A stretch of 64,000 bases of DNA from Streptomyces sp. SAT1 (GTDB taxonomy: Bacteria > Actinomycetota > Actinomycetes > Streptomycetales > Streptomycetaceae): contig NZ_CP015849.1 of NCBI RefSeq assembly GCF_001654495.1, positions 2,122,501 through 2,186,500 on the forward strand. The letters run 5' to 3'. Position 1 is the first letter of the stretch. Each line of letters begins with the position of its first letter. The notes beneath the pieces are model-generated. The model was given only the letters and a program-made list of their open reading frames with translations, was not told the DNA's origin and ran no database searches. This document shows, piece by piece, positions 1 to 64,000 of this stretch. The position numbers and the translations under genes were made by a program.

Positions 1-78
1 GACCACCTGTCCGGGCTGGAATCCCAGCCTGGCGGCCGGGTTAGTCCGCTCCTCCGCGTGGTCCGCGGTCGCGCTCAC
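1..78 (-). CDS. DUF3052 family protein (N-terminal fragment)
   Basis: Only the first 26 codons lie in the window; the gene runs off the left edge. The reverse strand from the GTG at 78 reads VSATADHAEERTNPAARLGF followed by QPGQVV, which I recognise as the N-terminus of the actinobacterial DUF3052 family encoded beside aceE in Streptomyces. A full AGGAGG lies about 6 nt before the GTG, which fixes the start. Function is unknown; the family is small and soluble. It is divergent from aceE, sharing the roughly 500 bp region to the right. Confidence 0.85.
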   Translation of the reverse strand, partial: MSATADHAEERTNPAARLGFQPGQVV

Positions 79-367
79 GGGTTGCCTCCTGATGGTGTTG
101 CGATTGGGTCTTCAGCCACGCGCGTGCGCGAAGCATTGGCCGTAGTCCACACGGGCGGGCCGGATCGCGCAAGTACCCGGCGCTCCGGACCGCCGAAACG
201 GTGACGTTCCCGGCTGTGTCGCCGCAACTCCTGACACGGTATCGCGCTCCGCGGTGACACACACCACACCCTTCTGCCCGCTTTTGCGTGTTTGGGAACC
301 CCTGATCGGCACGAGATCAGAAGGGGAACCCTTTCACCCCCCGGACGGGCGGCCCCACCCACCCGTG

Positions 368-381
368 TTACCGGTGAGTAA
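368..381. promoter_or_regulatory. candidate operator upstream of aceE
   Basis: TTACCGGTGAGTAA is a 14 bp imperfect palindrome (TTAC / GTAA arms, closely matching its own reverse complement) about 200 bp before the aceE start. Its form resembles TetR-family operators. No regulator can be named from the sequence. Confidence 0.35.
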
Positions 382-548
382 AGATGACGTTTGCCTCACC
401 CGAGGTACACGATGGGGAACGGTGCAGGCACACACAGACAGATGCCCCGAAACAGGCCAGAACGAACAGATCAAACAGAGCGAACAGAACGGCCAGAACC
501 GCACAGCCCCAGGGAAACCCCAGCAAGAGCCCAGAGACGTCACAGATA

Positions 549-564
549 TGTCAGCCCTCTGACA
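549..564. promoter_or_regulatory. TGTCAG inverted repeat in aceE leader
   Basis: TGTCAG-CCCT-CTGACA is a perfect 6+6 bp dyad with a 4 nt centre, ending a few bases before the AAGGAA Shine-Dalgarno of aceE. In RNA it would form a small hairpin beside the ribosome site; as DNA it could be an operator. The same half-sites form the dyads between the MFS and TetR genes at 5737-5791. Confidence 0.4.
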
Positions 565-577
565 GGTAAGGAACAGC

Positions 578-3361
578 GTGGCTTCCGGATCCGATCGAAA
601 CCCGATCATCATTGGCGGCCTTCCGAGTCAGGTTCCTGACTTCGATCCCGAGGAGACCCAGGAGTGGCTCGACTCGCTCGACGCAGCCGTCGACGAGCGA
701 GGCCGGGAGCGGGCCCGCTACCTCATGCTCCGGCTGATCGAGCGCGCGCGGGAGAAGCGCGTGGCCGTGCCGGAGATGCGCAGCACGGACTACGTCAACA
801 CCATCCCCACCAAGAGCGAGCCGTTCTTCCCGGGCAACGAGGAGATCGAGCGCAAGATCCTCAACGCCACCCGCTGGAACGCCGCGGTGATGGTCTCCCG
901 CGCCCAGCGCCCCGGCATCGGCGTCGGCGGCCACATCGCGACCTTCGCCTCCTCCGCCTCGCTCTACGACGTCGGCTTCAACCACTTCTTCCGCGGCAAG
1001 GATGGGGGCACCTCCCGTTCGAGCGGAGCCGAGAATGGGGGAGGCCGGGGCGGCGACCAGGTCTTCTTCCAGGGCCACGCCTCACCGGGCATCTACGCGC
1101 GCGCGTACCTGCTGGACCGGCTGAGCGAACAGCACCTGGACGGCTTCCGCCAGGAGAAGTCCAAGGCGCCCCACGCCCTGTCCAGCTATCCGCACCCGCG
1201 CTCCATGCCGGACTTCTGGGAGTTCCCGACCGTCTCCATGGGCCTCGGCCCGATCGGGGCGATCTTCCAGGCCCGGATGAACCGGTACATGCAGGCGCGC
1301 GGCATCGCGGACACCTCCGACTCGCATGTGTGGGCCTTCCTCGGCGACGGCGAGATGGACGAGCCGGAGTCGCTGGGCCAGCTCTCCATCGCCGCCCGTG
1401 AGGGCCTGGACAACCTGACCTTCGTGGTCAACTGCAACCTCCAGCGCCTGGACGGCCCGGTGCGCGGCAACGGCAAGATCATCCAGGAGCTGGAGTCGGT
1501 CTTCCGCGGTGCCGGCTGGAACGTGATCAAGCTGATCTGGGACCGCACCTGGGACCCGCTGCTCGCCCAGGACCGCGACGGCATCCTGGTCAACCGGATG
1601 AACACCACCCCGGACGGCCAGTTCCAGACCTACGCCACCGAGTCCGGCGCCTACATCCGCGACCACTTCTTCGGCGACGACCACCGGCTGCGCGCCATGG
1701 TCGAGAACATGACCGACGACCAGATCCTGCACCTGGGCCGCGGCGGTCACGACCACCGCAAGATCTACGCGGCGTTCAAGGCGGCCGTGGAGCACAAGGG
1801 GCAGCCGACCGTCATCCTGGCCAAGACGGTCAAGGGCTGGACGCTGGGCCCGAACTTCGAGGGCCGCAACGCCACCCACCAGATGAAGAAGCTGACGGTC
1901 GACGACCTCAAGCGCTTCCGCGACCGGCTGCACCTGCCGATCTCCGACAAGGAGCTGGAGTCCGGCGCGCCGCCGTACTACCACCCGGGCCGCGACTCCG
2001 AGGAGATGCAGTACATGCACGACCGCCGCAAGCAGTGCGGCGGCTATGTCCCGACCCGGATCGTGCGCGCGAAGCCGCTGCCGCTGCCCGACGACAAGAC
2101 GTACGCGTCCGTGAAGAAGGGCTCGGGGCAGCAGGCCATCGCGACCACCATGGCCTTTGTGCGGCTCCTGAAGGACCTCATGCGGGACAAGGAGATCGGC
2201 AAGCGGTTCGTGTTGATCGCGCCGGACGAGTACCGCACCTTCGGCATGGACTCGTTCTTCCCGAGTGCGAAGATCTACAACCCGCTCGGCCAGCAGTACG
2301 AGTCGGTCGACCGCGATCTGCTGCTCGCCTACAAGGAGTCCCCGACCGGGCAGATGCTGCACGACGGCATCTCCGAGGCGGGCTGTACCGCCTCCGCCAT
2401 CGCGGCGGGCTCGGCCTACGCCACCCACGGCGAGCCGCTGATCCCGGTCTACGTCTTCTACTCGATGTTCGGTTTCCAGCGCACCGGTGACCAGTTCTGG
2501 CAGATGGCCGACCAGCTCGCGCGCGGTTTCGTGCTGGGCGCGACCGCCGGCCGTACGACTCTGACCGGCGAGGGGCTCCAGCACGCCGACGGCCACTCGC
2601 AGCTGCTGGCCTCCACCAACCCGGCGTGCGTGGCCTACGACCCGGCGTACGGCTACGAGATCGCGCACATCGTGCAGGACGGCCTGCGCCGGATGTACGG
2701 CGGTGACGAGCAGCACCCGCACGGCGAGGACGTCTTCTACTACCTCACCGTCTACAACGAGCCGATCCGCCAGCCCGCCGAACCGGCCGACGTGGACGTC
2801 GAGGGCATCCTCAAGGGCATCCACCGGATCTCGGCGGGCACGGCCGGCGAGATCCCGGCGCAGATCATGGCCTCGGGCGTGGGCGTGCCCTGGGCGCTGG
2901 AGGCGCAGCAGATCCTCGCCTCGGAGTGGAACGTCAAGGCGGACGTCTGGTCGGCCACCTCCTGGAACGAGCTGCGCCGCGAGGCCGTGGCCTGCGAGGA
3001 GCACAACCTGCTGCACCCGGAGGAGGAGCAGCGGGTGCCGTGGGTGACGCGGAAGCTGAGCGGCGCCGAGGGGCCGTTCGTGGCCGTCTCCGACTGGATG
3101 CGCTCGGTGCCGGACCAGATCGCGCGCTGGGTGCCCGGTCCGTACCAGTCGCTGGGCGCGGACGGGTTCGGCTTCGCCGACACCCGCGGGGCGGCCCGGC
3201 GGTTCTTCCACATCGACGCCCAGTCGGTCGTGGTGGCGGTGCTGACCGAGCTGGCGCGCCAGGGGAAGGTCGACCGCTCGCTGCTCAAGCAGGCGATCGA
3301 CCGCTACCAGCTGCTCGACGTGACGGCGGCGCACCCGGGCGCGGCCGGGGGCGACGCGTAG
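578..3361 (+). CDS. aceE: pyruvate dehydrogenase E1 component, homodimeric type
   Basis: Thiamine-diphosphate-dependent decarboxylation of pyruvate with acetyl transfer to the lipoyl E2 subunit, feeding acetyl-CoA to the TCA cycle and fatty acid synthesis. At 927 residues it is slightly longer than the usual single-chain AceE. The ThDP/Mg motif starts at [10 protein letters not shown] and ends near [16 protein letters not shown] (about residues 260-300), and the conserved [13 protein letters not shown] segment precedes it. The GTG at 578 is preceded by AAGGAA. An in-frame insertion of about 14 residues ([14 protein letters not shown]) between FFRGKD and [18 protein letters not shown] is encoded by a palindromic repeat (1003-1044). 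A strong terminator follows, so the gene is monocistronic. Confidence 0.95.
1003..1044 (+). repeat. palindromic repeat inserted in aceE
   Basis: A 42 bp element with near-complementary ends (GGGGGCACCTCCCGTTC at the left, GAATGGGGGAGG at the right) lies inside the aceE reading frame. It is a multiple of three, has no stop in this frame and adds 14 residues that AceE proteins normally lack. I recognise the form (GGCACCTCCC ... GGGGGAGG) as a small dispersed palindromic repeat frequent in Streptomyces intergenic regions. I found no second obvious copy in this window. Confidence 0.7.
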
Positions 3362-3386
3362 CGGCCGGGCCCGCACCCGCACACCG

Positions 3387-3424
3387 CGAAGGGGCGGTGG
3401 AGCCTCGGCTCCACCGCCCCTTCG
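3387..3424 (+). terminator. intrinsic terminator of aceE
   Basis: A 16 bp perfect stem (CGAAGGGGCGGTGGAG / CTCCACCGCCCCTTCG) with a 6 nt loop begins 26 bp after the aceE stop. No U-tract follows, as is usual in Streptomyces. It also faces the end of the convergent membrane protein gene and may act in both directions. Confidence 0.85.
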
Positions 3425-3469
3425 GCGTACGTCCGTCCCGCGCGCGGCGGGCGCCGTCCGCCCGGCCTC

Positions 3470-3778
3470 TCAGAGCACGCCGTGCCCCCAGGTCGCGGCT
3501 CCGGCGAGCGCCACCAGGGCGAGCAGGGTGTCGACGGCGCCCAGGACCAGGGCGACCAGGGCCGGGACGGAGCGGCTCGCGCCGGTCCAGCTGCGGCCCA
3601 TCGACAGCCATCCGCAGACGACCGCCACCGGGCCGAGCACGATCCCGAGGGCGAAGAAGCCCGCGACCGCGCAGACGGTTCCGATGATCCCGAGCGTCGC
3701 GCGGTCCGGCCCCTCCCGGCGCCACGTCCGGCCCCGTGAACGGGGGTACCCGCGCGTTCGGTGTCCGAAGCCCGCCAT
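3470..3778 (-). CDS. small DUF4190-like membrane protein
   Basis: About 102 residues with two hydrophobic segments: LGIIGTVCAVAGFFALGIVL-GPVAVVCGW and a second helix near VALVLGAVDTLLALVALAG. The GPxAVxxGW turn is typical of DUF4190. Function is unknown. The start is uncertain. I chose the ATG at 3778 because GGGGAG lies 6 nt upstream; ATG at 3817 and GTG at 4075 are in frame, but the extra sequence is low-complexity (GTSGTSGTAG) and Pro/Arg-rich. The chosen Shine-Dalgarno lies in the 3' arm of a 13 bp perfect inverted repeat (3786-3830). Confidence 0.6.
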   Translation of the reverse strand: MAGFGHRTRGYPRSRGRTWRREGPDRATLGIIGTVCAVAGFFALGIVLGPVAVVCGWLSMGRSWTGASRSVPALVALVLGAVDTLLALVALAGAATWGHGVL

Positions 3779-3785
3779 CATCAAC

Positions 3786-3830
3786 TCCCCGAACCCCGGG
3801 TCGGGTTGGAGTTCCATCGGGGTTCGGGGA
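3786..3830 (-). promoter_or_regulatory. hairpin covering a Shine-Dalgarno
   Basis: TCCCCGAACCCCG at 3786-3798 and CGGGGTTCGGGGA at 3818-3830 are perfect 13 bp complements separated by 19 nt. In the reverse-strand transcript the 3' arm contains the GGGGAG just before the ATG at 3778 and the loop begins with the alternative ATG at 3817. Folding would hide the ribosome site, so translation of the membrane protein could be structure-controlled. If translation starts further upstream, the repeat is just coding sequence. Confidence 0.45.
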
Positions 3831-4105
3831 GCGGGTACCCCGGTTCTGACGGGCCATCCGTACGGGCCGTCCGCACGGGCCGTACGCGCAAGCCGCATGC
3901 CGCCTTCCGGCCCGGCCGACGCGCCGCCCCCCTCCGGCGGCGCGCCATGGACCGGCGCCCCCGCCGTTCCGCTCGTCCCGCTCGTCCCGCTCGTCGGGGT
4001 CGTCTCCCCGTACCGGACATGGCCCACTGTCACCCGCGGCCGGGACCGCGGGCGGCGATTGCGCGGTGCGGTCACCCTGATAGGGGAAACCGCACCGCGG
4101 CGGCG

Positions 4106-5722
4106 TCAGATGTGGCCGACGCCCGCGCCCGCCTCCGCGTTGACGCCGCGCTTGGTGAGCAGCGCGACCAGGACGGCCACCACGGCGACACCGGCGGCGA
4201 CCAGCGAGGCGAGGCTCATCCCGGAGATGAACGTGTCGTGCGCGACCGAGGTGATCTTCGCGGCGACCTCCGCCGGCACCCCCTTCGGCACCGGGGCGAC
4301 GCCGACCTGGACCGCCTCGGACGCCTGGTCCGCCTGGGCGGGGGTGAGCGGCGGCAGACCCGCGTCCTTCCAGTTGCCCGGCAGCGCGTGGTCGACCTTG
4401 GAGGCCATCACGCCGCCCAGCACGGCCGTACCGAGGCTGCCGCCGATCTGCATGGCGGCCTGCTGGAGACCGCCGGCCACACCGGACAGCTCCATCGGGG
4501 CGTTGCCGACGATGACCTCGGTGGCGCCGACCATGACCGGGGCCAGGCCGAGGCCGAGCAGGGCGAACCAGACCGACATGGTGGCGCTGCCGGTGCCGGT
4601 GTCCAGGGTGGACATGCCGAACATGGCGAGGGCGGTGACGGCCATGCCGCCCGCGAGCGGGATGCGCGGTCCGGCCTTGGTGATCAGCGCGCCCGCGAGC
4701 GGCGAGCCGACGATCATCATGCCGGTCAGCGGCAGCAGGTGCAGACCCGCGCTGATCGGGCTCAGGCCGTGCACGTTCTGGAGGTAGAAGGTGACGAAGA
4801 AGAGGCCGCCGAGGAAGGCGATGGCCATCAGCACCATCAGGACCACACCGGCCGACAGCGGCACCGAGCGGAAGAGGCCGAGCGGGATCAGCGGCTCCTT
4901 GACCTTCGTCTCCCAGACGGAGAAGAGGACGAAGCCCAGTACGGACCCGGCGAGGAAGGCCCAGGTCTTGCCGTCGCCCCAGCCCCAGGCCGGGGCCTTG
5001 ATGAGCGCCCACACCAGGCAGAACATCGCACCGGAGAGCAGCGCGATGCCGGGGATGTCGAAGGAGCGCGGCGCGTTCTCGGCGCGGTGGTCCAGCAGGA
5101 TGAGCAGGCCGAGCACCAGGGCGAGGGCGCCGACCGGCACGTTGATGAAGAACACCGACTGCCAGTTGACGTGCTCGACGAGGACGCCGCCGAGGATCGG
5201 GCCGCCGGCGGTGGAGGCGCCGATGACCATGCCCCAGATGCCGATGGCCATGTTGAGCTTCTCGGCCGGGAAGGTGGCCCGCAGCAGGCCGAGCGCAGCC
5301 GGCATCAGCAGCGCGCCGAACAGGCCCTGGAGCACGCGGAAGACGACCACCATGGCGATGGTGCTCGACAGACCGATCGCGCCGGAGGCGGCGGCGAAGC
5401 CGGTCACGCCGATCAGGAAGGTCTGCCGGTGCCCGAAGCGGTCACCGAGCTTGCCCGCGGTGATCAGGGAGACGGCGAGCGCGAGGAAGTATCCGTTGGT
5501 GATCCACTGGACGTCGGCGAAGCTGGCGTGCAGGTCCTTCTGGATCGCCGGGTTGGCGATGGCCACGATGGTGCCGTCGAGGGCCACCATCATGACCCCT
5601 ACGGCGACGGTGATGAGCGTGAACCACGGGTGTCCGCGCATCCCCTTGGCCGGTGCGGGGTCCGACAGGGCTGACGCCTTGTCCCCCGGCCCTGTCGTGT
5701 CGACGGTGGTCTGACTAGTCAT
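4106..5722 (-). CDS. MFS drug exporter, DHA2 (EmrB/QacA) family
   Basis: About 538 residues, the normal length for a 14-helix proton-antiport exporter. After a short hydrophilic N-terminus (MTSQTTVDTTGPGDKA) comes helix 1 with VALDGTIVAIANPAI, the DHA2 motif D1, then GKLGDRFGHRQ (motif A, loop 2-3) and GPILGGVLVEHVNWQSVFFINVPVG (motif C region). ATG 5722 is chosen because a -10 box (TAGCCT) ends 7 nt upstream, implying a leaderless message. The divergent TetR gene and the operator inside this promoter make it the likely target of that repressor. Substrate unknown. Confidence 0.9.
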   Translation of the reverse strand: MTSQTTVDTTGPGDKASALSDPAPAKGMRGHPWFTLITVAVGVMMVALDGTIVAIANPAIQKDLHASFADVQWITNGYFLALAVSLITAGKLGDRFGHRQTFLIGVTGFAAASGAIGLSSTIAMVVVFRVLQGLFGALLMPAALGLLRATFPAEKLNMAIGIWGMVIGASTAGGPILGGVLVEHVNWQSVFFINVPVGALALVLGLLILLDHRAENAPRSFDIPGIALLSGAMFCLVWALIKAPAWGWGDGKTWAFLAGSVLGFVLFSVWETKVKEPLIPLGLFRSVPLSAGVVLMVLMAIAFLGGLFFVTFYLQNVHGLSPISAGLHLLPLTGMMIVGSPLAGALITKAGPRIPLAGGMAVTALAMFGMSTLDTGTGSATMSVWFALLGLGLAPVMVGATEVIVGNAPMELSGVAGGLQQAAMQIGGSLGTAVLGGVMASKVDHALPGNWKDAGLPPLTPAQADQASEAVQVGVAPVPKGVPAEVAAKITSVAHDTFISGMSLASLVAAGVAVVAVLVALLTKRGVNAEAGAGVGHI

Positions 5723-5729
5723 ACATTCG

Positions 5730-5759
5730 AGGCTAATGTCAGCGACTGACAAATGACAA
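5730..5759 (-). promoter_or_regulatory. MFS promoter with embedded TetR-type operator
   Basis: On the reverse strand TTGTCA (5754-5759), an 18 bp spacer and TAGCCT (5730-5735) form a -35/-10 pair ending 7 nt before the MFS ATG. The spacer contains the perfect dyad TGTCAG-CGA-CTGACA (5737-5751), so a bound repressor would block RNA polymerase. The divergent TetR protein is the obvious candidate. Confidence 0.65.
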
Positions 5760-5779
5760 ACCAATTCACAAGTCGGTAA

Positions 5780-5791
5780 CTGACATGTCAG
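5780..5791. promoter_or_regulatory. second TetR-type operator
   Basis: CTGACATGTCAG is a perfect 12 bp palindrome made of the same half-sites as the 5737-5751 dyad but arranged face to face. It lies about 55 bp before the tetR start and is a probable autoregulatory site. AGCCT-CCTAT-AGGCT (5790-5804) is a further dyad immediately next to it. Confidence 0.55.
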
Positions 5792-5844
5792 CCTCCTATA
5801 GGCTGAACTGGGGAAACAGTTCGCCGAGAGGTCCGGAGAGGCAC

Positions 5845-6510
5845 ATGGAGACGGCGGGGACCGCCGAGGCGGCACCACCACCGGGGCTGCGCGAGCGCAA
5901 GAAGCAGCGCACCCGGGACGCCCTGCTGCGGGCCGCGCTGGAGCTGTTCACCACCGTCGGCTACGAGCGCACGACCGTGGACGGCATCGCCGAGGCCGTC
6001 GGCGTCTCGCAGCGCACCTTCTTCCGGTACTTCCCCGGCAAGGAGGAGGCCGCCTTCGCCGTGCAGGACATGGTGGAGGCGCACTTCGTCGAGGCGCTGC
6101 GCGCCCGTCCGCCGCACGAGGCCCCGCTGGAGGCGCTGCGCCAGGCGGTCCTGGAGGGCTGGGACACGATCAGCGACGCCGTGCTGAGCGTCGTGCCCGT
6201 CGAGCTGTATCTGCGGATGTTCTGCACCATCGAGTCGACGCCCGTCCTGCTCGCCGCGCAGCTGCGCCGTTCGGCGGAGACCGAGGAGCAGGTCGCCCGG
6301 CTGCTCGCCGCCCGCGAGGGCCTGGACGCGGACACCGATCCGCGCCCGCGGCTGCTGGTGGCCCTCTTCGGCGGGGCGATGCGGGTGACGGGCCGTCAGT
6401 GGAGCGCGGGCCCGGACCTCAGTCTGGAGGCGATCCGGACGCTCACCGCCGCGTACCTCGATCAGGTGGGTCCGGCGCTCACCGGGAACTGGCGGACCAC
6501 CCGCCCGTGA
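5845..6510 (+). CDS. TetR family transcriptional repressor
   Basis: 221 residues. The N-terminal helix-turn-helix is typical: RTRDALLRAALELFTTVGYERTTVDGIAEAVGVSQRTFFRYFPGKEE (about residues 20-66), followed by a variable ligand-binding domain. ATG 5845 has GGAGAGG just upstream; a longer in-frame extension to 5785 would cover the operator DNA and is rejected. It is divergent from the MFS exporter with two matching dyads between them, the standard layout of a drug-responsive repressor controlling its pump. The inducer is unknown. Confidence 0.9.
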   Translation: METAGTAEAAPPPGLRERKKQRTRDALLRAALELFTTVGYERTTVDGIAEAVGVSQRTFFRYFPGKEEAAFAVQDMVEAHFVEALRARPPHEAPLEALRQAVLEGWDTISDAVLSVVPVELYLRMFCTIESTPVLLAAQLRRSAETEEQVARLLAAREGLDADTDPRPRLLVALFGGAMRVTGRQWSAGPDLSLEAIRTLTAAYLDQVGPALTGNWRTTRP

Positions 6511-6624
6511 CCCCGCGGCACTTGATGCGCGGATCTTGAACTTCCGTATGCGCGGCCGATCTTGAACAGCCGTGCGGGCGGTGACACACGGCACGCCACG
6601 CGAAACGTGATCCCGGTCACTCGA

Positions 6625-6655
6625 TTGACGCGAGACCGCCTCGTTCTCCTAGTGT
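6625..6655 (+). promoter_or_regulatory. promoter of the alpha/beta hydrolase
   Basis: TTGACG (6625-6630), a 19 bp spacer and TAGTGT (6650-6655) precede the GTG at 6665 by only 9 nt. No Shine-Dalgarno fits in the gap, so the transcript is probably leaderless. Confidence 0.5.
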
Positions 6656-6664
6656 GTCCTCCCA

Positions 6665-7882
6665 GTGACTTCCTTCGACACCTCCCCGCAGCTCAACGTC
6701 TGGCGCGCGCTGCTCGCGCTGGCCGTGGTCTTCGTGATGCTGGCGACCACCGGCTGGACCGCCGTGCGCCACCAGCGCGGGACCACCGCCCTCCAGGCAT
6801 CCCTGTCCGCCTGGGAGCACGGGAGCCTGCACGGGCACCGGCTGCCGGACCCCGAGGCGGGTTCCGCCCGGCTGACCCGCTTCTTCACCTCGCTCACCGC
6901 GCAGGACCGCACCCGGCTCGCGCACCGCTACCCGCTCGCGGTCGGCAACATGAACGGCGCCCCGGTACCGCTGCGCTATCTGGCCAACCGGGTCGCGCTC
7001 GGCCAGGCCCGGGACGTCGAACGCGAGCGCATGCACGACAGCAGGCTCTCCCCCGCCGGGCAGCAGGCCGCCGGCCGGCGGATGCACCGCTTCGCCTCGC
7101 TGCTGGGCACGGGCCGCCAGATCCTCGCCTTCGACCCCACCGGCTCCGGCCGCGTCGCCGAGGTCTTCGGCGACCTGCCCCGGGCCCAGCGGGTCTCCGT
7201 CGTCGTCCCCGGCGTCGACACCGACCTGATCACGTTCCGCAAGACCTACCGCCCCTACTCGGCGCCGTACGGCATGGCGCAGGCGCTGTACGCCGCCGAG
7301 CGCACCGCCGCCCCCGCCACCCGCACCGCCGTGATCGCCTGGGCCGACTACACCGCGCCCAGCGGCATCGGCGTGGACGCGGCCACCGCGATGCGCGCCG
7401 AGGAGGGCGCGGTGCGGCTGAACAAGCTGCTGCGCGCGCTGCCCGGCAGCGCGCCCGTCGCCCTGTTCTGCCACAGCTACGGCTCGGTGCTCTGCGGGGT
7501 GGCCGCCCGGGAACTGCCCGGCCGGGTCGCCGACATAGCGGTCGCCGCCAGCCCCGGCATGCGCGCCCAGAAGGCGTCCCGCCTGAACACCTCGGCGCAC
7601 GTCTGGGCGATGCGGGACGCCACCGACTGGATCCGCGACGTGCCCTACCTGGAGCTGGGCGGTCTCGGCCACGGCGCCGACCCGGTCTCCGGCGCCTTCG
7701 GCGCCCGGGTGCTGTCCGCCGAGACCGCCGAGGGCCACGCCGGCTACTTCGAGCCGGGCACCGACAGCCTGGCCAACTTCGCCGAGATCGGCGTCGGCGC
7801 GTACGACGCCGTGCGGTGCGCCCATGACAATGACGGATGCCGGGCGGGTTTGTCCGGCACGACGACGGCCGAACGCGCGTAG
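6665..7882 (+). CDS. secreted or membrane-anchored alpha/beta hydrolase (DUF1023-like)
   Basis: 405 residues. An N-terminal hydrophobic stretch (WRALLALAVVFVMLATTGW, about residues 12-30) is a signal anchor or signal peptide. The C-terminal half carries SVVVPGVDTDL and the nucleophile elbow FCHSYGS (about residue 275), followed by IAVAASPG, as in the actinobacterial DUF1023 alpha/beta hydrolases. A late His (GLGHGADPV or EGHAGYF) could complete the triad. Substrate unknown; esterase activity is an inference. GTG 6665 fits the leaderless promoter. Confidence 0.8.
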   Translation: MTSFDTSPQLNVWRALLALAVVFVMLATTGWTAVRHQRGTTALQASLSAWEHGSLHGHRLPDPEAGSARLTRFFTSLTAQDRTRLAHRYPLAVGNMNGAPVPLRYLANRVALGQARDVERERMHDSRLSPAGQQAAGRRMHRFASLLGTGRQILAFDPTGSGRVAEVFGDLPRAQRVSVVVPGVDTDLITFRKTYRPYSAPYGMAQALYAAERTAAPATRTAVIAWADYTAPSGIGVDAATAMRAEEGAVRLNKLLRALPGSAPVALFCHSYGSVLCGVAARELPGRVADIAVAASPGMRAQKASRLNTSAHVWAMRDATDWIRDVPYLELGGLGHGADPVSGAFGARVLSAETAEGHAGYFEPGTDSLANFAEIGVGAYDAVRCAHDNDGCRAGLSGTTTAERA

Positions 7883-7948
7883 AGACAGCAGGAAGTGCGG
7901 TCCGCCAGGGGAGGGACGAAGCAGCGCGTGCCCCCTACGATGAGCCGC

Positions 7949-8824
7949 ATGGGTGACGTACTGGCCGGATTTCACGCTGCCTGGGAGTTCGCGTCCGATT
8001 CCGTGCTCATCCGTTACGAACGGGGGATACGGACACCGAAGCTCTTCCAGGCACTCGGCGAGCGCCGCGTTCCGCTGGCCGCGCTCGCGTCGGTGACGCT
8101 CACGCCGGGGCGGCGCGGGACCGTGGTCCTGCGCGCCGCACCGCGGCCGGGCGCCGATCCGCTGATGGACGCGGCCGACGGGCAGCTCAAGGAGGGCTGC
8201 GACCCCTACCGGCTGGTGCTGCCCGCCGCCCGCGAGGCCCTCGCCGGGCGCTACGCCGACGAGCTGAACGCCCGGCTCACCGGGAGCGGGCCCGCCGACC
8301 GCCATCTGGTGGCCGCGCCCGAGCCGCCGCTCCAGTTCAAGGCGTACGACGGCAAGGCGTCCTTCGACGGCGGCGCCGTGCGCTTCCGCTGGTCCTGGAC
8401 CGGGGCGTCCTCGGCCAAGTGGAAGACGGGCGACCAGCACTTCCCGGTGGCCGCGCTGAGCGGGGTGGAGTGGCGCTCCCCGGAGTCCTTCGAGGGCCAT
8501 CTGCGGCTGCTGCCGCGCGAGGGCTGCGGGGCGGCCGGCGCCACCGCGGGCGCGGGGCGGCCGCCGCAGCCCGACCAGGACCCGGCGGCGGTGGTGTTCG
8601 GCCGCGGCTACGGGCCGGTGCACGAGTCGCTGCCGTTCGCGGCGGCGGTGCTGGCCGCGGTGCGGGTGGCCGCGCCCGCGCCCGCGCTGTCGGTCCCGGC
8701 GGCCCGCCGCGACCCCGCCGACATCGCGGAGCGGATCCGCCACCTCGGGGAGCTGCACCAGGCGGGTCTGGTGACGGACGAGGAGTTCTCGGTGAAGAAG
8801 GCGGAGCTGCTCGCCGAGCTGTGA
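7949..8824 (+). CDS. DUF4429 protein with C-terminal SHOCT domain
   Basis: 291 residues. Two similar N-terminal DUF4429 beta modules (FHAAWEFASDSVLIRYE ... and LQFKAYDGKASFDGGAVRFRW) are followed by a short helical SHOCT domain at the C-terminus (DIAERIRHLGELHQAGLVTDEEF). SHOCT segments are oligomerisation tails; the family has no assigned activity. ATG 7949 is chosen because TACGAT (7936-7941) sits 7 nt upstream, a leaderless arrangement; ATG at 7940 overlaps that box. Confidence 0.8.
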   Translation: MGDVLAGFHAAWEFASDSVLIRYERGIRTPKLFQALGERRVPLAALASVTLTPGRRGTVVLRAAPRPGADPLMDAADGQLKEGCDPYRLVLPAAREALAGRYADELNARLTGSGPADRHLVAAPEPPLQFKAYDGKASFDGGAVRFRWSWTGASSAKWKTGDQHFPVAALSGVEWRSPESFEGHLRLLPREGCGAAGATAGAGRPPQPDQDPAAVVFGRGYGPVHESLPFAAAVLAAVRVAAPAPALSVPAARRDPADIAERIRHLGELHQAGLVTDEEFSVKKAELLAEL

Positions 8825-8856
8825 GCCCGCCGCCGGGCCGTACGGCCGGGGCGGGC
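8825..8856. terminator. hairpin between convergent genes
   Basis: GCCCGCC (8825-8831) pairs with GGCGGGC (8850-8856) around an inner GGCCGTACGGCC palindrome, directly after the DUF4429 stop and before the convergent MerR stop. A bidirectional terminator is likely. Confidence 0.55.
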
Positions 8857-8865
8857 CCGGACGGC

Positions 8866-9345
8866 TCAGCGGGCCCCGCTCCCGGCCGCCGCGTAGAAGC
8901 CGATCTTGCCGTCCAGCACGGCCAGGGTGTCCTGGAGTTCGGCGATCCGGGACAGCACGTCCCGGCGGGTAGCCTCCAGCAGCTCGAACCGCTCCCCGTA
9001 CGTCTGCTCGCCCTGGCGCACCAGCTCCGCGTACCGCACCATGTCGGCCACCGGCATGCCGGTCCGCCGCAGCTTGCCGACCAGGCCGAGCCAGTCCAGG
9101 TCGCGGTTGCTGTAGCGGCGCTGGCCGGTGTGCGAGCGGTCGACGTGGGCCATCAGGCCGATCCGCTCGTACCAGCGCAGGGTGTGGGCGGTCAGCCCGG
9201 TGAAGGCGACGACCTCGCTGATGGTGTAGCTGTCCTGTCCGTCCGGGCGCGGACGCCGCCGCGGCTCGGCGCACAGGCCGGTGCTGGTGTCCTCGCTCTG
9301 CGGCGTCTCCCGGGTGGCCACGGCCGTGGTCTGCGTCACCGTCAT
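8866..9345 (-). CDS. MerR family transcriptional regulator
   Basis: 159 residues. The winged helix-turn-helix lies at YTISEVVAFTGLTAHTLRWYERIGLM with wing HTGQRRYSNRDL (about residues 38-80), followed by a dimerising coiled coil (RFELLEATRRDVLSRIAELQDTLAVLDGKI). The C-terminus has no metal-binding cysteine cluster, so this is not an SoxR/MerR metal sensor but an AdhR/NmlR-like or small-ligand type. ATG 9345 is set by TAGCGT (9353-9358) 7 nt upstream (leaderless). The dyad at 9363-9380 within its own promoter suggests autoregulation. Confidence 0.85.
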   Translation of the reverse strand: MTVTQTTAVATRETPQSEDTSTGLCAEPRRRPRPDGQDSYTISEVVAFTGLTAHTLRWYERIGLMAHVDRSHTGQRRYSNRDLDWLGLVGKLRRTGMPVADMVRYAELVRQGEQTYGERFELLEATRRDVLSRIAELQDTLAVLDGKIGFYAAAGSGAR

Positions 9346-9362
9346 GGTCCCCACGCTAGGGC

Positions 9363-9380
9363 CTTGGAGTGCGCTCGAAG
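9363..9380. promoter_or_regulatory. MerR-type operator
   Basis: CTTGGAGTGCGCTCGAAG is an imperfect dyad (CTTGGAG / CTCGAAG) placed just upstream of the -10 box of the merR gene. CTTGGAG...CTCCAAG dyads are characteristic of MerR proteins in the AdhR branch. Confidence 0.55.
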
Positions 9381-9452
9381 CAAGGGCGGTCCCCCGGCCG
9401 GGCGGGAAAAGCGCGGGACACGGGCGGACGGCAATGACTAGCGTGCGAAGGC

Positions 9453-9923
9453 ATGAGTCTCGTACGACGTGCCGAACCCGCGGACGCCGCCGAAGTGCTG
9501 CGGCTGCGCCAGGTGATGATCGACTCGCTGCCCGGTTCCGATCCGTCCACCGCGTGGCACCAGCGGTCCCTGCCCGCCCTGCGGGCCCGGCTGGGCGATC
9601 CGGACGGCGGCTTCGCGGCCTTCGTCGTCGACCACCCCGAGCGGCCCGGAGCGCTGGCGGCGCTGGTGGCCGGGACGGTCGACTACCGCATCGGGAAGGC
9701 CGGCGACCCGACCGGCACGGTGGGCTACGTCTTCAGCGTCGCCACCGACCCCGACGTCCGCAGGCGCGGGTACGCGCGCGCGTGCATGGGCACGCTGCTG
9801 GAGTGGTTCCGCGAGCGCGGTGCGCGCCGGATCCAGCTCACCGCCTCCGCCGAGGCCGCCCCGCTGTACGCCTCGCTCGGCTTCCGTCCGAAGCCGGACC
9901 CGCTGCTGGAACTGCTGCTCTGA
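9453..9923 (+). CDS. GNAT family N-acetyltransferase
   Basis: 156 residues, a single GNAT domain. Motif A is visible as VFSVATDPDVRRRGYARACMGTLLEWF (acetyl-CoA pyrophosphate loop RRRGYA, about residues 93-120), and motif B near APLYASLGF (about residues 135-145). Substrate unknown. Divergent from merR; ATG 9453 is 8 nt after TAGCGT (9439-9444) with no Shine-Dalgarno, so leaderless. Confidence 0.85.
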   Translation: MSLVRRAEPADAAEVLRLRQVMIDSLPGSDPSTAWHQRSLPALRARLGDPDGGFAAFVVDHPERPGALAALVAGTVDYRIGKAGDPTGTVGYVFSVATDPDVRRRGYARACMGTLLEWFRERGARRIQLTASAEAAPLYASLGFRPKPDPLLELLL

Positions 9924-9951
9924 GACCGGGGCCCCGCCTTTCCCGGCCGGG

Positions 9952-10659
9952 TCAGCCCGCGGTGCCGGGCTTGGTGCCCCAGACGTAGACGGCGTCGTGC
10001 AGGGCGAGCAGGTCCCACAGGGCCGCCGCGTCGCTCACCGTGAGGTTGACGCAGCCGGCCGAGCCGCCGCCGTCGTAGAGGTTGCCCGGGTGCCCGTGCA
10101 GGGCCTGTCCGCCGTCGAAGAACTGCGAGTACGGCATCGGGGCGTCGTCGTACAGCGAGGAGACGTGGTCCTTGTCGCGCCAGTAGACGGAGTGCCAGCC
10201 GGGCCGGGTCTCCTGGGTGTCGCGGCCGGTGCGGATGGGCACCGGGCGGAAGTCGACGTGCGCGCCGGTCTGCACCCACAGCAGCTGCCGGTCCATGTCG
10301 ACGCAGGTGACCCGGTAGCCGCGCACCGGGCAGTGGCCGGCCGCGTTGGGGTCGGCCGCGGCCTGCGCGGCGAGCATGTAGCGGTAGGTGGCCAGGTCCG
10401 CGTAGCCGTCGGTGCGGGGGACCTGGTGCGCGTTCTGGAAGGCGCGCACGGCCTCGCAGTCCGCCGGGGACTGGATCCCGTCGACGGGCAGGCCGAGGTA
10501 CTGCTCCAGCGGCCGCTGGTAGGGGCCGGTCGGCGCGGTGCACTCGGCGGCCGCGCCGCCGGGAGCGGCGGCGGCGCCCGGCACGGCGAGCGCCACGCAG
10601 GCCAGCGCCGCCACCGTCGCGGTGGCGGCGCCGGATATGCGGATACGGGCAGGACCCAC
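9952..10659 (-). CDS. L,D-transpeptidase (YkuD domain), secreted
   Basis: 235 residues with an Ala-rich signal peptide (about residues 8-32). A peptidoglycan-binding-like segment (QRPLEQYLGLPVDGIQSPADCEAVRAFQ) precedes the YkuD catalytic domain. The catalytic motif is intact: HGHPGNLYDGGGSAGCVNL (about residues 180-205), with the invariant Cys in SAGCVNL and the upstream His. It should form 3-3 peptide cross-links in peptidoglycan outside the membrane. Extra cysteines (ECTAP, SPADCEAV, GHCPVR, VTCVD) probably make disulfides. Confidence 0.9.
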   Translation of the reverse strand: MGPARIRISGAATATVAALACVALAVPGAAAAPGGAAAECTAPTGPYQRPLEQYLGLPVDGIQSPADCEAVRAFQNAHQVPRTDGYADLATYRYMLAAQAAADPNAAGHCPVRGYRVTCVDMDRQLLWVQTGAHVDFRPVPIRTGRDTQETRPGWHSVYWRDKDHVSSLYDDAPMPYSQFFDGGQALHGHPGNLYDGGGSAGCVNLTVSDAAALWDLLALHDAVYVWGTKPGTAG

Positions 10660-10799
10660 GGCGGAGACCTCCTGAGCGGAGCGGGCTTCTCCTGCCAGTG
10701 AAGCGCCGGGCCGCTCCGGCCGCCCTGGGGAGGACGGCCGAACCGGTGAACGGACCGGGGGCCCGGCCCGCCCGTCAGCGGGTCGGCGGACCCGGTCGG

Positions 10800-12953
10800 T
10801 CAGTACCCGTACGAGCAGTCCTTGCCCTTGCAGGGCTCGCCGCGCTCGTTGGAGAGGCTGACGTCCACGGCGGTGGAGCTGTCGGTCACCCGGTAGGGGC
10901 CGGAGACCGGGTCGCCGGGCAGGACGTAGCCCTCGGGCACGGCCGTCTCGCGCAGGTAGTACTCGCCGGCCGGCAGGTCCTCGAAGGCGCAGTGGCCCGC
11001 GGTGTCGGTCGAGCAGCCGCCGCCGACCCGGGTGTCCGGGTCCGCGCCGGTGGTCTGCAGACCGGGGACGCCGTTGGTCTCGCGCCAGGCCTCGAACACG
11101 GCGCCCGCCAGCGGGCTGCCGTCCTTGCGGTCGGTCTTGGTCAGGTGGATGGCGCCGTTGCCGTGCGGGGCGGTGGAGCGGGTGTCACTGGCCACGGCCT
11201 GCACACCGGCGTCCGCGTTGGCCTCGGTGAGGGTCAGCGGGCCGAACACGTCCGGGTCGGGCAGGTCGTAGCCGTCGGGGGCCGCGGTCTCCCGCCAGTA
11301 GTACGTGCCCGTCTCGACCGTGACCGAGCAGCGGCCGTTGGTCCCCGTGGTGCAGGAGGTGACCTGGGTGTCCGGGTTCGCGCCCGTGGTCTGGAGACCG
11401 GCCTCGCCGTTGGTCTCGCGCCACAGCTCGAAGTCGGCGCCCTCCAGCACGTCACCGGTGTCGGCGTCGGTCTTGAGGATGCGCACCTCGCCGCTGACCG
11501 GCGGCACGGTGCTGCGGGTGTCCTTGGCCACGGCCTGCACGCCCTGCGCCGCGTTGTCGGCGGTGAGGGTCAGCGGGCCGAACACGGCCGGGTCGGGCAG
11601 GTCGTAGCCGTCGGGGGCCGCGGTCTCCCGCCAGTAGTACGTGCCGGTCGCCACGGTCACCCCGCAGCGGCCGTCGTCGCCGGTGGTGCAGGAGGTGACC
11701 CGGGTGTCCGGGTCGGCGCCCGTGGTCTGGAGACCGGGGACGTCGTTGGTCTCGCGCCACAGCTCGAAGTCGGCGCCCGGCAGCGTGTCGCCGGTGGTCG
11801 CGTCGGTCTTCACGACGCGCACCTCGCCCGTGGTCGGGCCGGTGCCGCCGCAGTCGGGCAGGTCGCCGTCGAAGGGGTAGGCGTGGAACTCCTGGCCGCC
11901 GCCGCCCGTCGCCGCGCTGGTGTGGGTGAGCGAACCGGTCGTGAAGAAACGGCCGTTGATGCCGGGCAGGGTGACGGTCGTCATCGACGCCTGGTCGCCC
12001 ATGAGGAAGCTGCCCTGCATCTGCCCGGTGCCGCTGAGGTGGACCGTGGTGGCGTCGGGGAAGTTCCACAGCAGCCGCTCGCGGTAGGCGTTGAGCGGGT
12101 CGGTGCTGTCGTCGATGCCGCCGCTGTAGGTGTTGATGGTGCGGTCGCCGCCGACGATGTTGACCAGGACGGTGGCGTCGGCGGGGACGTTCTCGAAGAC
12201 GATGCCCTGCTGGCCGCCGCCGGGCGCGGTCAGGTCGAAGTCGACGTTGAAGACCTGGAGGGCGGAGGTCCCGTCGCCCCGGAACACGGTCTGGCCGCCT
12301 TCGTTGACGGCGGTGCCGGTCGCCTGCCGGGGCTGGCCGCCGACGCGGGCGTAGCACTGGCTGGCCGCGGTGAGCTGGGTCCTGAGCGCCGTGTACGGCT
12401 GGGCGGCGTCCGGGTCGTGGACGAGTTCGCCGTTGACCGTGCCGGACTCGGTGCCCGCGTAGCGCACGATGCCCCGCTCGCCGAGGATCCCGCCGGTGGT
12501 CTCCAGCCGCTGGCCGGGCGCGATGGTGACATTGCCGCCGGTGGTCAGGAAGTCCGCGTCGGTGGGCGGCGGTACGCGCGAACCCACGCCGACGATGCCG
12601 AGGTTGTACAGGCTGCTGCCGGCCGGGTCCTTGTTCTGGTCGAAGTCGTCGAGGACGACGACCCGGCCCTCCGCCTCCGCGGCCCGGCCGCGCACCAGGA
12701 AGTCGTCGCCGACGAAGATGTTGATGGCGTTGTCGCGGCCGGCGAGGGGCCCGTTGTTGATGCCGGGGAACGGGTTCGGGCAGGAGCCGGGGACACACGG
12801 GCCGAGGCCGCCCGGGAGCGGCGCGGCGTGGGCGGGGGCCGCGCCGAGCCCGAGGGCGAGGGCGGGCGCCGCCGCCGCGGCCAGGGCCCAGGCGGTTCCG
12901 GTGGCACCGACGCGGGTACGCAGCGCGCCGAGGTGCTGGGAGAAGCGTTTCAT
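10800..12953 (-). CDS. secreted choice-of-anchor A / SpaA-repeat surface protein
   Basis: 717 residues. A signal peptide (residues 1-43, ending AAPAHA) leads into a choice-of-anchor-A-type beta-rich domain ([22 protein letters not shown]...), followed by three SpaA/Cna-B prealbumin-like repeats starting near residues 375, 487 and 598. Each has the Lys of an isopeptide bond (VRVVKTD, VRILKTD, IHLTKTD) and the catalytic Glu in [12 protein letters not shown] or [13 protein letters not shown] paired-Cys insertion (TSCTTG...GRC) is in each repeat. There is no LPXTG signal or C-terminal helix; it ends [10 protein letters not shown]. Repeats 1 and 2 are nearly identical in DNA (period about 338 bp), so the duplication is recent. 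Probably a secreted adhesin or matrix protein. Confidence 0.85.
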
Positions 12954-13116
12954 GGGGGGGAATGGTGGTCAGCCCCGGTGGCCGAACCGGACGCGTGACA
13001 CGTGCGGCTGAGCGCATCTCGCGACGTTTCTCATTCGACCGGAGCACCTCGGAGGGGTATTTGTCACACCGGTGGTCCGGTCCTGGGCGCGCGGCCCGGC
13101 CGCGTAGGCTCGGCGC

Positions 13117-13941
13117 ATGTCGTTGAACAGCCTGGCGTCGATCGAGAACTGGCCGGTGCCCACCGCCGCGGCGGGCGTGGTCCGCGCGGACGGCACGGTC
13201 GTAGGCACCCACGGCCCCACGGGGCACCGCTTCCCGCTGGCCTCGGTGACCAAGCCGCTGGCCGCCTACGCGGTCCTCGTCGCCTACGAGGAGGGCGCCG
13301 TCGAGCTGGACGAGCCGGCCGGGCCGCCCGGTGCCACGGTCCGCCATCTGCTCGCCCACACCTCGGGGCTGGCCTTCGACGAGCACCGGGTGACGGCGCC
13401 GCCCGGTGAGCGGCGGCTGTACTCCAACGCCGGTTTCGAGCAGCTCGGCGACCATGTGGCCAAGGCGACGGACATCCCCTTCGGGGAGTACGCGCGCCAA
13501 GCGGTGCTGGAACCGCTGGGCATGACCGCGACCGTCCTGGACGGCTCCCCCGCCAAGGACGGCGTCTCCACCGTCGAGGACCTGCTGCGCTTCGCCGCCG
13601 AACTCCAGGCCCCCCGCCTGCTGGACCCGCGCACGGTCGCCGGGGCGATGACCGTCCAGTACCCGGGCACCAAGGGCGTCCTGCCGGGCTACGGCCACCA
13701 GAACCCCAACGACTGGGGCCTCGGCTTCGAGATCCGCGACGCCAAGTCCCCGCACTGGACGGGAACTTCCTCCTCCCCGCGCACCTTCGGCCACTTCGGC
13801 CAGTCCGGCACCTTCCTGTGGACCGACCCCGACGCGGGCGCGGCCTGCGTCGCCCTGACCGACCGCGCCTTCGGCCCCTGGGCGATCGAGGCGTGGCCGG
13901 CCTTCACGGACGGGGTGCTGGCGGAACTCCGGGGCGTGTGA
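13117..13941 (+). CDS. serine hydrolase, beta-lactamase/PBP class C family
   Basis: 274 residues, no signal peptide. The SxxK nucleophile motif is SVTK (about residues 43-46), the YxN motif is YSN (about residues 102-104), and the third motif resembles HFGQSG (about residues 227-232). This combination marks the class C beta-lactamase-like esterase/peptidase family; a cytoplasmic esterase is more likely than antibiotic resistance. ATG 13117 is 6 nt after TAGGCT (13105-13110), so probably leaderless. Confidence 0.85.
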   Translation: MSLNSLASIENWPVPTAAAGVVRADGTVVGTHGPTGHRFPLASVTKPLAAYAVLVAYEEGAVELDEPAGPPGATVRHLLAHTSGLAFDEHRVTAPPGERRLYSNAGFEQLGDHVAKATDIPFGEYARQAVLEPLGMTATVLDGSPAKDGVSTVEDLLRFAAELQAPRLLDPRTVAGAMTVQYPGTKGVLPGYGHQNPNDWGLGFEIRDAKSPHWTGTSSSPRTFGHFGQSGTFLWTDPDAGAACVALTDRAFGPWAIEAWPAFTDGVLAELRGV

Positions 13942-13954
13942 GGGGGCCTGCGGC

Positions 13955-14623
13955 CTACCGCCCGCGCAGTTCCCACACCAGCACCTCGGCGGCGCCCACC
14001 GCCACCGCCTCCCGCTCGGCCTCGGCCGGGGCGGTGAGGCGGGCCGCGTCGCCCGGGGCCAAGAGGTGGCCGGGCAGGCGCAGTTCGCCGCGCACGACGT
14101 GGACGTACACGTGCGGGGCGGACGGGAGCAGGGCGCGTCCGCCCGCGCGCAGGCGCAGGACGCGCAGGGTGGCGCCCGCCCCGGGCACGGGGTACGAAGT
14201 GTCGGCGGGCAGGGTGCGTACGGCCTCGTAGCGGGGCTCGCCGCCGGGGTGCAGCGGGGTCAGCCACATCTGGACGAAGGTCAGCGGGACGTCCGCGTCG
14301 TTGCGTTCGGTGTGGCGCACGCCGGCCGCGGCGGACAGGTGCTGGAGGTCGCCGGGGCGGATCACCGTGCGGCGGCCGGTGGAGTCGCGGTGGGTCAGTT
14401 CGCCCTCGACGACCCAGGTGACGATCTCGGTGTGGCTGTGCGGGTGTTCGGCGAAGCCCGCGCCGGGGGCCAGGTGCTCCTCGTTGCAGGCGATCAGGGC
14501 GCCGAAGCCGAGGTTGTCCGGGTCGTAGTGGGGGCCGAAGGAGAAGGCGTGCCGGGTGCTGATCCCGGCGCCCTCGTCGCCGCCCGGGTAGCGGTCCGCG
14601 GCGCGTCGTACGTCCGTGCTCAC
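13955..14623 (-). CDS. pirin family protein (bicupin)
   Basis: 222 residues. The pirin N-terminal cupin metal site is clear: FGPHYDPDNLGFG and AEHPHSHTEIVTWVVEGELTHRDSTG (about residues 28-75), with His/His/His/Glu ligands. Quercetinase-like activity is known for YhhW-type members, but the substrate here is unknown. GTG 14623 is chosen because TACGGT (14631-14636) ends 7 nt upstream, giving a leaderless start. Convergent with the serine hydrolase, 13 bp apart. Confidence 0.85.
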   Translation of the reverse strand: MSTDVRRAADRYPGGDEGAGISTRHAFSFGPHYDPDNLGFGALIACNEEHLAPGAGFAEHPHSHTEIVTWVVEGELTHRDSTGRRTVIRPGDLQHLSAAAGVRHTERNDADVPLTFVQMWLTPLHPGGEPRYEAVRTLPADTSYPVPGAGATLRVLRLRAGGRALLPSAPHVYVHVVRGELRLPGHLLAPGDAARLTAPAEAEREAVAVGAAEVLVWELRGR

Positions 14624-14714
14624 GCGCCCCACCGTAGCCCCGCGGGGCGGGGCCGCGGGCCCCCGGTCCGACCCGCGGCACGCACGCACGTCCGGATAAG
14701 GCAGTCTTGTCCCC

Positions 14715-15920
14715 GTGCCCGAACCCGAATCCCACCGCCCCGAAGCCGCCGCCCGCCCCGCCCACCGGCACTCCGCGACCCTGAAACGGCTGGAGAGGTC
14801 CTCCGGGTCGCTCGCCGCGCAGGCCATCGCGCGGATGGACGAATCGCTGCCGTGGTACCGGGCCATGCCACCGGAGAACCGGTCCTGGATCGGACTGGTG
14901 GCCCAGGCGGGCATCGCCGCGTTCACCGAGTGGTTCCGGCACCCGGACGCCCCGCAGGCGATCTCCACCGATGTGTTCGGGACGGCGCCGCGCGAGCTGA
15001 CGCGGGCGATCACGCTGCGGCAGACCGTGGAGATGGTGCGCACCACCATCGAGGTCATGGAGAGCGCCATCGACGAGGTGGCCGCGCCCGGCGACGAGAA
15101 CGTGCTGCGCGAGGCGCTGCTCGTGTACGCCCGGGAGATCGCCTTCGCCACCGCCCAGGTCTACGCCCAGGCCGCCGAGGCACGCGGTGCCTGGGACGCG
15201 CGCCTGGAGTCGCTGGTGGTGAACGCGGTGCTCAGCGGGGAGGCCGACGAGGGCGCCGTGTCGCGGGCCGCCGCGCTCGGCTGGAACTCGCCCGACCATG
15301 TGTGCGTGGTGCTGGGCACCGCGCCCGAGGGCGACTCCGAGCTGACCGTGGAGGCCATCCGGCGGGCCGCCCGGCACGCCAAGCTCCAGGTGCTGACCGG
15401 GGTGCTCGGCGACCGTCTGGTGGTGATCGCGGGCGGCGACGACAATCCGCTGGCCGTGGCCAGGTCGCTGATCGGGCCGTACGCGGCCGGGCCGGTGGTG
15501 GCCGGGCCGATCGTGCCCGACCTGCTGGCCGCCACCCGGTCCGCGCAGGCCGCCGCGGCCGGTCTCAAAGCCTGTTTCGCCTGGCAGGACGCGCCCCGCC
15601 CGGTGCTGGCGGACGATCTGCTGCCGGAGCGCGCCATCGCCGGGGATCCGAGCGCCCGGGAGCAGTTGGTAGAGGAGATCTACAGACCGCTGGAGGAGGC
15701 CGGGTCCGCGCTCCTGGAGACGCTGAGTGTCTATCTGGAGCAGGCGAGCAGTCTGGAGGGGGCGGCCCGGATGCTCTTCGTTCACCCGAACACCGTGCGC
15801 TACCGGCTCCGACGTGTGACTGACGTCACCGGATGGTCCCCCTCCGATGTACGATCCGCGTTCACGCTGCGGATCGCCCTGATCCTGGGGCGTCTGGCCG
15901 ATGGAGATCCCCAGGCCTAG
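14715..15920 (+). CDS. fasR: FasR, activator of fatty acid synthesis genes (PucR-type HTH)
   Basis: 401 residues. The C-terminal PucR-type helix-turn-helix is clear: ETLSVYLEQASSLEGAARMLFVHPNTVRYRLRRV (about residues 330-370); the central part is the usual PucR/CdaR GGDEF-like fold. Position directly upstream of fabD in the same direction is the diagnostic placement of FasR, which in S. coelicolor binds upstream of fabD and activates fabDHPF. GTG 14715 lies 7 nt after CAGTCT (14702-14707), suggesting a leaderless message. Confidence 0.9.
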   Translation: MPEPESHRPEAAARPAHRHSATLKRLERSSGSLAAQAIARMDESLPWYRAMPPENRSWIGLVAQAGIAAFTEWFRHPDAPQAISTDVFGTAPRELTRAITLRQTVEMVRTTIEVMESAIDEVAAPGDENVLREALLVYAREIAFATAQVYAQAAEARGAWDARLESLVVNAVLSGEADEGAVSRAAALGWNSPDHVCVVLGTAPEGDSELTVEAIRRAARHAKLQVLTGVLGDRLVVIAGGDDNPLAVARSLIGPYAAGPVVAGPIVPDLLAATRSAQAAAAGLKACFAWQDAPRPVLADDLLPERAIAGDPSAREQLVEEIYRPLEEAGSALLETLSVYLEQASSLEGAARMLFVHPNTVRYRLRRVTDVTGWSPSDVRSAFTLRIALILGRLADGDPQA

Positions 15921-15922
15921 CC

Positions 15923-15943
15923 TTTTGTCGGGGGTCCACAAAA
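15923..15943. promoter_or_regulatory. candidate FasR operator before fabD
   Basis: TTTTGT-CGGGGGTCC-ACAAAA is a perfect 6+6 bp inverted repeat with a 9 bp spacer, almost at the fasR stop and about 70 bp before fabD. It is the only AT-rich dyad in the intergenic region where FasR is known to bind in S. coelicolor. Confidence 0.5.
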
Positions 15944-16009
15944 CCCCTCCGTGTTCTTCGTCCCTGTCCTCACGGGCGGCCATGCCCGTCCCCAAGAGAG
16001 AGTGTGAGA

Positions 16010-16927
16010 GTGCTCGTACTCGTCGCTCCCGGCCAGGGCGCCCAGACGCCCGGCTTCCTGACCCCCTGGCTCGAACTGCCCGGTGCCGCCGATCGTGTGG
16101 CCGCCTGGTCGGACGCCATCGGCCTGGACCTCGTCCACTACGGGACGCAGGCCGACGCGGACGCCATCCGTGACACCGCGGTGGCGCAGCCGCTGCTGGT
16201 CGCCGCCGGGATCCTGTCGGCCGCGGCGCTCGGTGACGTGGCACCCGATGCCGTCGCCGGGCACAGCGTGGGCGAGATCACCGCCGCGGCCTTCGCGGGC
16301 GTGCTGGGCGACACCGCGGCGCTGACCCTGGTCCGCCGGCGCGGTCTGGCGATGGCCGAGGCCGCCGCGATCACCGCGACGGGCATGTCGGCGCTGCTCG
16401 GCGGCGACCCCGAGGTCTCCGTCGCGCACCTGGAGAAGCTGGGCCTGACCCCGGCGAACGTCAACGGCGCGGGCCAGATCGTGGCCGCCGGCACCCTGGA
16501 GCAGCTCGCCGAGCTGGCCGAGAACAAGCCGGAGGGCGTGCGCAAGGTCGTGCCGCTGAAGGTGGCCGGTGCCTTCCACACCGCCCACATGGCCCCCGCG
16601 GTCGACCGGCTCGCCGAGGCCGCGAAGGCGCTGGAGCCGGGCGACCCGAAGGTCACCTACGTCTCCAACAAGGACGGCCGGGCCGTGACGAGCGGCGCCG
16701 AGGTCGTGGAGCGGCTGGTCGGCCAGGTCGCCAACCCGGTCCGCTGGGACCTGTGCATGAAGACCTTCGAGGAGCTGGGCGCCACCGCGCTGATCGAGGT
16801 GTGCCCGGGTGGCACGCTGACCGGTCTGGCCAAGCGGGCGCTGCCCGGCGTGCGGACGCTGGCGCTGAAGACCCCCGACGACCTCGACGCGGCCCGCGAG
16901 CTCATCGCCGAGCACGCGAACGCCTGA
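16010..16927 (+). CDS. fabD: malonyl-CoA:ACP malonyltransferase
   Basis: Transfers malonyl from CoA to the holo-ACP encoded two genes downstream, in type II fatty acid synthesis; in Streptomyces it can also serve polyketide synthases. 305 residues, normal length. The nucleophile Ser is in GHSVGE (residue 86) and the partner His in AGAFHTAHM. GTG 16010 gives the typical N-terminus (M/V)LVLVAPGQGAQTPGFL with GAGAGAG 7 nt upstream; an in-frame GTG at 16004 is the alternative. First gene of fabD-fabH-acpP-fabF, 21 bp before fabH. Confidence 0.95.
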   Translation: MLVLVAPGQGAQTPGFLTPWLELPGAADRVAAWSDAIGLDLVHYGTQADADAIRDTAVAQPLLVAAGILSAAALGDVAPDAVAGHSVGEITAAAFAGVLGDTAALTLVRRRGLAMAEAAAITATGMSALLGGDPEVSVAHLEKLGLTPANVNGAGQIVAAGTLEQLAELAENKPEGVRKVVPLKVAGAFHTAHMAPAVDRLAEAAKALEPGDPKVTYVSNKDGRAVTSGAEVVERLVGQVANPVRWDLCMKTFEELGATALIEVCPGGTLTGLAKRALPGVRTLALKTPDDLDAARELIAEHANA

Positions 16928-16948
16928 CGACCGAAGGAGCCGACGTTC

Positions 16949-17980
16949 ATGTCGAAGATCAGGCCCAGCAAGGGCGCCCCGTACGCGCGCATCCTCGGTG
17001 TCGGCGGCTACCGCCCGACCCGGGTGGTGCCCAACGAGGTGATCCTCGAGAAGATCGACTCGTCCGACGAGTGGATCCGGTCGCGCTCCGGTATCGAGAC
17101 CCGGCACTGGGCGGGCCCCGAGGAGACCGTCGCGGCCATGTCGATCGAGGCGGCCGGCAAGGCCGTCGCGGACGCCGGGATCACCCCCGAGCAGATCGGC
17201 GCCGTGGTCGTCTCGACCGTCTCGCACTTCAGCCAGACCCCGGCCGTCGCGACCGAGATCGCCGACAGGCTGGGCACGGACAGGGCCGCCGCGTTCGACA
17301 TCTCGGCGGGCTGCGCGGGCTTCGGCTACGGCCTCACGCTGGCCAAGGGCATGGTGGTGGAGGGTTCCGCCGAGTACGTGCTCGTCATCGGCGTGGAGCG
17401 GCTGAGCGACCTGACCGACCTGGAGGACCGTGCCACGGCCTTCCTGTTCGGCGACGGCGCCGGCGCGGTCGTGGTCGGCCCCTCCCAGGAGCCGGCGATC
17501 GGCCCGACGGTCTGGGGCTCGGAGGGCGACAAGTCCGAGACGATCAAGCAGACCGTCCCCTGGGACCGCTTCCGGAGCGGCGACCTCTCCGGTCTGCCCC
17601 AGGACAGCGAGGGCAACGTCAAGTTCCCCGCGATCACGCAGGAGGGCCAGGCGGTGTTCCGCTGGGCCGTGTTCGAGATGGCGAAGGTCGCCCAGCAGGC
17701 GCTGGAAGCGGCCGGGATCACCCCGGACGACCTGGACGTCTTCATCCCGCACCAGGCCAATGTGCGGATCATCGACTCGATGGTGAAGACCCTGAAACTG
17801 CCGGAGCACGTCACGGTCGCCCGTGACATCCGCACCACCGGCAACACCTCGGCCGCCTCGATCCCGCTCGCGATGGAGCGGCTCCTGGCGACCGGCGAGG
17901 CGAAGAGCGGCGACACCGCGCTCGTCATCGGCTTCGGGGCGGGTCTCGTCTACGCCGCTACGGTCGTTACCCTCCCCTAG
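16949..17980 (+). CDS. fabH: beta-ketoacyl-ACP synthase III
   Basis: Starts each fatty acid by condensing an acyl-CoA primer (branched primers in Streptomyces) with malonyl-ACP. 343 residues. The catalytic triad is complete: Cys122 in SAGCAGFGYG, His268 in IPHQANVRI and Asn299 in TTGNTSAASIP. A clear AAGGAG lies 11 nt before the ATG. The position between fabD and acpP is the conserved actinobacterial order. Confidence 0.97.
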   Translation: MSKIRPSKGAPYARILGVGGYRPTRVVPNEVILEKIDSSDEWIRSRSGIETRHWAGPEETVAAMSIEAAGKAVADAGITPEQIGAVVVSTVSHFSQTPAVATEIADRLGTDRAAAFDISAGCAGFGYGLTLAKGMVVEGSAEYVLVIGVERLSDLTDLEDRATAFLFGDGAGAVVVGPSQEPAIGPTVWGSEGDKSETIKQTVPWDRFRSGDLSGLPQDSEGNVKFPAITQEGQAVFRWAVFEMAKVAQQALEAAGITPDDLDVFIPHQANVRIIDSMVKTLKLPEHVTVARDIRTTGNTSAASIPLAMERLLATGEAKSGDTALVIGFGAGLVYAATVVTLP

Positions 17981-18080
17981 GCACTCCGTGCCGGATCATG
18001 GGGTCCGGTACGGCACTGCCACACCTGCCGCTGCCGCGGCGGGCGCCACACCCTCTGAACATCTACGAAGGAGCGCCGAC

Positions 18081-18329
18081 ATGGCCGCCACTCAGAAGGA
18101 GATCCTCGACGGTCTCGCCGAGATCGTGAACGAGATCGCCGGTATCCCCACCGAGGACGTCCAGCTGGACAAGTCCTTCACCGACGACCTGGACGTCGAC
18201 TCGCTGTCCATGGTCGAGGTCGTCGTCGCCGCCGAAGAGCGTTTCGACGTCAAGATCCCGGACGAGGACGTCAAGAACCTCAAGACGGTCGGGGACGCCA
18301 CCGACTACATCCTCAAGCACCAGAGCTGA
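18081..18329 (+). CDS. acpP: acyl carrier protein
   Basis: 82 residues, acidic, with the phosphopantetheine attachment Ser41 in DVDSLSMVE. Carries growing acyl chains between the Fab enzymes. GAAGGAG precedes the ATG. A hairpin with a T-run follows the gene (18361-18385), which would let acpP be made in excess over fabF. Confidence 0.97.
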   Translation: MAATQKEILDGLAEIVNEIAGIPTEDVQLDKSFTDDLDVDSLSMVEVVVAAEERFDVKIPDEDVKNLKTVGDATDYILKHQS

Positions 18330-18360
18330 TCTACCGATCACTGCTGTGGGCTGATGCCCC

Positions 18361-18385
18361 GCCACCCGGCGGTGGCGCCGTTTTT
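18361..18385 (+). terminator. intra-operon terminator between acpP and fabF
   Basis: GCCACC-CGGC-GGTGGC (18361-18376) followed after 4 nt by TTTTT (18381-18385) is a short intrinsic terminator, with an unusually clear T-run for this genome. It lies 31 bp after the acpP stop and 30 bp before fabF, so part of the transcripts would end after acpP. Confidence 0.6.
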
Positions 18386-18415
18386 GATCCTCGTTCCGTT
18401 GGAGAAAGAATTCCC

Positions 18416-19696
18416 GTGAGCCCGACCAATCGCACCGTGGTCGTCACCGGTATCGGCGCAACCACACCGCTGGGTGGCGACGCAGCCTCTACCTGGGAGG
18501 GTCTGATCGCCGGCAAGTCCGGGGTCAAGCCCCTCACCCAGGACTGGGCGGCCGAGCAGGCCGTCCGTATCGCGGCTCCGATCGCCGTCGAGCCGACCGA
18601 GATCATTCCGCGTCCGCAGGCTCGCAGGCTGGACCGTTCGGCGCAGTTCGCGCTGATCGCCGCCCAGGAGGCGTGGCAGGACGCCGGTTTCTCCGGCAAG
18701 GCCGGCGAGGACGGCAGCGACGGCGCCGTCGACCCCGACCGGCTCGGTGCGGTCATCGCCTCCGGCATCGGCGGCGTGACGACCCTGCTGGACCAGTACG
18801 ACGTGCTGAAGGAGAAGGGCGTACGCCGCGTCTCCCCGCACACCGTCCCCATGCTGATGCCGAACGGCCCCTCGGCCAACGTCGGCCTGCTCGTGGGCGC
18901 CCGCGCGGGCGTGCACACCCCGGTCTCCGCCTGCGCCTCGGGCGCCGAGGCCATCGGCTACGCCATCGAGATGATCCGTACCGGCCGGGCCGACGTGGTC
19001 GTCGCCGGCGGCACCGAGGCGGCGATCCACCCGCTGCCCATCGCCGCGTTCGGCAACATGATGGCGATGTCCAAGAACAACGAGAACCCCGAGACGGCGT
19101 CGCGCCCCTACGACGTCGCCCGGGACGGCTTCGTCCTCGGCGAGGGCGCGGGCGTGATCGTGCTGGAGTCCGCCGAGCACGCCGCCGCGCGCGGCGCCCG
19201 CGTCTACGCGGAGGCGGTCGGCCAGGGCATCTCCGCCGACAGCCACGACATCGTGCAGCCGGAGCCGGAGGGCCGCGGCATCTCGCACGCCCTGCAGAAC
19301 CTGCTGGACCGCAACGACCTGGACCCGGCCGAGATCGTGCACGTCAACGCGCACGCCACCTCGACGCCCGCCGGTGACATCGCCGAGCTGAAGGCGCTGC
19401 GGAAGGTGTTCGGCGACGACGCCGACCACATGGCGGTCTCCGCGACCAAGTCGATGACCGGTCACCTGCTCGGCGGCGCGGGCGGTGTGGAGTCGGTGGC
19501 GACCGTGCTGGCCCTGTACCACCGCGTGGCGCCGCCGACCATCAACCTCGACGACATCGACCCCGAGGCCGAGGCCAACGCGGACGTGGTCCGCGGCGAG
19601 GCCCGCAAACTGCCGGTCGAGGGCCGGATCGCCGCGCTGAACGACTCGTTCGGCTTCGGCGGGCACAACGTGGTCCTGGCGTTCCGCACGATCTGA
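18416..19696 (+). CDS. fabF: beta-ketoacyl-ACP synthase II
   Basis: Elongation condensing enzyme that adds two carbons from malonyl-ACP. 426 residues. Active-site Cys173 in VSACASGAEAIG, the first His in NAHATSTPAGD, the second in SMTGHLLGGAGG, and the C-terminal GFGGHN loop are all intact. GTG 18416 has GGAG 11 nt upstream. Last gene of the fab cluster, closed by a very strong terminator. Confidence 0.96.
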   Translation: MSPTNRTVVVTGIGATTPLGGDAASTWEGLIAGKSGVKPLTQDWAAEQAVRIAAPIAVEPTEIIPRPQARRLDRSAQFALIAAQEAWQDAGFSGKAGEDGSDGAVDPDRLGAVIASGIGGVTTLLDQYDVLKEKGVRRVSPHTVPMLMPNGPSANVGLLVGARAGVHTPVSACASGAEAIGYAIEMIRTGRADVVVAGGTEAAIHPLPIAAFGNMMAMSKNNENPETASRPYDVARDGFVLGEGAGVIVLESAEHAAARGARVYAEAVGQGISADSHDIVQPEPEGRGISHALQNLLDRNDLDPAEIVHVNAHATSTPAGDIAELKALRKVFGDDADHMAVSATKSMTGHLLGGAGGVESVATVLALYHRVAPPTINLDDIDPEAEANADVVRGEARKLPVEGRIAALNDSFGFGGHNVVLAFRTI

Positions 19697-19721
19697 GGAC
19701 GCCCGGCACCGTCCGAGTGAA

Positions 19722-19763
19722 CGGCTGCGGCCCGGACCCCCGTCGGGGTCCGGGCCGCAGCCG
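19722..19763. terminator. bidirectional terminator after fabF
   Basis: A perfect 19 bp stem (CGGCTGCGGCCCGGACCCC and its complement) with a 4 nt loop (CGTC) lies between the convergent fabF and DUF3145 genes. It should stop transcription from both sides. Confidence 0.9.
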
Positions 19764-19793
19764 TCGCCGTTCGTCCGCGCCCGCCCGCCGGGC

Positions 19794-20288
19794 TCAGACC
19801 ACCTGGTGGAGCCAGCGGACCGGGGCGCCTTCACCCGCGTAGCGGAACGGCTCCAGTTCGTCGTCCCAGGGCTTGCCGAGGAGCTTGGCGATCTCGGCCT
19901 CCAGGTCGGTCTCGCCGCGCTGGGAGCGGGTGAGCGCGGCGCGCAGGCGGTCCTCGGGGATGAGGATGTCGCCGTGGATGCCGGTGACGGCGTGGAAGAT
20001 GCCCAGCTCGGGGGTGCAGCTGTAGCGCTCGCCCTCGGCGCTCGCGCAGGGCTCGGCGGTGACCTCGAAGCGCAGCAGGTGCCAGCCGCGCAGCGCGGAG
20101 GCCAGCTTGGAGGCGGTGCCGGCCTGGCCCTGCCAGGAGAACTCCGAGCGCCAGGTGCCGGGGGCGGCCGGCTGGCGGATCCAGTCCAGGCTGACGCGGG
20201 TGCCGAGCACCCCGGCGACGGCCCACTCGACGTGCGGGCACAGCGCGCGCGGCGCGGAGTGCACGTACAGAACTCCACGTGTCGTCAC
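19794..20288 (-). CDS. DUF3145 family protein
   Basis: 164 residues, starting VTTRGVLYVHSAPRALCPHVEW, which I recognise as the actinobacterial DUF3145 family conserved beside the fab cluster. It has no membrane segment or known catalytic motif and its function is unknown. GTG 20288 is fixed by GGAGGT four bases upstream; the longer in-frame extension has no such site. Convergent with fabF. Confidence 0.85.
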   Translation of the reverse strand: MTTRGVLYVHSAPRALCPHVEWAVAGVLGTRVSLDWIRQPAAPGTWRSEFSWQGQAGTASKLASALRGWHLLRFEVTAEPCASAEGERYSCTPELGIFHAVTGIHGDILIPEDRLRAALTRSQRGETDLEAEIAKLLGKPWDDELEPFRYAGEGAPVRWLHQVV

Positions 20289-20536
20289 CGGGACCTCCGG
20301 GCAGAGCGGGGAAGGGGGCGGGCGGGCGGCAGTGGCGCGGGGCCACACTGAGGGCGAGGCTACCGTGCGACGGGCCGGGGAGTGTGACGTACGGTCGGTC
20401 CCGGGGCCTGGAAACGCCCGCCATTCACCCGGGGGGACGCTTGTACGGGTGTGCGCCGTCACATCGGGTGAGGCTGGGAACCCTCAGGCGTTGTTCTGGA
20501 AGGGACCACCGCACGACGACCGAGGGGAAGACCGGC

Positions 20537-21433
20537 ATGCCCAAGCGAAGTCACCGGCTGCGGGCCGCCCATGCCGTCGTGGCGGCCGCCGTACTGACCG
20601 CGGCGGGCTGCGACGCGGCCGGTGCGGGCGCCTCCGGCGGCCGGGAGGCGGGCACCGCGGCCGGCCGGTCCGCGTCGCCCGCTCCGGTGTGGAACACCCG
20701 TCCGGATTCCATCGCCGCGGTGGGCGACTCCATCACCCGCGGCTTCGACGCGTGCATGGTGCTGACGGACTGTCCGGAGGTCTCCTGGGCGACGGGCAGC
20801 GACGCGGGCGTGGACAGCCTGGCCGTGCGGCTGCTCGGGGTGACCGGGGCGGCGCAGCGCAGCTGGAACCACGCGGTGACCGGTTCCCGGATGGCCGATC
20901 TGCGCGCACAGATGGAGCGGGCGGTGCTGCACCGGCCGGAGCTGGTGACGGTGATGGCCGGGGCGAACGACGCGTGCCGGGACTCCACCGGCCAGATGAC
21001 GCCGGTGGCGGACTTCCGCCGCCAGTTCCAGTCCGCCATGACCGCCCTGCGGCAGGCGCTGCCGAAGACGGAGGTGTACGTCTCCAGCGTGCCGAACCTG
21101 AAGCGGCTGTGGTCGCAGGGCCGGACCAACGCGCTGGGCAAGCAGGTCTGGAAGCTGGGCATCTGCCCGTCGATGCTCGGCGACGCGGACGCGCTGGACG
21201 CGGCGGCCACCCAGCGGCGGGACACGGTGCAGGCCCGGGTGGTGGAGTACAACAAGGTGCTGGCCGAGGTGTGCGCGAAGGACCGCCGCTGCCGCTTCGA
21301 CGACAACGCGGTCTTCGACTATCAGTTCGGCACCAAGCAGTTGAGCCACTGGGACTGGTTCCACCCCAGCCGCAACGGCCAGGCCAGGCTGGCGGAGATC
21401 GCCTACCGCACTGTCACGGCCACAGATCCGTGA
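20537..21433 (+). CDS. SGNH/GDSL hydrolase lipoprotein
   Basis: 298 residues. The signal sequence ends in the lipobox LTAAGC (Cys about residue 26), so the protein should be lipid-anchored outside the membrane. SGNH blocks are present: block I GDSITRGFDAC (about residue 66), the Gly block near NHAVTGSRM, block III AGANDACRD, and block V DWFHPSRNGQ with the catalytic Asp and His. Likely an esterase/lipase or an acyl-hydrolase on surface glycans. GAGGGGAAG precedes the ATG. Confidence 0.88.
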   Translation: MPKRSHRLRAAHAVVAAAVLTAAGCDAAGAGASGGREAGTAAGRSASPAPVWNTRPDSIAAVGDSITRGFDACMVLTDCPEVSWATGSDAGVDSLAVRLLGVTGAAQRSWNHAVTGSRMADLRAQMERAVLHRPELVTVMAGANDACRDSTGQMTPVADFRRQFQSAMTALRQALPKTEVYVSSVPNLKRLWSQGRTNALGKQVWKLGICPSMLGDADALDAAATQRRDTVQARVVEYNKVLAEVCAKDRRCRFDDNAVFDYQFGTKQLSHWDWFHPSRNGQARLAEIAYRTVTATDP

Positions 21434-21447
21434 CCTAGGGTTCCCCC

Positions 21448-22431
21448 ATGAACGAACTTTTCAGCACACTTTCCGACGGCACGCCGGTGCACCGCTGGAC
21501 GCTGGAGCGGGCCGGGGTGCGGGTACGGGTGCTGTCCTACGGCGGGATCGTGCAGTCGGTCGAGGTCCCGGACCGGGACGGGCGTACCGCGGACGTGGTG
21601 CTGGGCTTCCCCTCGGTGGACGGCTACCTCGCCCATCCGGAGCCGTATCTCGGCGCGCTGATCGGCCGGTACGCCAACCGGATCGAGGGCGGCCGCTTCG
21701 CCCTGGACGGGCGGACGTACACGGTCACGCCGAACGAGGGGGCCAACACGCTGCACGGCGGCGCGCGCGGCTTCGACAAGCGGGTGTGGGACGCGGAGCC
21801 GGTCGAGCACGGCGTACGCCTGTCCCGGGTCAGCCCGGACGGCGAGGAGGGCTTCCCGGGGCGGCTGGAGACCGCGGTCACCTGCACGCTGGACGCGTCG
21901 GGCGCCCTGCATCTGGCCTACGAGGCCGTCACGGACGCGCCGACCGTCGTCAACCCGACCAACCACACCTACTGGAACCTGGCCGGGGCCGCCTCCGGGA
22001 CGCCCGCGACCGGGCACACGCTGCGCCTGGCCGCCTCCCGGTACACCCCGGTCGACGCGCGGCTGATCCCGGCGGGCGACGCGGCGGACGTCACCGGCTC
22101 CCGCTTCGACTTCCGTGAGCCGCGCCCGGCGGGCCCCGGCTACGACCACAACTTCGTCCTGGACAAGGGCGTCACCGCGAGCCCCGAGGAGGCCGCCGAG
22201 CTGTACGACCCGGAGTCCGGGCGGGTGCTGACGGTGGCCACCACCGAGCCGGGACTCCAGGTCTACACCGCCGACCACCTGGCCGCGGGACCGTTCGCGT
22301 CCGGCGCCGGGATCGCCCTGGAGACCCAGCACTTCCCCGACTCCCCCAACCGCCCCGGCTTCCCGAGCACCGTGCTGCGCCCGGGTGAGGTGTTCCGCTC
22401 GGAGACGGTGTACGGCTTCTCGGTGCGCTGA
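21448..22431 (+). CDS. galM: aldose 1-epimerase
   Basis: 327 residues. Interconverts alpha and beta anomers of galactose/glucose. Conserved GalM segments: LGALIGRYANRI with the substrate Arg, NTLHGGARGFDKRVW with the first catalytic His, NPTNHTYWNL with the second His, and the C-terminal ALETQHFPDSPN with the catalytic Glu. ATG 21448 is 6 nt after TAGGGT (21436-21441), so leaderless; it begins 14 bp after the lipoprotein stop. A three-copy tandem repeat runs across its stop codon. Confidence 0.92.
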   Translation: MNELFSTLSDGTPVHRWTLERAGVRVRVLSYGGIVQSVEVPDRDGRTADVVLGFPSVDGYLAHPEPYLGALIGRYANRIEGGRFALDGRTYTVTPNEGANTLHGGARGFDKRVWDAEPVEHGVRLSRVSPDGEEGFPGRLETAVTCTLDASGALHLAYEAVTDAPTVVNPTNHTYWNLAGAASGTPATGHTLRLAASRYTPVDARLIPAGDAADVTGSRFDFREPRPAGPGYDHNFVLDKGVTASPEEAAELYDPESGRVLTVATTEPGLQVYTADHLAAGPFASGAGIALETQHFPDSPNRPGFPSTVLRPGEVFRSETVYGFSVR

Positions 22432-22489
22432 TCCCCGGTGGGCGGGTGCGCTGATCCCGGTGGGCCGGTGCGCTGCTCCCCGGTGGGCC
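22422..22489 (+). repeat. three-copy 22-23 bp tandem repeat over the galM stop
   Basis: Three copies of a unit like GGTGCGCTGATCCCCGGTGG start at 22422, 22445 and 22467. The first copy contains the galM stop codon; the others repeat the 3' end of the gene in non-coding DNA. The rest of the 281 bp gap up to the RidA gene is GC-rich with no gene or clear terminator that I can see. Confidence 0.7.
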
Positions 22490-22712
22490 GGCCGGGCGGG
22501 CCGCCGTGCGTCCGGGCGCGAGGCCACGGGCGTCGGCCCCGGTCCACGGGCCCCGGTCCAGGGGTCAGGTCCCGGGCCGGGGCGGTACGCGGGGGAACCC
22601 GTCCCGGACCCGACCCTAGTCGCGCCGGCCCCCGCGCCGTCCGGCGCCCCGGCGCCCGGCCGCAACCTCGTACGAACCCTTCACATCTACGAAGCCTCCA
22701 CATCCACGCCGG

Positions 22713-23102
22713 TCACGCGCGGCCGGGCACGGCCGCCACGACCTCCACCTCGATCAGCGCCTCGGGCCGGAACAGCCGGGGCACCTCGACGGTCATGCTG
22801 GTGGGCGGGGTCCCGGTGAGGTGGCGCCCGCGCACGGCGGCGTACTCGGCGATGCCGCCGATGTCGGTCAGATAGGTGCGGATGCTGATGACGTCCGCCA
22901 GGCCCGCGCCGTGCGGCTCCAGCAGCGCGGCGAGGGTCTCGAAGATCCCCTGGCTCTGCTCGGCGAGCGTGGCGCCCTCGGCGATCTGGCCGGAGACGAA
23001 CAGCAGGGCGCCGCCGTCGGCCTGTTCGACCCGGGCGACCTGGGAGTAGTAGGGGCTCAGCGGCTGCGGGGCGCCGGCGGGGCTGCCCAGGGTGATCTGC
23101 AC
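22713..23102 (-). CDS. RidA family protein (reactive imine deaminase-like)
   Basis: 129 residues, one YjgF/YER057c/UK114 domain. Conserved landmarks are SPYYSQVARV, LLFVSGQIA and the C-terminal FRPEALIEVEVVAAVP. The Arg of the RidA active site (usually in an RxxxxxD/N context) may be R75 in ISIRTYL, so imine deaminase activity is plausible but not assured. Downstream of, and 11 bp from, the beta-hydroxyacid dehydrogenase in the same direction, so co-transcribed. Confidence 0.85.
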   Translation of the reverse strand: MQITLGSPAGAPQPLSPYYSQVARVEQADGGALLFVSGQIAEGATLAEQSQGIFETLAALLEPHGAGLADVISIRTYLTDIGGIAEYAAVRGRHLTGTPPTSMTVEVPRLFRPEALIEVEVVAAVPGRA

Positions 23103-23113
23103 GGTGGTGCTCC

Positions 23114-23944
23114 TCAGGCGGGGATGCGGGTACGGATCCGGGCGGCGGCCCGGGAGAGGTCGGCGGCGGCGAGGGCGGGATCGTCCTCGGCGGCCCGCCG
23201 GTAGCCGTCCGACGCCGCCCGGACGACGGGGAGTTCGGCGCGGGCGGTGGCGAGCGCCAGGTCCTTGACGGCCAGGGCGGTGGTGAAACGGGCGTCGGCG
23301 GAGAAGGCGCGGGCGACGGCTCCGCCGAGCGGTCCCGCGGCCAGCGCGCGCCGGGCGGTGTCCTCGTCGAGGCCGAGGGCGTCGGCGAGCCGCAGCACCT
23401 CGGCGACCAGCGCGACACCGCCGATCGCGGCGGTGTTGAGGACGAGTTTCAGCGCGGCGCCCGTGCCACAGGGGCCGGTGCGGGTGACGGTGCCGAGGTG
23501 CGACAGGACGCGTTCGACGCCGGTGCTGTCGCCGCCCGCGAGGATGCCGAGACGGCCCTCGGCCGCCCGGTCGGTGCTGCCCATGACCGGGGCGTCCACG
23601 AGGCGGGCCCGGCCGTCCAGACGGGCCGCGAGCGCGTGCACCGCGTCCGGTCCGACCGTCGACATCTCCACCCAGTGCGCACCGGCGGGCAGCGCGGGCA
23701 GCACCGCGTCGGCGACCTCGGCGAGCGCGTCCGGACCGGTGAGCATCGTGATCACCACATCGGCGTCCCGGACCGCGTCGGCGGGCCCCCCGGCGGCGCG
23801 GGCACCCTCGGCGGCCAGCGGGGCCGCCCTGGCCGCCGTGCGGTTCCAGACGGTCAACGGGTGCCCGGCCGCCAGGAGCCGGCGGGCCATGGGCGTGCCC
23901 ATGCTGCCGAGCCCCAGGAAGGCGATCTTCTCGTTCTGCTCCAT
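23114..23944 (-). CDS. NAD(P)-dependent beta-hydroxyacid dehydrogenase (HIBADH family)
   Basis: 276 residues. N-terminal Rossmann motif GLGSMGTPMARRL (about residues 10-22), the substrate loop DAPVMGSTDRAAEGRLGILAGG (DAPVSGG-like, about residues 120-140) and the catalytic Lys in GAALKLVLNT (about residue 170). Resembles 3-hydroxyisobutyrate dehydrogenase and imine reductase relatives; the substrate is not readable. ATG 23944 is 7 nt after TAGCGT (23952-23957), so leaderless. First gene of a two-gene unit with RidA, divergent from a LysR regulator. Confidence 0.87.
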   Translation of the reverse strand: MEQNEKIAFLGLGSMGTPMARRLLAAGHPLTVWNRTAARAAPLAAEGARAAGGPADAVRDADVVITMLTGPDALAEVADAVLPALPAGAHWVEMSTVGPDAVHALAARLDGRARLVDAPVMGSTDRAAEGRLGILAGGDSTGVERVLSHLGTVTRTGPCGTGAALKLVLNTAAIGGVALVAEVLRLADALGLDEDTARRALAAGPLGGAVARAFSADARFTTALAVKDLALATARAELPVVRAASDGYRRAAEDDPALAAADLSRAAARIRTRIPA

Positions 23945-24002
23945 GGCGCCGACGCTAGGGCTGCCCAAGGGATGCGACAAGCGAATGTCTAGCATGGCTG
24001 CC

Positions 24003-25016
24003 ATGCCGAACCCGCATGATTCCGCCGCCCCCGACCCCGACCCCGGACCGGGCCGAGAGGGTGCCGTCCCCGATCTGTCCACGCTCTGGCTGCGGGTGTT
24101 CCTGGAGGTGGCCCGGCACGGCTCGTTCACGGTGGCGGCGCGGGACCTGGGCTGGACCCAGTCGGCGGTGTCCCGGCAGATCTCCGCGCTGGAGTCGGCC
24201 CTCGGCGGCGGACCGCTGTTCGACCGGCTGCCGCGCGGGGTGCGGCTCACCGAGGCGGGACAGGTGCTCGTGCCGCGTGCGCGGGCCGTCGCCGAGTCGC
24301 TGCGCGGCGCCGTGCGCGAGCTGACGGCGCTGCGCGAAGTGACGGGCGGGCGGCTGCGGTTCGGCGCGTTCGCCTCGGCCGACGTGGCGCTGGTGCCGTG
24401 GGCGCTGGCCGCCTTCCGGGCCCGCCATCCCGGTGTGCGGGTCTCCCGCGAGGAGGGTCTGACCCCCGGCCTGCTGGACCGGCTGAGCGCCGGGCACCTG
24501 GACCTGGCGGTGGTCTCGACGACCGGTTCCGCCCCGCTGGAGGCGTACACGCTGCACCATCTGCTCGACGAGCCGCTGTACGTCGCCGTACCGGCCGGGC
24601 ATCCGCTGGCGGGGCGCCCGGGACCGGTGCGGCTGCGCCGCTTCGCCGACGCCGACTGGGTGTCGGGCGGCCCGCGCCCGGAGGGCACCCTGCTCGACGC
24701 GGCGCTGCGCGCGGGGTTCCGCCCCCGGGTGGCCCATGTCGTCGCCGAGTGGACCGCCAAGCAGGGCTATGTGGCGGCCGGTCTGGGCGTGGCCCTGGTC
24801 CCGGCCCTCGCCGCCGCCTCCGTACGCCCGGACGTCGCCCTGCTCCCGCTGTGCGCGCAGGACACCCCCGCCAGGGCGGTCTACGCCGCGACCGCCCCCG
24901 GCCACTCGCTGTCCCCTGCCGCCCGCGCCTTCCTGGGGACCCTGCGGGAGGCGGCCGCGACGGTACTGGAGGCGCCGGGGGCGGCCGGGGTCGGAACCGG
25001 CGGCGCGGGGGCCTAG
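24003..25016 (+). CDS. LysR family transcriptional regulator
   Basis: 337 residues. N-terminal LysR helix-turn-helix: TLWLRVFLEVARHGSFTVAARDLGWTQSAVSRQISALE (about residues 22-60), then a periplasmic-binding-like effector domain. ATG 24003 is chosen because TAGCAT (23990-23995) ends 7 nt upstream, matching the other leaderless starts; ATG 23994 overlaps that box. Divergent from the dehydrogenase-RidA pair, which it most likely controls. Effector unknown. Confidence 0.87.
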   Translation: MPNPHDSAAPDPDPGPGREGAVPDLSTLWLRVFLEVARHGSFTVAARDLGWTQSAVSRQISALESALGGGPLFDRLPRGVRLTEAGQVLVPRARAVAESLRGAVRELTALREVTGGRLRFGAFASADVALVPWALAAFRARHPGVRVSREEGLTPGLLDRLSAGHLDLAVVSTTGSAPLEAYTLHHLLDEPLYVAVPAGHPLAGRPGPVRLRRFADADWVSGGPRPEGTLLDAALRAGFRPRVAHVVAEWTAKQGYVAAGLGVALVPALAAASVRPDVALLPLCAQDTPARAVYAATAPGHSLSPAARAFLGTLREAAATVLEAPGAAGVGTGGAGA

Positions 25017-25053
25017 GCGACGGCCGGTACGCGGGTGAGGCGCCGGGACCGGG

Positions 25054-25950
25054 TCAGGGGCGGGGGTGGCTGCGGGCGCCCGGGGCCGGTCCGGAGTCCG
25101 GGGTGCCGGTGGTGTGACCGTGGGCGGGGGCGGGGCGGCCGTCCGCGGGGGCGCCGTCGTCGCCGGTGTCGGTGTCGGTGTCGTCGGTGCTCCCGTTCGG
25201 CTCCGTCTCCTCCCCCAGGAGGTCGCGGGCGAGCAGGGTCGCGCCGGCGACCGCTCCCGGCATCAGGAAGACGGCGACGAAGGGGACGAGGAAGGCGAGG
25301 CCGAGCGGGGTGCCGAAGCCCCAGACGAGGGCCTTGCGGGAGCGCAGGAGCCTGAGCCGGGCGCGGAGTTCGACGTCCCGGCGCTGGAGGGCGACGGCGG
25401 CCAGTTCCTCGGTGAGGAAGAAGCCGGTGACGAAGAAGCCGATCACCGGGACCACCGTCTGCCCGACGAACGGCAGGAAGCCCAGGGCGAAGAGCAGCAC
25501 GGCCCACAGCGCCGCCCGGACCAGGACCCGCAGGCTGTCGCGGGCCGAGAGCCACAGCTCGCGCCAGAGCGGCAGGCCGGACCCGGGCGCCGTGCCGTCC
25601 GGTGAGACGTCCCGGTCGACCTGCTCGGAGAGGCTGTCGTAGAAGGGCTGGCCGATGAGCAGGGTGACGGCGGTGAAGGTGACGACGGCCAGCAGCAGGC
25701 CGAGGGCGAACAGCACGGCCGTCAGGAAGCCGCGGAAGAGCCCGAGCCAGGGGCTGGGCCAGCCGTCGGCGAAGGGCGTGGCCCAGCCGACCGCGTCCGC
25801 GCCCCACAGGGCGAGCGCGGTGAGCGCGGCGGCGTACAGGACGAGGGTGATCAGGCCGGGGAGCAGGCCGAAGCCGTACGACCGCCCGTGCCGGGCCACC
25901 CACCGCTGGCCCTTCAGGAGATACCCGAAGCCCACCCCAAGATCACGCAT
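25054..25950 (-). CDS. EI24 domain membrane protein
   Basis: 298 residues. Four or more hydrophobic helices (FGLLPGLITLVLYAAALTALAL, FLTAVLFALGLLLAVVTFTAVTLLIG, VLLFALGFLPFVGQTVVPVIGFFVTGFF, LGLAFLVPFVAVFLMPGAVAGATLL) match the EI24/CysZ-like fold, with the conserved QPFYDSLSEQVD after the second helix. The C-terminal 50 residues are a disordered Asp/Pro/Gly tail. Function unknown; the CysZ relation hints at transport. ATG 25950 is 6 nt after TACAGT (25957-25962). Confidence 0.82.
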   Translation of the reverse strand: MRDLGVGFGYLLKGQRWVARHGRSYGFGLLPGLITLVLYAAALTALALWGADAVGWATPFADGWPSPWLGLFRGFLTAVLFALGLLLAVVTFTAVTLLIGQPFYDSLSEQVDRDVSPDGTAPGSGLPLWRELWLSARDSLRVLVRAALWAVLLFALGFLPFVGQTVVPVIGFFVTGFFLTEELAAVALQRRDVELRARLRLLRSRKALVWGFGTPLGLAFLVPFVAVFLMPGAVAGATLLARDLLGEETEPNGSTDDTDTDTGDDGAPADGRPAPAHGHTTGTPDSGPAPGARSHPRP

Positions 25951-26028
25951 GCGCACACTGTAGCGACGGCGGCGGCCGCACCCCACGTCCAGAGGTACGA
26001 CCGCCGCCGCCCTGGGCAACGAGCCGGT

Positions 26029-26448
26029 TCAGGCCAGCGTCACGGTCACGTCGCCGCGGGTGGCCTTCGAGTACGGGCACACCTGGTGCGCCTTCTCCAC
26101 CAGGCTCTTCGCGGTGGCCGCGTCGACGTTCGGGATCGCGGCCGAGATCTCGACGATGATCCCGAAGCCGTCGTCGTTCTTGCCGATGCCGACCTTCGCG
26201 GTGACGGTCGAACCGGAGATGTCGGCGCCCTCCTGGCGGGCGACGACACCGAGGGCGCCCTGGAAGCAGGCGCTGTACCCGGCGGCGAACAGCTGCTCGG
26301 GGTTGGTGCCGGCGCCGCTGCCGCCCATCTCCTCGGGCGGGTTGACGACGACGTCGAGCCTGCCGTCGTCGGTGGCGACCCGGCCGTCGCGTCCGCCCTC
26401 GGCGGTGGCGACGGCGGTGTACAGGACGTCGGACTGCTGGATGGCCAT
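26029..26448 (-). CDS. ohr: organic hydroperoxide resistance protein
   Basis: 139 residues, an OsmC/Ohr-fold thiol peroxidase that reduces organic peroxides with lipoyl or dihydrolipoamide reductant. The peroxidatic Cys is in GYSACFQGAL and the resolving Cys in HQVCPYSKATRG, with the conserved TNPEQLFAAGYSACF block. ATG 26448 has GGAGGA 9-10 nt upstream. No OhrR gene is directly attached; the MarR regulator at 27719 is the nearest candidate, but it lacks the reactive Cys expected of OhrR near its N-terminus. Confidence 0.92.
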   Translation of the reverse strand: MAIQQSDVLYTAVATAEGGRDGRVATDDGRLDVVVNPPEEMGGSGAGTNPEQLFAAGYSACFQGALGVVARQEGADISGSTVTAKVGIGKNDDGFGIIVEISAAIPNVDAATAKSLVEKAHQVCPYSKATRGDVTVTLA

Positions 26449-26568
26449 GGCTGCGTTCCTCCTCGGTCCGCGGCGACTCGCGCCCACGATCGCCCACGGT
26501 TTCGGAAAGAAGTTACCGCATGTCGGAAACCCAGGGAATGCCGGCCGGACGCGGGCCGCCCGCGGGGT

Positions 26569-27591
26569 TCAGAGCTTGACGATCATTTTCCCGGTGTTGT
26601 CGCCGCGCAGCACACCGAGGAACGCCTCCAGGGTGTTCTCCACCCCTTCGACGACCGTCTCGCGGTACTTCAGCTCGCCCGAGCGCACCCACGGGCCGAC
26701 CTCCTCGACGAACTGCGGCTGGAGGTCGTGGTGGTCGCCCACGAGGAAGCCCTCGATACGGCCGCGGGTCTGGATCAGCCGGGCCATGTTCCGCGGGCCG
26801 GGGGCGGGCTCGGTGTTGTTGTAGACCGAGATGGCGCCGCAGACGGCGATGCGGCCGTCCCGGTTGAGGGAGCCGATGGCGGCCTCAAGGTGGTCGCCGC
26901 CGACGTTGTCGAAGTAGACGTCGATGCCGTCGGGGGCGGCGGCGCGCAGCTGCTCGGCCACGGGGCCGTTCTTGTAGTTGAAGGCCGCGTCGAAGCCGTA
27001 CTCGTCGACGAGCAGCGCGACCTTCTCGTCCGACCCGGCCGAGCCGATGACCCGCGCGGCGCCCTTCAGCCGGGCGATCTGCCCGACCTGGCTGCCCACG
27101 GCACCGGCCGCGCCGGACACGAAGACGATGTCGCCCTCCTTGAAGGACGCGGTGCGCAGCAGTCCGGCGTAGGCGGTCAGACCAGTCATGCCGAGCACAC
27201 CGAGGTACGTCGACAACGGCGCGGCCTGCGGGTCGACCCTGACGGCCTGGGCGGCGTCCACGGCCGCGTACTCCCGCCACCCGGCGAAGTGCAGGACGTG
27301 GTCACCGGGGCTGATCCCCTCGGCGCGCGAGACGACGACCTCGCCGACGGCGCCGCCCTGAAGGGGCTTGTCCAGCTCGTACGGCGCCACGTACGACTTC
27401 GCGGCACTCATCCGGCCGCGCATGTACGGGTCCACGGAGAGGTACTCGTTCCGTACGAGGACCTGGCCCTCGCGGGGTTCCGGCATCGGGGACTCCACCA
27501 GGGCGAAGTCCTTGGGCTCCGGCCAGCCGACGGGACGGCTGAGCAGGTGCCATGCGCGGTTGACGGCGGGCAGTGCGGGGGTGTCGGTCAC
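26569..27591 (-). CDS. NADP-dependent oxidoreductase, MDR family (CurA/double-bond reductase type)
   Basis: 340 residues. Zinc-independent medium-chain reductase: substrate domain with YLSVDPYMRGRM, then the nucleotide fold VFVSGAAGAVGSQVGQIARLKGARVIG (AAGAVG motif, about residues 145-170) and YFDNVGGDHL. Reduces activated C=C bonds with NADPH. GTG 27591 has GGAGAGG upstream. It is divergent from a MarR gene with a palindrome between them, so it is the likely MarR target. Confidence 0.9.
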   Translation of the reverse strand: MTDTPALPAVNRAWHLLSRPVGWPEPKDFALVESPMPEPREGQVLVRNEYLSVDPYMRGRMSAAKSYVAPYELDKPLQGGAVGEVVVSRAEGISPGDHVLHFAGWREYAAVDAAQAVRVDPQAAPLSTYLGVLGMTGLTAYAGLLRTASFKEGDIVFVSGAAGAVGSQVGQIARLKGAARVIGSAGSDEKVALLVDEYGFDAAFNYKNGPVAEQLRAAAPDGIDVYFDNVGGDHLEAAIGSLNRDGRIAVCGAISVYNNTEPAPGPRNMARLIQTRGRIEGFLVGDHHDLQPQFVEEVGPWVRSGELKYRETVVEGVENTLEAFLGVLRGDNTGKMIVKL

Positions 27592-27650
27592 GGTGCGCCT
27601 CTCCTCGGTGGGGGCTCCGCCCGGCGCGGCCGGGCGCGGGAGCGAGATGC

Positions 27651-27711
27651 TTCAGGTTCTTAAACAACCATGCGCCTGAATATTTCAGGTTGTCAAGTAA
27701 CGCGGTACCCT
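27651..27711. promoter_or_regulatory. MarR promoter and operator region
   Basis: The perfect dyad CCTGAA-TAT-TTCAGG (27675-27689) lies between the divergent oxidoreductase and marR genes, with a further TTCAGG half-site at 27651-27656. TACCCT (27706-27711) ends 7 nt before the marR ATG and is a likely -10 box, giving a leaderless message. The local AT-rich composition stands out. Confidence 0.6.
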
Positions 27712-27718
27712 GGTCCCC

Positions 27719-28171
27719 ATGGCACCGACTCCCCCGCCCGCCCGCCGCCCCGACGCCCTCACCATGGAGGTCGTCGAGCTGATCGGTGACGTGGTGGCGC
27801 GGTTCTACGAGGACTACGAGGAGGCCGCGGGCGAGCACGCGCTGACCGGCCCGCAGGCGCGGCTGCTGAGCCTGCTGTCCCTGGAGCCGCTGCCGATGCG
27901 CAAGCTCGCGCAGCGTCTGAAGTGCGAGCCGTCGAACGTGACGGGGATCGTGGACCGGCTGGAGGCGCGCGGGCTGGTGGAGCGGCGGCCCGACCCGGAC
28001 GACCGGCGGGTGAAGGTGGCGGCGGCCACCGAGCAGGGCCGCCGGGTGGCCCGGGACCTGCGGGAGGGGCTGCGCTTCGCGCGCGAGCCGCTGGAGGGCC
28101 TGAGCGACGCGGAGCGCCGGGCGCTGCGGGATCTGCTGCGCAGGATGCTGGGCGGCCGCTCGACGGACTGA
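27719..28171 (+). CDS. MarR family transcriptional regulator
   Basis: 150 residues. Winged helix-turn-helix LPMRKLAQRLKCEPSNVTGIVDRLEARGLVERRPDPDDRRVK (about residues 58-100), with the MarR wing DPDDRR. The only Cys is in the recognition region (LKCEPS), not at an OhrR position. Divergent from the NADPH oxidoreductase with a shared operator, so probably a local repressor sensing an electrophile or aromatic ligand. Confidence 0.9.
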   Translation: MAPTPPPARRPDALTMEVVELIGDVVARFYEDYEEAAGEHALTGPQARLLSLLSLEPLPMRKLAQRLKCEPSNVTGIVDRLEARGLVERRPDPDDRRVKVAAATEQGRRVARDLREGLRFAREPLEGLSDAERRALRDLLRRMLGGRSTD

Positions 28172-28201
28172 GCCGGTCGGGTCGCGTCGCGTCCGGCGAG
28201 C

Positions 28202-28225
28202 GGGCGGGCGGGCGGGCGGGCGGGG
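28202..28225 (+). repeat. GGGC tandem tract, G-quadruplex motif
   Basis: Six runs of three or four G separated by single C residues, immediately downstream of marR. It meets the usual rule for an intramolecular G-quadruplex (four or more G3 runs, loops of 1 nt) on the + strand. Confidence 0.6.
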
Positions 28226-28262
28226 CGCGGCCGGTCCGGCCGGTGGCCGGGAGAAACACGAA

Positions 28263-28286
28263 GGCGAGGAGAACATTCTCCTCGCC
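28263..28286. terminator. hairpin after marR
   Basis: GGCGAGGAGAA / TTCTCCTCGCC is a perfect 11 bp stem with CA at the centre, about 90 bp after marR. A terminator that insulates rph from marR is the simplest reading; an operator role is possible. Confidence 0.6.
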
Positions 28287-28308
28287 ATGCTCAATTTATA
28301 GCGCACCG

Positions 28309-28330
28309 GGGGGCTTGCGGCAAGGCCCCC
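28309..28330 (+). promoter_or_regulatory. rifamycin-associated element (RAE)
   Basis: GGGGCTTGCGGCAAGGCCCC at 28310-28329 (one more G/C pair on each side) is a perfect match to the RAE described upstream of rifamycin-inactivating genes in actinomycetes (rph, arr, iri, rgt and the helicase gene helR). It lies about 100 bp before the rph start and mediates induction by rifamycins. Confidence 0.9.
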
Positions 28331-28383
28331 GTCATGCCGCACAATCGGCGGCCGAGCCCACGACCTGCGGAAACGAGGGCGAT

Positions 28384-28409
28384 GTGGGCCGGTGCGTGCG
28401 CCGGCCCAC
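28384..28409 (+). promoter_or_regulatory. leader stem-loop before rph
   Basis: GTGGGCCGG (28384-28392) and CCGGCCCAC (28401-28409) form a 9 bp perfect stem with an 8 nt loop, ending 8-10 nt before the GGGAGG of rph. It could affect translation or transcript stability. Confidence 0.4.
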
Positions 28410-28429
28410 GCCGCCCGGGAGGTGTCGCC

Positions 28430-31183
28430 ATGACCGAGCAGTACGTCCTGGATCTCCGGGAGATCCACGCAGGAGAGGCAGGACGGACAGGAGAGGCAGG
28501 ACGGACAGGAGACGCCGAGTTCGGGAGGACGGCCGCCCTCGTCGGCGGCAAGGCCGCGGGCCTGGCACAGCTGGCCCGGATCGAGGGCGTGCGCGTACCG
28601 GGCGGATTCTGTGTGACGACGCACGCCTTCCGGCGGATCCTGGCGGCGGCGCCGTCGCTCGGCGGGCTGCTCGACCGGCTGGCGCGCCTCGGCCCGGACG
28701 ACGGGGAGGCGGTCCGCGCGCTCAGCGCGGAGATCCGCCGGACCGTCGAGGGGACCGCCGTCCCGGACGACATCGCGGCGCCGATCACCCGCGCGCTCGC
28801 CCGCGACGGCGGGGCCGCCGCCTACGCGGTCCGCTCCAGCGCGACGGCGGAGGACCTGCCCACGGCGTCCTTCGCGGGCCAGCAGGACACGTATCTGAAC
28901 GTCGTGGGGACCGAGGCGGTGCTCGCGCACATCAGCCGGTGCTGGGCCTCGCTCTTCACCGAGCGGGCCGTCGTCTACCGCCGCCGGCACGGCATCGACC
29001 ACCGCGGGGTGCGCATGGCCGTGGTCGTGCAGCGGATGGTCCTCCCGCAGGCGGCGGGCGTCCTGTTCACCGCCGACCCCGTGACGGGCGACCGGCGGAC
29101 GGCCACCGTGGAGGCGGTTCCCGGCCTCGGTGAGGCGCTGGTCTCCGGGTCGGTGAACCCGGACGTGTTCCGCGTGCGCGACGACGAGGTCGTCGGCGCG
29201 ACGACCGGCGCCAAGGAGCGTGCCGTGCACGCCCTGCCGGGCGGCGGTGTGCGCGAGGAGGCGGTCGCCCCGGAGTTGCGGGAGCGGCCCGCGCTGACGC
29301 GGGCGCAGGCCGTCCGGCTCGTCCGGCTGGGGCGGCGGATCGAGGAGCGCTTCGGCTGCCCGCAGGACATCGAATGGTGCCTGGCGGACGGGGAGTTCCA
29401 GATCGTGCAGAGCCGGCCGGTCACGACGCTGTTCCCCGTCCCCGGGGAAACGGGGGACGGGACTCCGGGGACCCCCGGGACGGACGGGACCCACGGGGCG
29501 GACGGGACTGACAGGACGGACGGGACGGACGGGCGGGGCTACCGCGTCTACGTCTCGGTCGGCCACCAGCAGATGATGACCGACCCCATGAAGGCGCTGG
29601 GGCTCTCGGTGTGGCGGCTGACGGCCATGGTGCCGATGCGGGTCGCGGGCGGCAGGCTGTTCGTCGACGTGACACCGCGGCTGGCCTCGCCCGCGAGCCG
29701 CGGCCCCCTCCTGGACCTGATGGGCCGGGGCGATCCGCTGGTCAGGGACGCGCTGGAGACCGTCCTCGCACGCGAGGGCGAGCGCGTCGCCCTGGCCGCG
29801 CCGTCCTCCCCGGCGCCGGGCTCCACCGGGGCGGCTCCGGCGCGCGCCGAGGCCGCCCCGCCACCGCTGGAGACCGATCCGGCCGTCGTCGCCGGGCTGA
29901 TCGCGCGCAGCGAGGCGTCCGTCGCCGCCCTGCGGCGCGAGATCCGGACGAAGAGCGGACCGGAGCTGTTCGACTTCCTGCTCACGGCCTTCGAGGAGCA
30001 CAAGCGGGTCCTCGGCGATCCGCTGAGCATCCGGGTGATCATGGCGGGGATGGAGGCCACCTGGTGGCTCAACGACAAGCTGGCGGAGTGGCTCGGTGAG
30101 AAGAACGCCGCCGACACGCTCACGCTGTCCGCACCGGGCAACGTCACCTCGGAGATGGGCCTGGTCCTGCTGGACGTCGCGGACGTGATCCGGCCGTATC
30201 CGGAGGTGGTCGCCTGGCTGCGGGACGCGCGGGACGAGGACTTCCCGGACGGGTTGGCGAAGGTCGCGGGCGGCCCCGAGGCCCGCGAGGCCCTGGAGGG
30301 GTACCTCGACCGGTACGGCATGCGCTGCGTCGGCGAGATCGACCTCACCAGGCCGCGCTGGAGCGAGCGCCCCACCGCGCTCGTACCCGTACTCCTCGAC
30401 CACGTACGGAACTTCGGGCCGGGGGCCGCCGCGCGGCGCTTCGAGGAGGGGCGCCGGGCCGCGCGGGAGAAGGAGCAGGACGTGCTGACGCGGCTGCGGG
30501 CGCTGCCGGACGGTGAGCGCAGGGCCGCCGAGACCAAGCGGATGATCGACCGGGTCCGGACCTTCATCGGGTACCGGGAGTACCCGAAGTACGGGATCGT
30601 CAGCCGCTACTTCCTCTACAAGCAGGCCCTGCTGGAGGAGGCCGGGCGCCTGGTCCGGGACGGGGTGCTCGCCGCGCGGGAGGACGTGTACCACCTGACG
30701 TTCCAGGAGTTCGCCGACGCGGTGCGCACGCGCCGGGTGGAGCCGGGGCTCGTGCGGCGGCGCGAGGAGGAGTTCCGCTCGTACCGCGCGCTGACGCCGC
30801 CGCGGGTGCTGACCTCGGACGGCGAGTGCGTCACCGGGGAGTACCGGCGCGATGACGTGCCGGACGGCGCGCTGACCGGTCTGCCGGTCTCCGCCGGGAC
30901 CGTGGAGGGGCGGGCCCGGGTGGTCACGGACCTCGCCGGGGCCGCGCTGGAGGCGGGCGACATCCTGGTCACCGCGTACACGGACCCCAGTTGGTCGCCG
31001 CTGTTCGTGGGGATCGCGGGTCTGGTGACGGAGGTGGGCGGTCTGATGACCCATGGCGCCGTGATCGCCCGGGAGTACGGGCTGCCCGCCGTGGTGGGTG
31101 TGGAGGGCGCCACGCGGCTGATCCGGGACGGGCAGCGGATCCGGGTGCACGGGGCCGGGGGGTACGTGGAGATCCTCGGCTGA
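28430..31183 (+). CDS. rph: rifampin phosphotransferase
   Basis: Inactivates rifamycins by phosphorylating the ansa chain with the beta phosphate of ATP, like a PEP synthase. 917 residues in three parts: N-terminal ATP-grasp (VGGKAAGLAQL, YAVRSSATAEDLPTASFAGQQDTYLNV, about residues 35-340), central rifampin-binding helical domain, and C-terminal swivelling His domain with catalytic His875 in GGLMTHGAVIAREYGLPAVVGV. ATG 28430 has GGGAGG upstream. Two low-complexity insertions stand out: EAGRTGEAGRTG after LREIHAG (18 bp repeat) and a linker GTPGTPGTDGTHGADGTDRT about residues 345-370. The RAE upstream supports the assignment. Confidence 0.93.
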   Translation: MTEQYVLDLREIHAGEAGRTGEAGRTGDAEFGRTAALVGGKAAGLAQLARIEGVRVPGGFCVTTHAFRRILAAAPSLGGLLDRLARLGPDDGEAVRALSAEIRRTVEGTAVPDDIAAPITRALARDGGAAAYAVRSSATAEDLPTASFAGQQDTYLNVVGTEAVLAHISRCWASLFTERAVVYRRRHGIDHRGVRMAVVVQRMVLPQAAGVLFTADPVTGDRRTATVEAVPGLGEALVSGSVNPDVFRVRDDEVVGATTGAKERAVHALPGGGVREEAVAPELRERPALTRAQAVRLVRLGRRIEERFGCPQDIEWCLADGEFQIVQSRPVTTLFPVPGETGDGTPGTPGTDGTHGADGTDRTDGTDGRGYRVYVSVGHQQMMTDPMKALGLSVWRLTAMVPMRVAGGRLFVDVTPRLASPASRGPLLDLMGRGDPLVRDALETVLAREGERVALAAPSSPAPGSTGAAPARAEAAPPPLETDPAVVAGLIARSEASVAALRREIRTKSGPELFDFLLTAFEEHKRVLGDPLSIRVIMAGMEATWWLNDKLAEWLGEKNAADTLTLSAPGNVTSEMGLVLLDVADVIRPYPEVVAWLRDARDEDFPDGLAKVAGGPEAREALEGYLDRYGMRCVGEIDLTRPRWSERPTALVPVLLDHVRNFGPGAAARRFEEGRRAAREKEQDVLTRLRALPDGERRAAETKRMIDRVRTFIGYREYPKYGIVSRYFLYKQALLEEAGRLVRDGVLAAREDVYHLTFQEFADAVRTRRVEPGLVRRREEEFRSYRALTPPRVLTSDGECVTGEYRRDDVPDGALTGLPVSAGTVEGRARVVTDLAGAALEAGDILVTAYTDPSWSPLFVGIAGLVTEVGGLMTHGAVIAREYGLPAVVGVEGATRLIRDGQRIRVHGAGGYVEILG

Positions 31184-31220
31184 CCGGCCGCCGCACCGGT
31201 CGCGGGGCCGCCGCCGTCCC

Positions 31221-32105
31221 CTATGTGCACCACCACAGGAAGCGGTTGCAGGTGTGGGTCGGGGACGGACTCGGCGGCGGGGCCGGGGCGGAGGACGCCG
31301 GGGCGGCCGGGGACCGCGGGTCCTGCGGAGTCGCCCGGGGTGACGACCCGTCGCCGGTGGAGCCGCCGGGGCCGGTCACCGCGCCCGCCGGGGAGGTCGG
31401 CGCGCCCGCCGTGTGCGACGCGCTCGGGTCCGCTCCCGGGGAGCGGTCCGACGCGGAGGCGGACGGGTCCGCCCGGTGCGAGGCCGAGGCCGTCGCCGAG
31501 GCCGTCGTGGTGTGCGCACCGGCCGCGTCGGCGGTCGCCGCGCCGGACGGCCGGGCCGTGCCGTCGTCGGCCGGACCGGTCCCGGCGCTGTCGGCCGCCG
31601 GGTCGCCCGCCGCTTCCGGGCCGGAGCCGGACAGCCCCGGCAGGCCGGGCGCGTCCGAGCCCAGCTCGGCCAGGCTCAGCCCACCGGCGGCCAGGACGAA
31701 GCCCGCGGTGACCAGCAGGACCCTGCGGCGGCGCCTGCGGTGCGCCGCCGCCTTACGGGCGCGCCGACCGGCGCCGCGGTCGTCGGAAGGGTCGCGGCCG
31801 CCGGAGGGCTCGCGGTCGGCGGAGGGGTCTCGCTCGGCGGTGTGCTCGGCGGTGCGGTCGGCGGCGGCAACGATGTCATCGACGTCGGCGGCGCCGCCCG
31901 CGCGTTCCGTGCTTCCGGCATCCGCCGCAGGTTCGTACCCGTACTCGTACCCGTTCCCGTACCCGTACCCGTACGCGAACTCGTGCGGTCGGGCCGGGGG
32001 TTCGGGTTCCCGTGCGGACACCGGGGCGGTTTCGGCCGGGGTGCCGCACCCCGGGCAGGCGAGGGCGCCGTTGAGATGCCGTCGGCACGGGTGGCAGTAG
32101 TTCAT
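31221..32105 (-). CDS. SCO2400-family zinc-ribbon membrane protein
   Basis: 294 residues. N-terminal zinc ribbon MNYCHPCRRHLNGALACPGCG (CxxC...CxxC, residues 4-20), a low-complexity Tyr/Gly stretch (EFAYGYGYGNGYEYGYEP), a basic patch followed by one membrane helix (RRRVLLVTAGFVLAAGGLSLAEL, about residues 127-150), and a long Ala/Ser/Pro/Thr extracytoplasmic stalk ending in a Cys-flanked tail THTCNRFLWWCT. The N-terminus and tail match what I know as the SCO2400 family; role unknown. ATG 32105 is 9 nt after TAGTCT (32115-32120). Confidence 0.82.
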   Translation of the reverse strand: MNYCHPCRRHLNGALACPGCGTPAETAPVSAREPEPPARPHEFAYGYGYGNGYEYGYEPAADAGSTERAGGAADVDDIVAAADRTAEHTAERDPSADREPSGGRDPSDDRGAGRRARKAAAHRRRRRRVLLVTAGFVLAAGGLSLAELGSDAPGLPGLSGSGPEAAGDPAADSAGTGPADDGTARPSGAATADAAGAHTTTASATASASHRADPSASASDRSPGADPSASHTAGAPTSPAGAVTGPGGSTGDGSSPRATPQDPRSPAAPASSAPAPPPSPSPTHTCNRFLWWCT

Positions 32106-32368
32106 GACGCGGGAAGACTAAGTTCCGGGCGGGGCGCGTTCCTAGGGGCGTCTGTGAAGGTTCCGTGGGGGATCGAGAGAACTCCCGGACGGCGTGCCGG
32201 AACCGATCCCGGTCCGCCCCATTGACACTGCCCGCGCCGCGTCCTTACTGTCACGCCAGCATTTCGAACGTGTGACGAAATATCGAACAACACGACAACG
32301 CGGCCGTCTGCACGCGCACCACCGCCGGGAACAGTCGAGCCGTCGCGACCAGCTGAGGGGCAACCGCC
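32106..32368 (+). promoter_or_regulatory. promoter and operator of the sugar-acid operon
   Basis: TTGACA (32222-32227), an 18 bp spacer and TACTGT (32246-32251) form one of the best promoters in the window. Just downstream is ATTTCG-AACGTGTGA-CGAAAT (32261-32281), a perfect 6+6 dyad with a 9 bp centre, placed to block the start of transcription. The -10 box of the divergent SCO2400-family gene lies at 32115-32120. The rest shows no gene. Confidence 0.7.
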
Positions 32369-33568
32369 GTGCGCATCACCGGAATCAGCACACATGTGGT
32401 CGGGACGCCGTGGCGCAACCTGACCTATGTCCAGGTGCACACCGACGAGGGGATCACGGGGGTCGGCGAGACCCGCATGCTGGGCCGCACCGACGCGCTG
32501 ATCGGCTATCTGCGCGAGGCCGAGGCCAACCACATCCTCGGTTCCGACCCGTTCGCGGCCGAGGACCTCGTCCGCCGGATGAAGTACGGCGACTACGGCC
32601 GCGCCGGTGAGATCGTCATGTCCGGCATCGCCGTCGTGGAGATGGCCTGCTGGGACATCAAGGGCAAGGCGCTGGGCGTGCCGGTGTGGCAGTTGCTCGG
32701 CGGCAGGGTGACGGACAGGGTCAAGGCGTACGCCAACGGGTGGTACACGACCGAGCGGACCCCCGAGGCGTACCACGAGGCCGCGCAGGGGGTCATGGCG
32801 CGCGGGTACCGGGCGCTGAAGATCGACCCGTTCGGCACCGGGCACTTCGAACTGGACCACGAGCAGACCTGCTACGCCGTCTCGCTGATCGAGGCCGTAC
32901 GGGACGCCATAGGTCCGGACGCCGAGCTGATGCTGGAGATGCACGGCCGCTTCTCGCCCGCCACGGCCGTCCGGCTGGCCCGGGAGATGGCGCCGTTCCG
33001 GCCGGCCTGGCTGGAGGAGCCGGTGCCGCCGGAGAACCTGAAGGCGCTGGCGAAGGTCGCCGCGAAGGTGGACGTCCCGGTCGCCACCGGCGAACGCGTC
33101 CACGACCGGATCGAGTTCCGCGAACTGCTGGAGAGCCAGGCCGCCGACATCCTCCAGCCGGACGTCGGCCATCTGGGCGGCATCTGGGAGACCCGCAAGC
33201 TGGCGGCGACCGCCGAGACGCACTACATGCTGGTGGCCCCGCACAACGTCGGCGGGTCCGTGCTGACCGCCGCATCCCTCCAAGTCGGCTTTTGCACACC
33301 CAACTTCAAGATCCTCGAACACTTCAACGACTTCGCGGACGCGGAGATCAAGAAGGTGGTCAGGGGCGCCCCGCAGGTGGACCCGGAGGACGGCTGCTTC
33401 CACCTCTCCCACGCGCCCGGCCTCGGCGTGGAGCTAGACGTCGAGGCGGCGGCCGAATTCCCGCAGCAGCGGGCGCGGTTCGACCTGTGGGCCGAGGGCT
33501 GGGAGACGCGCAGGCCCAAGGGCGCGGACGGGGAGGCCGGCGGGGCCGGTTCCGGGGGTGGCGCGTGA
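32369..33568 (+). CDS. enolase-superfamily sugar-acid dehydratase (mandelate racemase/muconate lactonizing type)
   Basis: 399 residues. N-terminal capping domain, then the TIM barrel with KIDPFG (the KxK-like base region), metal ligands in LMLEMHGRFSP (E/H), WLEEPVPPEN (E) and ATGERVHDR (E), and the catalytic His in VAPHNVGGSV. The LMLEMHG and GERxxxR pattern is that of galactonate/mannonate-type dehydratases. It removes water from an aldonate to give a 2-keto-3-deoxy acid. GTG 32369 has GAGGGG upstream. The stop overlaps the next start (GTGA), so the two are translationally coupled. Confidence 0.85.
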   Translation: MRITGISTHVVGTPWRNLTYVQVHTDEGITGVGETRMLGRTDALIGYLREAEANHILGSDPFAAEDLVRRMKYGDYGRAGEIVMSGIAVVEMACWDIKGKALGVPVWQLLGGRVTDRVKAYANGWYTTERTPEAYHEAAQGVMARGYRALKIDPFGTGHFELDHEQTCYAVSLIEAVRDAIGPDAELMLEMHGRFSPATAVRLAREMAPFRPAWLEEPVPPENLKALAKVAAKVDVPVATGERVHDRIEFRELLESQAADILQPDVGHLGGIWETRKLAATAETHYMLVAPHNVGGSVLTAASLQVGFCTPNFKILEHFNDFADAEIKKVVRGAPQVDPEDGCFHLSHAPGLGVELDVEAAAEFPQQRARFDLWAEGWETRRPKGADGEAGGAGSGGGA

Positions 33569-34572
33569 GCGCCGCCGTCGTCGTCGAGGCACCGGGCGAG
33601 CACCGGATCGTGCCGCACACGCCCCGCCCGCCGGGGCCCGGCGAGGCCCTGGTCGCGGTGCACGCGGTCGGCCTCTGCGGCAGCGACCTGGAGGTGTACC
33701 GGGGCAACCGCCCCGCCGAGTACGTCCGTTACCCGCTGACACCCGGCCACGAGTGGTCGGGCACGGTGCGCGCGGTGGGCGCCGGAGTGCCCGCGGCGCT
33801 GACCGGCCGCAAGGTGGTCGGCGAGGGGTTCCGCAACTGCCAGGTCTGCGACCGCTGCCACGCGGGCGAGACCACGCTGTGCGCCGCCGGGTACGAGGAG
33901 ACCGGCTTCACGCTGCCCGGCGCGATGGCGGCCACGCTCACCCTGCCGGCCCGGCTGCTGCACGTCCTGCCGGACGGCGCCGACCTCACCGCCGCCGCCC
34001 TGCTGGAGCCCGCCGCGTGCGTGGCCGCCGCCGCGCTGAAGGCGGACGTCCGGCCGGGCGAGCGGGTCGCCGTGGTGGGCACCGGCACGCTCGGCCTGCT
34101 CGCCGTGCAGTTCCTGCGGGCGGTCTCCCCGGCCGAGCTGCTGGTGGTGGGCCTGCACACCGAACGGGCCGAACCGGCGCGGTCGTTCGGCGCCACCGGA
34201 TTCCGTACCGCGGACGATCCGGCGCTCCCGGACGGCTTCGACGTGGTCGTGGAGGCCGCCGGGTCGGCGGACGCGGCCCGTCTGTCCGCCTCGCTGCCGC
34301 GGCGCGGCGGGCGGCTGGTGCTGACCGGCCTCCCGGCACCGGGCGCCGCCGGACTCGACCCGGCCGGCCTGGTGGTACGGCAACTGGAGGTGCGCACCGT
34401 CTTCGGGGCACCGCCGGGAGCCTGGGCGCACGCCGTGCGGATGTTCACCGCCCGCCTGCTCGACCCGCTGCCTCTGGTCACCCACGAACTCCCGCTCACC
34501 GAGTTCGCGCGCGCCGTCGGCCTGGCCGGGTCCGGCGACCCCCGGGTGGGCAAGGTGCTGCTCCGCCCCTGA
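33565..34572 (+). CDS. zinc-dependent alcohol/polyol dehydrogenase (MDR family)
   Basis: 335 residues. Catalytic zinc site: C in GLCGSDLEVYRGN, HE in PLTPGHEWSG (about residues 38-66); structural zinc cysteines in FRNCQVCDRCHAGETTLC (about residues 91-108); NAD-binding loop VAVVGTGTLGLLA (about residues 168-180). Typical of galactitol/threonine dehydrogenases. With the upstream dehydratase it suggests oxidation of a sugar followed by dehydration of the acid. Starts on the GTGA overlap. Confidence 0.88.
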   Translation: MSAAVVVEAPGEHRIVPHTPRPPGPGEALVAVHAVGLCGSDLEVYRGNRPAEYVRYPLTPGHEWSGTVRAVGAGVPAALTGRKVVGEGFRNCQVCDRCHAGETTLCAAGYEETGFTLPGAMAATLTLPARLLHVLPDGADLTAAALLEPAACVAAAALKADVRPGERVAVVGTGTLGLLAVQFLRAVSPAELLVVGLHTERAEPARSFGATGFRTADDPALPDGFDVVVEAAGSADAARLSASLPRRGGRLVLTGLPAPGAAGLDPAGLVVRQLEVRTVFGAPPGAWAHAVRMFTARLLDPLPLVTHELPLTEFARAVGLAGSGDPRVGKVLLRP

Positions 34573-34775
34573 TCACGGCTTCGGCTTCGCTTCCGGCCTC
34601 GGTCCCGGCCCCGGCCCCGGCTCCGGCCGTACGCCGGCCGCCGGCCCCGGCCGCCCCGCCACGCGCCGCTTCCCCTCGCTTCCCTCGCTTCCCTCGCTTC
34701 CCGCACCCTATGGCGCGAACAGCGTCCGAAATACCGGACGAGCGCCTCGTTCGAACCGAACCCGGAGGACAGCCC
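34573..34775 (+). repeat. repeat-rich gap with 9 bp tandem repeat
   Basis: A 203 bp spacer before the next gene. It has a CGGTCC/CGGCCC simple tract (34577-34625), then CGCTTCCCT in three and a half copies (34667-34703). Nearer the gene are CGTCCG-AAATAC-CGGACG (34723-34740) and GTTCGAAC (34749-34756), possible operator elements. Confidence 0.55.
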
Positions 34776-35744
34776 GTGACCGACGCTTCCGCCACGGCGG
34801 CCCGCAGGCCCGGTGAGCCGGCGCTCACCGCGCTCGGCCTGGCCGCCCCCGGCCCCGACCCCGCCGACTCCTCCCCGCACTCCTTCCCCGGCGGCGGCCG
34901 CTGGCGCACCGAGATCCCCTCCTGCGAGGGCCCGGAGGCGCTGGCGGTGGTCCTGGAGGAGTCCGCGCGGCTCGACGTCCCGGTGCACCGGATCAGCCAG
35001 GGCAGCGGCGTGTGGATGCTGACCGACGCCGAGATCACCGAGATGGTCGGGGCGAGTGCCGAACGGGGCGTCGAACTCTGCCTGTTCACCGGTCCGCGCG
35101 GCACCTGGGACACCGGCGGCTCGGTGCGCACCGACTCGGGCGGCGCGGGACCGCGCGCCCGCGGCCACGACGCGGTCGCCGGGTGCGTCGAGGACGCCCT
35201 GCGCGCCACCGGACTGGGGGTGAGATGCCTGCTCGTGGCCGACGAGGGCGTGCTGTGGACACTGCACCGGGCGCGGACGGCGGGACTCCTCCCGGCCGAC
35301 ACCACCCTGAAGGTGTCCGCGCTGATCGGGCCGGTGAACCCGGCCGCGTACGCCGTCCACGAGCGGCTGGGCGCCGACTCCGTGAATGTGCCGAGCGATC
35401 TGACGCCCGCCCATCTCACCGAGATACGGCGGGTGTCGGCGGCGCCGATGGACATGTACATCGAGGCGCCGGACGACCTCGGCGGCTATGTGCGGATGTA
35501 CGAGGTGGCCGAGTTGATCCGGCGCGGGGCGCCGCTGTACCTGAAGTTCGGTCTGTCCAGGGCGCCCGGCATCTATCCGTACGGGCACCATGTCCGCGAC
35601 GTCGCCCTGGCCAGTGCGCGGGAGCGGGTCCGGCGCGGCCGGCTGGCGCTGGACCTGCTGGAGCGGCACGGGGCGGCCGGTGACATGGCGCCGCTCGGCT
35701 CGCGGCTGCCGGGCCCGCTCACCCGCTTCGACACACCGGCATAA
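34776..35744 (+). CDS. conserved protein of a sugar operon, possibly U32-peptidase-like TIM barrel
   Basis: 322 residues, no signal peptide. I do not recognise it firmly. The alternation of short strands and helices ([98 protein letters not shown]) looks like a TIM barrel, and the last part resembles U32-family proteins; an aldolase acting on the dehydratase product is an alternative from context. GTG 34776 has GGAGGA 6-8 nt upstream. It sits between the sugar-acid enzymes and the ABC importer. Confidence 0.7.
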
Positions 35745-36093
35745 CGTTCCGGAAACTGAGCTTCACAGAAGCCGACACAGCCGCGCACAATCCCACACAT
35801 CTGTTTCCCGGGCCGATCCGGCCCCGCAGTGCCCCGCAGTCGCACCGCCCGCAGTCGAACCGCCCGCCGCGCACCGCCCGGCAACTCCTCGGCACCACGG
35901 CACAGCACGACCGGCACAGCACCACCGCACCAGACGTGCACGACCGGCACCACCGGCACTCCCGGCTCCACCGGCACTCCCGGCTCCACCGGCACCACCC
36001 CCACAGCGTCGCCGCACCGCCATGTACTGCCATGTACTGCCCCGCACCGCTCGCACCGCCGGACCACCCGCACCCACATCGAGGATGATGACC
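35745..36093 (+). other. repeat-rich leader of the sugar ABC operon
   Basis: A 349 bp non-coding stretch before the binding-protein gene. It contains GTTCCGGAAAC near 35751, then several tandem motifs: CCCCGCAGT and CCGCCCGCAGTCG copies (35820-35870), a 19-20 bp unit CCGGCACTCCCGGCTCCA repeated around 35955-36000, and GCCATGTACT twice at 36020-36040. I see no gene and no confident promoter. Confidence 0.5.
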
Positions 36094-37203
36094 ATGCGCA
36101 ACCGCAGAGCCGCACTCGCCGCCCCCGCCACCGCCGCCTGCCTCCTCCTGGCCCTGTCCGCCTGCGGGCAGAACAGCGAGGGCGGCAGCAAGGAGGACAA
36201 GAGCGGCGCCAAGGGCGGCACCATCGGTGTCGCGATGCCGACCAAGTCGTCCGAGCGGTGGATCGCCGACGGCAACAACGTTGTCAAGAACCTGGAGTCC
36301 AAGGGCTACAAGGCCAAGCTGGTCTTCGGCGAGGACGACCCGGACACCCAGGTCTCGCAGATCGAGAACCTGATCACCCAGGGCGTCAAGGGCCTGATCG
36401 TCGCCGCCATCGACAACAAGTCCCTGAACAACGTGCTCCAGCAGGCCGCCGACGCCAAGATCCCGGTCATCTCCTACGACCGGCTGATCCTCGGGACCAA
36501 GAACGTCGACTACTACGCCTCCTTCGACAACGAGAAGGTCGGGCAGCTCCAGGCCGGTTACATCGTCGAGCAGCTCGGTCTGAAGAGCGGCAAGGGCCCC
36601 TTCAACGTCGAGCTGTTCGCCGGTTCCAACGACGACAACAACACCAAGTACTTCTTCGACGGCGCGCTGAGCGTCCTCAAGCCGTACATCGACGGCAAGA
36701 AGCTGGTCGTCAGGTCCGGCCAGACGAAGCTGAACCAGGTGACCACGCTGCGCTGGGACGGCGCCACCGCCCAGCGGCGCATGGACGACATCCTCACCTC
36801 GGCCTACAAGAGCGCCCGGGTCGACGCCGTCCTGTCCCCCTACGACGGCATCTCCATCGGTGTGCTGTCCGCGCTGAAGTCGGACGGCTACGGCTCCGGC
36901 AGCAAGCCGCTGCCCGTCATCACGGGCCAGGACGCCGAGCTGGCCTCGGTGAAGTCGATCATCGCCGGGCAGCAGACGCAGACCGTCTACAAGGACACCC
37001 GCAAGCTCGCCGAGGTCGCCTCGACGATGGTCGACGACGTCCTCAACGGCAAGAAGCCCGAGGTCAACGACACCAAGTCGTACGACAACGGCGCCAAGGT
37101 GGTGCCGTCCTACCTGCTCCAGCCGGTCAGCGTCGACAAGACGAACTACGAGGACGTCCTGGTCAAGGGCGGCTACTACACCGACGCGCAACTGGGCAAG
37201 TAG
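36094..37203 (+). CDS. ChvE-type multiple-sugar-binding lipoprotein
   Basis: 369 residues. Lipoprotein signal with lipobox LSAC (Cys about residue 23), then a periplasmic-binding-protein type 1 domain: [110 protein letters not shown]. This pattern is that of ChvE/XylF, which bind xylose, glucose, galactose or arabinose. It is the solute receptor for the ATPase and permease downstream. GAGGA precedes ATG 36094; ATGs at 36085 and 36088 are alternatives. Confidence 0.9.
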
Positions 37204-37265
37204 CCCCCTCCCGCACCCACCGGTACGACCACCACCGAACCGACCACCGACCGGAAGGCACGACC

Positions 37266-38888
37266 ATGGCGGGACCCGTCCTGGAAATGCGCTCGATCGT
37301 CAAGACCTTTCCCGGTGTCAAAGCGCTGTCGGACGTCACCCTGACCGTCCGCCGGGGCGAGGTCCACGCCATCTGCGGGGAGAACGGCGCCGGCAAGTCC
37401 ACCCTGATGAAGGTGCTCTCCGGCGTGCATCCGCACGGGAGTTACGAGGGCGAGATCCTCTTCGAGGGCGAGACCTGCCGGTTCCGGGACATCCGGGCCA
37501 GCGAACAGCGCGGCATCGTCATCATCCACCAGGAACTGGCGCTGGTGCCCCATCTCTCCCTCGCGGAGAACATCTTCCTCGGCAACGAACACGCCAGGCG
37601 CGGGTTCATCGACTGGAACGACACGCTCAGGCACGCCGCGCAACTGCTGCGCCGCGTCGGCCTCGACGACCACCCGGAGACCCGGGTCTGCGACATCGGG
37701 GTCGGCAGGCAGCAGCTCGTGGAGATCGCCAAGGCGCTGTCGAAGTCGGTGAAGCTGCTCATCCTGGACGAGCCGACGGCCGCGCTCAACGACGAGGACA
37801 GCGGCAAACTCCTCGATCTCATCCTGGAGTTGAAGAACCAGGGCATCACCTCGATCATCATCTCCCACAAGCTGAACGAGATCCGCAAGGTCGCCGACTC
37901 GGTGACGATCCTGCGCGACGGCCGCACCATCGAGACGCTCGACGTGCGGGCCGCCGCCACCACCGAGGAACGCATCATCTCCGGGATGGTCGGCCGCGAC
38001 CTCGACCACCGCTTCCCCGAACGCACCCCGCACCGGCCCGAGGAGGGCGCGGCACCGGCCCTGGAGATCCGCGGCTGGACCGTGTTCCACCCGATCGACC
38101 AGCAGCGCAAGGTCGTCGACGACGTGTCGCTCCAGGTGCGGCGCGGGGAGATCGTCGGCATCGCGGGCCTGATGGGCGCCGGCCGCACCGAGCTGGCCAT
38201 GAGCGTCTTCGGCCGCTCCTACGGGCGCTACGCGGCCGGCACGGTCCTCAAGGACGGCACCGAGATCCGTACGAAGACCGTCGCGGAGGCGGTCGGGCAC
38301 GGCATCGCGTACGTCACCGAGGACCGCAAGCACTACGGCCTGAACCTCATCGACACCATCAACCGCAACATCTCGCTGACCGCGCTGCGGAAGGTCGCCC
38401 GGCGGGGCGTGGTCGACGAGCACCGGGAACGGCAGGTCGCCGAGGGGTTCCGCACCTCCATGAACATCAAGGCGCCGACCGTGTTCGAGCCGGCGGGCAA
38501 GCTGTCCGGCGGCAACCAGCAGAAGGTCGTCCTCAGTAAGTGGATCTTCTCCGGGCCGGACGTGCTGATCCTGGACGAGCCCACCCGGGGCATCGACGTG
38601 GGCGCCAAGTACGAGATCTACACGGTGATCGACCGGCTGGCCGCGCAGGGCAAGGCGGTCGTCTTCATCTCCTCCGAGCTGCCGGAACTGCTCGGCATGT
38701 GCGACCGGATCTACACCATGGCCGCCGGCCGACTGACCGGCGAGGTGCCGCGCGCCGAGGCCACCCAGGAGGTGCTGATGCGCCGTATGACGAAAGACCC
38801 GCAGGACCCGCAGGACCCCCGGGCCGCCCGGATCTCCCAGGACTCTCAGGACTCTCAGGACTCTCAGGACGAAGAGGTATCGCGATGA
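37266..38888 (+). CDS. sugar ABC importer ATPase, two-domain (XylG/MmsA type)
   Basis: 540 residues with two ABC domains. First: Walker [10 protein letters not shown], signature [15 protein letters not shown], Walker [12 protein letters not shown]. Second: degenerate Walker [12 protein letters not shown], signature [14 protein letters not shown], Walker [17 protein letters not shown]. This is the standard arrangement of the ribose/xylose class. The C-terminus is extended by simple repeats (DPQDPQDP, then [14 protein letters not shown]) that conserved family members lack. ATGA overlap with the permease gene. Confidence 0.94.
38838..38870 (+). repeat. 9 bp tandem repeat in ATPase tail
   Basis: CAGGACTCT is repeated in three full copies plus CAGGAC, encoding (QDS)3QD at the extreme C-terminus. 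The repeat is in frame, so slippage would change the tail length without a frameshift. Confidence 0.85.
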
Positions 38889-40129
38889 GTACGGATGTGA
38901 GCGCCAAGAGCCCGGCCCCGGCGCCGCCGGGCCGGGCCGGGGCGGAGTCCGGCGGCGGACTGCTCCAGCTGATGCTGGGCGGGCTGCGCCGCAACATGCG
39001 CCAGTACGGCATGCTGATCGCGCTCGGCCTGATCGTCGTCCTCTTCGAGATCTGGACCGACGGCGATCTGCTGCTGCCGCGCAACGTCTCCAACCTGGTC
39101 CTCCAGAACAGCTACATCCTGATCCTGGCCATCGGCATGATGCTGGTGATCATCGCCGGGCACATCGACCTGTCGGTCGGCTCGCTCACGGCGTTCGTGG
39201 GCGCCGTGGCGGCCGTGCTCACCGTCAGCCACCATCTCGCGTGGCCCGTCGCGGTGGTGCTGTGCCTGCTGGTGGGCGCGGCGGCGGGCTCGCTGCAAGG
39301 GTTCCTGATCGCGTATCTGGGGATACCGTCGTTCATCGTCACCCTCGCCGGGATGCTGCTCTTCCGCGGGCTGACGGAGATCTTGCTCAAGGGGCAGACC
39401 CTCGGCCCGTTCCCGGACGGCCTGCAGAAGTTCGGCAACGGCTTCCTGCCCGAGGCGGGCCCGCACACCAACTACCACAATCCGACCCTGCTCCTGGGCC
39501 TCGTCCTCGTCGCCTCCGTGGTCTGGCAGGAGGTGCGCGACCGGCGCCGCCAGCAGGAGTTCTCCCTGGACGTGCTGCCCGCGCGGCTGTTCGCGCTCAA
39601 GCTCGTCGCGCTGGTCGCCGCGGTGCTGGTCGTCACCCTGCTGCTGGCCAGCTACAAGGGCGCGCCGATCGTGCTGATCGTCCTCGGCGCGCTGGTCGTC
39701 GGTTACGGCTATGTGATGCGCAACGCGGTCTTCGGCCGCCACATCTACGCGATCGGCGGCAACCTGCCGGCCGCGAAGCTGTCCGGCGTCAAGGACCGGC
39801 GGGTCACCTTCCAGGTGTTCCTGAACATGGGTGTGCTCGCCGCCCTGGCCGGCCTGGTCGTCGCCGCCCGGCTCAACGCGGCCTCGCCGAAGGCGGGCGT
39901 CAACTACGAGCTGGAGGCCATCGCCTCCTCCTTCATCGGCGGCGCCTCCATGAGCGGCGGTGTCGGCACCGTGCTCGGCGCGATCATCGGCGGTCTCGTC
40001 CTCGGCGTGCTCAACAACGGCATGAACCTGCTCAGCGTCGGCACCGACTGGCAGCAGGTCATCAAGGGCCTCGCCCTGCTCGCGGCGGTCGGCTTCGACG
40101 TGTGGAACAAGCGCAGGTCCGGCTCCTGA
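38885..40129 (+). CDS. sugar ABC importer permease (XylH type)
   Basis: 414 residues with about ten membrane helices. The BPD-transporter-2 core is clear: [23 protein letters not shown] (about residues 75-100), [16 protein letters not shown], and the C-terminal [37 protein letters not shown]. The EAA-like loop contacts the ATPase. Overlaps the ATPase stop by 4 bp. Closes the importer operon, with a strong terminator downstream. Confidence 0.94.
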
Positions 40130-40214
40130 GACCGGGCGCCCGCCCCGCCCGCCGCGCACCGTCCCGCGGACGTCCGCACCGGCGGGCGGCCCGTGCCCGC
40201 GGGCTTTCCCACCG

Positions 40215-40249
40215 GCGGGCGGCCCGTGCCCCGCGCACGGGCCGCCCGC
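40215..40249. terminator. bidirectional terminator after the sugar permease
   Basis: GCGGGCGGCCCGTGC and its exact complement (15 bp stem) with a 5 nt loop lie between the convergent permease and Rrf2 genes. A direct repeat of CACCGGCGGGCGGCCCGTGC occurs at about 40177 and 40210. Confidence 0.85.
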
Positions 40250-40253
40250 GCGG

Positions 40254-40721
40254 TCACGGGTTCTCCCACGCCGCCGGTTCCGCCGCCAGGGTCCGTACCG
40301 TCTCCGGCAGGGCGCCCGAGGCGATGTCGGCGAGGGTGACGCCCTCCAGGATCCGGCGGACATTGGCGCGCAGCGCGATCCACAGGGGCAGCAGCGGCTC
40401 GGCCGAGCCCGTGTAGGTCAGGCCGGTGGGGCGTTCGCCGCGTACGGACACGATGGGGCCGTCCACCGCGCGGATGACGTCGGCCACCGTGATCTGCGCC
40501 GCGTCCCGGGCCAGGGTGTAGCCGCCGCCCCCGCCGCGCCGGCTGGTGACCAGGCCCGCGCGGCGCAGGTCGCCGAGGATGCCCTCCAGGAACTTGTGCG
40601 GGATGCCCTGCTCGGCGGCGACCGTCTCCGCCTTCACCGGGCCCGCCTGGTCCTGCACCCCTCGTACGGCCAGTTCCAGAACCGCCCGTACCGCGTAGTC
40701 CGCCCGTGCCGAGATCCTCAT
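40254..40721 (-). CDS. Rrf2 family transcriptional regulator, cysteine-free
   Basis: 155 residues. Rrf2 winged helix: MRISARADYAVRAVLELAV, QGIPHKFLEGILGDLRRAGLVTSRRGGGGGYTLARDAAQITVADVIRAVDGP (about residues 1-85). It contains no cysteine at all, so it cannot hold an IscR/NsrR/RsrR-type iron-sulfur cluster and may sense something else or use other ligands. ATG 40721; CACAAT (40728-40733) ends 6 nt upstream, suggesting a leaderless transcript. Divergent from the GH35 gene. Confidence 0.88.
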   Translation of the reverse strand: MRISARADYAVRAVLELAVRGVQDQAGPVKAETVAAEQGIPHKFLEGILGDLRRAGLVTSRRGGGGGYTLARDAAQITVADVIRAVDGPIVSVRGERPTGLTYTGSAEPLLPLWIALRANVRRILEGVTLADIASGALPETVRTLAAEPAAWENP

Positions 40722-40798
40722 GGGTCCATTGTGGGGCCCGGGACAGTGGAGAATGGCGGTGCCCGCGCCCCGTACCATCCGCCCGGGAGGCACTCACC

Positions 40799-43603
40799 TT
40801 GGCGCTCAGCAGACGTACATTCAGCGCCCTCGCGGGCTCCGCCGCGCTCGGTCTCGCACTGGGCGGCAGCGGTGGGCCGGGGGCGCCGGCGGCGTTCGCC
40901 GCGCACGGGGTGCCGACGGGTCCGCCGCCGCCTGTCCCGGCCGCCGACGGGCGGCGCCACACCGTGGCCTTCGACCACTACTCGCTGCTGGTGGACGGCA
41001 GGCGGCTGGTGCTGTGGTCCGGCGAGATGCACCCGTTCCGGCTGCCCAGCCCCGGCCTGTGGCGGGACGTCCTCCAGAAGATGCGGGCGCACGGCTACAA
41101 CGCGGTCACCGCGCGGGTGGCGTGGAACTACCACTCCGCCGCCCCGGGCGCGTACGACTTCACGGGCGTGCGGGACCTCGGGCTGTTCCTGCGCACCGCC
41201 GCCGAGACCGGGCTCTACGTCGTGCTGCGGCCGGGCCCGCGCATCGGCGCCGACGTGGACGGCGGCGGCCTGCCCGGCTGGCTGCCCGCGGCCGCGGGCG
41301 CCTCGCCGACCGCCGACCCCGGGTACGCGCGGCACGCCGAGGAGTGGCTGGGCCGGGTCGACGCGATCGCCGCCCGGCACCTGTACACCCGGGGCGACGG
41401 CACGGTGCTGCTCTACCAGGTGGACAGCGGGGCGGCGGCGGACACCGGCGGCGCCCTGGTGTCCCGGCTGCTCGACAAGGTCCGCGCCGACGGCATCGAC
41501 GTCCCCCTCTTCCACGGCGACCGCGGCGGCCGGTGGATGCCGCAGTCCTTCCCCCGCCCCGCGGGGTTCCTGTCGGACACCGGCGGCGGGCACGGCACCG
41601 GGGCACCGCGCGCACGGGACGCGGCCGCCGTGCGGCGCGCCCAGCTCACGGACCTGGCCGGCGGCATCGCCCTGCACAACGTGTACCCGGCCTTCGGCGG
41701 CACCTCCTGGGGCTGGCTGCCCGGACCGGGCATGCCCGCGTCCTACGACCACGGCGCCGCCATCGACGAGGGACGCCAGGTGACCGCGGAGATGGTGCCC
41801 GCGCACCAGATCGGGCACATGCTGCGGCATCTGCCCGACTTCGCCAAGCTGGAGCGGGCCGGGGGCGCGAGCGCGCGCGGGCTCACGACGTACCACCTGC
41901 GCAACCCCGACACCGGCGGCCGGGTCCACATCCTGCGCAACGACAGCGACAAGGACGTCTCCTCGCTGCTGCCCGCCGCCGGTGAGGACCTGCCGGTGAC
42001 GGTCCCGGCCAGGGACGCCCGGCTGGCGGTCACCGGGATGCGGCTGGGACTGCTCAGGGTGCGGTACTCCACCGCGCACCCGATGCTGTACCTCTCGGCC
42101 GGGCCGCTGGACATCGTGGTGTTCTGCGGACGGCGCGGTGACTCGGCCCGGCTGGCGCTGGAGGCGGCCGGAGAGCCGATGGTCACCCGGCTCAGCCAGC
42201 AGGTCGCCTATGTGTACGAGCGGCGTCTGGTACGGATCACGGTGCCCTTCGGCACCGGCCTCGCCGGGGCCCGGGTGGAGGCGGGCGAGACCGTCGACCG
42301 GCCGGTGCTGATGCTGTTCGCCGACGACAGGACGTCGTCGCGGCTGTGGCCGTACGAGACTCCGTCGGGCTCGCTGCTGGTCTGCGGGCCGAGGCTGCTG
42401 CGCACCGCCGCCGTCCAGGGGGCCACGCTCCACCTCACCGGCGACACCGTCGAGGCGACGAGGCTGGAGGTCTGGCCCCCGCACGGAGTGACGGCGGTGA
42501 CGTGGAACGGCCGCCCGGTGCGCACCGTCCGCACCGGCTCGGGCAGTCTGCGCTCGGTCGCGCCGCTGGCGGGGGTGGCAAAGGTGGAGCTGCCCGTGCT
42601 GGGCGGCTGGCGGGCGCGGGCGGAGAGTCCCGAGTCCGCGCCCGGCTTCGACGACTCGGCGTGGCGGACCGCCGACCTGGCCTCCGCGGACGGCGGCACG
42701 GCCGGCGCGCGGAAGCAGCCGGTGCTGTCCGCCGACGCCTACGGCTTCCACTACGGCGCTGTCTGGTACCGGGGCGCCTTCACGGACGCCTCGGGCATCG
42801 GGTCGGTGTCGCTGGAGCACGGCGCGGGCCCCGGCGGGCTGCTGATGGCGTGGCTGGACGGGGAGCCGCTGGGCACGCACCAGGTGCCGGGCCCGGGGCA
42901 CGAGGGCGGCGCCGACGCGGGGCACAAGGGCGGCGCCGATGCGGGCACCGCCGTTCTCGCCGTGCCGCCGCACCTGCGGACCGGCGGCCGGCATGTGCTG
43001 GCCGTGCTGGTGCGGCCGGCGGCGCGGGCGCAGGACGACACGGCGCCCGGCACGGCCGCCGGGGCGGCGCGCGGGCTGGCGGCGGTGGACTTCGCCGGGG
43101 GCGAGCCGCGGGTGCGCTGGCGGATCCAGGGCGCGGGCCCGGCCGACCCGGTGCGCGGACCGCTGAACAACGGCGGCCTGCACGGGGAGCGGGAGGGCTG
43201 GCACCTGCCGGGCTTCCTGGACGGCGGCTGGGACAAGGTGTCCTTCCCGCGTGCCGTGCGGCGCCAGGGGGTCACCTGGTACCGGACCACGTTCAAGCCG
43301 TCGGTCGCGGCGGGCACGGACGCCTCGGTGGGGCTGGTGCTCGACGACGACCCGCACCGCGAGTGGCGGGCGCAGGTCTTCCTGAACGGCTGGAACCTGG
43401 GCGAGTACGTCAACGGCGCGGCCGGGCGGCGCCCGCTCGTCCTGCCGGACGGGATCCTGCGCACCCGGGACACCAACACCCTGGCCCTGGCCGTCCTGTC
43501 CGGGGCGGACACGGAGGCGGGGCCCGGCCGGGTGCGGCTGACGCTGCTGGGATCCGCGGCCGGCGGCGTGCCGGTGGTGCCGGTGTCCTCCCCCGGCCGC
43601 TGA
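40799..43603 (+). CDS. GH35-like protein, probably catalytically inactive, Tat-exported
   Basis: 934 residues. N-terminal Tat signal (SRRTFSALAGSAALGLAL). The GH35 barrel is recognisable: WSGEMHPFRLPSPGLWRDVLQKMRAHGYNAVTARVAWNYHS, YVVLRPGPRIGADVDGGGLPGWL, HNVYPAFGGTSWGWLPGPGMPASYDHGAAIDEGRQ. However, the acid/base motif (normally QVENEYG) reads QVDSGAA, and the nucleophile motif (normally AEFGGGW) reads SDTGGGH after a shortened loop. Beta-galactosidase jelly-roll domains follow to the C-terminus. TTG 40799 is used because GGGAGG lies about 10 nt upstream. A carbohydrate-binding or scaffold role is inferred. Confidence 0.8.
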   Translation: MALSRRTFSALAGSAALGLALGGSGGPGAPAAFAAHGVPTGPPPPVPAADGRRHTVAFDHYSLLVDGRRLVLWSGEMHPFRLPSPGLWRDVLQKMRAHGYNAVTARVAWNYHSAAPGAYDFTGVRDLGLFLRTAAETGLYVVLRPGPRIGADVDGGGLPGWLPAAAGASPTADPGYARHAEEWLGRVDAIAARHLYTRGDGTVLLYQVDSGAAADTGGALVSRLLDKVRADGIDVPLFHGDRGGRWMPQSFPRPAGFLSDTGGGHGTGAPRARDAAAVRRAQLTDLAGGIALHNVYPAFGGTSWGWLPGPGMPASYDHGAAIDEGRQVTAEMVPAHQIGHMLRHLPDFAKLERAGGASARGLTTYHLRNPDTGGRVHILRNDSDKDVSSLLPAAGEDLPVTVPARDARLAVTGMRLGLLRVRYSTAHPMLYLSAGPLDIVVFCGRRGDSARLALEAAGEPMVTRLSQQVAYVYERRLVRITVPFGTGLAGARVEAGETVDRPVLMLFADDRTSSRLWPYETPSGSLLVCGPRLLRTAAVQGATLHLTGDTVEATRLEVWPPHGVTAVTWNGRPVRTVRTGSGSLRSVAPLAGVAKVELPVLGGWRARAESPESAPGFDDSAWRTADLASADGGTAGARKQPVLSADAYGFHYGAVWYRGAFTDASGIGSVSLEHGAGPGGLLMAWLDGEPLGTHQVPGPGHEGGADAGHKGGADAGTAVLAVPPHLRTGGRHVLAVLVRPAARAQDDTAPGTAAGAARGLAAVDFAGGEPRVRWRIQGAGPADPVRGPLNNGGLHGEREGWHLPGFLDGGWDKVSFPRAVRRQGVTWYRTTFKPSVAAGTDASVGLVLDDDPHREWRAQVFLNGWNLGEYVNGAAGRRPLVLPDGILRTRDTNTLALAVLSGADTEAGPGRVRLTLLGSAAGGVPVVPVSSPGR

Positions 43604-43907
43604 GTCCCCGGTCCCGGCGGGCGGGGGCCGCCGCCGTCCCCGGACGGGGTCCGTCCCCAGACGGGGTCCGTCCCCGGGCGGGGCCCCGCACTCCGGGCCC
43701 GGGGCACCGCGATCCGGACGCCGGACGCCGTGACCCGGACACCGGACAGGGTGATCCGGACGCCGGGCATCGTGACCCGGGTGCCGGGCGTCGTGATCCG
43801 GGCAGCGCGATCCGGGCGAGAGCGCCGCGAAAGAACCTTTCCCCGGGCCGGTCGGCCGGAGAGGATGGGGGGTCCGGCAGACCGAGGGGGGCGACAAAGG
43901 GAGATGA
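43604..43907 (+). other. gap with two tandem repeat arrays
   Basis: A 304 bp spacer. The first half carries three 17 bp units CCGTCCCCGGACGGGGT (43634-43683), each a small hairpin that may end the GH35 transcript. The second half carries a 21 bp array (43711-43820). A -10-like or ribosome site is visible only near 43898 (AGGGAG) before the metallopeptidase. Confidence 0.6.
43711..43820 (+). repeat. 21 bp tandem repeat array
   Basis: Four full units start at 43711, 43732, 43753 and 43774, alternating GATCCGG and GACCCGG heads, plus shortened units at 43795 and 43809. All full units are exactly 21 bp (7 codons), but no ribosome-binding site or start is attached, so I treat it as non-coding. 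Confidence 0.8.
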
Positions 43908-44438
43908 GTGCGTAGGAAACGGGAGATGCGGCGCCTCGCCGAGACTCTCATCGGCCCGCTCCGGGTACCGGTCCCCGCGGACCCGGAGACATTGTTCGCC
44001 GCCCTCGTCGACTCGGTCGCCGCCTGGCGCGGCCGGCCGGTCGTCGTCCGCCGGGAGATCTTCCCGCCGCACACCGCGAGCGGGCTGTGGCTGGAGGGCG
44101 AGACACAGGACGTGGTGGTCATCGACCGGCGGGCCGCCGCGTGGCACCAGATCGTGATCTTCTGCCACGAGGTGTGGCACATGAGCCGGCGGGACGCGGA
44201 CGCCGCGGGCCCGGTCCCGGCGGGCGGTCCGCCCCGGCCGGTCGCCGCCCGCACCGACTTCAGCCTGGCCGACGAGCAGGAGGCCGACCGGTTCGGCATG
44301 CTCATGGGCGGCAGACTGCGCGGCTGGCTGGAGGAGGCACCGGCGGGCGGCGCGTCCGCCGCGGCCCCCGGCGCCGACGAGGACATCGCCGGACGCATCG
44401 GATCGGCACTCAACTACCGGGGAACACCCAGGACATGA
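43908..44438 (+). CDS. ImmA/IrrE-like HExxH metallopeptidase
   Basis: 176 residues. The zinc motif is HEVWH (about residues 86-90) in IVIFCHEVWHMSR, preceded by VVVIDRRAAAWHQ, with a downstream acidic helix LADEQEADRFGMLMGG that supplies the third ligand. This is the ImmA/IrrE-type fold used by SOS-like repressor proteases and by toxin-annotated proteins. The usual partner XRE repressor is not present next to it. GTG 43908 has AAGGGAG 4 nt upstream; ATG 43926 is an alternative. Its stop overlaps the next start (ATGA). Confidence 0.8.
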   Translation: MRRKREMRRLAETLIGPLRVPVPADPETLFAALVDSVAAWRGRPVVVRREIFPPHTASGLWLEGETQDVVVIDRRAAAWHQIVIFCHEVWHMSRRDADAAGPVPAGGPPRPVAARTDFSLADEQEADRFGMLMGGRLRGWLEEAPAGGASAAAPGADEDIAGRIGSALNYRGTPRT

Positions 44439-45823
44439 GCGGGATGATCAACTACGTCAGCTGCGGCGCGCTGTGGCTGGGCCTGGCGGTGAAGACCCCC
44501 GATCTGGTCCGCCGCCGGCACGATCCGTATCTGCGCGCGCTCTGCGTGGTGCTGGCCCTGGCGGGCACCTGCTTCGTCCTGGGCGCCGCGCCGACGGTCG
44601 GCGCCGTCAACCGGCTCAGCGGCGTGCCGAACATCGCCGCACCGCTCACCTACGCGTCGATCACCGCCTACAGCGCCGCCTCCCAGGTCCTCGTCGTCCA
44701 CTGGCGGGGCGGGGGGCGGGTGCGCCGGGTGACCCGCCGCTGGGTGGCGGCCTACGCCTGCGTGCTCGTCGGCATCGCCGCCCTGTTCGCGCTGGGCGAG
44801 GCGCCGGTGGAGCGCCGTACGGATCTGGACACGTACTACGCGACGACGCCGTTCATCGCCGAGATGATCGTGCTGTACCTGGCCGGGCACCTCGTCGCGG
44901 TGAGCGTCACCACGGTCTCGGCGCTGCGCTGGGCCCGCACGGTGCACGGCTGGCTGCGCGCGGGGCTGGTGATGCTGGGTCTCGGCTCCCTGTGCAGCGC
45001 CGGTTACGCGGTGACCAAGTTCGTCGCGGTGGGGGCCCGTTGGTCCGGGCGCGACTGGTCCTCGCTCGGCACCGACGTGTCACCGGCCGCCGCGGGCCTG
45101 GGCGCGCTGGTGACCTCGGTCGGCATCCTCGTACCGCTGGCGGGGCCACGGCTGACGCGGTGGTGGCGGTCCTGGCGGACGTACAACCGGCTGGCGCCGC
45201 TGGAACGGCTGCTGGACGACCTGCTCACCCGCCACGCCCTCCGGCTGCCCCGCCCGCGCTGGTGCTCCCCGACGACCCGGCTGATGTGGCGCCAGACGAG
45301 CATCCACAACGCGCTCGGCTATCTGGACGCGTTCTTCGACGGCGCCCTGTACGAGCGCACCCGGGCCACGACCCTGGCGGCCACCGGTGACCAGGAGCGG
45401 GCGGAGGCCGCCGCCTGGGCGGCGGTCATCACCGCGGCCCTGGGGCAGCCGTCCGGAGACGGCCCGCGGTCCCCGCACCCGCACGGCGGCGGTACGGCGC
45501 TGGAGGCGGCGGTCCGCGGACCGGCGCCCTCGCCGCCGGCGGGCGGGACCGGCCGGGCGGCGGAGGCCGCCGGAGCGGCCGGGCAGCACCTCGTCCTGCT
45601 CGACGGGATCGGCCCCACGGCGGGCCCCGAGGGCATCGGCGGCCCGTGGCCGGTCCTGCTCGACGGTGTCGGCCGCCCCCCGGCCCCGCTGGACGCCGGG
45701 CAGGGCGAGGGGGCCCGGCCGGGCGGGCGGACCCCCGGCCCCGCGCTGCTCCTGCGGATCGCCGACGCCCTGCGGGCCCCGGAGCCCCCGGCGCCCGGCT
45801 CCCGGCCCTCGGGGGCGGCGTGA
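44435..45823 (+). CDS. MAB_1171c-family seven-helix membrane protein, copy 1
   Basis: 462 residues with seven membrane helices in the first 240 residues and a cytoplasmic helical C-terminus. Shared with copy 2: VNRLSGVPNIAAPLTY, LDTYYATTPFIAEMIVLYLAGH, KFVAVGARWSG, and after the last helix a QTSIHNALGYLDAFFD segment. I recognise the family as MAB_1171c putative transporters, function unproven. The C-terminal tail repeats HLVLLDGIG / PVLLDGVG and is disordered. Translationally coupled to the metallopeptidase gene. Confidence 0.8.
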   Translation: MSGMINYVSCGALWLGLAVKTPDLVRRRHDPYLRALCVVLALAGTCFVLGAAPTVGAVNRLSGVPNIAAPLTYASITAYSAASQVLVVHWRGGGRVRRVTRRWVAAYACVLVGIAALFALGEAPVERRTDLDTYYATTPFIAEMIVLYLAGHLVAVSVTTVSALRWARTVHGWLRAGLVMLGLGSLCSAGYAVTKFVAVGARWSGRDWSSLGTDVSPAAAGLGALVTSVGILVPLAGPRLTRWWRSWRTYNRLAPLERLLDDLLTRHALRLPRPRWCSPTTRLMWRQTSIHNALGYLDAFFDGALYERTRATTLAATGDQERAEAAAWAAVITAALGQPSGDGPRSPHPHGGGTALEAAVRGPAPSPPAGGTGRAAEAAGAAGQHLVLLDGIGPTAGPEGIGGPWPVLLDGVGRPPAPLDAGQGEGARPGGRTPGPALLLRIADALRAPEPPAPGSRPSGAA

Positions 45824-45887
45824 GCAGGCGCCCGGCACCGCCGCCGCTCCCGCGCACCGTGTCCCCGGCGCGGCGGGGGTGGTGTCC

Positions 45888-47063
45888 GTGAGTCTCGTCG
45901 TGTATCTGGCGGCCGGGCTGCTGGGACTGGCCGCGGTCGTGCTGTGCCGCCGCCCGCCGCGCGCCGGGTGGGACCCGCTGACCGTGTCGACGTGCGTGTC
46001 GATCCTGCTGGCCTCGCTGGTGTTCGTCTGCTCGGCGCCGCTGACGCTGGCGGCCGTCAACCGCCTCACGGGCATCCCCAACTTCGGCGCCCCGCTGACC
46101 TACGGCATGATCAGCGCGTACAGCTGCTCGCTGCTGATCCTGCTGGTCCACTGGCGCGGCGGGCCCCGGCGGCAGGTGCGGCGGATGGTGCTGCGCAGCG
46201 TCGCCGCGTACGTGGCGCTGATCGCCGTGATCGTCGTGCTGTTCCTGCTGGGCGACGCCCGCACCGAGCGGCTCAACGACCTCGACACGTACTACGCCAA
46301 CACGCCGTACCTGTGCGAGATGATCCTGCTCTACCTGATCGGGCACAGCGCGGCGACCCTGGCGATGTGCACGCTGTGCGTGAAGTGGAGCCGGGAGGTG
46401 ACCGGGCTGCTGCGGGCCGGGCTGCGGCTGATCCTGGCCGGTTCGGCGCTGGACGTGGCCGGGTTCCAGCTGACCAAGTACACGGCGGTGGTGGCGCGTT
46501 GGTCGGGCCACGACCTGGACGTGCTGTCCACGCAGGTGGCCCCGCCGCTGGCGTCGCTGGCCGCGCTGCTGTGCTCCGCGGGCTTCGCGCTGCCCCGGCT
46601 GCTGCCCTCGGTCCTCGCGCAGGTGCGCAGCCTGGACGACTACCGCAGCCTGGCGCCGCTGTGGGCACGGGTGCGGTTCGTGTCCACCGCGCCCAAACCG
46701 CCCAGCGGCTGGTGGCAGTTGCCGCGGGCCCGGCTGCACTGGCGGGAGGTGTCCATCCACGACGCGCTGCTCGGCCTCGCCCCGTACTTCGACGACGAGG
46801 TCCGCGAACGCGCCCTGGCCGCCGCCCGGCGCGCGGGCCGCACCGGGCACGAGGCGCGGATCGCGGCGGAGGCGGCGATGCTCGCCGACGCCGCGCGCCG
46901 CGCCGCCGCACGCGAGGAGCCGCTGCCCACGCCGAGCGGTTACCGTCTGCACGCCACGGAGGTGTCCGGGACGGGGGGTCTGGTGGAACTGGCGCAGGCA
47001 CTGGTCAGGCCGCCCGCCGGAACCCCCGTGCGGGGAGGGGCGGTACGGACCTCCCCCGGCTGA
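45888..47063 (+). CDS. MAB_1171c-family seven-helix membrane protein, copy 2
   Basis: 391 residues, paralogue of the preceding gene. Seven helices, with the same core: VNRLTGIPNFGAPLTYGMISAY, LDTYYANTPYLCEMILLYLIGH, KYTAVVARWSGHD and VSIHDALLGLAPYFDDEVRERAL. The C-terminus is shorter and helical. The two copies are adjacent, so they may form a heteromer rather than be redundant. GTG 45888 is chosen; GTGs at 45879 and 45882 are alternatives, and no clear Shine-Dalgarno separates them. Confidence 0.78.
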   Translation: MSLVVYLAAGLLGLAAVVLCRRPPRAGWDPLTVSTCVSILLASLVFVCSAPLTLAAVNRLTGIPNFGAPLTYGMISAYSCSLLILLVHWRGGPRRQVRRMVLRSVAAYVALIAVIVVLFLLGDARTERLNDLDTYYANTPYLCEMILLYLIGHSAATLAMCTLCVKWSREVTGLLRAGLRLILAGSALDVAGFQLTKYTAVVARWSGHDLDVLSTQVAPPLASLAALLCSAGFALPRLLPSVLAQVRSLDDYRSLAPLWARVRFVSTAPKPPSGWWQLPRARLHWREVSIHDALLGLAPYFDDEVRERALAAARRAGRTGHEARIAAEAAMLADAARRAAAREEPLPTPSGYRLHATEVSGTGGLVELAQALVRPPAGTPVRGGAVRTSPG

Positions 47064-47089
47064 GCCCGCGACCCACTCCGAGGAGTCCG

Positions 47090-48577
47090 ATGTCCCCCTC
47101 CCCCAGTCACCGTCCGCGCAGAGCCGTGGTCGTCGGTGCCGGTCTGGCCGGCATGCTGGCCGCCGCGGCGCTGTCCTCCGCCGTGGACGACGTGGTCGTC
47201 CTCGACCGGGACGACCTGCCCGACGGCCCTGAACACCGCAAGGGGCTGCCCCAGGGCCGCCACGCCCATCTGCTGATGGCCGGGGGCCTGGCCGCGATGG
47301 AGGAACTGGTACCGGGCGGCGGGGTGCGCGAGCGGCTGCTCGCGGCGGGCGCCCGGGAGATCCCGCTCGGCTCGGGCATGCTGGCCCTGACCTCCGAGGG
47401 CTGGTTCCGGCGCTGGCGGCACGACGGTCCGCGGGTGCTCAGCTGCACCCGCGCACTGCTGGACTGGACCGTGCGCGACCTGGTCCTCACCCGTACCGGC
47501 ACCCAGATCCGCAGGGCGCGGGCGGTGGGCCTCACGGGCGACGCGCGGCGGGTGCGCGGGGTGCGGATCGCGCCGGCCGGGGGCGGGACGGCCGGCGGCG
47601 GGACGGCCGGCGGCGAGGAGACCGAACTGGCCGCGGATCTCGTGGTCGACGCGAGCGGGCGCGGCTCACGGGTCGTCACCTGGCTGGCGGAGACGGGCAT
47701 CACGGACGTGCGGACCAGGAGCGTCGACTGCGGGCTGGTGAACGCCACCCGCGTCTACCGGACCCCGGCGGGTGCCGAGCAGTTCCCGCTGACGGTCGTG
47801 CAGGCGGACCCCTACCGGTCCGCGCCCGGCCGCAGCGGCATGCTGCTGCCGATCGAGCGGGACCGCTGGATGGTCAGTCTCGCCGGGACGCGCGGCGGCG
47901 GCGAGCCGCCGGCCGACCCGGACGGCTTCCTGGCCTACGCGTTCGCCCTCGCCAGCCCGATCGTGGGCCGGCTCGCCGCCGGGGCCGAGCCGCTGACCGG
48001 GGTGCACCTCAGCCGCAGCACCAGCAACGAGCGGCGCTATCTGGAGCGGACCGCGCGCTGGCCCGAGGGCTTCGTCGTGCTGGGCGACGCGCTGGCCACC
48101 TTCAACCCGGCCTACGGGCAGGGCATGTCGGTGGCCGCGCTGGGGGCGCGGCTGCTCGCCCGGGAGCTGCGGCGCGGCGGCCCGGACGCGCCCGGCCTGT
48201 CCCGGCGGGTGCAGCGCGGGGCCGCCCGGTCGGTCGACGCGGCCTGGGCGGCGGCGGTCGGCCAGGACGTCTGGTACCCGCAGACACGCGGCGCCCGGCC
48301 GACCCCGGCGGACCGCCTCGCCACCGCCTACAGCCGCCGCCTCACCCGCTCGGCCACCGGCTCCTACCGGGCGGCGGCGGCCCTGTGGGACGTGACCAGC
48401 ATGCGCACGGGCCCCGAACGCCTCTTCCGCCCCACCACCCTCCTGGACGTCGCCTGCGGCCCCCTCCTCCCACCCCTCTCCGGCCCCCCACTGACCCCGT
48501 CCGAACGCAAGACCCTGGACACCCTGGACCGCCCCGGCCCGAGGACACCGTCCGCGCCTCCGGCACGACGGGGCTGA
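47090..48577 (+). CDS. FAD-dependent monooxygenase
   Basis: 495 residues. Dinucleotide-binding GxGxxG: VVVGAGLAGMLAAAALS (about residues 13-30), the DG-like segment LVVDASGRGSRVVTWL, and the second FAD motif VVLGDALATFNPAYGQGMSVAALGARLL (GDA...P...G, about residues 325-350), the class A flavin monooxygenase pattern. Aromatic or polyene substrates are usual for the class. GAGGAG precedes ATG 47090. Same direction as and 26 bp after the membrane protein gene, so last gene of a four-gene unit. Confidence 0.87.
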   Translation: MSPSPSHRPRRAVVVGAGLAGMLAAAALSSAVDDVVVLDRDDLPDGPEHRKGLPQGRHAHLLMAGGLAAMEELVPGGGVRERLLAAGAREIPLGSGMLALTSEGWFRRWRHDGPRVLSCTRALLDWTVRDLVLTRTGTQIRRARAVGLTGDARRVRGVRIAPAGGGTAGGGTAGGEETELAADLVVDASGRGSRVVTWLAETGITDVRTRSVDCGLVNATRVYRTPAGAEQFPLTVVQADPYRSAPGRSGMLLPIERDRWMVSLAGTRGGGEPPADPDGFLAYAFALASPIVGRLAAGAEPLTGVHLSRSTSNERRYLERTARWPEGFVVLGDALATFNPAYGQGMSVAALGARLLARELRRGGPDAPGLSRRVQRGAARSVDAAWAAAVGQDVWYPQTRGARPTPADRLATAYSRRLTRSATGSYRAAAALWDVTSMRTGPERLFRPTTLLDVACGPLLPPLSGPPLTPSERKTLDTLDRPGPRTPSAPPARRG

Positions 48578-49239
48578 GGCAGGGCTGGGCCGGGAGGGCG
48601 GTCGCGCCCGAGAGGGCGGGCCGGGGGCGGGCCCGGGGGCCGGGGTCGGGGCCTGGGCTGCTGCCGTCTTCCAGCCTGAGGACCGGGGGCAGCTCCCCCG
48701 GAGCGGCCGGGAAATGCCCCGGCCCGAGACACAGGTGCGGTACGGCTGAGGCCGGGCGGCGGGCCCCAGGACAGCGGCAGCGGCCGACGGACCGGCCAGC
48801 GGGCCCAGAGGCCGAGGTGGGGGCCCTGGACCCCTGCCGCCCTTCGGCCTGGCGGCCGGGCCGGGGCCGGGGCCGGGGCCGAAGCCGGGAACAGTCCGCC
48901 GGGCTGCTGGGGAAGACCCTGGGCCTGCACCACCGGCACGGCTGATCGCCGGGCGGCCGGGTCGAGGGACGGCGGACCGGCGGACCTGTCTGCGGGCCGA
49001 GGCCGGGGCCGGGGCCGGGGCCGCTGCCGCCCTCCGGCCTGCGGGCCGGGAACAGCCCACCGGGGCTGCCAGCGAACGGCCCCCCGCCCTCGCCACCGGC
49101 ATGGCACAGCGCAGCACGGCTGGGGCCCGGCGCCCCTTGCCCCGGCGCCCCCGCCCCGGGGCCCGGCAGAGCGGTCGACGGGCCGGCCGCCGGGGCCGGT
49201 CGGAGGGGGCCGGTCCCGTCCGCGCCCGCTGCGCCGTGG
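48578..49239. repeat. degenerate long repeats after the FAD monooxygenase
   Basis: A 662 bp GC-rich spacer between convergent genes with no convincing gene. It looks like about three degenerate copies of a 172-196 bp unit: matching ends (ACGGCTGA or similar) lie at 48575, 48747, 48943 and 49121, and each copy has a CTGCCGYCYTCCRGCCTG-like block and a GGGAACAG-like block. The first boundary is the monooxygenase stop codon itself. GGGGCC simple tracts occur in each copy. Confidence 0.5.
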
Positions 49240-50112
49240 TCAGCCCGCGAAGGCGGGCTGGGGGAGGCCGTGGCCCGCGTCGGGGACGACCAGGAGGGCG
49301 CCCGCGAGGGGGTGCGGGGCGGAGGGGCCGGTGCGGGCCGAGGTGATGTACAGGTCGGTCAGCGCGGCGCCGCCGAACGCGCAGGCCGTGGTCCGGGCGA
49401 CGGGGAGTTCCACGACCCGGTCCAGCGTGCCGTCCGGGGTGTAGCGGCGTACCGCCCCGCCCTCCCACAGGGCCACCCACACACAGCCGTCCGCGTCGAC
49501 GGTCAGGCCGTCCGGGAAGCCCGCGCCCTCCTCCACCCGGGCCAGCGGGCGCCGGTTCACGGCCTGCCGGGCGCCGTCGACGCCGTCCAGGACGTCGAAG
49601 ACGTCGATCCGGCCGGTGGGCGTGTCGGCGTAGTACATCCGGCGGCCGTCCGGGCTCCAGCCGATGCCGTTGCTCACCGTCACGTCGGTCAGGAAGGGTT
49701 CGGCCGTGCCGTCGCCGGTGACGCGGGTCAGCGTGCCGCCGCCCGGCGCCTCGTCGTAGCGCATGGTGCCCGCCCACAGGGAGCCGTCCGGGGCCACGGC
49801 GGCGTCGTTGCCCCGGCGGCCGGGCACCGGGTCGCGGTGCAGCCAGCGGAACGCGCCGTCCGGGCCCGGGTCGACCAGGCCCACCCCGTCGCGCAGGTTC
49901 AGCACCAGGCCGCCGCCGGTGCGCGGCTTGGCCGCGCCCACGTGCTGCCCGGTGGCGCGGACCGTGCGCCGGCCGGTGGCCGGGTCCCAGGTGTGCACCC
50001 GGGAGGAGAGGATGTCGATCCAGATCAGGTGCCCGGCCACCGGGTCCCAGGTGGGCCCCTCGCCCAGTTCGGCCCGCTCCGGCGCCGCCGCCTCGTACTC
50101 CGGCCGCCTCAT
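49240..50112 (-). CDS. SMP-30/gluconolactonase family protein
   Basis: 290 residues, six-bladed propeller. Metal-site residues are visible: Glu in ELGEGPTWDP, Asn in GRRGNDAAVAPDG, Asn in VSNGIGWSPDG and Asp in GFPDGLTVDADG. Hydrolyses sugar lactones to acids. Its ATG overlaps the stop of the upstream IclR gene (ATGA), so the two are one operon, and IclR probably controls sugar-lactone use. Confidence 0.9.
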   Translation of the reverse strand: MRRPEYEAAAPERAELGEGPTWDPVAGHLIWIDILSSRVHTWDPATGRRTVRATGQHVGAAKPRTGGGLVLNLRDGVGLVDPGPDGAFRWLHRDPVPGRRGNDAAVAPDGSLWAGTMRYDEAPGGGTLTRVTGDGTAEPFLTDVTVSNGIGWSPDGRRMYYADTPTGRIDVFDVLDGVDGARQAVNRRPLARVEEGAGFPDGLTVDADGCVWVALWEGGAVRRYTPDGTLDRVVELPVARTTACAFGGAALTDLYITSARTGPSAPHPLAGALLVVPDAGHGLPQPAFAG

Positions 50113-50882
50113 GCCGCGCTCCGGTGGCCGAGGCGCTCGGAGAGCTCGGCGGCGCCCCGCACGGCGAGCCGCTCCAGTTCGCCGGTGCGCTCCTCGCTCC
50201 AGCGGACCATCGGCACCGAGATGGACAGGGCGGCGACGACCTCGCCGGTGCGGTCGCGCACCGGGGCGGCCACGCAGCTGACGTCCGGGTTCGACTCGCG
50301 GTTCTCCACGGCGAGCCCGCGCTGCCTTATCCCGGCCAGCGCCGCGCGCAGCACGGCCGGGTCGGTGATGCTGTCGGGCGTCATCGCGGCCAGCACCGCG
50401 TCGTCCGGGACGCGCGCCGCGAGTTCGGACTCGGGCAGCGAGGCGAGCAGCATCTTTCCGACCGAGGTGCAGTGCGCGGGCAGGCGGCGGCCGGCCGCGG
50501 AGACCATGCGCACCGCGTGGGTGGAGTCGACCTTCGCGATGTAGATGACGTCGGTGCCCTCCAGTATCGCGACGTGCACCGTCTCGTCGCAGGTCTCGGC
50601 CACCGAGCGGGCCACCTGCTGGCCCTCGGCGGCCAGGTCGAGCTGCTCGGCGTAGCGGCTGCCCAGCTGGTACGGGCGGACGCCGAGCCGGTAGCGGCCG
50701 GGCTGCCCGGTGACCGGGACGATGTACTGGCGGGCGGCGAGCGTGGTGACCAGCTCGTGCACCGTGGTGCGCGGCAGCTGGAGCCGGCGCACGATGTCCG
50801 GGGCGGAGAGCGTGCCGTCCCCGTCGAGGAAGAGCTCCAGTATGTCCAGAGCCCGGGTCACGGCGGGTACGAGACGTCCCAC
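50109..50882 (-). CDS. IclR family transcriptional regulator
   Basis: 257 residues. N-terminal helix-turn-helix LVPAVTRALDILELFLDGDGTLSAPDIVRRLQLPRTTVHELVTTLAARQYIV (about residues 4-55), then the IclR effector domain with HCTSVGKMLLASLPESEL and VSCVAAPVRDRTGEVVAALSIS. GTG 50882 is fixed by GGGAGGGA 8 nt upstream; a longer in-frame extension would cover the operator. First gene of the pair with the SMP-30 lactonase. Confidence 0.9.
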   Translation of the reverse strand: MGRLVPAVTRALDILELFLDGDGTLSAPDIVRRLQLPRTTVHELVTTLAARQYIVPVTGQPGRYRLGVRPYQLGSRYAEQLDLAAEGQQVARSVAETCDETVHVAILEGTDVIYIAKVDSTHAVRMVSAAGRRLPAHCTSVGKMLLASLPESELAARVPDDAVLAAMTPDSITDPAVLRAALAGIRQRGLAVENRESNPDVSCVAAPVRDRTGEVVAALSISVPMVRWSEERTGELERLAVRGAAELSERLGHRSAA

Positions 50883-50906
50883 GGCCGGCTCCCTCCCTGA
50901 ATCCGG

Positions 50907-50927
50907 CCTGTTCGAGATTTCAACAGG
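50907..50927. promoter_or_regulatory. IclR-type operator
   Basis: CCTGTT-CGAGATTTC-AACAGG is a perfect 6+6 bp dyad with a 9 bp centre, about 25 bp before the iclR start. The geometry suits IclR autoregulation. Confidence 0.6.
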
Positions 50928-51014
50928 CGACCGACATGGCGAACGAGGAACATTCACAGGCTAGCCATGGGGGTGGGGCGGGGCAATGGGGCGGCGGTGG
51001 CGCGCGGGGCGCAT

Positions 51015-51130
51015 GCCGCCGGGTGGGCGATCGAGGAGCGTCCGCCGCCGGACCCGGCGACCGCGGAACGCCCGCCGCCGGACCGCCGACCGCGGAACGT
51101 CTGCCGCCGGGTGGGCGATCATGGAGCGTA
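51015..51130 (+). repeat. four-copy 28-30 bp tandem repeat over a start codon
   Basis: Units beginning GCCGCCGG start at 51015, 51044, 51074 and 51103 (29, 30, 29 and 28 bp). Units 1 and 4 share GGTGGGCGATC, units 2 and 3 share GACCGCGGAACG. The last unit contains the ATG at 51121 and ends at the ATG at 51130, so the upstream signals of the next gene are made of this repeat. Confidence 0.8.
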
Positions 51131-51723
51131 TGACCGCCTCCGCCGCCGGTTCCCGGCCCCCGTTCACCGCGCGCGACGTCCAGCTGGTGCTGCTGCGCCG
51201 CATGGCCGACCACCAGCCGGACCTGGTGGCCGACGCGCGCCGCGAGCTGGGCGCCACGGCGGCGGAGATGCGGGAGGCGAACAAGCGGTGGCAGGCGATG
51301 GCGCACACACCGCGCGGCCACTCGGACGCCGTCTTCCGCGGCGCGCTCGGCGCGCCCGAGTCCACGGCGGCCCGCCGCGTCGGCGACGTGGAGTGCGAGG
51401 CGCGGCAGTGGCCGCTGCCGCTGTGGCCCACGCTGCGCCTGGAAGTGCTGAGCGGACCGCGCGGCCGGGTCTGGAACGCCTGGCTGGTACGGGCGCCGGG
51501 CGCCCCGGCGCCCGTCCTGCGCACGCTCGACGACCTGACCCCCTGGTCCTGCACGGTCGACGAGGCCGCCCGCGCCTTCGCCCCGGCCCGCCCCCTGGAG
51601 GGCACGGCACCCACCCGGTGGGGGCTCCTCTTCACCGCGCCCGACGCGCGGGGCGTGGCGCACGAGGTGGCCGCGGAGTTCACCTGGGGGCTGCTCCAGC
51701 GCACGCGCGTCAAGGGCGCGTAG
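51121..51723 (+). CDS. hypothetical protein
   Basis: 200 residues, soluble, no recognised motif. Features: a helical N-terminal half (ARDVQLVLLRRMADHQPDLVADARREL, MREANKRWQAM) and a C-terminal part with strands (LRLEVLSGPRGRVWNAWLVRA, WGLLFTAPDARGVAHEVAAEFTWGLLQ). Codon bias is normal for the genome, so it is real. ATG 51121 or 51130; neither has a strong Shine-Dalgarno. Its end overlaps the convergent ATP-grasp gene by 14 bp. Confidence 0.65.
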   Translation: MERMTASAAGSRPPFTARDVQLVLLRRMADHQPDLVADARRELGATAAEMREANKRWQAMAHTPRGHSDAVFRGALGAPESTAARRVGDVECEARQWPLPLWPTLRLEVLSGPRGRVWNAWLVRAPGAPAPVLRTLDDLTPWSCTVDEAARAFAPARPLEGTAPTRWGLLFTAPDARGVAHEVAAEFTWGLLQRTRVKGA

Positions 51724-52603
51724 GCACCGCGGCGGCGGCCAGGATCTCCGCGACGACCCGCTCCAGCGAGCCCGGGTGCAGCCACAGGAACAGGTTCGGC
51801 TCGACCAGTTCGAGTTCCATCACGCACGGGGCGCCGTCCGGTCCGTCCACCAGGTCCACCCGGGCGTACAGCAGCTCGGGCGCGCCGGGTACGGCGGCCA
51901 ACGCGCTCTCGGCGACCGCGAGTTCGGCGGTGGTCGGGGTCCACGGCTCAAGGCCCGGGTGGGCCGTCTTCTGAGCGTCGTAGGCGGTGCCGGGCGAGAG
52001 CACGGCCCGCTTGCGGCTCGCGTGCAGCAGCCGGCCCCCGGCGTACTGGAGCGCCCGCTCCCCGCTGACGTCGATCCGCTCCAGATAGGGCTGCACCATC
52101 GCGGTCAGGCCCCCGGCGTGCAGCCGGGCCACCTGCGCGGCGGCCGTCCCGCGCTCGGCGGGCGTGTAGCGGGCGGCGAGCCGGGCGCCCGCGCCGAAGA
52201 CCGGCTTGACGACGAAGTCGTGGCCGCCGGGCAGGTCCCGCGGCCCGCAGGGCTCCCCGGGCGCCACGTACCGGGTGGGCACCACCGGCACCCCGGCGGC
52301 GGCGAGGTCCCCGAGGTAGCGCTTGTCGGTGTTCCAGCGCACGACGGCGGCCGGGTTGGCGAGCCGCGTCGCCTTCGCGCAGCGCTCCGCCCAGGCGGTG
52401 AACTCCGCCGCGCGCCCGCTGTAGTCCCACGTGGACCGTATGACGACCAGGTCGTACCCGGCCCAGTCGGCGTCCGGATCGTCCCAGTGCACGGCCTCGG
52501 CGTCCGCTCCGGCCGCGCGCAGCGCCGCGACCAGCGGCCCGAGGTCGCGGTCCCGGCTCGGCGCGGCTTTGGGGTCGTAGGTGGCGAGGGCGACACGGGA
52601 CAC
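51710..52603 (-). CDS. ATP-grasp family protein (RimK/glutathione-synthetase-like)
   Basis: 297 residues. N-terminal Rossmann-like part (VALATYDPKAAPSRDRDLGPL, DLVVIRSTWDY), then ATP-grasp elements: RWNTDKRYLGDLAAAGVPVVPT, DFVVKPVFGAGARLA (phosphate loop/Lys), MVQPYLERIDVSGERALQY, RKRAV and the Mg site in CVMELELVEPNLFLWLHPGS (E...E..N). It should ligate a carboxylate to an amine or thiol with ATP; substrates are unknown. GTG 52603 has AAGGAG 6 nt upstream. Confidence 0.87.
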   Translation of the reverse strand: MSRVALATYDPKAAPSRDRDLGPLVAALRAAGADAEAVHWDDPDADWAGYDLVVIRSTWDYSGRAAEFTAWAERCAKATRLANPAAVVRWNTDKRYLGDLAAAGVPVVPTRYVAPGEPCGPRDLPGGHDFVVKPVFGAGARLAARYTPAERGTAAAQVARLHAGGLTAMVQPYLERIDVSGERALQYAGGRLLHASRKRAVLSPGTAYDAQKTAHPGLEPWTPTTAELAVAESALAAVPGAPELLYARVDLVDGPDGAPCVMELELVEPNLFLWLHPGSLERVVAEILAAAAVPTRP

Positions 52604-52617
52604 GATGGGCTCCTTCG

Positions 52618-52670
52618 GCGGGCACGGCACAGTACGGATCGGAGGCGGGCACGGCACAGTACGGATCGGA
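52618..52670 (-). repeat. exact 26 bp direct repeat in the ATP-grasp promoter
   Basis: Two identical 26 bp copies (52618-52643, 52645-52670) one base apart. Each contains, on the reverse strand, a TACTGT that would serve as a -10 box for the ATP-grasp gene, so the promoter core looks duplicated. Confidence 0.8.
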
Positions 52671-52726
52671 ACGGACGGCGGACCGCCCGCACGCTAACAA
52701 CCCCCGCCGCAACCGGAACACCCCTG

Positions 52727-52757
52727 TTGACCTTCACCTTCGGGGAAGCCCCAGCAT
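52727..52757 (+). promoter_or_regulatory. MerR-type promoter with 19 bp spacer
   Basis: TTGACC (52727-52732), a 19 bp spacer and CAGCAT (52752-52757). The spacer holds an imperfect dyad (CTTCACCTTC / GGGGAAGCC). Over-long spacers with an internal dyad are the hallmark of promoters activated by MerR proteins. It lies just before the MerR remnant. Confidence 0.5.
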
Positions 52758-52785
52758 CGGTGGCGGGAACGGAATCGAGGTCCAC

Positions 52786-53025
52786 ATGCACACGGGCACG
52801 GCCATGCTGACGATCGGCGCCTTTGCGAAGGCGTCCCGACCGCTCGCGCCCGGCGGCACGGTCGTCGTCGACGGCCTCACCCCGGCCGCCTCCTGGCCGC
52901 CCCGGCACGAGGGCGCGGTGGGCCGGGCCCGGCTGCACTGGCTGGAGCGTCCCGCGCCGCACGCCGCCGAAGTCCGGCTCGCGGCCGGCCTGAGCGCGGT
53001 CGTGGGGCGACGGCGTCCGGGGTAG
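52786..53025 (+). pseudogene. MerR-family regulator remnant
   Basis: 79 codons, starting MHTGTAMLTIGAFAKASR, which is the start of a MerR helix-turn-helix (MLTIGxFAxASRLSPKALRRYDELGLL). After that the expected sequence is degraded: the second helix and wing become PLAPGGTVVVDGLTPAAS, then GRARLHWLERPAPHAAEVRLAAGL still resembles the GRARxxxWLRxxGMPLAxIRxxxxL of the family. No effector domain follows. I interpret it as a decayed, truncated gene; a functional small protein cannot be excluded. Confidence 0.6.
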
Positions 53026-53147
53026 GACGGTGCTGTGGGTCCCACGACCGGTCCGGCCGCCCCGGTACCGAGGGGTGGCCGGGCCCGGCGGCCGGGACAC
53101 TGACCAGGTGACCGGCCGGCCCGTCCGGTGACCCAGACGAACACCAC

Positions 53148-53192
53148 GTACACGACGTACACGACGTACACGACGTACACGACGTACACGAC
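53148..53192 (+). repeat. five-copy 9 bp tandem repeat abutting the matB ribosome site
   Basis: GTACACGAC is repeated exactly five times (53148-53192), and the next base begins GAAGGAG, the Shine-Dalgarno of matB. Each unit carries a GTAC palindrome. On the + strand it would be the last part of the matB leader RNA. Confidence 0.9.
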
Positions 53193-53207
53193 GAAGGAGT
53201 CCGCCGC

Positions 53208-54683
53208 GTGTCCTCCCTCTTTCCGGCCCTGACGGATGCCCCGGGGCCCCGGCCTGCCCTGCGGTTCGGCGACCGGGCGCTGACGTATGCGGAACTGGCG
53301 GCGGCGGCCGGTGCCGTCGGCGCGCGGGTGCGGGGCCGGGAGCGGGTCGCCGTGTGGGCGACGCCCGCGCTGGAGACGGCCGTGGCCGTGGTGGGCGCGC
53401 TGCTCGCCGGGGTGAGCGTCGTACCGCTGAACCCGAGGTCCGGCGGGAAGGAGCTGGGGCACATCCTCGCCGACAGCGCACCCTCGCTGGTGCTGGCCGC
53501 CCCCGGCGACGAACTGCCCGGCGTGCTCGCCGGATCGCACCGCGTCGACGTGGACGTACGGGAGCGGGGGCCGGTCCCGGCCGAGGACGGCCGGGCGGGC
53601 GACGAGGACCCCGCGCTGGTCGTCTACACCTCCGGCACCACAGGACCGCCCAAGGGCGCCGTCATCCCGCGCCGGGCCGTCGCCCACACCCTGGACGCGC
53701 TGGCGGACGCCTGGGCGTGGACCGCCGGGGACGTGCTGGTGCACGGGCTGCCGCTGTTCCATGTGCACGGCCTGGTCCTCGGCACGCTCGGCCCGCTGCG
53801 GCGCGGCGGCTCGGTACGGCACCTGGGCCGGTTCACGACGCAGGGCGTGGCCCGGGAGCTGTCGGACGGGGCGACGATGCTGTTCGGGGTGCCGACCATG
53901 TACCACCGGATCGCGGAGGCGCTGCCGGACTCCCCCGAGCTGGCCGGGGCGCTGGCGGGCGCCCGGCTGCTGGTCTCCGGTTCGGCCGCGCTGCCGGTGC
54001 ACGACCACGAGCGGATCGCTGCGGCGACCGGCCGGCGGGTGATCGAGCGGTACGGGATGACCGAGACGCTGATGAACACGAGCGTGCGGGCGGACGGTGA
54101 GGCCCGCGCGGGCACGGTCGGGCCGCCGCTGCCCGGCGTCGGTCTGCGGCTGGTGGAGGAGGACGGGACGCCCCTGACCGCGTACGACGGCGAGAGCGTC
54201 GGCGAGATCCAGGTGCGCGGCCCGAACCTGTTCACGCAGTACCTGAACCGGCCCGACGCGACGGCCGCCGCCTTCACGGCCGACGGCTGGTTCCGCACCG
54301 GGGACATGGCGGTGCGCGACCCGGACGGCTATGTCCGGATCGTCGGCCGCAAGGCCACCGACCTGATCAAGAGCGGCGGTTACAAGATCGGCGCGGGCGA
54401 GATCGAGAACGCGCTCCTGGAGCATCCCGGTGTCCGCGAGGCCGCCGTCACCGGGGAGCCGGACGCCGACCTCGGCGAACGGATCGTCGCCTGGATCGTC
54501 CCGGCGGACCCGGCCGCCCCGCCCGGTACCGAGGAGCTGGCCGGGCACGTGGCCGGGCGGCTGGCCCCGCACAAGCGGCCCCGGGTGGTCCGGCTGCTCG
54601 ACACGCTGCCCCGCAACGACATGGGCAAGATCATGAAGCGGGCGCTGCCGCAGGGCGGCCCGGCCGCGGAAGGCGGGCGCTGA
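53208..54683 (+). CDS. matB: malonyl-CoA synthetase
   Basis: Activates malonate (and methylmalonate in Streptomyces) with ATP and CoA via an adenylate. 491 residues. ANL-superfamily motifs: P-loop-like VVYTSGTTGPPKGAVIPRRAV (about residues 143-163), RYGMTETLMNTSVRADGEARAGTVG, GWFRTGDMAVRDPDGYVRIVGRKATDLIKSGGYKIGAGEIE (hinge) and catalytic Lys near NDMGKIMKRAL. The N-terminus MSSLFPAL and core match S. coelicolor MatB (SCO2444). GAAGGAG precedes GTG 53208. The next gene starts 3 bp after the stop, so they are co-transcribed. Confidence 0.93.
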   Translation: MSSLFPALTDAPGPRPALRFGDRALTYAELAAAAGAVGARVRGRERVAVWATPALETAVAVVGALLAGVSVVPLNPRSGGKELGHILADSAPSLVLAAPGDELPGVLAGSHRVDVDVRERGPVPAEDGRAGDEDPALVVYTSGTTGPPKGAVIPRRAVAHTLDALADAWAWTAGDVLVHGLPLFHVHGLVLGTLGPLRRGGSVRHLGRFTTQGVARELSDGATMLFGVPTMYHRIAEALPDSPELAGALAGARLLVSGSAALPVHDHERIAAATGRRVIERYGMTETLMNTSVRADGEARAGTVGPPLPGVGLRLVEEDGTPLTAYDGESVGEIQVRGPNLFTQYLNRPDATAAAFTADGWFRTGDMAVRDPDGYVRIVGRKATDLIKSGGYKIGAGEIENALLEHPGVREAAVTGEPDADLGERIVAWIVPADPAAPPGTEELAGHVAGRLAPHKRPRVVRLLDTLPRNDMGKIMKRALPQGGPAAEGGR

Positions 54684-54685
54684 CC

Positions 54686-56311
54686 ATGGCCGGCCGTCAC
54701 TCCGCCCGGCAGGCGATAGCCCTGGTCACCGACGACTTCACCGAACTGCCCGACGCCCCGGCGCCGTCCGGCTCCATGGGCGCCCCGGACACCGCCGCCC
54801 CGGACACCGCCGCCCCGCACGCCGCCGCCCCGCACGCCGCCGCCCCGCGCGCCGCCGCCCCGGACAGGCCCGACGGGCCGCTCGGCTGGGAGGGCTACGA
54901 CGCCTCCCGCGCCCGCGCCGCCGCACGCACCGGCGAACAGGAGTCCGTCGTGTGCGGCACCGCACGGATCGAGGGCACGCCCGCGGTGCTGATCTCCTTC
55001 GAGTTCGGCTTCCTCGGCGGCTCGCTGGGCACCCGCACCGGCGACCGCCTGGAGGCCGCGTACGCCTACGCCCGCGCGCACCGGCTGCCCGTCGTGCCGC
55101 TGGTGGCCACCGGCGGCAGCCGCATGCAGGAGGGCATGCTCGCGCTGACGCAGCTCCAGCGCGTGGCACGGCAGTCCGCGCTGACCCGCGCGGCCGGTCT
55201 CGCGCAGATCGCGGTGCTGCGCGATCCGACGACCGGCGGCGGCTGGGCCACGCTGGGCGCGGGCGCCGACGTGGTGCTGGCGCTGCCCGGCGCCCAGGTC
55301 GGCTTCGCCGGTTCCCGGGTCCGGCCGCCGGACGCCGACCCGGCGGCGTACACGGCCGAGGCGCAGGTGGCGGCGGGCTCGGCGGACGCCGTCGTACCGC
55401 CCGGGGAGCTGCGCGCGACGCTGGGCCGGTGGCTGCGGCTGCTGACCGCGCCCTCGTCCGCCCCCGCTCCCCCGCCGCGCGCACTGCCGACGGCGGCGAC
55501 CGCCACGACCGCCACGACCGCCACGATTACAACGACCACTGCGGATACGGCGGCTACTGCGAGTACGACGGCTACGGCGGCCGCGACCGGGCTGCCCGGC
55601 ACCGATCTGCCCGCCACCGGTCTGCCCGCCACCGGCTGGGAGGCCGTCCGGCGGGCCCGCGCCCCCGAACGCCCGCGCGCCGAACGGTATCTGGACGCCT
55701 ATTTTTCCGACCGCGTGGCCCTGCGCGGCGACCGCTGCGGCGGCGGCCCCTCCCCCGAGACCGGCACCGACACCGGCACCGGCACCGACACCGACGCCGA
55801 GACCGAAACCGGCGGCCGGGGCGAAGTGGGCGGCGTGCTCTGCGGGTTCGGCACGCACCAGGGCCGTACCGTCGCCTACGCCGCCCAGACCGGCACCGCC
55901 ACGCGGCCCGCCGGGTACCGCACCGCCGCCCGGCTGGTCCGGCTCGCGGACCGGCTCGGGATCCCGGTGCTGACGCTGGTGGACACCCCGGGCGCCGCCA
56001 ACGACGCCGAGGCGGAGCGGCAGGGCGCGGGCGCGGCCATCGCCGACCTGTTCGGCGCGGTGGCCGCCGCCCGGACACCGGTGACCACGCTGGTGATCGG
56101 GGAGGGCGGTTCGGGCGGCGCGCTCGCGCTGGCCGCGCCGGGCAACACCTGGGCCGTGCCCGACAGTTACTTCTCGGTGATCGCCCCGGAACTGGCCGCC
56201 GCGATCCTCAAGCGCCCGCCCGAGCAGGCACCGGCCACGGCCGAGCAGTTGCGGCTGCGCCCGCAGGATCTGGTCGAACTGGGCGTGGTGCGGGGCGTGG
56301 TGGAGCCGTAG
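54686..56311 (+). CDS. fused beta/alpha carboxyltransferase of an acyl-CoA carboxylase
   Basis: 541 residues with both halves of a biotin-dependent carboxyltransferase in one chain. The beta half has FEFGFLGGSLGTRTGDR, VATGGSRMQEGMLALTQL (oxyanion glycines) and the DPTTGGGWATLGAGADV segment; the alpha half has VLTLVDTPGAANDAEAERQG and TLVIGEGGSGGALALAAPGN. The zinc ribbon of AccD is absent. Low-complexity linkers lie at residues about 28-62 (APDTAAPHAAAP repeats), 270-310 (Thr/Ala runs) and 350-375 (TGTDTGTGTD). Paired with matB, so the two may supply and consume malonyl- or methylmalonyl-CoA. No biotin carboxylase is nearby. Confidence 0.85.
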   Translation: MAGRHSARQAIALVTDDFTELPDAPAPSGSMGAPDTAAPDTAAPHAAAPHAAAPRAAAPDRPDGPLGWEGYDASRARAAARTGEQESVVCGTARIEGTPAVLISFEFGFLGGSLGTRTGDRLEAAYAYARAHRLPVVPLVATGGSRMQEGMLALTQLQRVARQSALTRAAGLAQIAVLRDPTTGGGWATLGAGADVVLALPGAQVGFAGSRVRPPDADPAAYTAEAQVAAGSADAVVPPGELRATLGRWLRLLTAPSSAPAPPPRALPTAATATTATTATITTTTADTAATASTTATAAATGLPGTDLPATGLPATGWEAVRRARAPERPRAERYLDAYFSDRVALRGDRCGGGPSPETGTDTGTGTDTDAETETGGRGEVGGVLCGFGTHQGRTVAYAAQTGTATRPAGYRTAARLVRLADRLGIPVLTLVDTPGAANDAEAERQGAGAAIADLFGAVAAARTPVTTLVIGEGGSGGALALAAPGNTWAVPDSYFSVIAPELAAAILKRPPEQAPATAEQLRLRPQDLVELGVVRGVVEP

Positions 56312-56348
56312 CGGGCCGTGGAGAGCCAGGAGGCCCATCAGCCGTTCG

Positions 56349-56401
56349 GAACATTTGAACATCCGAACATCCGAACAAGAGATCAGTTGTTCCCTGGAAC
56401 A
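56349..56401 (+). promoter_or_regulatory. GAACA operator array
   Basis: GAACA recurs at 56349, 56357, 56365 and 56373, an exact 8 bp period, followed by the perfect palindrome TGTTCCCTGGAACA (56388-56401) that contains the same word in both orientations. This lies 130-180 bp before the 19-codon peptide gene. Repeated half-sites at fixed spacing suggest cooperative binding of a regulator; none can be named. Confidence 0.6.
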
Positions 56402-56529
56402 GGTGATCGTCGCAGAAGTGATCGGTACGGGGCCCGCGGGGCGGACGATACTGACGGTGCGCAAGCGACGGGCTGCAGACCGTGGTCGGCGCAGGTCCCA
56501 CACGTGGCAACACAAGGAGAAGTACGATC

Positions 56530-56589
56530 ATGAATTTCCTCACTGACGTCCTCGCCGGCCTGATCCACATCGTCGGCTGGCTGATCTGA
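56530..56589 (+). CDS. 19-residue amphipathic peptide
   Basis: MNFLTDVLAGLIHIVGWLI, 19 residues, about 60 bp long. It is real to judge from four signs: AAGGAGA 9 nt before ATG 56530, its own strong terminator 18 bp after the stop, a non-random AT-richer promoter region with the GAACA array, and a peptide that is hydrophobic with one Asp, one His and Gly/Trp, as in short membrane-active helices. It is too short to include a signal peptide. I do not recognise a characterised family. Candidate roles are a membrane-active signal or toxin peptide, or a leader peptide; none is shown. Confidence 0.7.
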   Translation: MNFLTDVLAGLIHIVGWLI

Positions 56590-56606
56590 CGGCAGCGAAG
56601 CAGCAC

Positions 56607-56645
56607 GGCGGCGCCGCCTCCCCGTCCCAGGGAGGCGGCGCCGCC
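56607..56645. terminator. terminator of the peptide gene
   Basis: GGCGGCGCCGCCTCCC and its exact complement form a 16 bp stem with a 7 nt loop (CGTCCCA), between the peptide gene and the convergent subtilase stop. It acts for both sides. Confidence 0.9.
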
Positions 56646-56668
56646 CGCGTGTGCGCGCGGCGCTCAGC

Positions 56669-59600
56669 TCACCGCTGCCGCACCCCCACGGCCCGGACGA
56701 GCTCCTGGTGCACGGAGCCGCCCCGGTCGTCCCCCGCCGAGGCGCGCAGCGAGACGGACGCCGCGCCCCGGGGCACGCTCAGCGTGCCCTTCCAGGAGGC
56801 GTGCCCGCCGGCGAGCCGCACCTGCCGCCAGGTCGCGCCCTCGTCGTAGGAGACCTCCAGCCGGCCCCCGGAGAGGGTGCCGGTGCCGGTGGCGCCCGCC
56901 ACGTACGCGGCGCTCAGGCCCACCGGGATCCGGCTGCCCGCCCGCACCGTGCCCGCGAGGTCGGTGTCGACGTCGAGGGCGAGGTTGATCAGGGGCAGGA
57001 AGCTCCAGTGGTCCTCGGGGGTGGCGGCCGAACGGAACGTCCACTCGGCGTGACCCCGCCCGGCGAGCTTCCAGCGGGCCGGGTCCAGCGCGGTGTCGGT
57101 GACGAGCTTGTACGTGTGCTCGTCGGCGGGCGCGTCCCGGACGTACGCGCTCGAACTGGTGCCGCGGTCCACCTCCTTGCCGTCCAGATAGGCCACCGTC
57201 GTCTGGGACATGCCGCTCTCCGCGCTCCACACGTCGCCGAAGCCGGTGTGGTCGGGCCCGGAGTCGCCCCAGCCGGGCGCGTTGAACTGGAGGGTGTTCC
57301 CGGCGCGCTGCTGGCCCCAGCCGAGCCCGGTGCCCAGCCACGGGTGCCAGACGGGCTTGAACCAGTCCAGCTCCCGGTGCGAGCCGCCGGTGTAGCGGAC
57401 CAGGCCGCTGCGTTCCTCCAGGGTGCCCTCGCCGAGCGTCACCGACTCGTGCCAGAGCTGGCCGGGCCCGGTGGAGACGTAGTCGGTGCGGGTGGCCGGG
57501 TAGTCGGCGCTCTCGGGGAAGCCGAGGCCGATGGGGAAGGTGTCGGTGATCGAGTACCGGAACTCCCCGCCGCTCGCCGCCTGCCCGGAGTGGAACCTCA
57601 CGTCCAGCGCGGCCAGTCGGCGCTTGCCGGGGGCGTAGGTCAGGTCATGGTCGGGGACCGCGCCCGGGTGGCCGTCCGAGAGGTCGTAGACGTACGGCGT
57701 GTGCGGGGTGCCGGTCATGTCGACGCGGCGGGCGGCGCGCAGCCGGGCGGCGTCGGCGGCGTTCACCGAGGCGATCAGGAGCGGCCGGTCGGCGTTGTCG
57801 TCGGTGCCCCACCACAGGCTGAGCCGGCCGGGCGCGTCGTCCGTGACGAAGAGCGCGGCGGCGCCCGCGTCCTGCGCGGCCTGGGCGAGCGCGCCGGGGT
57901 CGGTGGTGTCGGTGACGCGGGCCAGGACCGCCTTGCCGCGCACGTTCCTGCCGGTGAGGCCGCCGGTGCCGATGTCGACCAGCGGCAGCCTGCTGCGGCC
58001 CGCGGTGAGGGTGCTGCCCGCCTGGACGAGCGCGTCACCGACGCCCTTGACCGCCAGCGGGGGTGCGCCGAGCCGCCACACCGTCCGGTACTCGAAGGAG
58101 CCCTGCCGGACCTTTTCGGTCGGCGCGGCGAACACGCTGTCGTACGTCAGCGGCACCTGCACGGCGCCGAACAGGTCGGCGCCGCCCGCCTTGCGGTCGT
58201 ACTCCATGAGGAGCTGGCGCCGCTCGGTGCGGCGGCCCACGTCGGCGCGGACCTCGCGCAGCCGCCGCCCGTCCAGGGTGATCTCGCGGTCCCGGTCGAG
58301 GGTGATCTCGGGGGCGGCGAGGAAGCCGAGCCCGAGGGAGTCGGCGCCGTGGCTGCCGCGCACGTCGAGGAAGGAGGACACGCTGTACGTGCCCGGGTCC
58401 AGCCGCAGCCGCAGGGTGCCCGAGTCGTCGACGTGGGCGCTGAACGGGTCGGCGCCCGCGACGAGTCGCTGCACGGCGAGGTCGGCGGCGGTGGCGGCTC
58501 CGGAGCGGTCCTTGACGTGCACGGTGAGCGTGTACCGCTCGCCTTCCTTGACCAGCCCGAACGCGGTGTGCGCGACGGCTGTGCCGGCCGCCGAGGCCAC
58601 GATCTGCCCGCTCGTGTCGCCCACCAGGGCCTTGGCGCCGTCGCCGGTGACCGTGGTGGAGGCGGTGTCGTGCGCGGGCACGGTGAGCTGCCGGTCGGCG
58701 AGGGCGGCCACGCCGTCGGGGGCGCCCCGTACGGCCAGGGTCAGCTCGACGGGCCGGTCACCGGAGTTGGTGTAGGTGAGGGTGCGGGTGACCGGCTTGT
58801 TCCCGTCGTAGGGCCAGCCGTAGAAGCCGAGGTCGGCGCTGCCGGTGGCGGTGACCTGGGCGGCCACCGCGTCCGGCACGCTCACCCGGCCCGCGCCCAG
58901 CACATAGGCGGAGGCGTCGAGCTGCTTCGACGTCGACATCAGCGCGTCCTTGAGCCGGACCGCGCCCCAGTCCGGGTGCTCCTGGGCGAGCAGGGCGGCG
59001 ACCCCGGCGACATGGGGCGTCGCCATGGACGTACCGCTCATGGTCGTGTAGTCGCCGCTGCCCTCGGTGAGCCGGGAGCGGGCGGCGAGGATGTCGACGC
59101 CGGGGGCAGCGAGGTCGGGCTTGAGGGCGTTGTCGCCCAGGCGCGGTCCCGCGCTGGTGAAGTAGGCGGCCCGGTCGGCGGAGTCGACCGCGGAGACGGT
59201 CAGGGCCGCGTCGGCGGCGCCGGGCGAGCCGATGGAGGAGGGCGCGCCGGTGTTCCCGGCGGCGATCACGAAGAGCGCGCCGGTCTCGGCCGAGAGGGTG
59301 TCGACGGCCTGCGCCATGGGGTCGGTGCCGTCGCTGGCCTCGGTGGAGCCCAGCGACATGGACACGATCCGCGCGTGCACGTCCCGCGCGGCCCACTCCA
59401 TCCCGGCGATGATCTGCGACTCGCTGCCCGTGCCCTGGTCGTCGAGCACCTTGCCGACGGCGAGCACGGCGTCGGGGGCGACGCCCTTCTCCCTGCCGTC
59501 GGAGGCGGCGCCGCTGCCGCCCACGGTGGAGGTGACGTGGGTGCCGTGGCCGTTGCGGTCGGCGACCTCCTCGCCCGGGATGAAGCTCTTGGTCCGCGCG

Positions 59601-60391
59601 ACGCGGCCGGCCAGGTCGGGGTGGGTGGTGTCGACGCCGGTGTCCAGGACGGCGACGGTGACGCCCTTGCCGGTCAGCCCGGCCTCCCACGCCTCCGGGG
59701 TGCCGATCTGGGCGTTGGACTCGGCCATGTCGGCGCGGACCCGGCCGTCGAGCCAGACCTTGTCGACGCCGTCCGGCGAAAGGGTGCGCGCGCCGTCCGG
59801 CGAAAGGGTGCGCGTGCCGCCGGGCCGGGTGAACTCCCGCCAGAACGCACGCCCCTTGCCCGCCTCGACGGCGGCGCCGTGCACGCTGGCGAGGTCCCGG
59901 GTCCGCGCGGCGCCGCGCGGGGTGCGCACCGCGCGGTCCTTGCCGTAGGTCACGATCAGCGGCAGTTCTCCGGTGCGGGTGTCGGCGAGTCCCTGCCGCA
60001 GCAGCTCGCTGACGTCGAACAGCCGCGGGTCGAGCCGGCCCGCGCGCAGATACGGCCGGGCCTCGTCCGGTACGACGGTGACGGTGCCGTCGGCCACGGT
60101 GGTGCGGACGGCCCCGGTGGCGTCCGCCGGCCGCCGCACCGTGACGGTGCTCCTCCCGCCGCCGAGCGGGGTGACGGTGACCCGGTCGCCGGTGACGAGG
60201 GTGACGGTGCGGGGGCCGTCCGCCGGTCTCCCGGCCGCCGCGGCGGCCCGGGGCGCGCTGGTCGTGGGGGTGGTGGATCCGGTGTCGTGGGCGGCCGCCT
60301 GTCCGGCGGCGGCCTGCCCGGCGGGCAGCAGGGCGATCACGAGCCCGGCCGACAGGAGGGTCGCTCTCCGTCTGCCTGGTCCTCTGCTCAT
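56669..60391 (-). CDS. secreted S8 subtilisin-like protease with PA domain
   Basis: 1240 residues. Signal peptide (residues 1-33, ending AGQAAA), a prodomain, then the S8 catalytic domain: Asp in AVLDTGVDTTHPDL, His in NGHGTHVTSTVGG, Ser in GTSMATPHVAGVAAL (Asp about residue 245, Ser about 455). A long C-terminal region has a PA-like segment (GKAVLARVTDTTDPGALAQAAQDAGAAALFVTDD) and beta-sandwich domains. A 24 bp direct duplication (GTRTLSPDGARTLSPDG) lies just before the catalytic domain. ATG 60391 has GAGAGG upstream. Extracellular protein degradation is the likely role. Confidence 0.92.
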   Translation of the reverse strand: MSRGPGRRRATLLSAGLVIALLPAGQAAAGQAAAHDTGSTTPTTSAPRAAAAAGRPADGPRTVTLVTGDRVTVTPLGGGRSTVTVRRPADATGAVRTTVADGTVTVVPDEARPYLRAGRLDPRLFDVSELLRQGLADTRTGELPLIVTYGKDRAVRTPRGAARTRDLASVHGAAVEAGKGRAFWREFTRPGGTRTLSPDGARTLSPDGVDKVWLDGRVRADMAESNAQIGTPEAWEAGLTGKGVTVAVLDTGVDTTHPDLAGRVARTKSFIPGEEVADRNGHGTHVTSTVGGSGAASDGREKGVAPDAVLAVGKVLDDQGTGSESQIIAGMEWAARDVHARIVSMSLGSTEASDGTDPMAQAVDTLSAETGALFVIAAGNTGAPSSIGSPGAADAALTVSAVDSADRAAYFTSAGPRLGDNALKPDLAAPGVDILAARSRLTEGSGDYTTMSGTSMATPHVAGVAALLAQEHPDWGAVRLKDALMSTSKQLDASAYVLGAGRVSVPDAVAAQVTATGSADLGFYGWPYDGNKPVTRTLTYTNSGDRPVELTLAVRGAPDGVAALADRQLTVPAHDTASTTVTGDGAKALVGDTSGQIVASAAGTAVAHTAFGLVKEGERYTLTVHVKDRSGAATAADLAVQRLVAGADPFSAHVDDSGTLRLRLDPGTYSVSSFLDVRGSHGADSLGLGFLAAPEITLDRDREITLDGRRLREVRADVGRRTERRQLLMEYDRKAGGADLFGAVQVPLTYDSVFAAPTEKVRQGSFEYRTVWRLGAPPLAVKGVGDALVQAGSTLTAGRSRLPLVDIGTGGLTGRNVRGKAVLARVTDTTDPGALAQAAQDAGAAALFVTDDAPGRLSLWWGTDDNADRPLLIASVNAADAARLRAARRVDMTGTPHTPYVYDLSDGHPGAVPDHDLTYAPGKRRLAALDVRFHSGQAASGGEFRYSITDTFPIGLGFPESADYPATRTDYVSTGPGQLWHESVTLGEGTLEERSGLVRYTGGSHRELDWFKPVWHPWLGTGLGWGQQRAGNTLQFNAPGWGDSGPDHTGFGDVWSAESGMSQTTVAYLDGKEVDRGTSSSAYVRDAPADEHTYKLVTDTALDPARWKLAGRGHAEWTFRSAATPEDHWSFLPLINLALDVDTDLAGTVRAGSRIPVGLSAAYVAGATGTGTLSGGRLEVSYDEGATWRQVRLAGGHASWKGTLSVPRGAASVSLRASAGDDRGGSVHQELVRAVGVRQR

Positions 60392-60426
60392 CCGTGCCTC
60401 TCTTCCTCGCAAGCGGCGGTCCGCTT

Positions 60427-60474
60427 CGTCGAGTGCTGCGTCGAATGCTGCGTCGAGTGCTGCGTCGGTGCTGG
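60427..60474 (-). repeat. four-copy 12 bp tandem repeat upstream of the subtilase
   Basis: Units CGTCGAGTGCTG, CGTCGAATGCTG, CGTCGAGTGCTG and CGTCGGTGCTGG (48 bp) begin 36 bp before the subtilase start. In the reverse frame they would encode a DAALDAAFDAALDEAD stretch, so an extended N-terminus is formally possible, but the signal peptide argues for the ATG at 60391. Confidence 0.8.
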
Positions 60475-60733
60475 GAAGAGTGTCAGGAGACTTGTGTGGC
60501 AAGGGAGTTGACGAGCGGTGGCGGATGGTCGCCGTGGCAGGTTCCCGCCAGGACAAGGCGGTCCACTGTGCGCATACCTGGTACTTGTTCAGCAGGCGGC
60601 CAGGAAAAGCACTCGTCCAGCGGCCCCCCGCCCGGCCCCCTTGAACAGGCGCCCGCTCCCCCGTCCCGCACACGATGCACAGGAGGCCGCCGCCCGGCGA
60701 CCGCCACGGTCCGCGCTCTCGGGAGGATCCGTC
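60475..60733. other. divergent promoter region subtilase / mbl
   Basis: A 259 bp spacer between the repeat array and the MreB/Mbl-like gene. TTGACG occurs near 60508 on the + strand, and two AT-richer islands at about 60565-60605. No convincing -35/-10 pair or gene is seen. Confidence 0.4.
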
Positions 60734-61771
60734 ATGTCCGCCAGTCTGGAGCAGTTGCGCCGCTGTCATCTCGCCGTCGACCTGGGAGCGGCCCGGACCC
60801 GTGTGTACGTCAAGGGCGCGGGACTCGTCGTCGACCAGCCCTCGGTCGCCGCCGTCAACACCCGTACCGGCGCGCTGATCGCGGTCGGCGAGTTCGCGGA
60901 GAAGATGACCGGCCGCACCCCCGACTACATCCGCGTGGTCCGCCCGGTCTCCGGCGGCACCGTCATCGACATCGAGATGGCCCAGCGCATGCTGCGGCAT
61001 CTGCTCGGCGACAAGATGCGCCGCTCGCTGCGCCGCAAGGCCCGGCTGCGGGCGGCGGCCTGCACCCCGCACGACGCCGATCCGCTGGCCCAGCGCGCCA
61101 CCGTCGAGACCCTGGTCGGACTCGGCGCCCGCCGGGTGGAGCTGGTCGACACGCTCATCGCCGCCGCCGTGGGCTGCGGACTGCCCGTGGAACGCGCCGA
61201 GGCCACCATGATCATGGTGTGCGGCGCCGCGGCGACCCAGGTGGCCGTCCTCTCCCTCGGCTCGATCGTCGCCGCCGTACGAATGCCGGTGGGCGGCGAG
61301 GCCGTCGACCACGCGATCGTCCAGCACCTGCGCCAGGAACACGCGTTGGTGCTGCCCAGCCAGTCGGTGCGCCCGCTGCAACTGGCCCTGCACGACAACG
61401 GCCTCACGGCGCACGGCCCGGCGGCCACCGAGATCCACGGCCGGGACGTGGCCACCGGGCTCGCCCGCTCCGTCCTGGTGGACACCGCCGCCGTGCGAGA
61501 AGCCATCCAGGCCCCGCTGACCGCCGTGCTCGACGGCATCTACACGGTGCTGCGGGAGTGCCCGCCCGACCTGGTCGCCGACCTCGTGGACCGGGGCATC
61601 ATGATGGTCGGCGGCTCCGCGCTGCTGCCGGGCCTCGACCAGATGCTGCGCCGGGCCACGGGCATGCCGGTGCACATCGCCGACCGCCCCGACGTGTGCG
61701 CGGTGCAGGGCCTGGGCGAGATGCTGGAGGGCCGGATCGAACCGCTGGTACTGGACCCGATCGGGGCGTAG
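60734..61771 (+). CDS. mbl: MreB/Mbl-like actin homologue
   Basis: 345 residues. Actin-fold motifs: phosphate-1 HLAVDLGAARTRVYVKG (about residues 11-27; the usual DLGTANT is DLGAART), connect-1-like region, phosphate-2 MIMVCGAAATQVAVLS (DIGGGTTD is replaced), and adenosine motif GIMMVGGSALLPGLDQML (about residues 292-309). It is shorter than MreB and its nucleotide loops are weakened, as in the S. coelicolor Mbl (SCO2451), which functions in spore wall assembly. GGGAGG precedes ATG 60734. No mreC/mreD are adjacent. Confidence 0.85.
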   Translation: MSASLEQLRRCHLAVDLGAARTRVYVKGAGLVVDQPSVAAVNTRTGALIAVGEFAEKMTGRTPDYIRVVRPVSGGTVIDIEMAQRMLRHLLGDKMRRSLRRKARLRAAACTPHDADPLAQRATVETLVGLGARRVELVDTLIAAAVGCGLPVERAEATMIMVCGAAATQVAVLSLGSIVAAVRMPVGGEAVDHAIVQHLRQEHALVLPSQSVRPLQLALHDNGLTAHGPAATEIHGRDVATGLARSVLVDTAAVREAIQAPLTAVLDGIYTVLRECPPDLVADLVDRGIMMVGGSALLPGLDQMLRRATGMPVHIADRPDVCAVQGLGEMLEGRIEPLVLDPIGA

Positions 61772-61779
61772 CCGCCGAC

Positions 61780-62061
61780 GACGGCGCCCCGGCGACGGCG
61801 GCGTCCCGGAACCGCCCCGCGTCCCGGACCTCGCACAGCACCCGCCCGTCCGCCGCCCACACCCGTACCTCGCCCGAACCGCCGCCGTGCACCTCACTGT
61901 TGGCGGTCAGCTCGGCGGCGACCGGCACCCGGTCCTCCAGCCGTCGCCCGGCAGGACCGAGCAGCGCGCCAAGGCGCACGGCGTCGTACGGGCACAGGAC
62001 CGTCACCTCGCGACCCCGAAACGCCAGCTTGATCAGCGCCTCGTGCTGAATGCGGAGGGCA
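61780..62061 (-). pseudogene. remnant of a MEDS/anti-sigma kinase-type regulator
   Basis: The reverse strand reads HEALIKLAFRGREVTVLCPYD, the end of a MEDS domain, then after a deletion VAAELTANSEVHGGG, the N-box of an HATPase (anti-sigma) domain, and VRVWAADGRVLCEVRDAG, the G1 box. The normal spacing between these is over 100 residues, so an internal deletion joined the two halves. No start codon or ribosome site is present. It follows the mbl stop closely, and reads toward it. Confidence 0.65.
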
Positions 62062-62128
62062 GGGCGCTGGAAGGGCTCCGGCCGTGCGGACCCCCCGGCC
62101 CCGGCCCCGGCGAAGGCAATACCGGCAC

Positions 62129-62345
62129 CCCGCTGCCCGGCACCCCACGCTGCCCGGCACCCCACCGGCCCGACCGAACCGGCCCGCGCACCGCCCGCCA
62201 GGTGTACGCGGCGGAGCACAGGGCAGGCGCAGAACAGACCACCGGGCCCCGGCTCCCGAAAAGCCACGGAGAACCGGAGCACCGGAGGACTGGAGGACTG
62301 GAACACCGGAGGACTGGAGCACCGGAGCACCGGGAGACCGGGAAG
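62129..62345 (+). repeat. two tandem repeat tracts upstream of the STAS-ANTAR gene
   Basis: First tract (about 62129-62166): copies of CTGCCCGGCACCCCA. Second tract (62271-62345): units of 8-9 bp such as GGAGCACC and GGAGGACT in more than seven copies. Between them is ordinary GC-rich DNA without a gene. The second tract ends about 50 bp before the STAS-ANTAR start. Confidence 0.7.
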
Positions 62346-62394
62346 GCAGGGGGGCGACGAGACGAGCGGGACGACGGGCGGGACAGGGCGGGAC

Positions 62395-63141
62395 ATGACC
62401 TCAGGGACACCACCTCCACCTCTCGCGCGGCGGCTGGACGCGCCGGCCGCTCCGCTGGCCATCGCCGCGCACGTCCGCCCGGACGGCCGGGCCCGGCTCG
62501 CCCCGAGCGGAGAGCTGGTGCACGGCTGCGCGGACACGCTGGCCAAGGCGCTCGCCGAACTGCCGCCCCGAACCTGCCGGATCGACCTGGACATGGCCGG
62601 GGTGACGTTCATGGACTCGGCGGGTCTCGGCTTCCTGGAGGCGCTCGACGCGCACGGCCGCTGCCATCTCGTCCCCGTCACGGCCACCGGCTGGACGGGG
62701 CAGCCGCGCCGCGTCCTGGAACTGGCCGGCCTGGACACCGCCGACCCGCTGAACCCGTCCCCGGAGGATCCCGCGCCCCCCGCACCGGCCGCCCCCGCCC
62801 CCGCCTCGGCGGTGGCCGTGGAGCGCGGGGAGCGGCTGCTCCAACTCCAGCGGGAGGTCGAGCAGCTGCGCCGGGCCATCGACTCCCGCCCGGTCATCGA
62901 CCAGGCCCGCGGCATCCTGATGGCCGCCCACGCCTGCACCCCGCAGCAGGCCTGGGACATCCTCCGCGAGGCGTCCCAGCGCTCCAACACCAAGCTGCGG
63001 ACCGTGGCCTCCGCCGTCACCGCGGGCGCCCTGCCGGACGGGCCCCCGCCCCCGGAGGAGATCCGCGCGGCCCTGCGCGCCGCGCTGGCCCGGACGACCG
63101 CGTGCGGAGGAGGGAACGACGGGTACCCGGACCCCGAGTGA
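62395..63141 (+). CDS. STAS-ANTAR domain regulator
   Basis: 248 residues. N-terminal STAS (anti-sigma-antagonist) domain: ARLAPSGELVHGCADTLAKALAEL and IDLDMAGVTFMDSAGLGFLEALD with the phosphorylatable Ser in DSAGL (about residue 80). A Pro/Ala linker leads to the C-terminal ANTAR RNA-binding domain: LQREVEQLRRAIDSRPVIDQARGILMAAHACTPQQAWDILREASQRSNTKLRTVASAVT (about residues 155-215). ANTAR proteins bind paired hairpins and prevent termination. ATG 62395 has only a weak GGCGGG ahead. It should link partner-switching input to RNA antitermination. Confidence 0.88.
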   Translation: MTSGTPPPPLARRLDAPAAPLAIAAHVRPDGRARLAPSGELVHGCADTLAKALAELPPRTCRIDLDMAGVTFMDSAGLGFLEALDAHGRCHLVPVTATGWTGQPRRVLELAGLDTADPLNPSPEDPAPPAPAAPAPASAVAVERGERLLQLQREVEQLRRAIDSRPVIDQARGILMAAHACTPQQAWDILREASQRSNTKLRTVASAVTAGALPDGPPPPEEIRAALRAALARTTACGGGNDGYPDPE

Positions 63142-63166
63142 CCACCCCAGGTCCGCAGGAGCCACC

Positions 63167-63331
63167 ATGAACATGCGAGAGCACACCCCCTCCCAGGCCG
63201 AGGGCGAACGCGACGACACCCCCACCCGCCGCACGGCCGACACCCCGGAACCGCCCTACCCGACCCCTTCCCAGGCCGAGGGCGACCGCGACGACCTCCC
63301 GGAGACGTCGGACGCGGCGGACGGCACCTGA
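63167..63331 (+). CDS. small acidic protein with duplicated PSQAEGxRDD motif
   Basis: 54 residues, starting at ATG 63167 with GGAG 7-8 nt upstream. It contains PSQAEGERDD and PSQAEGDRDD about 30 residues apart, and is otherwise Pro/Thr/Asp/Glu-rich and probably disordered. It begins 25 bp after the STAS-ANTAR stop in the same direction. No family recognised. Confidence 0.6.
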   Translation: MNMREHTPSQAEGERDDTPTRRTADTPEPPYPTPSQAEGDRDDLPETSDAADGT

Positions 63332-63362
63332 GACCGGTCCGGCGCGGGATCCGGGGCCGGGC

Positions 63363-64000
63363 CTACGGGGACACCCCGGTGCCCGCCGCCGGGACGCCGC
63401 GCCGCGCTCGTTGCAGGGCCGTCAGCCTGTACACGTACAGCGCGGCCGCGACAGCCGTGGGGACCACGAGGAGCCGGAGGACCACGGCTGTCCAGCCCGT
63501 TGTGTTGAGGGCGTAGTCGCCGTGCGGCCGGTCGGCCCAGTCGGCGTGGTTGATCCTGGCCCAGTGGCACGTCCTCCAGAACTCCGGCCAGGTGACCAGG
63601 GTGAGCAGCCAGAGACTCCACCAGAGGTCGAGCCTGGCGGCGGGAGCCATGGCCCCGGCCCGGCCGGGCGGGCTGGAGGCGTGCCAGACGTCGTTGGCGA
63701 TCTGCTTGGGCAGGTAGAGGTTGCCGACCGGGACGAACCAGGCGAGGACGGCCATGCGAGGGTGGTGGCGCAGCCGCCCGGGGGCGAAGTGCTCGGCGGC
63801 GGCGCGTGCTTGGGTGAACCAGAGCAGCCAGCACACGACCAGCACCGCTCCCGAGCCGATCTGGAGTTTCCCCCAGAGGTCGGAGGCGGACCCGCCGTCC
63901 CAGTACTGGTAGGCCGCGTTGCCGTGCAGGGTGCTCGCCAGATAGAGCTGCCGGCCGGCCGTGCCCAGGGCCACCGCGGTGAACAGGGTGAGCGCCGCGT
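63363..64000 (-). CDS. DUF4328 membrane protein (5' end beyond the window)
   Basis: The reading frame stays open to the right edge (GCG CTC ACC CTG TTC ACC... in frame before the GTG at 63974), so the N-terminus is missing. About 212 residues are visible with helices near ALTLFTAVALGTAGRQLYLA, GSGAVLVVCWLLWFTQAR, MAVLAWFVPVGNLYLPKQIANDVWHASSP, LDLWWSLWLLTLVTWPEFW and VVLRLLVVPTAVAAALYVYRL. The PVGNLYLPKQIxxDVW signature is that of DUF4328. Function unknown. Confidence 0.85.
   Translation of the reverse strand, partial: AALTLFTAVALGTAGRQLYLASTLHGNAAYQYWDGGSASDLWGKLQIGSGAVLVVCWLLWFTQARAAAEHFAPGRLRHHPRMAVLAWFVPVGNLYLPKQIANDVWHASSPPGRAGAMAPAARLDLWWSLWLLTLVTWPEFWRTCHWARINHADWADRPHGDYALNTTGWTAVVLRLLVVPTAVAAALYVYRLTALQRARRGVPAAGTGVSP

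Follow-up and report, generated by a model that had tools for sequence, protein, structure and literature searches.

A Streptomyces GH35 protein without its catalytic glutamates is probably a pseudoenzyme retained by selection

The window, a 64,000-nucleotide stretch of DNA from Streptomyces sp. SAT1, encodes a multidomain GH35 protein in which both catalytic glutamates are absent. This raises the question whether such a protein is still kept by the cell and, if so, for which role. In the ORF listing the gene is an uninterrupted frame of 934 amino acids plus stop (Table 1). It starts with TTG, and GGAGG lies 8 nt upstream in the window DNA. The aligned relatives shown that reach position 1 carry Leu or Val there, which fits TTG or GTG starts. 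GC contents of 0.77, 0.58 and 0.97 at the three codon positions displayed a coding pattern. The N-terminus LALSRRTF, which we take, from this motif, to be a twin-arginine-type (Tat-type) signal, agrees with the export signal predicted in an earlier, sequence-only reading of this DNA. The GH35 barrel and later domains were likewise recognizable, as that reading had stated: GH35 (residues 62-211 and a second piece), BetaGal dom3 and ABD2 exceeded their Pfam cut-offs, while BetaGal dom2 and gal-bd stayed below. Family membership is indicated by the profile (PF01301, 185.8 bits against a cut-off of 27) and by fold matches to GH35 structures. ARAGORN called a tRNA-Gly within the frame (43222-43311, forward strand). 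No Rfam family reached threshold over 39500-44500, this call included, so that the tRNA is probably a false positive.

Table 1. Features of the gene and its neighbourhood in the window
Feature	Position	Strand	Basis or remark
Whole gene, GH35-derived, catalytic residues lost	40799-43603	+	Open frame, TTG start, Pfam, relatives
Signal and linker, residues 1-49	40799-40945	+	0 of 16 family-invariant columns changed
GH35 barrel region, residues 50-344	40946-41830	+	191 family-invariant columns: 29 changed, 30 deleted
RIGAD, residues 148-152 (YINAE in intact relatives)	41240-41254	+	Alignment
QVDSGAA for QIENEYD, residues 207-213; acid/base Glu absent	41417-41437	+	Alignment, profile alignment
Loop deletion junction F251/P252	41549-41554	+	41 aa missing against L001
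SDTGGGH for PEFGGGW, residues 259-265; nucleophile position E260D	41573-41593	+	Alignment
BetaGal dom2 and dom3, residues 345-600	41831-42598	+	1 of 40 invariant columns changed
Two all-beta (ABD2) stretches, residues 601-934	42599-43600	+	31 of 147 invariant columns changed; 8 of 147 in sister L015
Co-eroded stretch, residues 741-755, first all-beta domain	43019-43063	+	Invariants lost with the active site in 3 of 4 lineages (not L016)
Divergent Rrf2-family regulator	40254-40721	-	Pfam PF02082; 62 of 80 related loci
Sugar ABC importer (Peripla_BP_4, ABC ATPase, BPD_transp_2)	36085-40129	+	Permease in flank of 22 of 80 loci

Comparison with relatives confirmed the two motif exchanges and the intervening loop deletion described in the sequence-only reading. 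QVDSGAA and SDTGGGH stand where relatives show ENEY and PE(F/S)GGG, and 41 amino acids are missing between them against the relative L001. The extent of change had been understated: PYINAE has become PRIGAD, with Tyr, Asn and Glu replaced by Arg, Gly and Asp, and VVYTSYDY has become GMPASYDH. The further conserved positions altered in this way (Y148R, N150G, E152D, Y313P and Y318H) are presumably pocket residues. In a profile alignment to the characterized enzyme 1tg7_A, its catalytic positions fell on the changed motifs; by hand count, chain residue 160 corresponds to the second Glu of ENEY and residue 259 to that of PEF. With an offset of +40 these become E200 and E299, which we take to be the catalytic numbers of the Penicillium enzyme. 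For the human enzyme, the excerpted text of PMC6566704 gives Glu188 as acid/base and Glu268 as nucleophile. The window protein has neither the acid/base Glu in ENEY nor the nucleophile Glu of PEF. The aligned AF2 model was good in parts of the all-beta region and poor at the active site (pLDDT below 50 at residues 147-169, 210-216, 240-272 and 290-320), so catalytic geometry was left aside. As a homologue of enzymes that itself lacks residues needed for catalysis, the window protein qualifies by its sequence as a pseudoenzyme.

The same kind of loss was found in other strains. A locus search yielded 141 stretches encoding a relative, and the best 80 of the 141, all from Streptomyces, were kept. 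Most of these 80 loci possess ENEY and PE(F/S)GGG with the loop between them. One or both catalytic Glu are missing from eight of 95 aligned rows (the window protein, L015, L016, L020, L063, L067, L075 and L085). Six others (L009, L027, L039, L055, L056 and L061) keep both and have the N and/or E of YINAE changed; they are possibly intermediates or altered-activity enzymes. In a genus sample of 101 genomes, 24 had a match at E 1e-90 or better, and 20 of them were counted as carriers after exclusion of G023, G025, G102 and G128, whose best matches were 43-44% identical. Sixteen carriers are intact and four degenerate: the window genome, G027 (with L085), G109 (with L015) and G124 (with L131). 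L131 (1426-4113 of G124, reverse strand) is an in-frame protein of 896 aa that has lost the barrel segments surrounding the two catalytic positions and retains the signal, dom3 and ABD2; it is the extreme end of the loss series. Conservation across orthologues, a check proposed in the sequence-only reading, was thus mixed: the motifs are intact in most relatives, and a catalytic Glu is lost in 9 of 99 subfamily rows (three row pairs being identical), a count that does not give a population frequency, since the 80 loci were picked by similarity to a degenerate query.

These nine rows represent at least four losses. A tree of 94 rows, eight of them degenerate, calculated without the active-site columns and without the second GH35 protein of the window genome required four changes, all four forced by starred branches, in the lineages of the window protein and L015, of L020, of L016, and of L063, L067, L075 and L085 (the L063 clade). 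A second tree of 48 chosen rows, the nine degenerate ones included, again gave four losses. The loss in L016 consists of a single Glu-to-Ala substitution, and the tree position of L131 is unsure, its branch being long. The sister protein L015, 76-78% identical to the window protein, shares the R/G/D changes in PYINAE, the acid/base loss and the loop deletion, and has kept the nucleophile. As the acid/base is replaced differently in the two proteins and the nucleophile is present in L015, it is the PYINAE changes and the loop deletion that argue for a loss before their split.

The search of the window genome, a single contig of 7.47 Mb, turned up no intact member of the subfamily. The one other GH35 gene found there is of another type (36% identical over residues 62-242). 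In G027, just one match passed the threshold of E 0.001. Genomes of degenerate carriers were smaller than those of intact carriers (mean 7.6 versus 9.7 Mb; 4 versus 16 genomes; Mann-Whitney p 0.014, post hoc), which fits a pseudoenzyme as well as a decaying gene.

Besides the regulator and importer listed in Table 1, the neighbours in the window include DUF6545 proteins, an FAD enzyme, an SMP-30-type lactonase and an IclR regulator. In tblastn searches of flanks of up to 8 kb, some cut short by contig ends, 39 of the 80 loci had the lactonase and 40 had the IclR gene. L015 and L020, each with the permease and Rrf2 nearby, have good support for sitting at the same site; for L016, with Rrf2 alone, the support is partial. 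In the flanks of L063, L067 and L075, Rrf2 was not found by tblastn, and what these flanks have in common with the window is limited to relatives of the DUF6545 proteins and of the protein encoded at 43908-44438. The common locus therefore holds for part of the family only. Around the L015 gene (3300-16100) lie extra genes, named by eye from their translations, that resemble an aldose epimerase, a GH51-type arabinofuranosidase and a second sugar ABC importer; the matching places in the window hold only about 125 and 300 bases.

We consider it likely that the product of the window gene is a pseudoenzyme of GH35 descent, retained for an extracellular role that involves no catalysis. Its ancestor would have been a fungal-type multidomain beta-galactosidase exported by the Tat pathway, with an active site that is still intact in most relatives. 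In the lineage common to the window gene and L015 the need for catalysis would have ended; the acid/base Glu, nearby conserved residues and the loop would then have been lost, largely via GC-biased drift, while purifying selection held the export signal and much of the remainder. The retained job would be non-catalytic and extracellular: the all-beta domains would most likely bind glycans or serve a structural purpose, and may have done so already in the active enzyme. The pseudoenzyme proposed in the sequence-only reading gains support, as far as sequence evidence goes, from the loss of the acid/base, the nucleophile and other residues, from the separate losses in relatives and from continued constraint.

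That constraint has to be weighed against the main rival explanation, a slow decay in which the whole gene is relaxed and heading to loss with no function retained. The sequence-only reading had concluded that the gene is under selection from its signal and long frame. The conclusion stands, and the reason given for it is insufficient: at 74% GC a long open frame is no proof of selection, and an antisense frame here reaches 1231 aa. Better evidence comes from the pair of the window gene and L015, which shows no stops and has six of six indels in multiples of three over a dS of about 0.85. Differences at codon positions 1, 2 and 3 numbered 130, 114 and 210 (0.141, 0.123 and 0.227), whereas neutral simulations gave 0.17-0.18, 0.19-0.21 and 0.13-0.15 with 2.3-3.8 stops per copy. 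Two pairs of the L063 clade had two aligner gaps each whose lengths are not divisible by three; their frames are open. Pairwise omega was 0.145 for the window gene and L015, 0.178 for L063-L067, 0.116 for L063-L075 and 0.101 for L075-L085, and 0.053-0.100 for six intact pairs. Because the estimator errs towards low values (0.37-0.90 in 18 simulated neutral pairs), likelihood ratios against an omega of 1 overstate the case, and this simulated range was used for comparison instead. All degenerate pairs lay below it over the whole gene, which speaks against decay; segment 345-510 of L063-L067, at 0.446, lay inside.

Branch models, to which the pairwise simulation control does not extend, located the relaxation. 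The window branch had an omega of 0.171 overall, 0.12 in the barrel (background 0.054, about half), 0.054 in residues 345-600 and 0.303 in residues 601-934, where the L015 branch had 0.083. Residues 601-934 of the window copy are thus loosening and near neutral (0.303 against a lowest simulated value of 0.37), which, together with the invariant columns changed there (Table 1), favours decay. Omega was 0.17 overall and 0.244 in residues 345-600 on the L020 branch, and 0.125 on the long L131 branch. In the L063 clade, relaxation was strong in the barrel (0.127 versus 0.045, LRT 21.4) and weak in residues 601-934 (0.111 versus 0.073, LRT 4.2). Against its background, no relaxation was seen in residues 345-600 (LRT 1.1), a constraint that a gene heading to loss would not be expected to show.

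Columns were termed invariant when identical in at least 74 of 75 intact rows, with L080 (partial) and L073 excluded. When the window protein was compared with L015, change was rarer in invariant than in variable columns for the barrel (27 of 161 versus 40 of 130, p 0.005) and for dom3 (p 0.035). The difference did not reach significance in the signal and linker (p 0.28), dom2 (p 0.08), residues 601-780 (p 0.065) or residues 781-934 (14 of 77 versus 21 of 72, p 0.13). Over four pairs of the L063 clade, invariant columns of residues 781-934 changed less, with p values from 3e-6 to 1e-10. Continued selection is thus evident for the L063 clade and for the greater part of the window protein. The window gene as a whole has been retained by selection after the loss; for residues 601-934 this is not clear.

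Erosion was concentrated in the barrel. Beyond the counts for the window protein in Table 1, the 191 invariant barrel columns were changed and lost, respectively, as follows: 24 and 20 in L015, 10 and 1 in L016, 17 and 36 in L020, 29 and 2 in L063, 28 and 4 in L067, 34 and 21 in L075, and 41 and 18 in L085. The 16 invariant columns of signal and linker were unchanged in each of the eight degenerate rows, a further point against decay. Of the 77 in residues 781-934, one was changed in L015, L020, L063, L067 and L075, two in L016, four in L085 and 13 in the window protein. Relaxation in the L063 clade is thus centred on the barrel, with the signal and most all-beta positions retained. The co-erosion of residues 741-755 with the active site suggests that this stretch adjoins the pocket, perhaps as an unrecognized pocket loop in intact relatives.

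The direction of change is what decay would leave behind. In columns at least 97% conserved, 45 GC-raising and 8 GC-lowering changes were counted in the window protein, 23 and 6 in L015, 12 and 5 in L020, and 17-24 and 4-9 in the L063 clade. The 66 intact rows, again counted without L080 and L073, showed the opposite (15 versus 27 in sum), and L016 lacked the excess (3 versus 5). Such an excess is predicted by lost constraint under GC-biased mutation. Consistent with this, gene GC exceeded flank GC by 0.03-0.05 in six of seven degenerate rows (0.019 in L016), compared with a mean of 0.011 and a maximum of 0.040 in 74 other loci. The gene is also often absent: a match at E 1e-200 or better occurred in 11 of 49 genus genomes, the window genome included. 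Weighed against omega values of 0.10-0.18 after the loss, these observations leave slow decay unlikely, although it is the alternative that fares best.

Far less probable is a protein that is still an active enzyme, its catalytic residues substituted or moved elsewhere or its activity altered. Its best argument is recurrence. E152D (41252-41254 in the window) occurs in seven of nine degenerate rows and the Asn of ENEY has become Asp in six of nine, in separate lineages, and neither is found in 82 intact rows. The G-A-D sequence with E152D was also present in L027, L039 and L061, which have both catalytic Glu. Plain GC drift does not explain E152D, since Glu to Asp adds no GC at codon positions 1-2; the site may retain some constraint or be put to a different use. 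The barrel is still constrained on the window branch, and in the excerpted text of PMC6566704 the nucleophile of the GH35-related GlmA was missed by alignment. On the other side, lineages differ in what stands at the acid/base position (Q, R, G, A or no residue at all), the nucleophile segment is absent from L020 and L131, and the window protein has lost both catalytic Glu and did not gain Asp at the Asn of ENEY. No Glu gained in the barrel is common to more than four of nine degenerate rows. The relocated residues that the sequence-only reading had offered as an alternative are therefore mostly unsupported, the two recurrent Asp gains aside, and because Glu-to-Asp recurs, an altered activity keeps a small probability. 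We also considered positive selection for a new site and set it aside: at conserved columns the changes in the window protein are mostly GC-raising, as in drift, although E152D is not explained in this way. The recurrent Asp and the thin set of shared neighbours in the L063 clade lower our trust in the pseudoenzyme reading. An artefact of sequencing, assembly or frame choice, for which the GC-rich sequence and the tRNA call could be cited, is scarcely credible given the one-contig genome, the losses shared with the independent L015 genome, the coding GC pattern and the failure of that call in Rfam.

How does a GH35-derived pseudoenzyme compare with known systems? The best sequence and fold matches, over nearly the full length, were fungal-type GH35 enzymes (Penicillium 1tg7, A. 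niger 5ift/5ifp, T. reesei 3og2 and A. oryzae 4iug), with TM-scores of 0.76-0.78 by query length. Unlike these, the window protein is devoid of both catalytic Glu, the PYINAE residues and a loop. Chitinase-like lectins are GH18 pseudoenzymes, barrel enzymes turned into binding proteins that kept the sugar-binding cleft; in contrast, the conserved cleft residues of the window protein are changed. One lectin, with a low TM-score, was among the 50 fold matches listed. The intact relatives L001 and L002 (64% and 63% identical in the locus search, 68% each in the multiple alignment) have the same signal and domains and several neighbours in common with the window gene, but keep ENEY, the loop and the nucleophile Glu (PESGGG in L002). 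A GH35 beta-1,3/1,6-galactosidase of Hypocrea jecorina appears among arabinogalactan-degrading enzymes in the excerpted text of PMC8424115, which hints at the ancestral substrate. Inactive GH28 pseudoenzymes of herbivorous beetles matter to the organism and are tied to gene duplication according to the abstract of PMC6549527; the window genome differs in that no intact copy was found there. Glycoside hydrolase pseudoenzymes are already known as a kind. A literature search that included few subscription journals found no GH35 or Streptomyces beta-galactosidase pseudoenzyme. What is unusual here is the occurrence of separate losses with no surviving intact copy in the window genome.

For the pseudoenzyme, the type of the all-beta domains prompts the guess that they bind glycans. 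Any binding would probably involve other surfaces, as changes affect PYINAE, ENEY and the nucleophile position alike. One may go further and suppose that intact Streptomyces copies do two things, cleaving sugars and acting outside the cell through the all-beta scaffold, and that several lineages independently dropped catalysis and kept the scaffold, up to L131, with no intact copy found in the window genome; we put this forward tentatively and would sooner doubt it than rely on it.

The independent losses with so much conserved suggest that the remainder of the protein has a job of its own. Family assignment would label such proteins beta-galactosidases, though they are probably unable to cleave. 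The graded natural series from the intact enzyme through loss of the pocket to deletion of the barrel provides material for studying the role of the non-catalytic GH35 domains, and it also bears on how pseudoenzymes originate without a surviving active copy.
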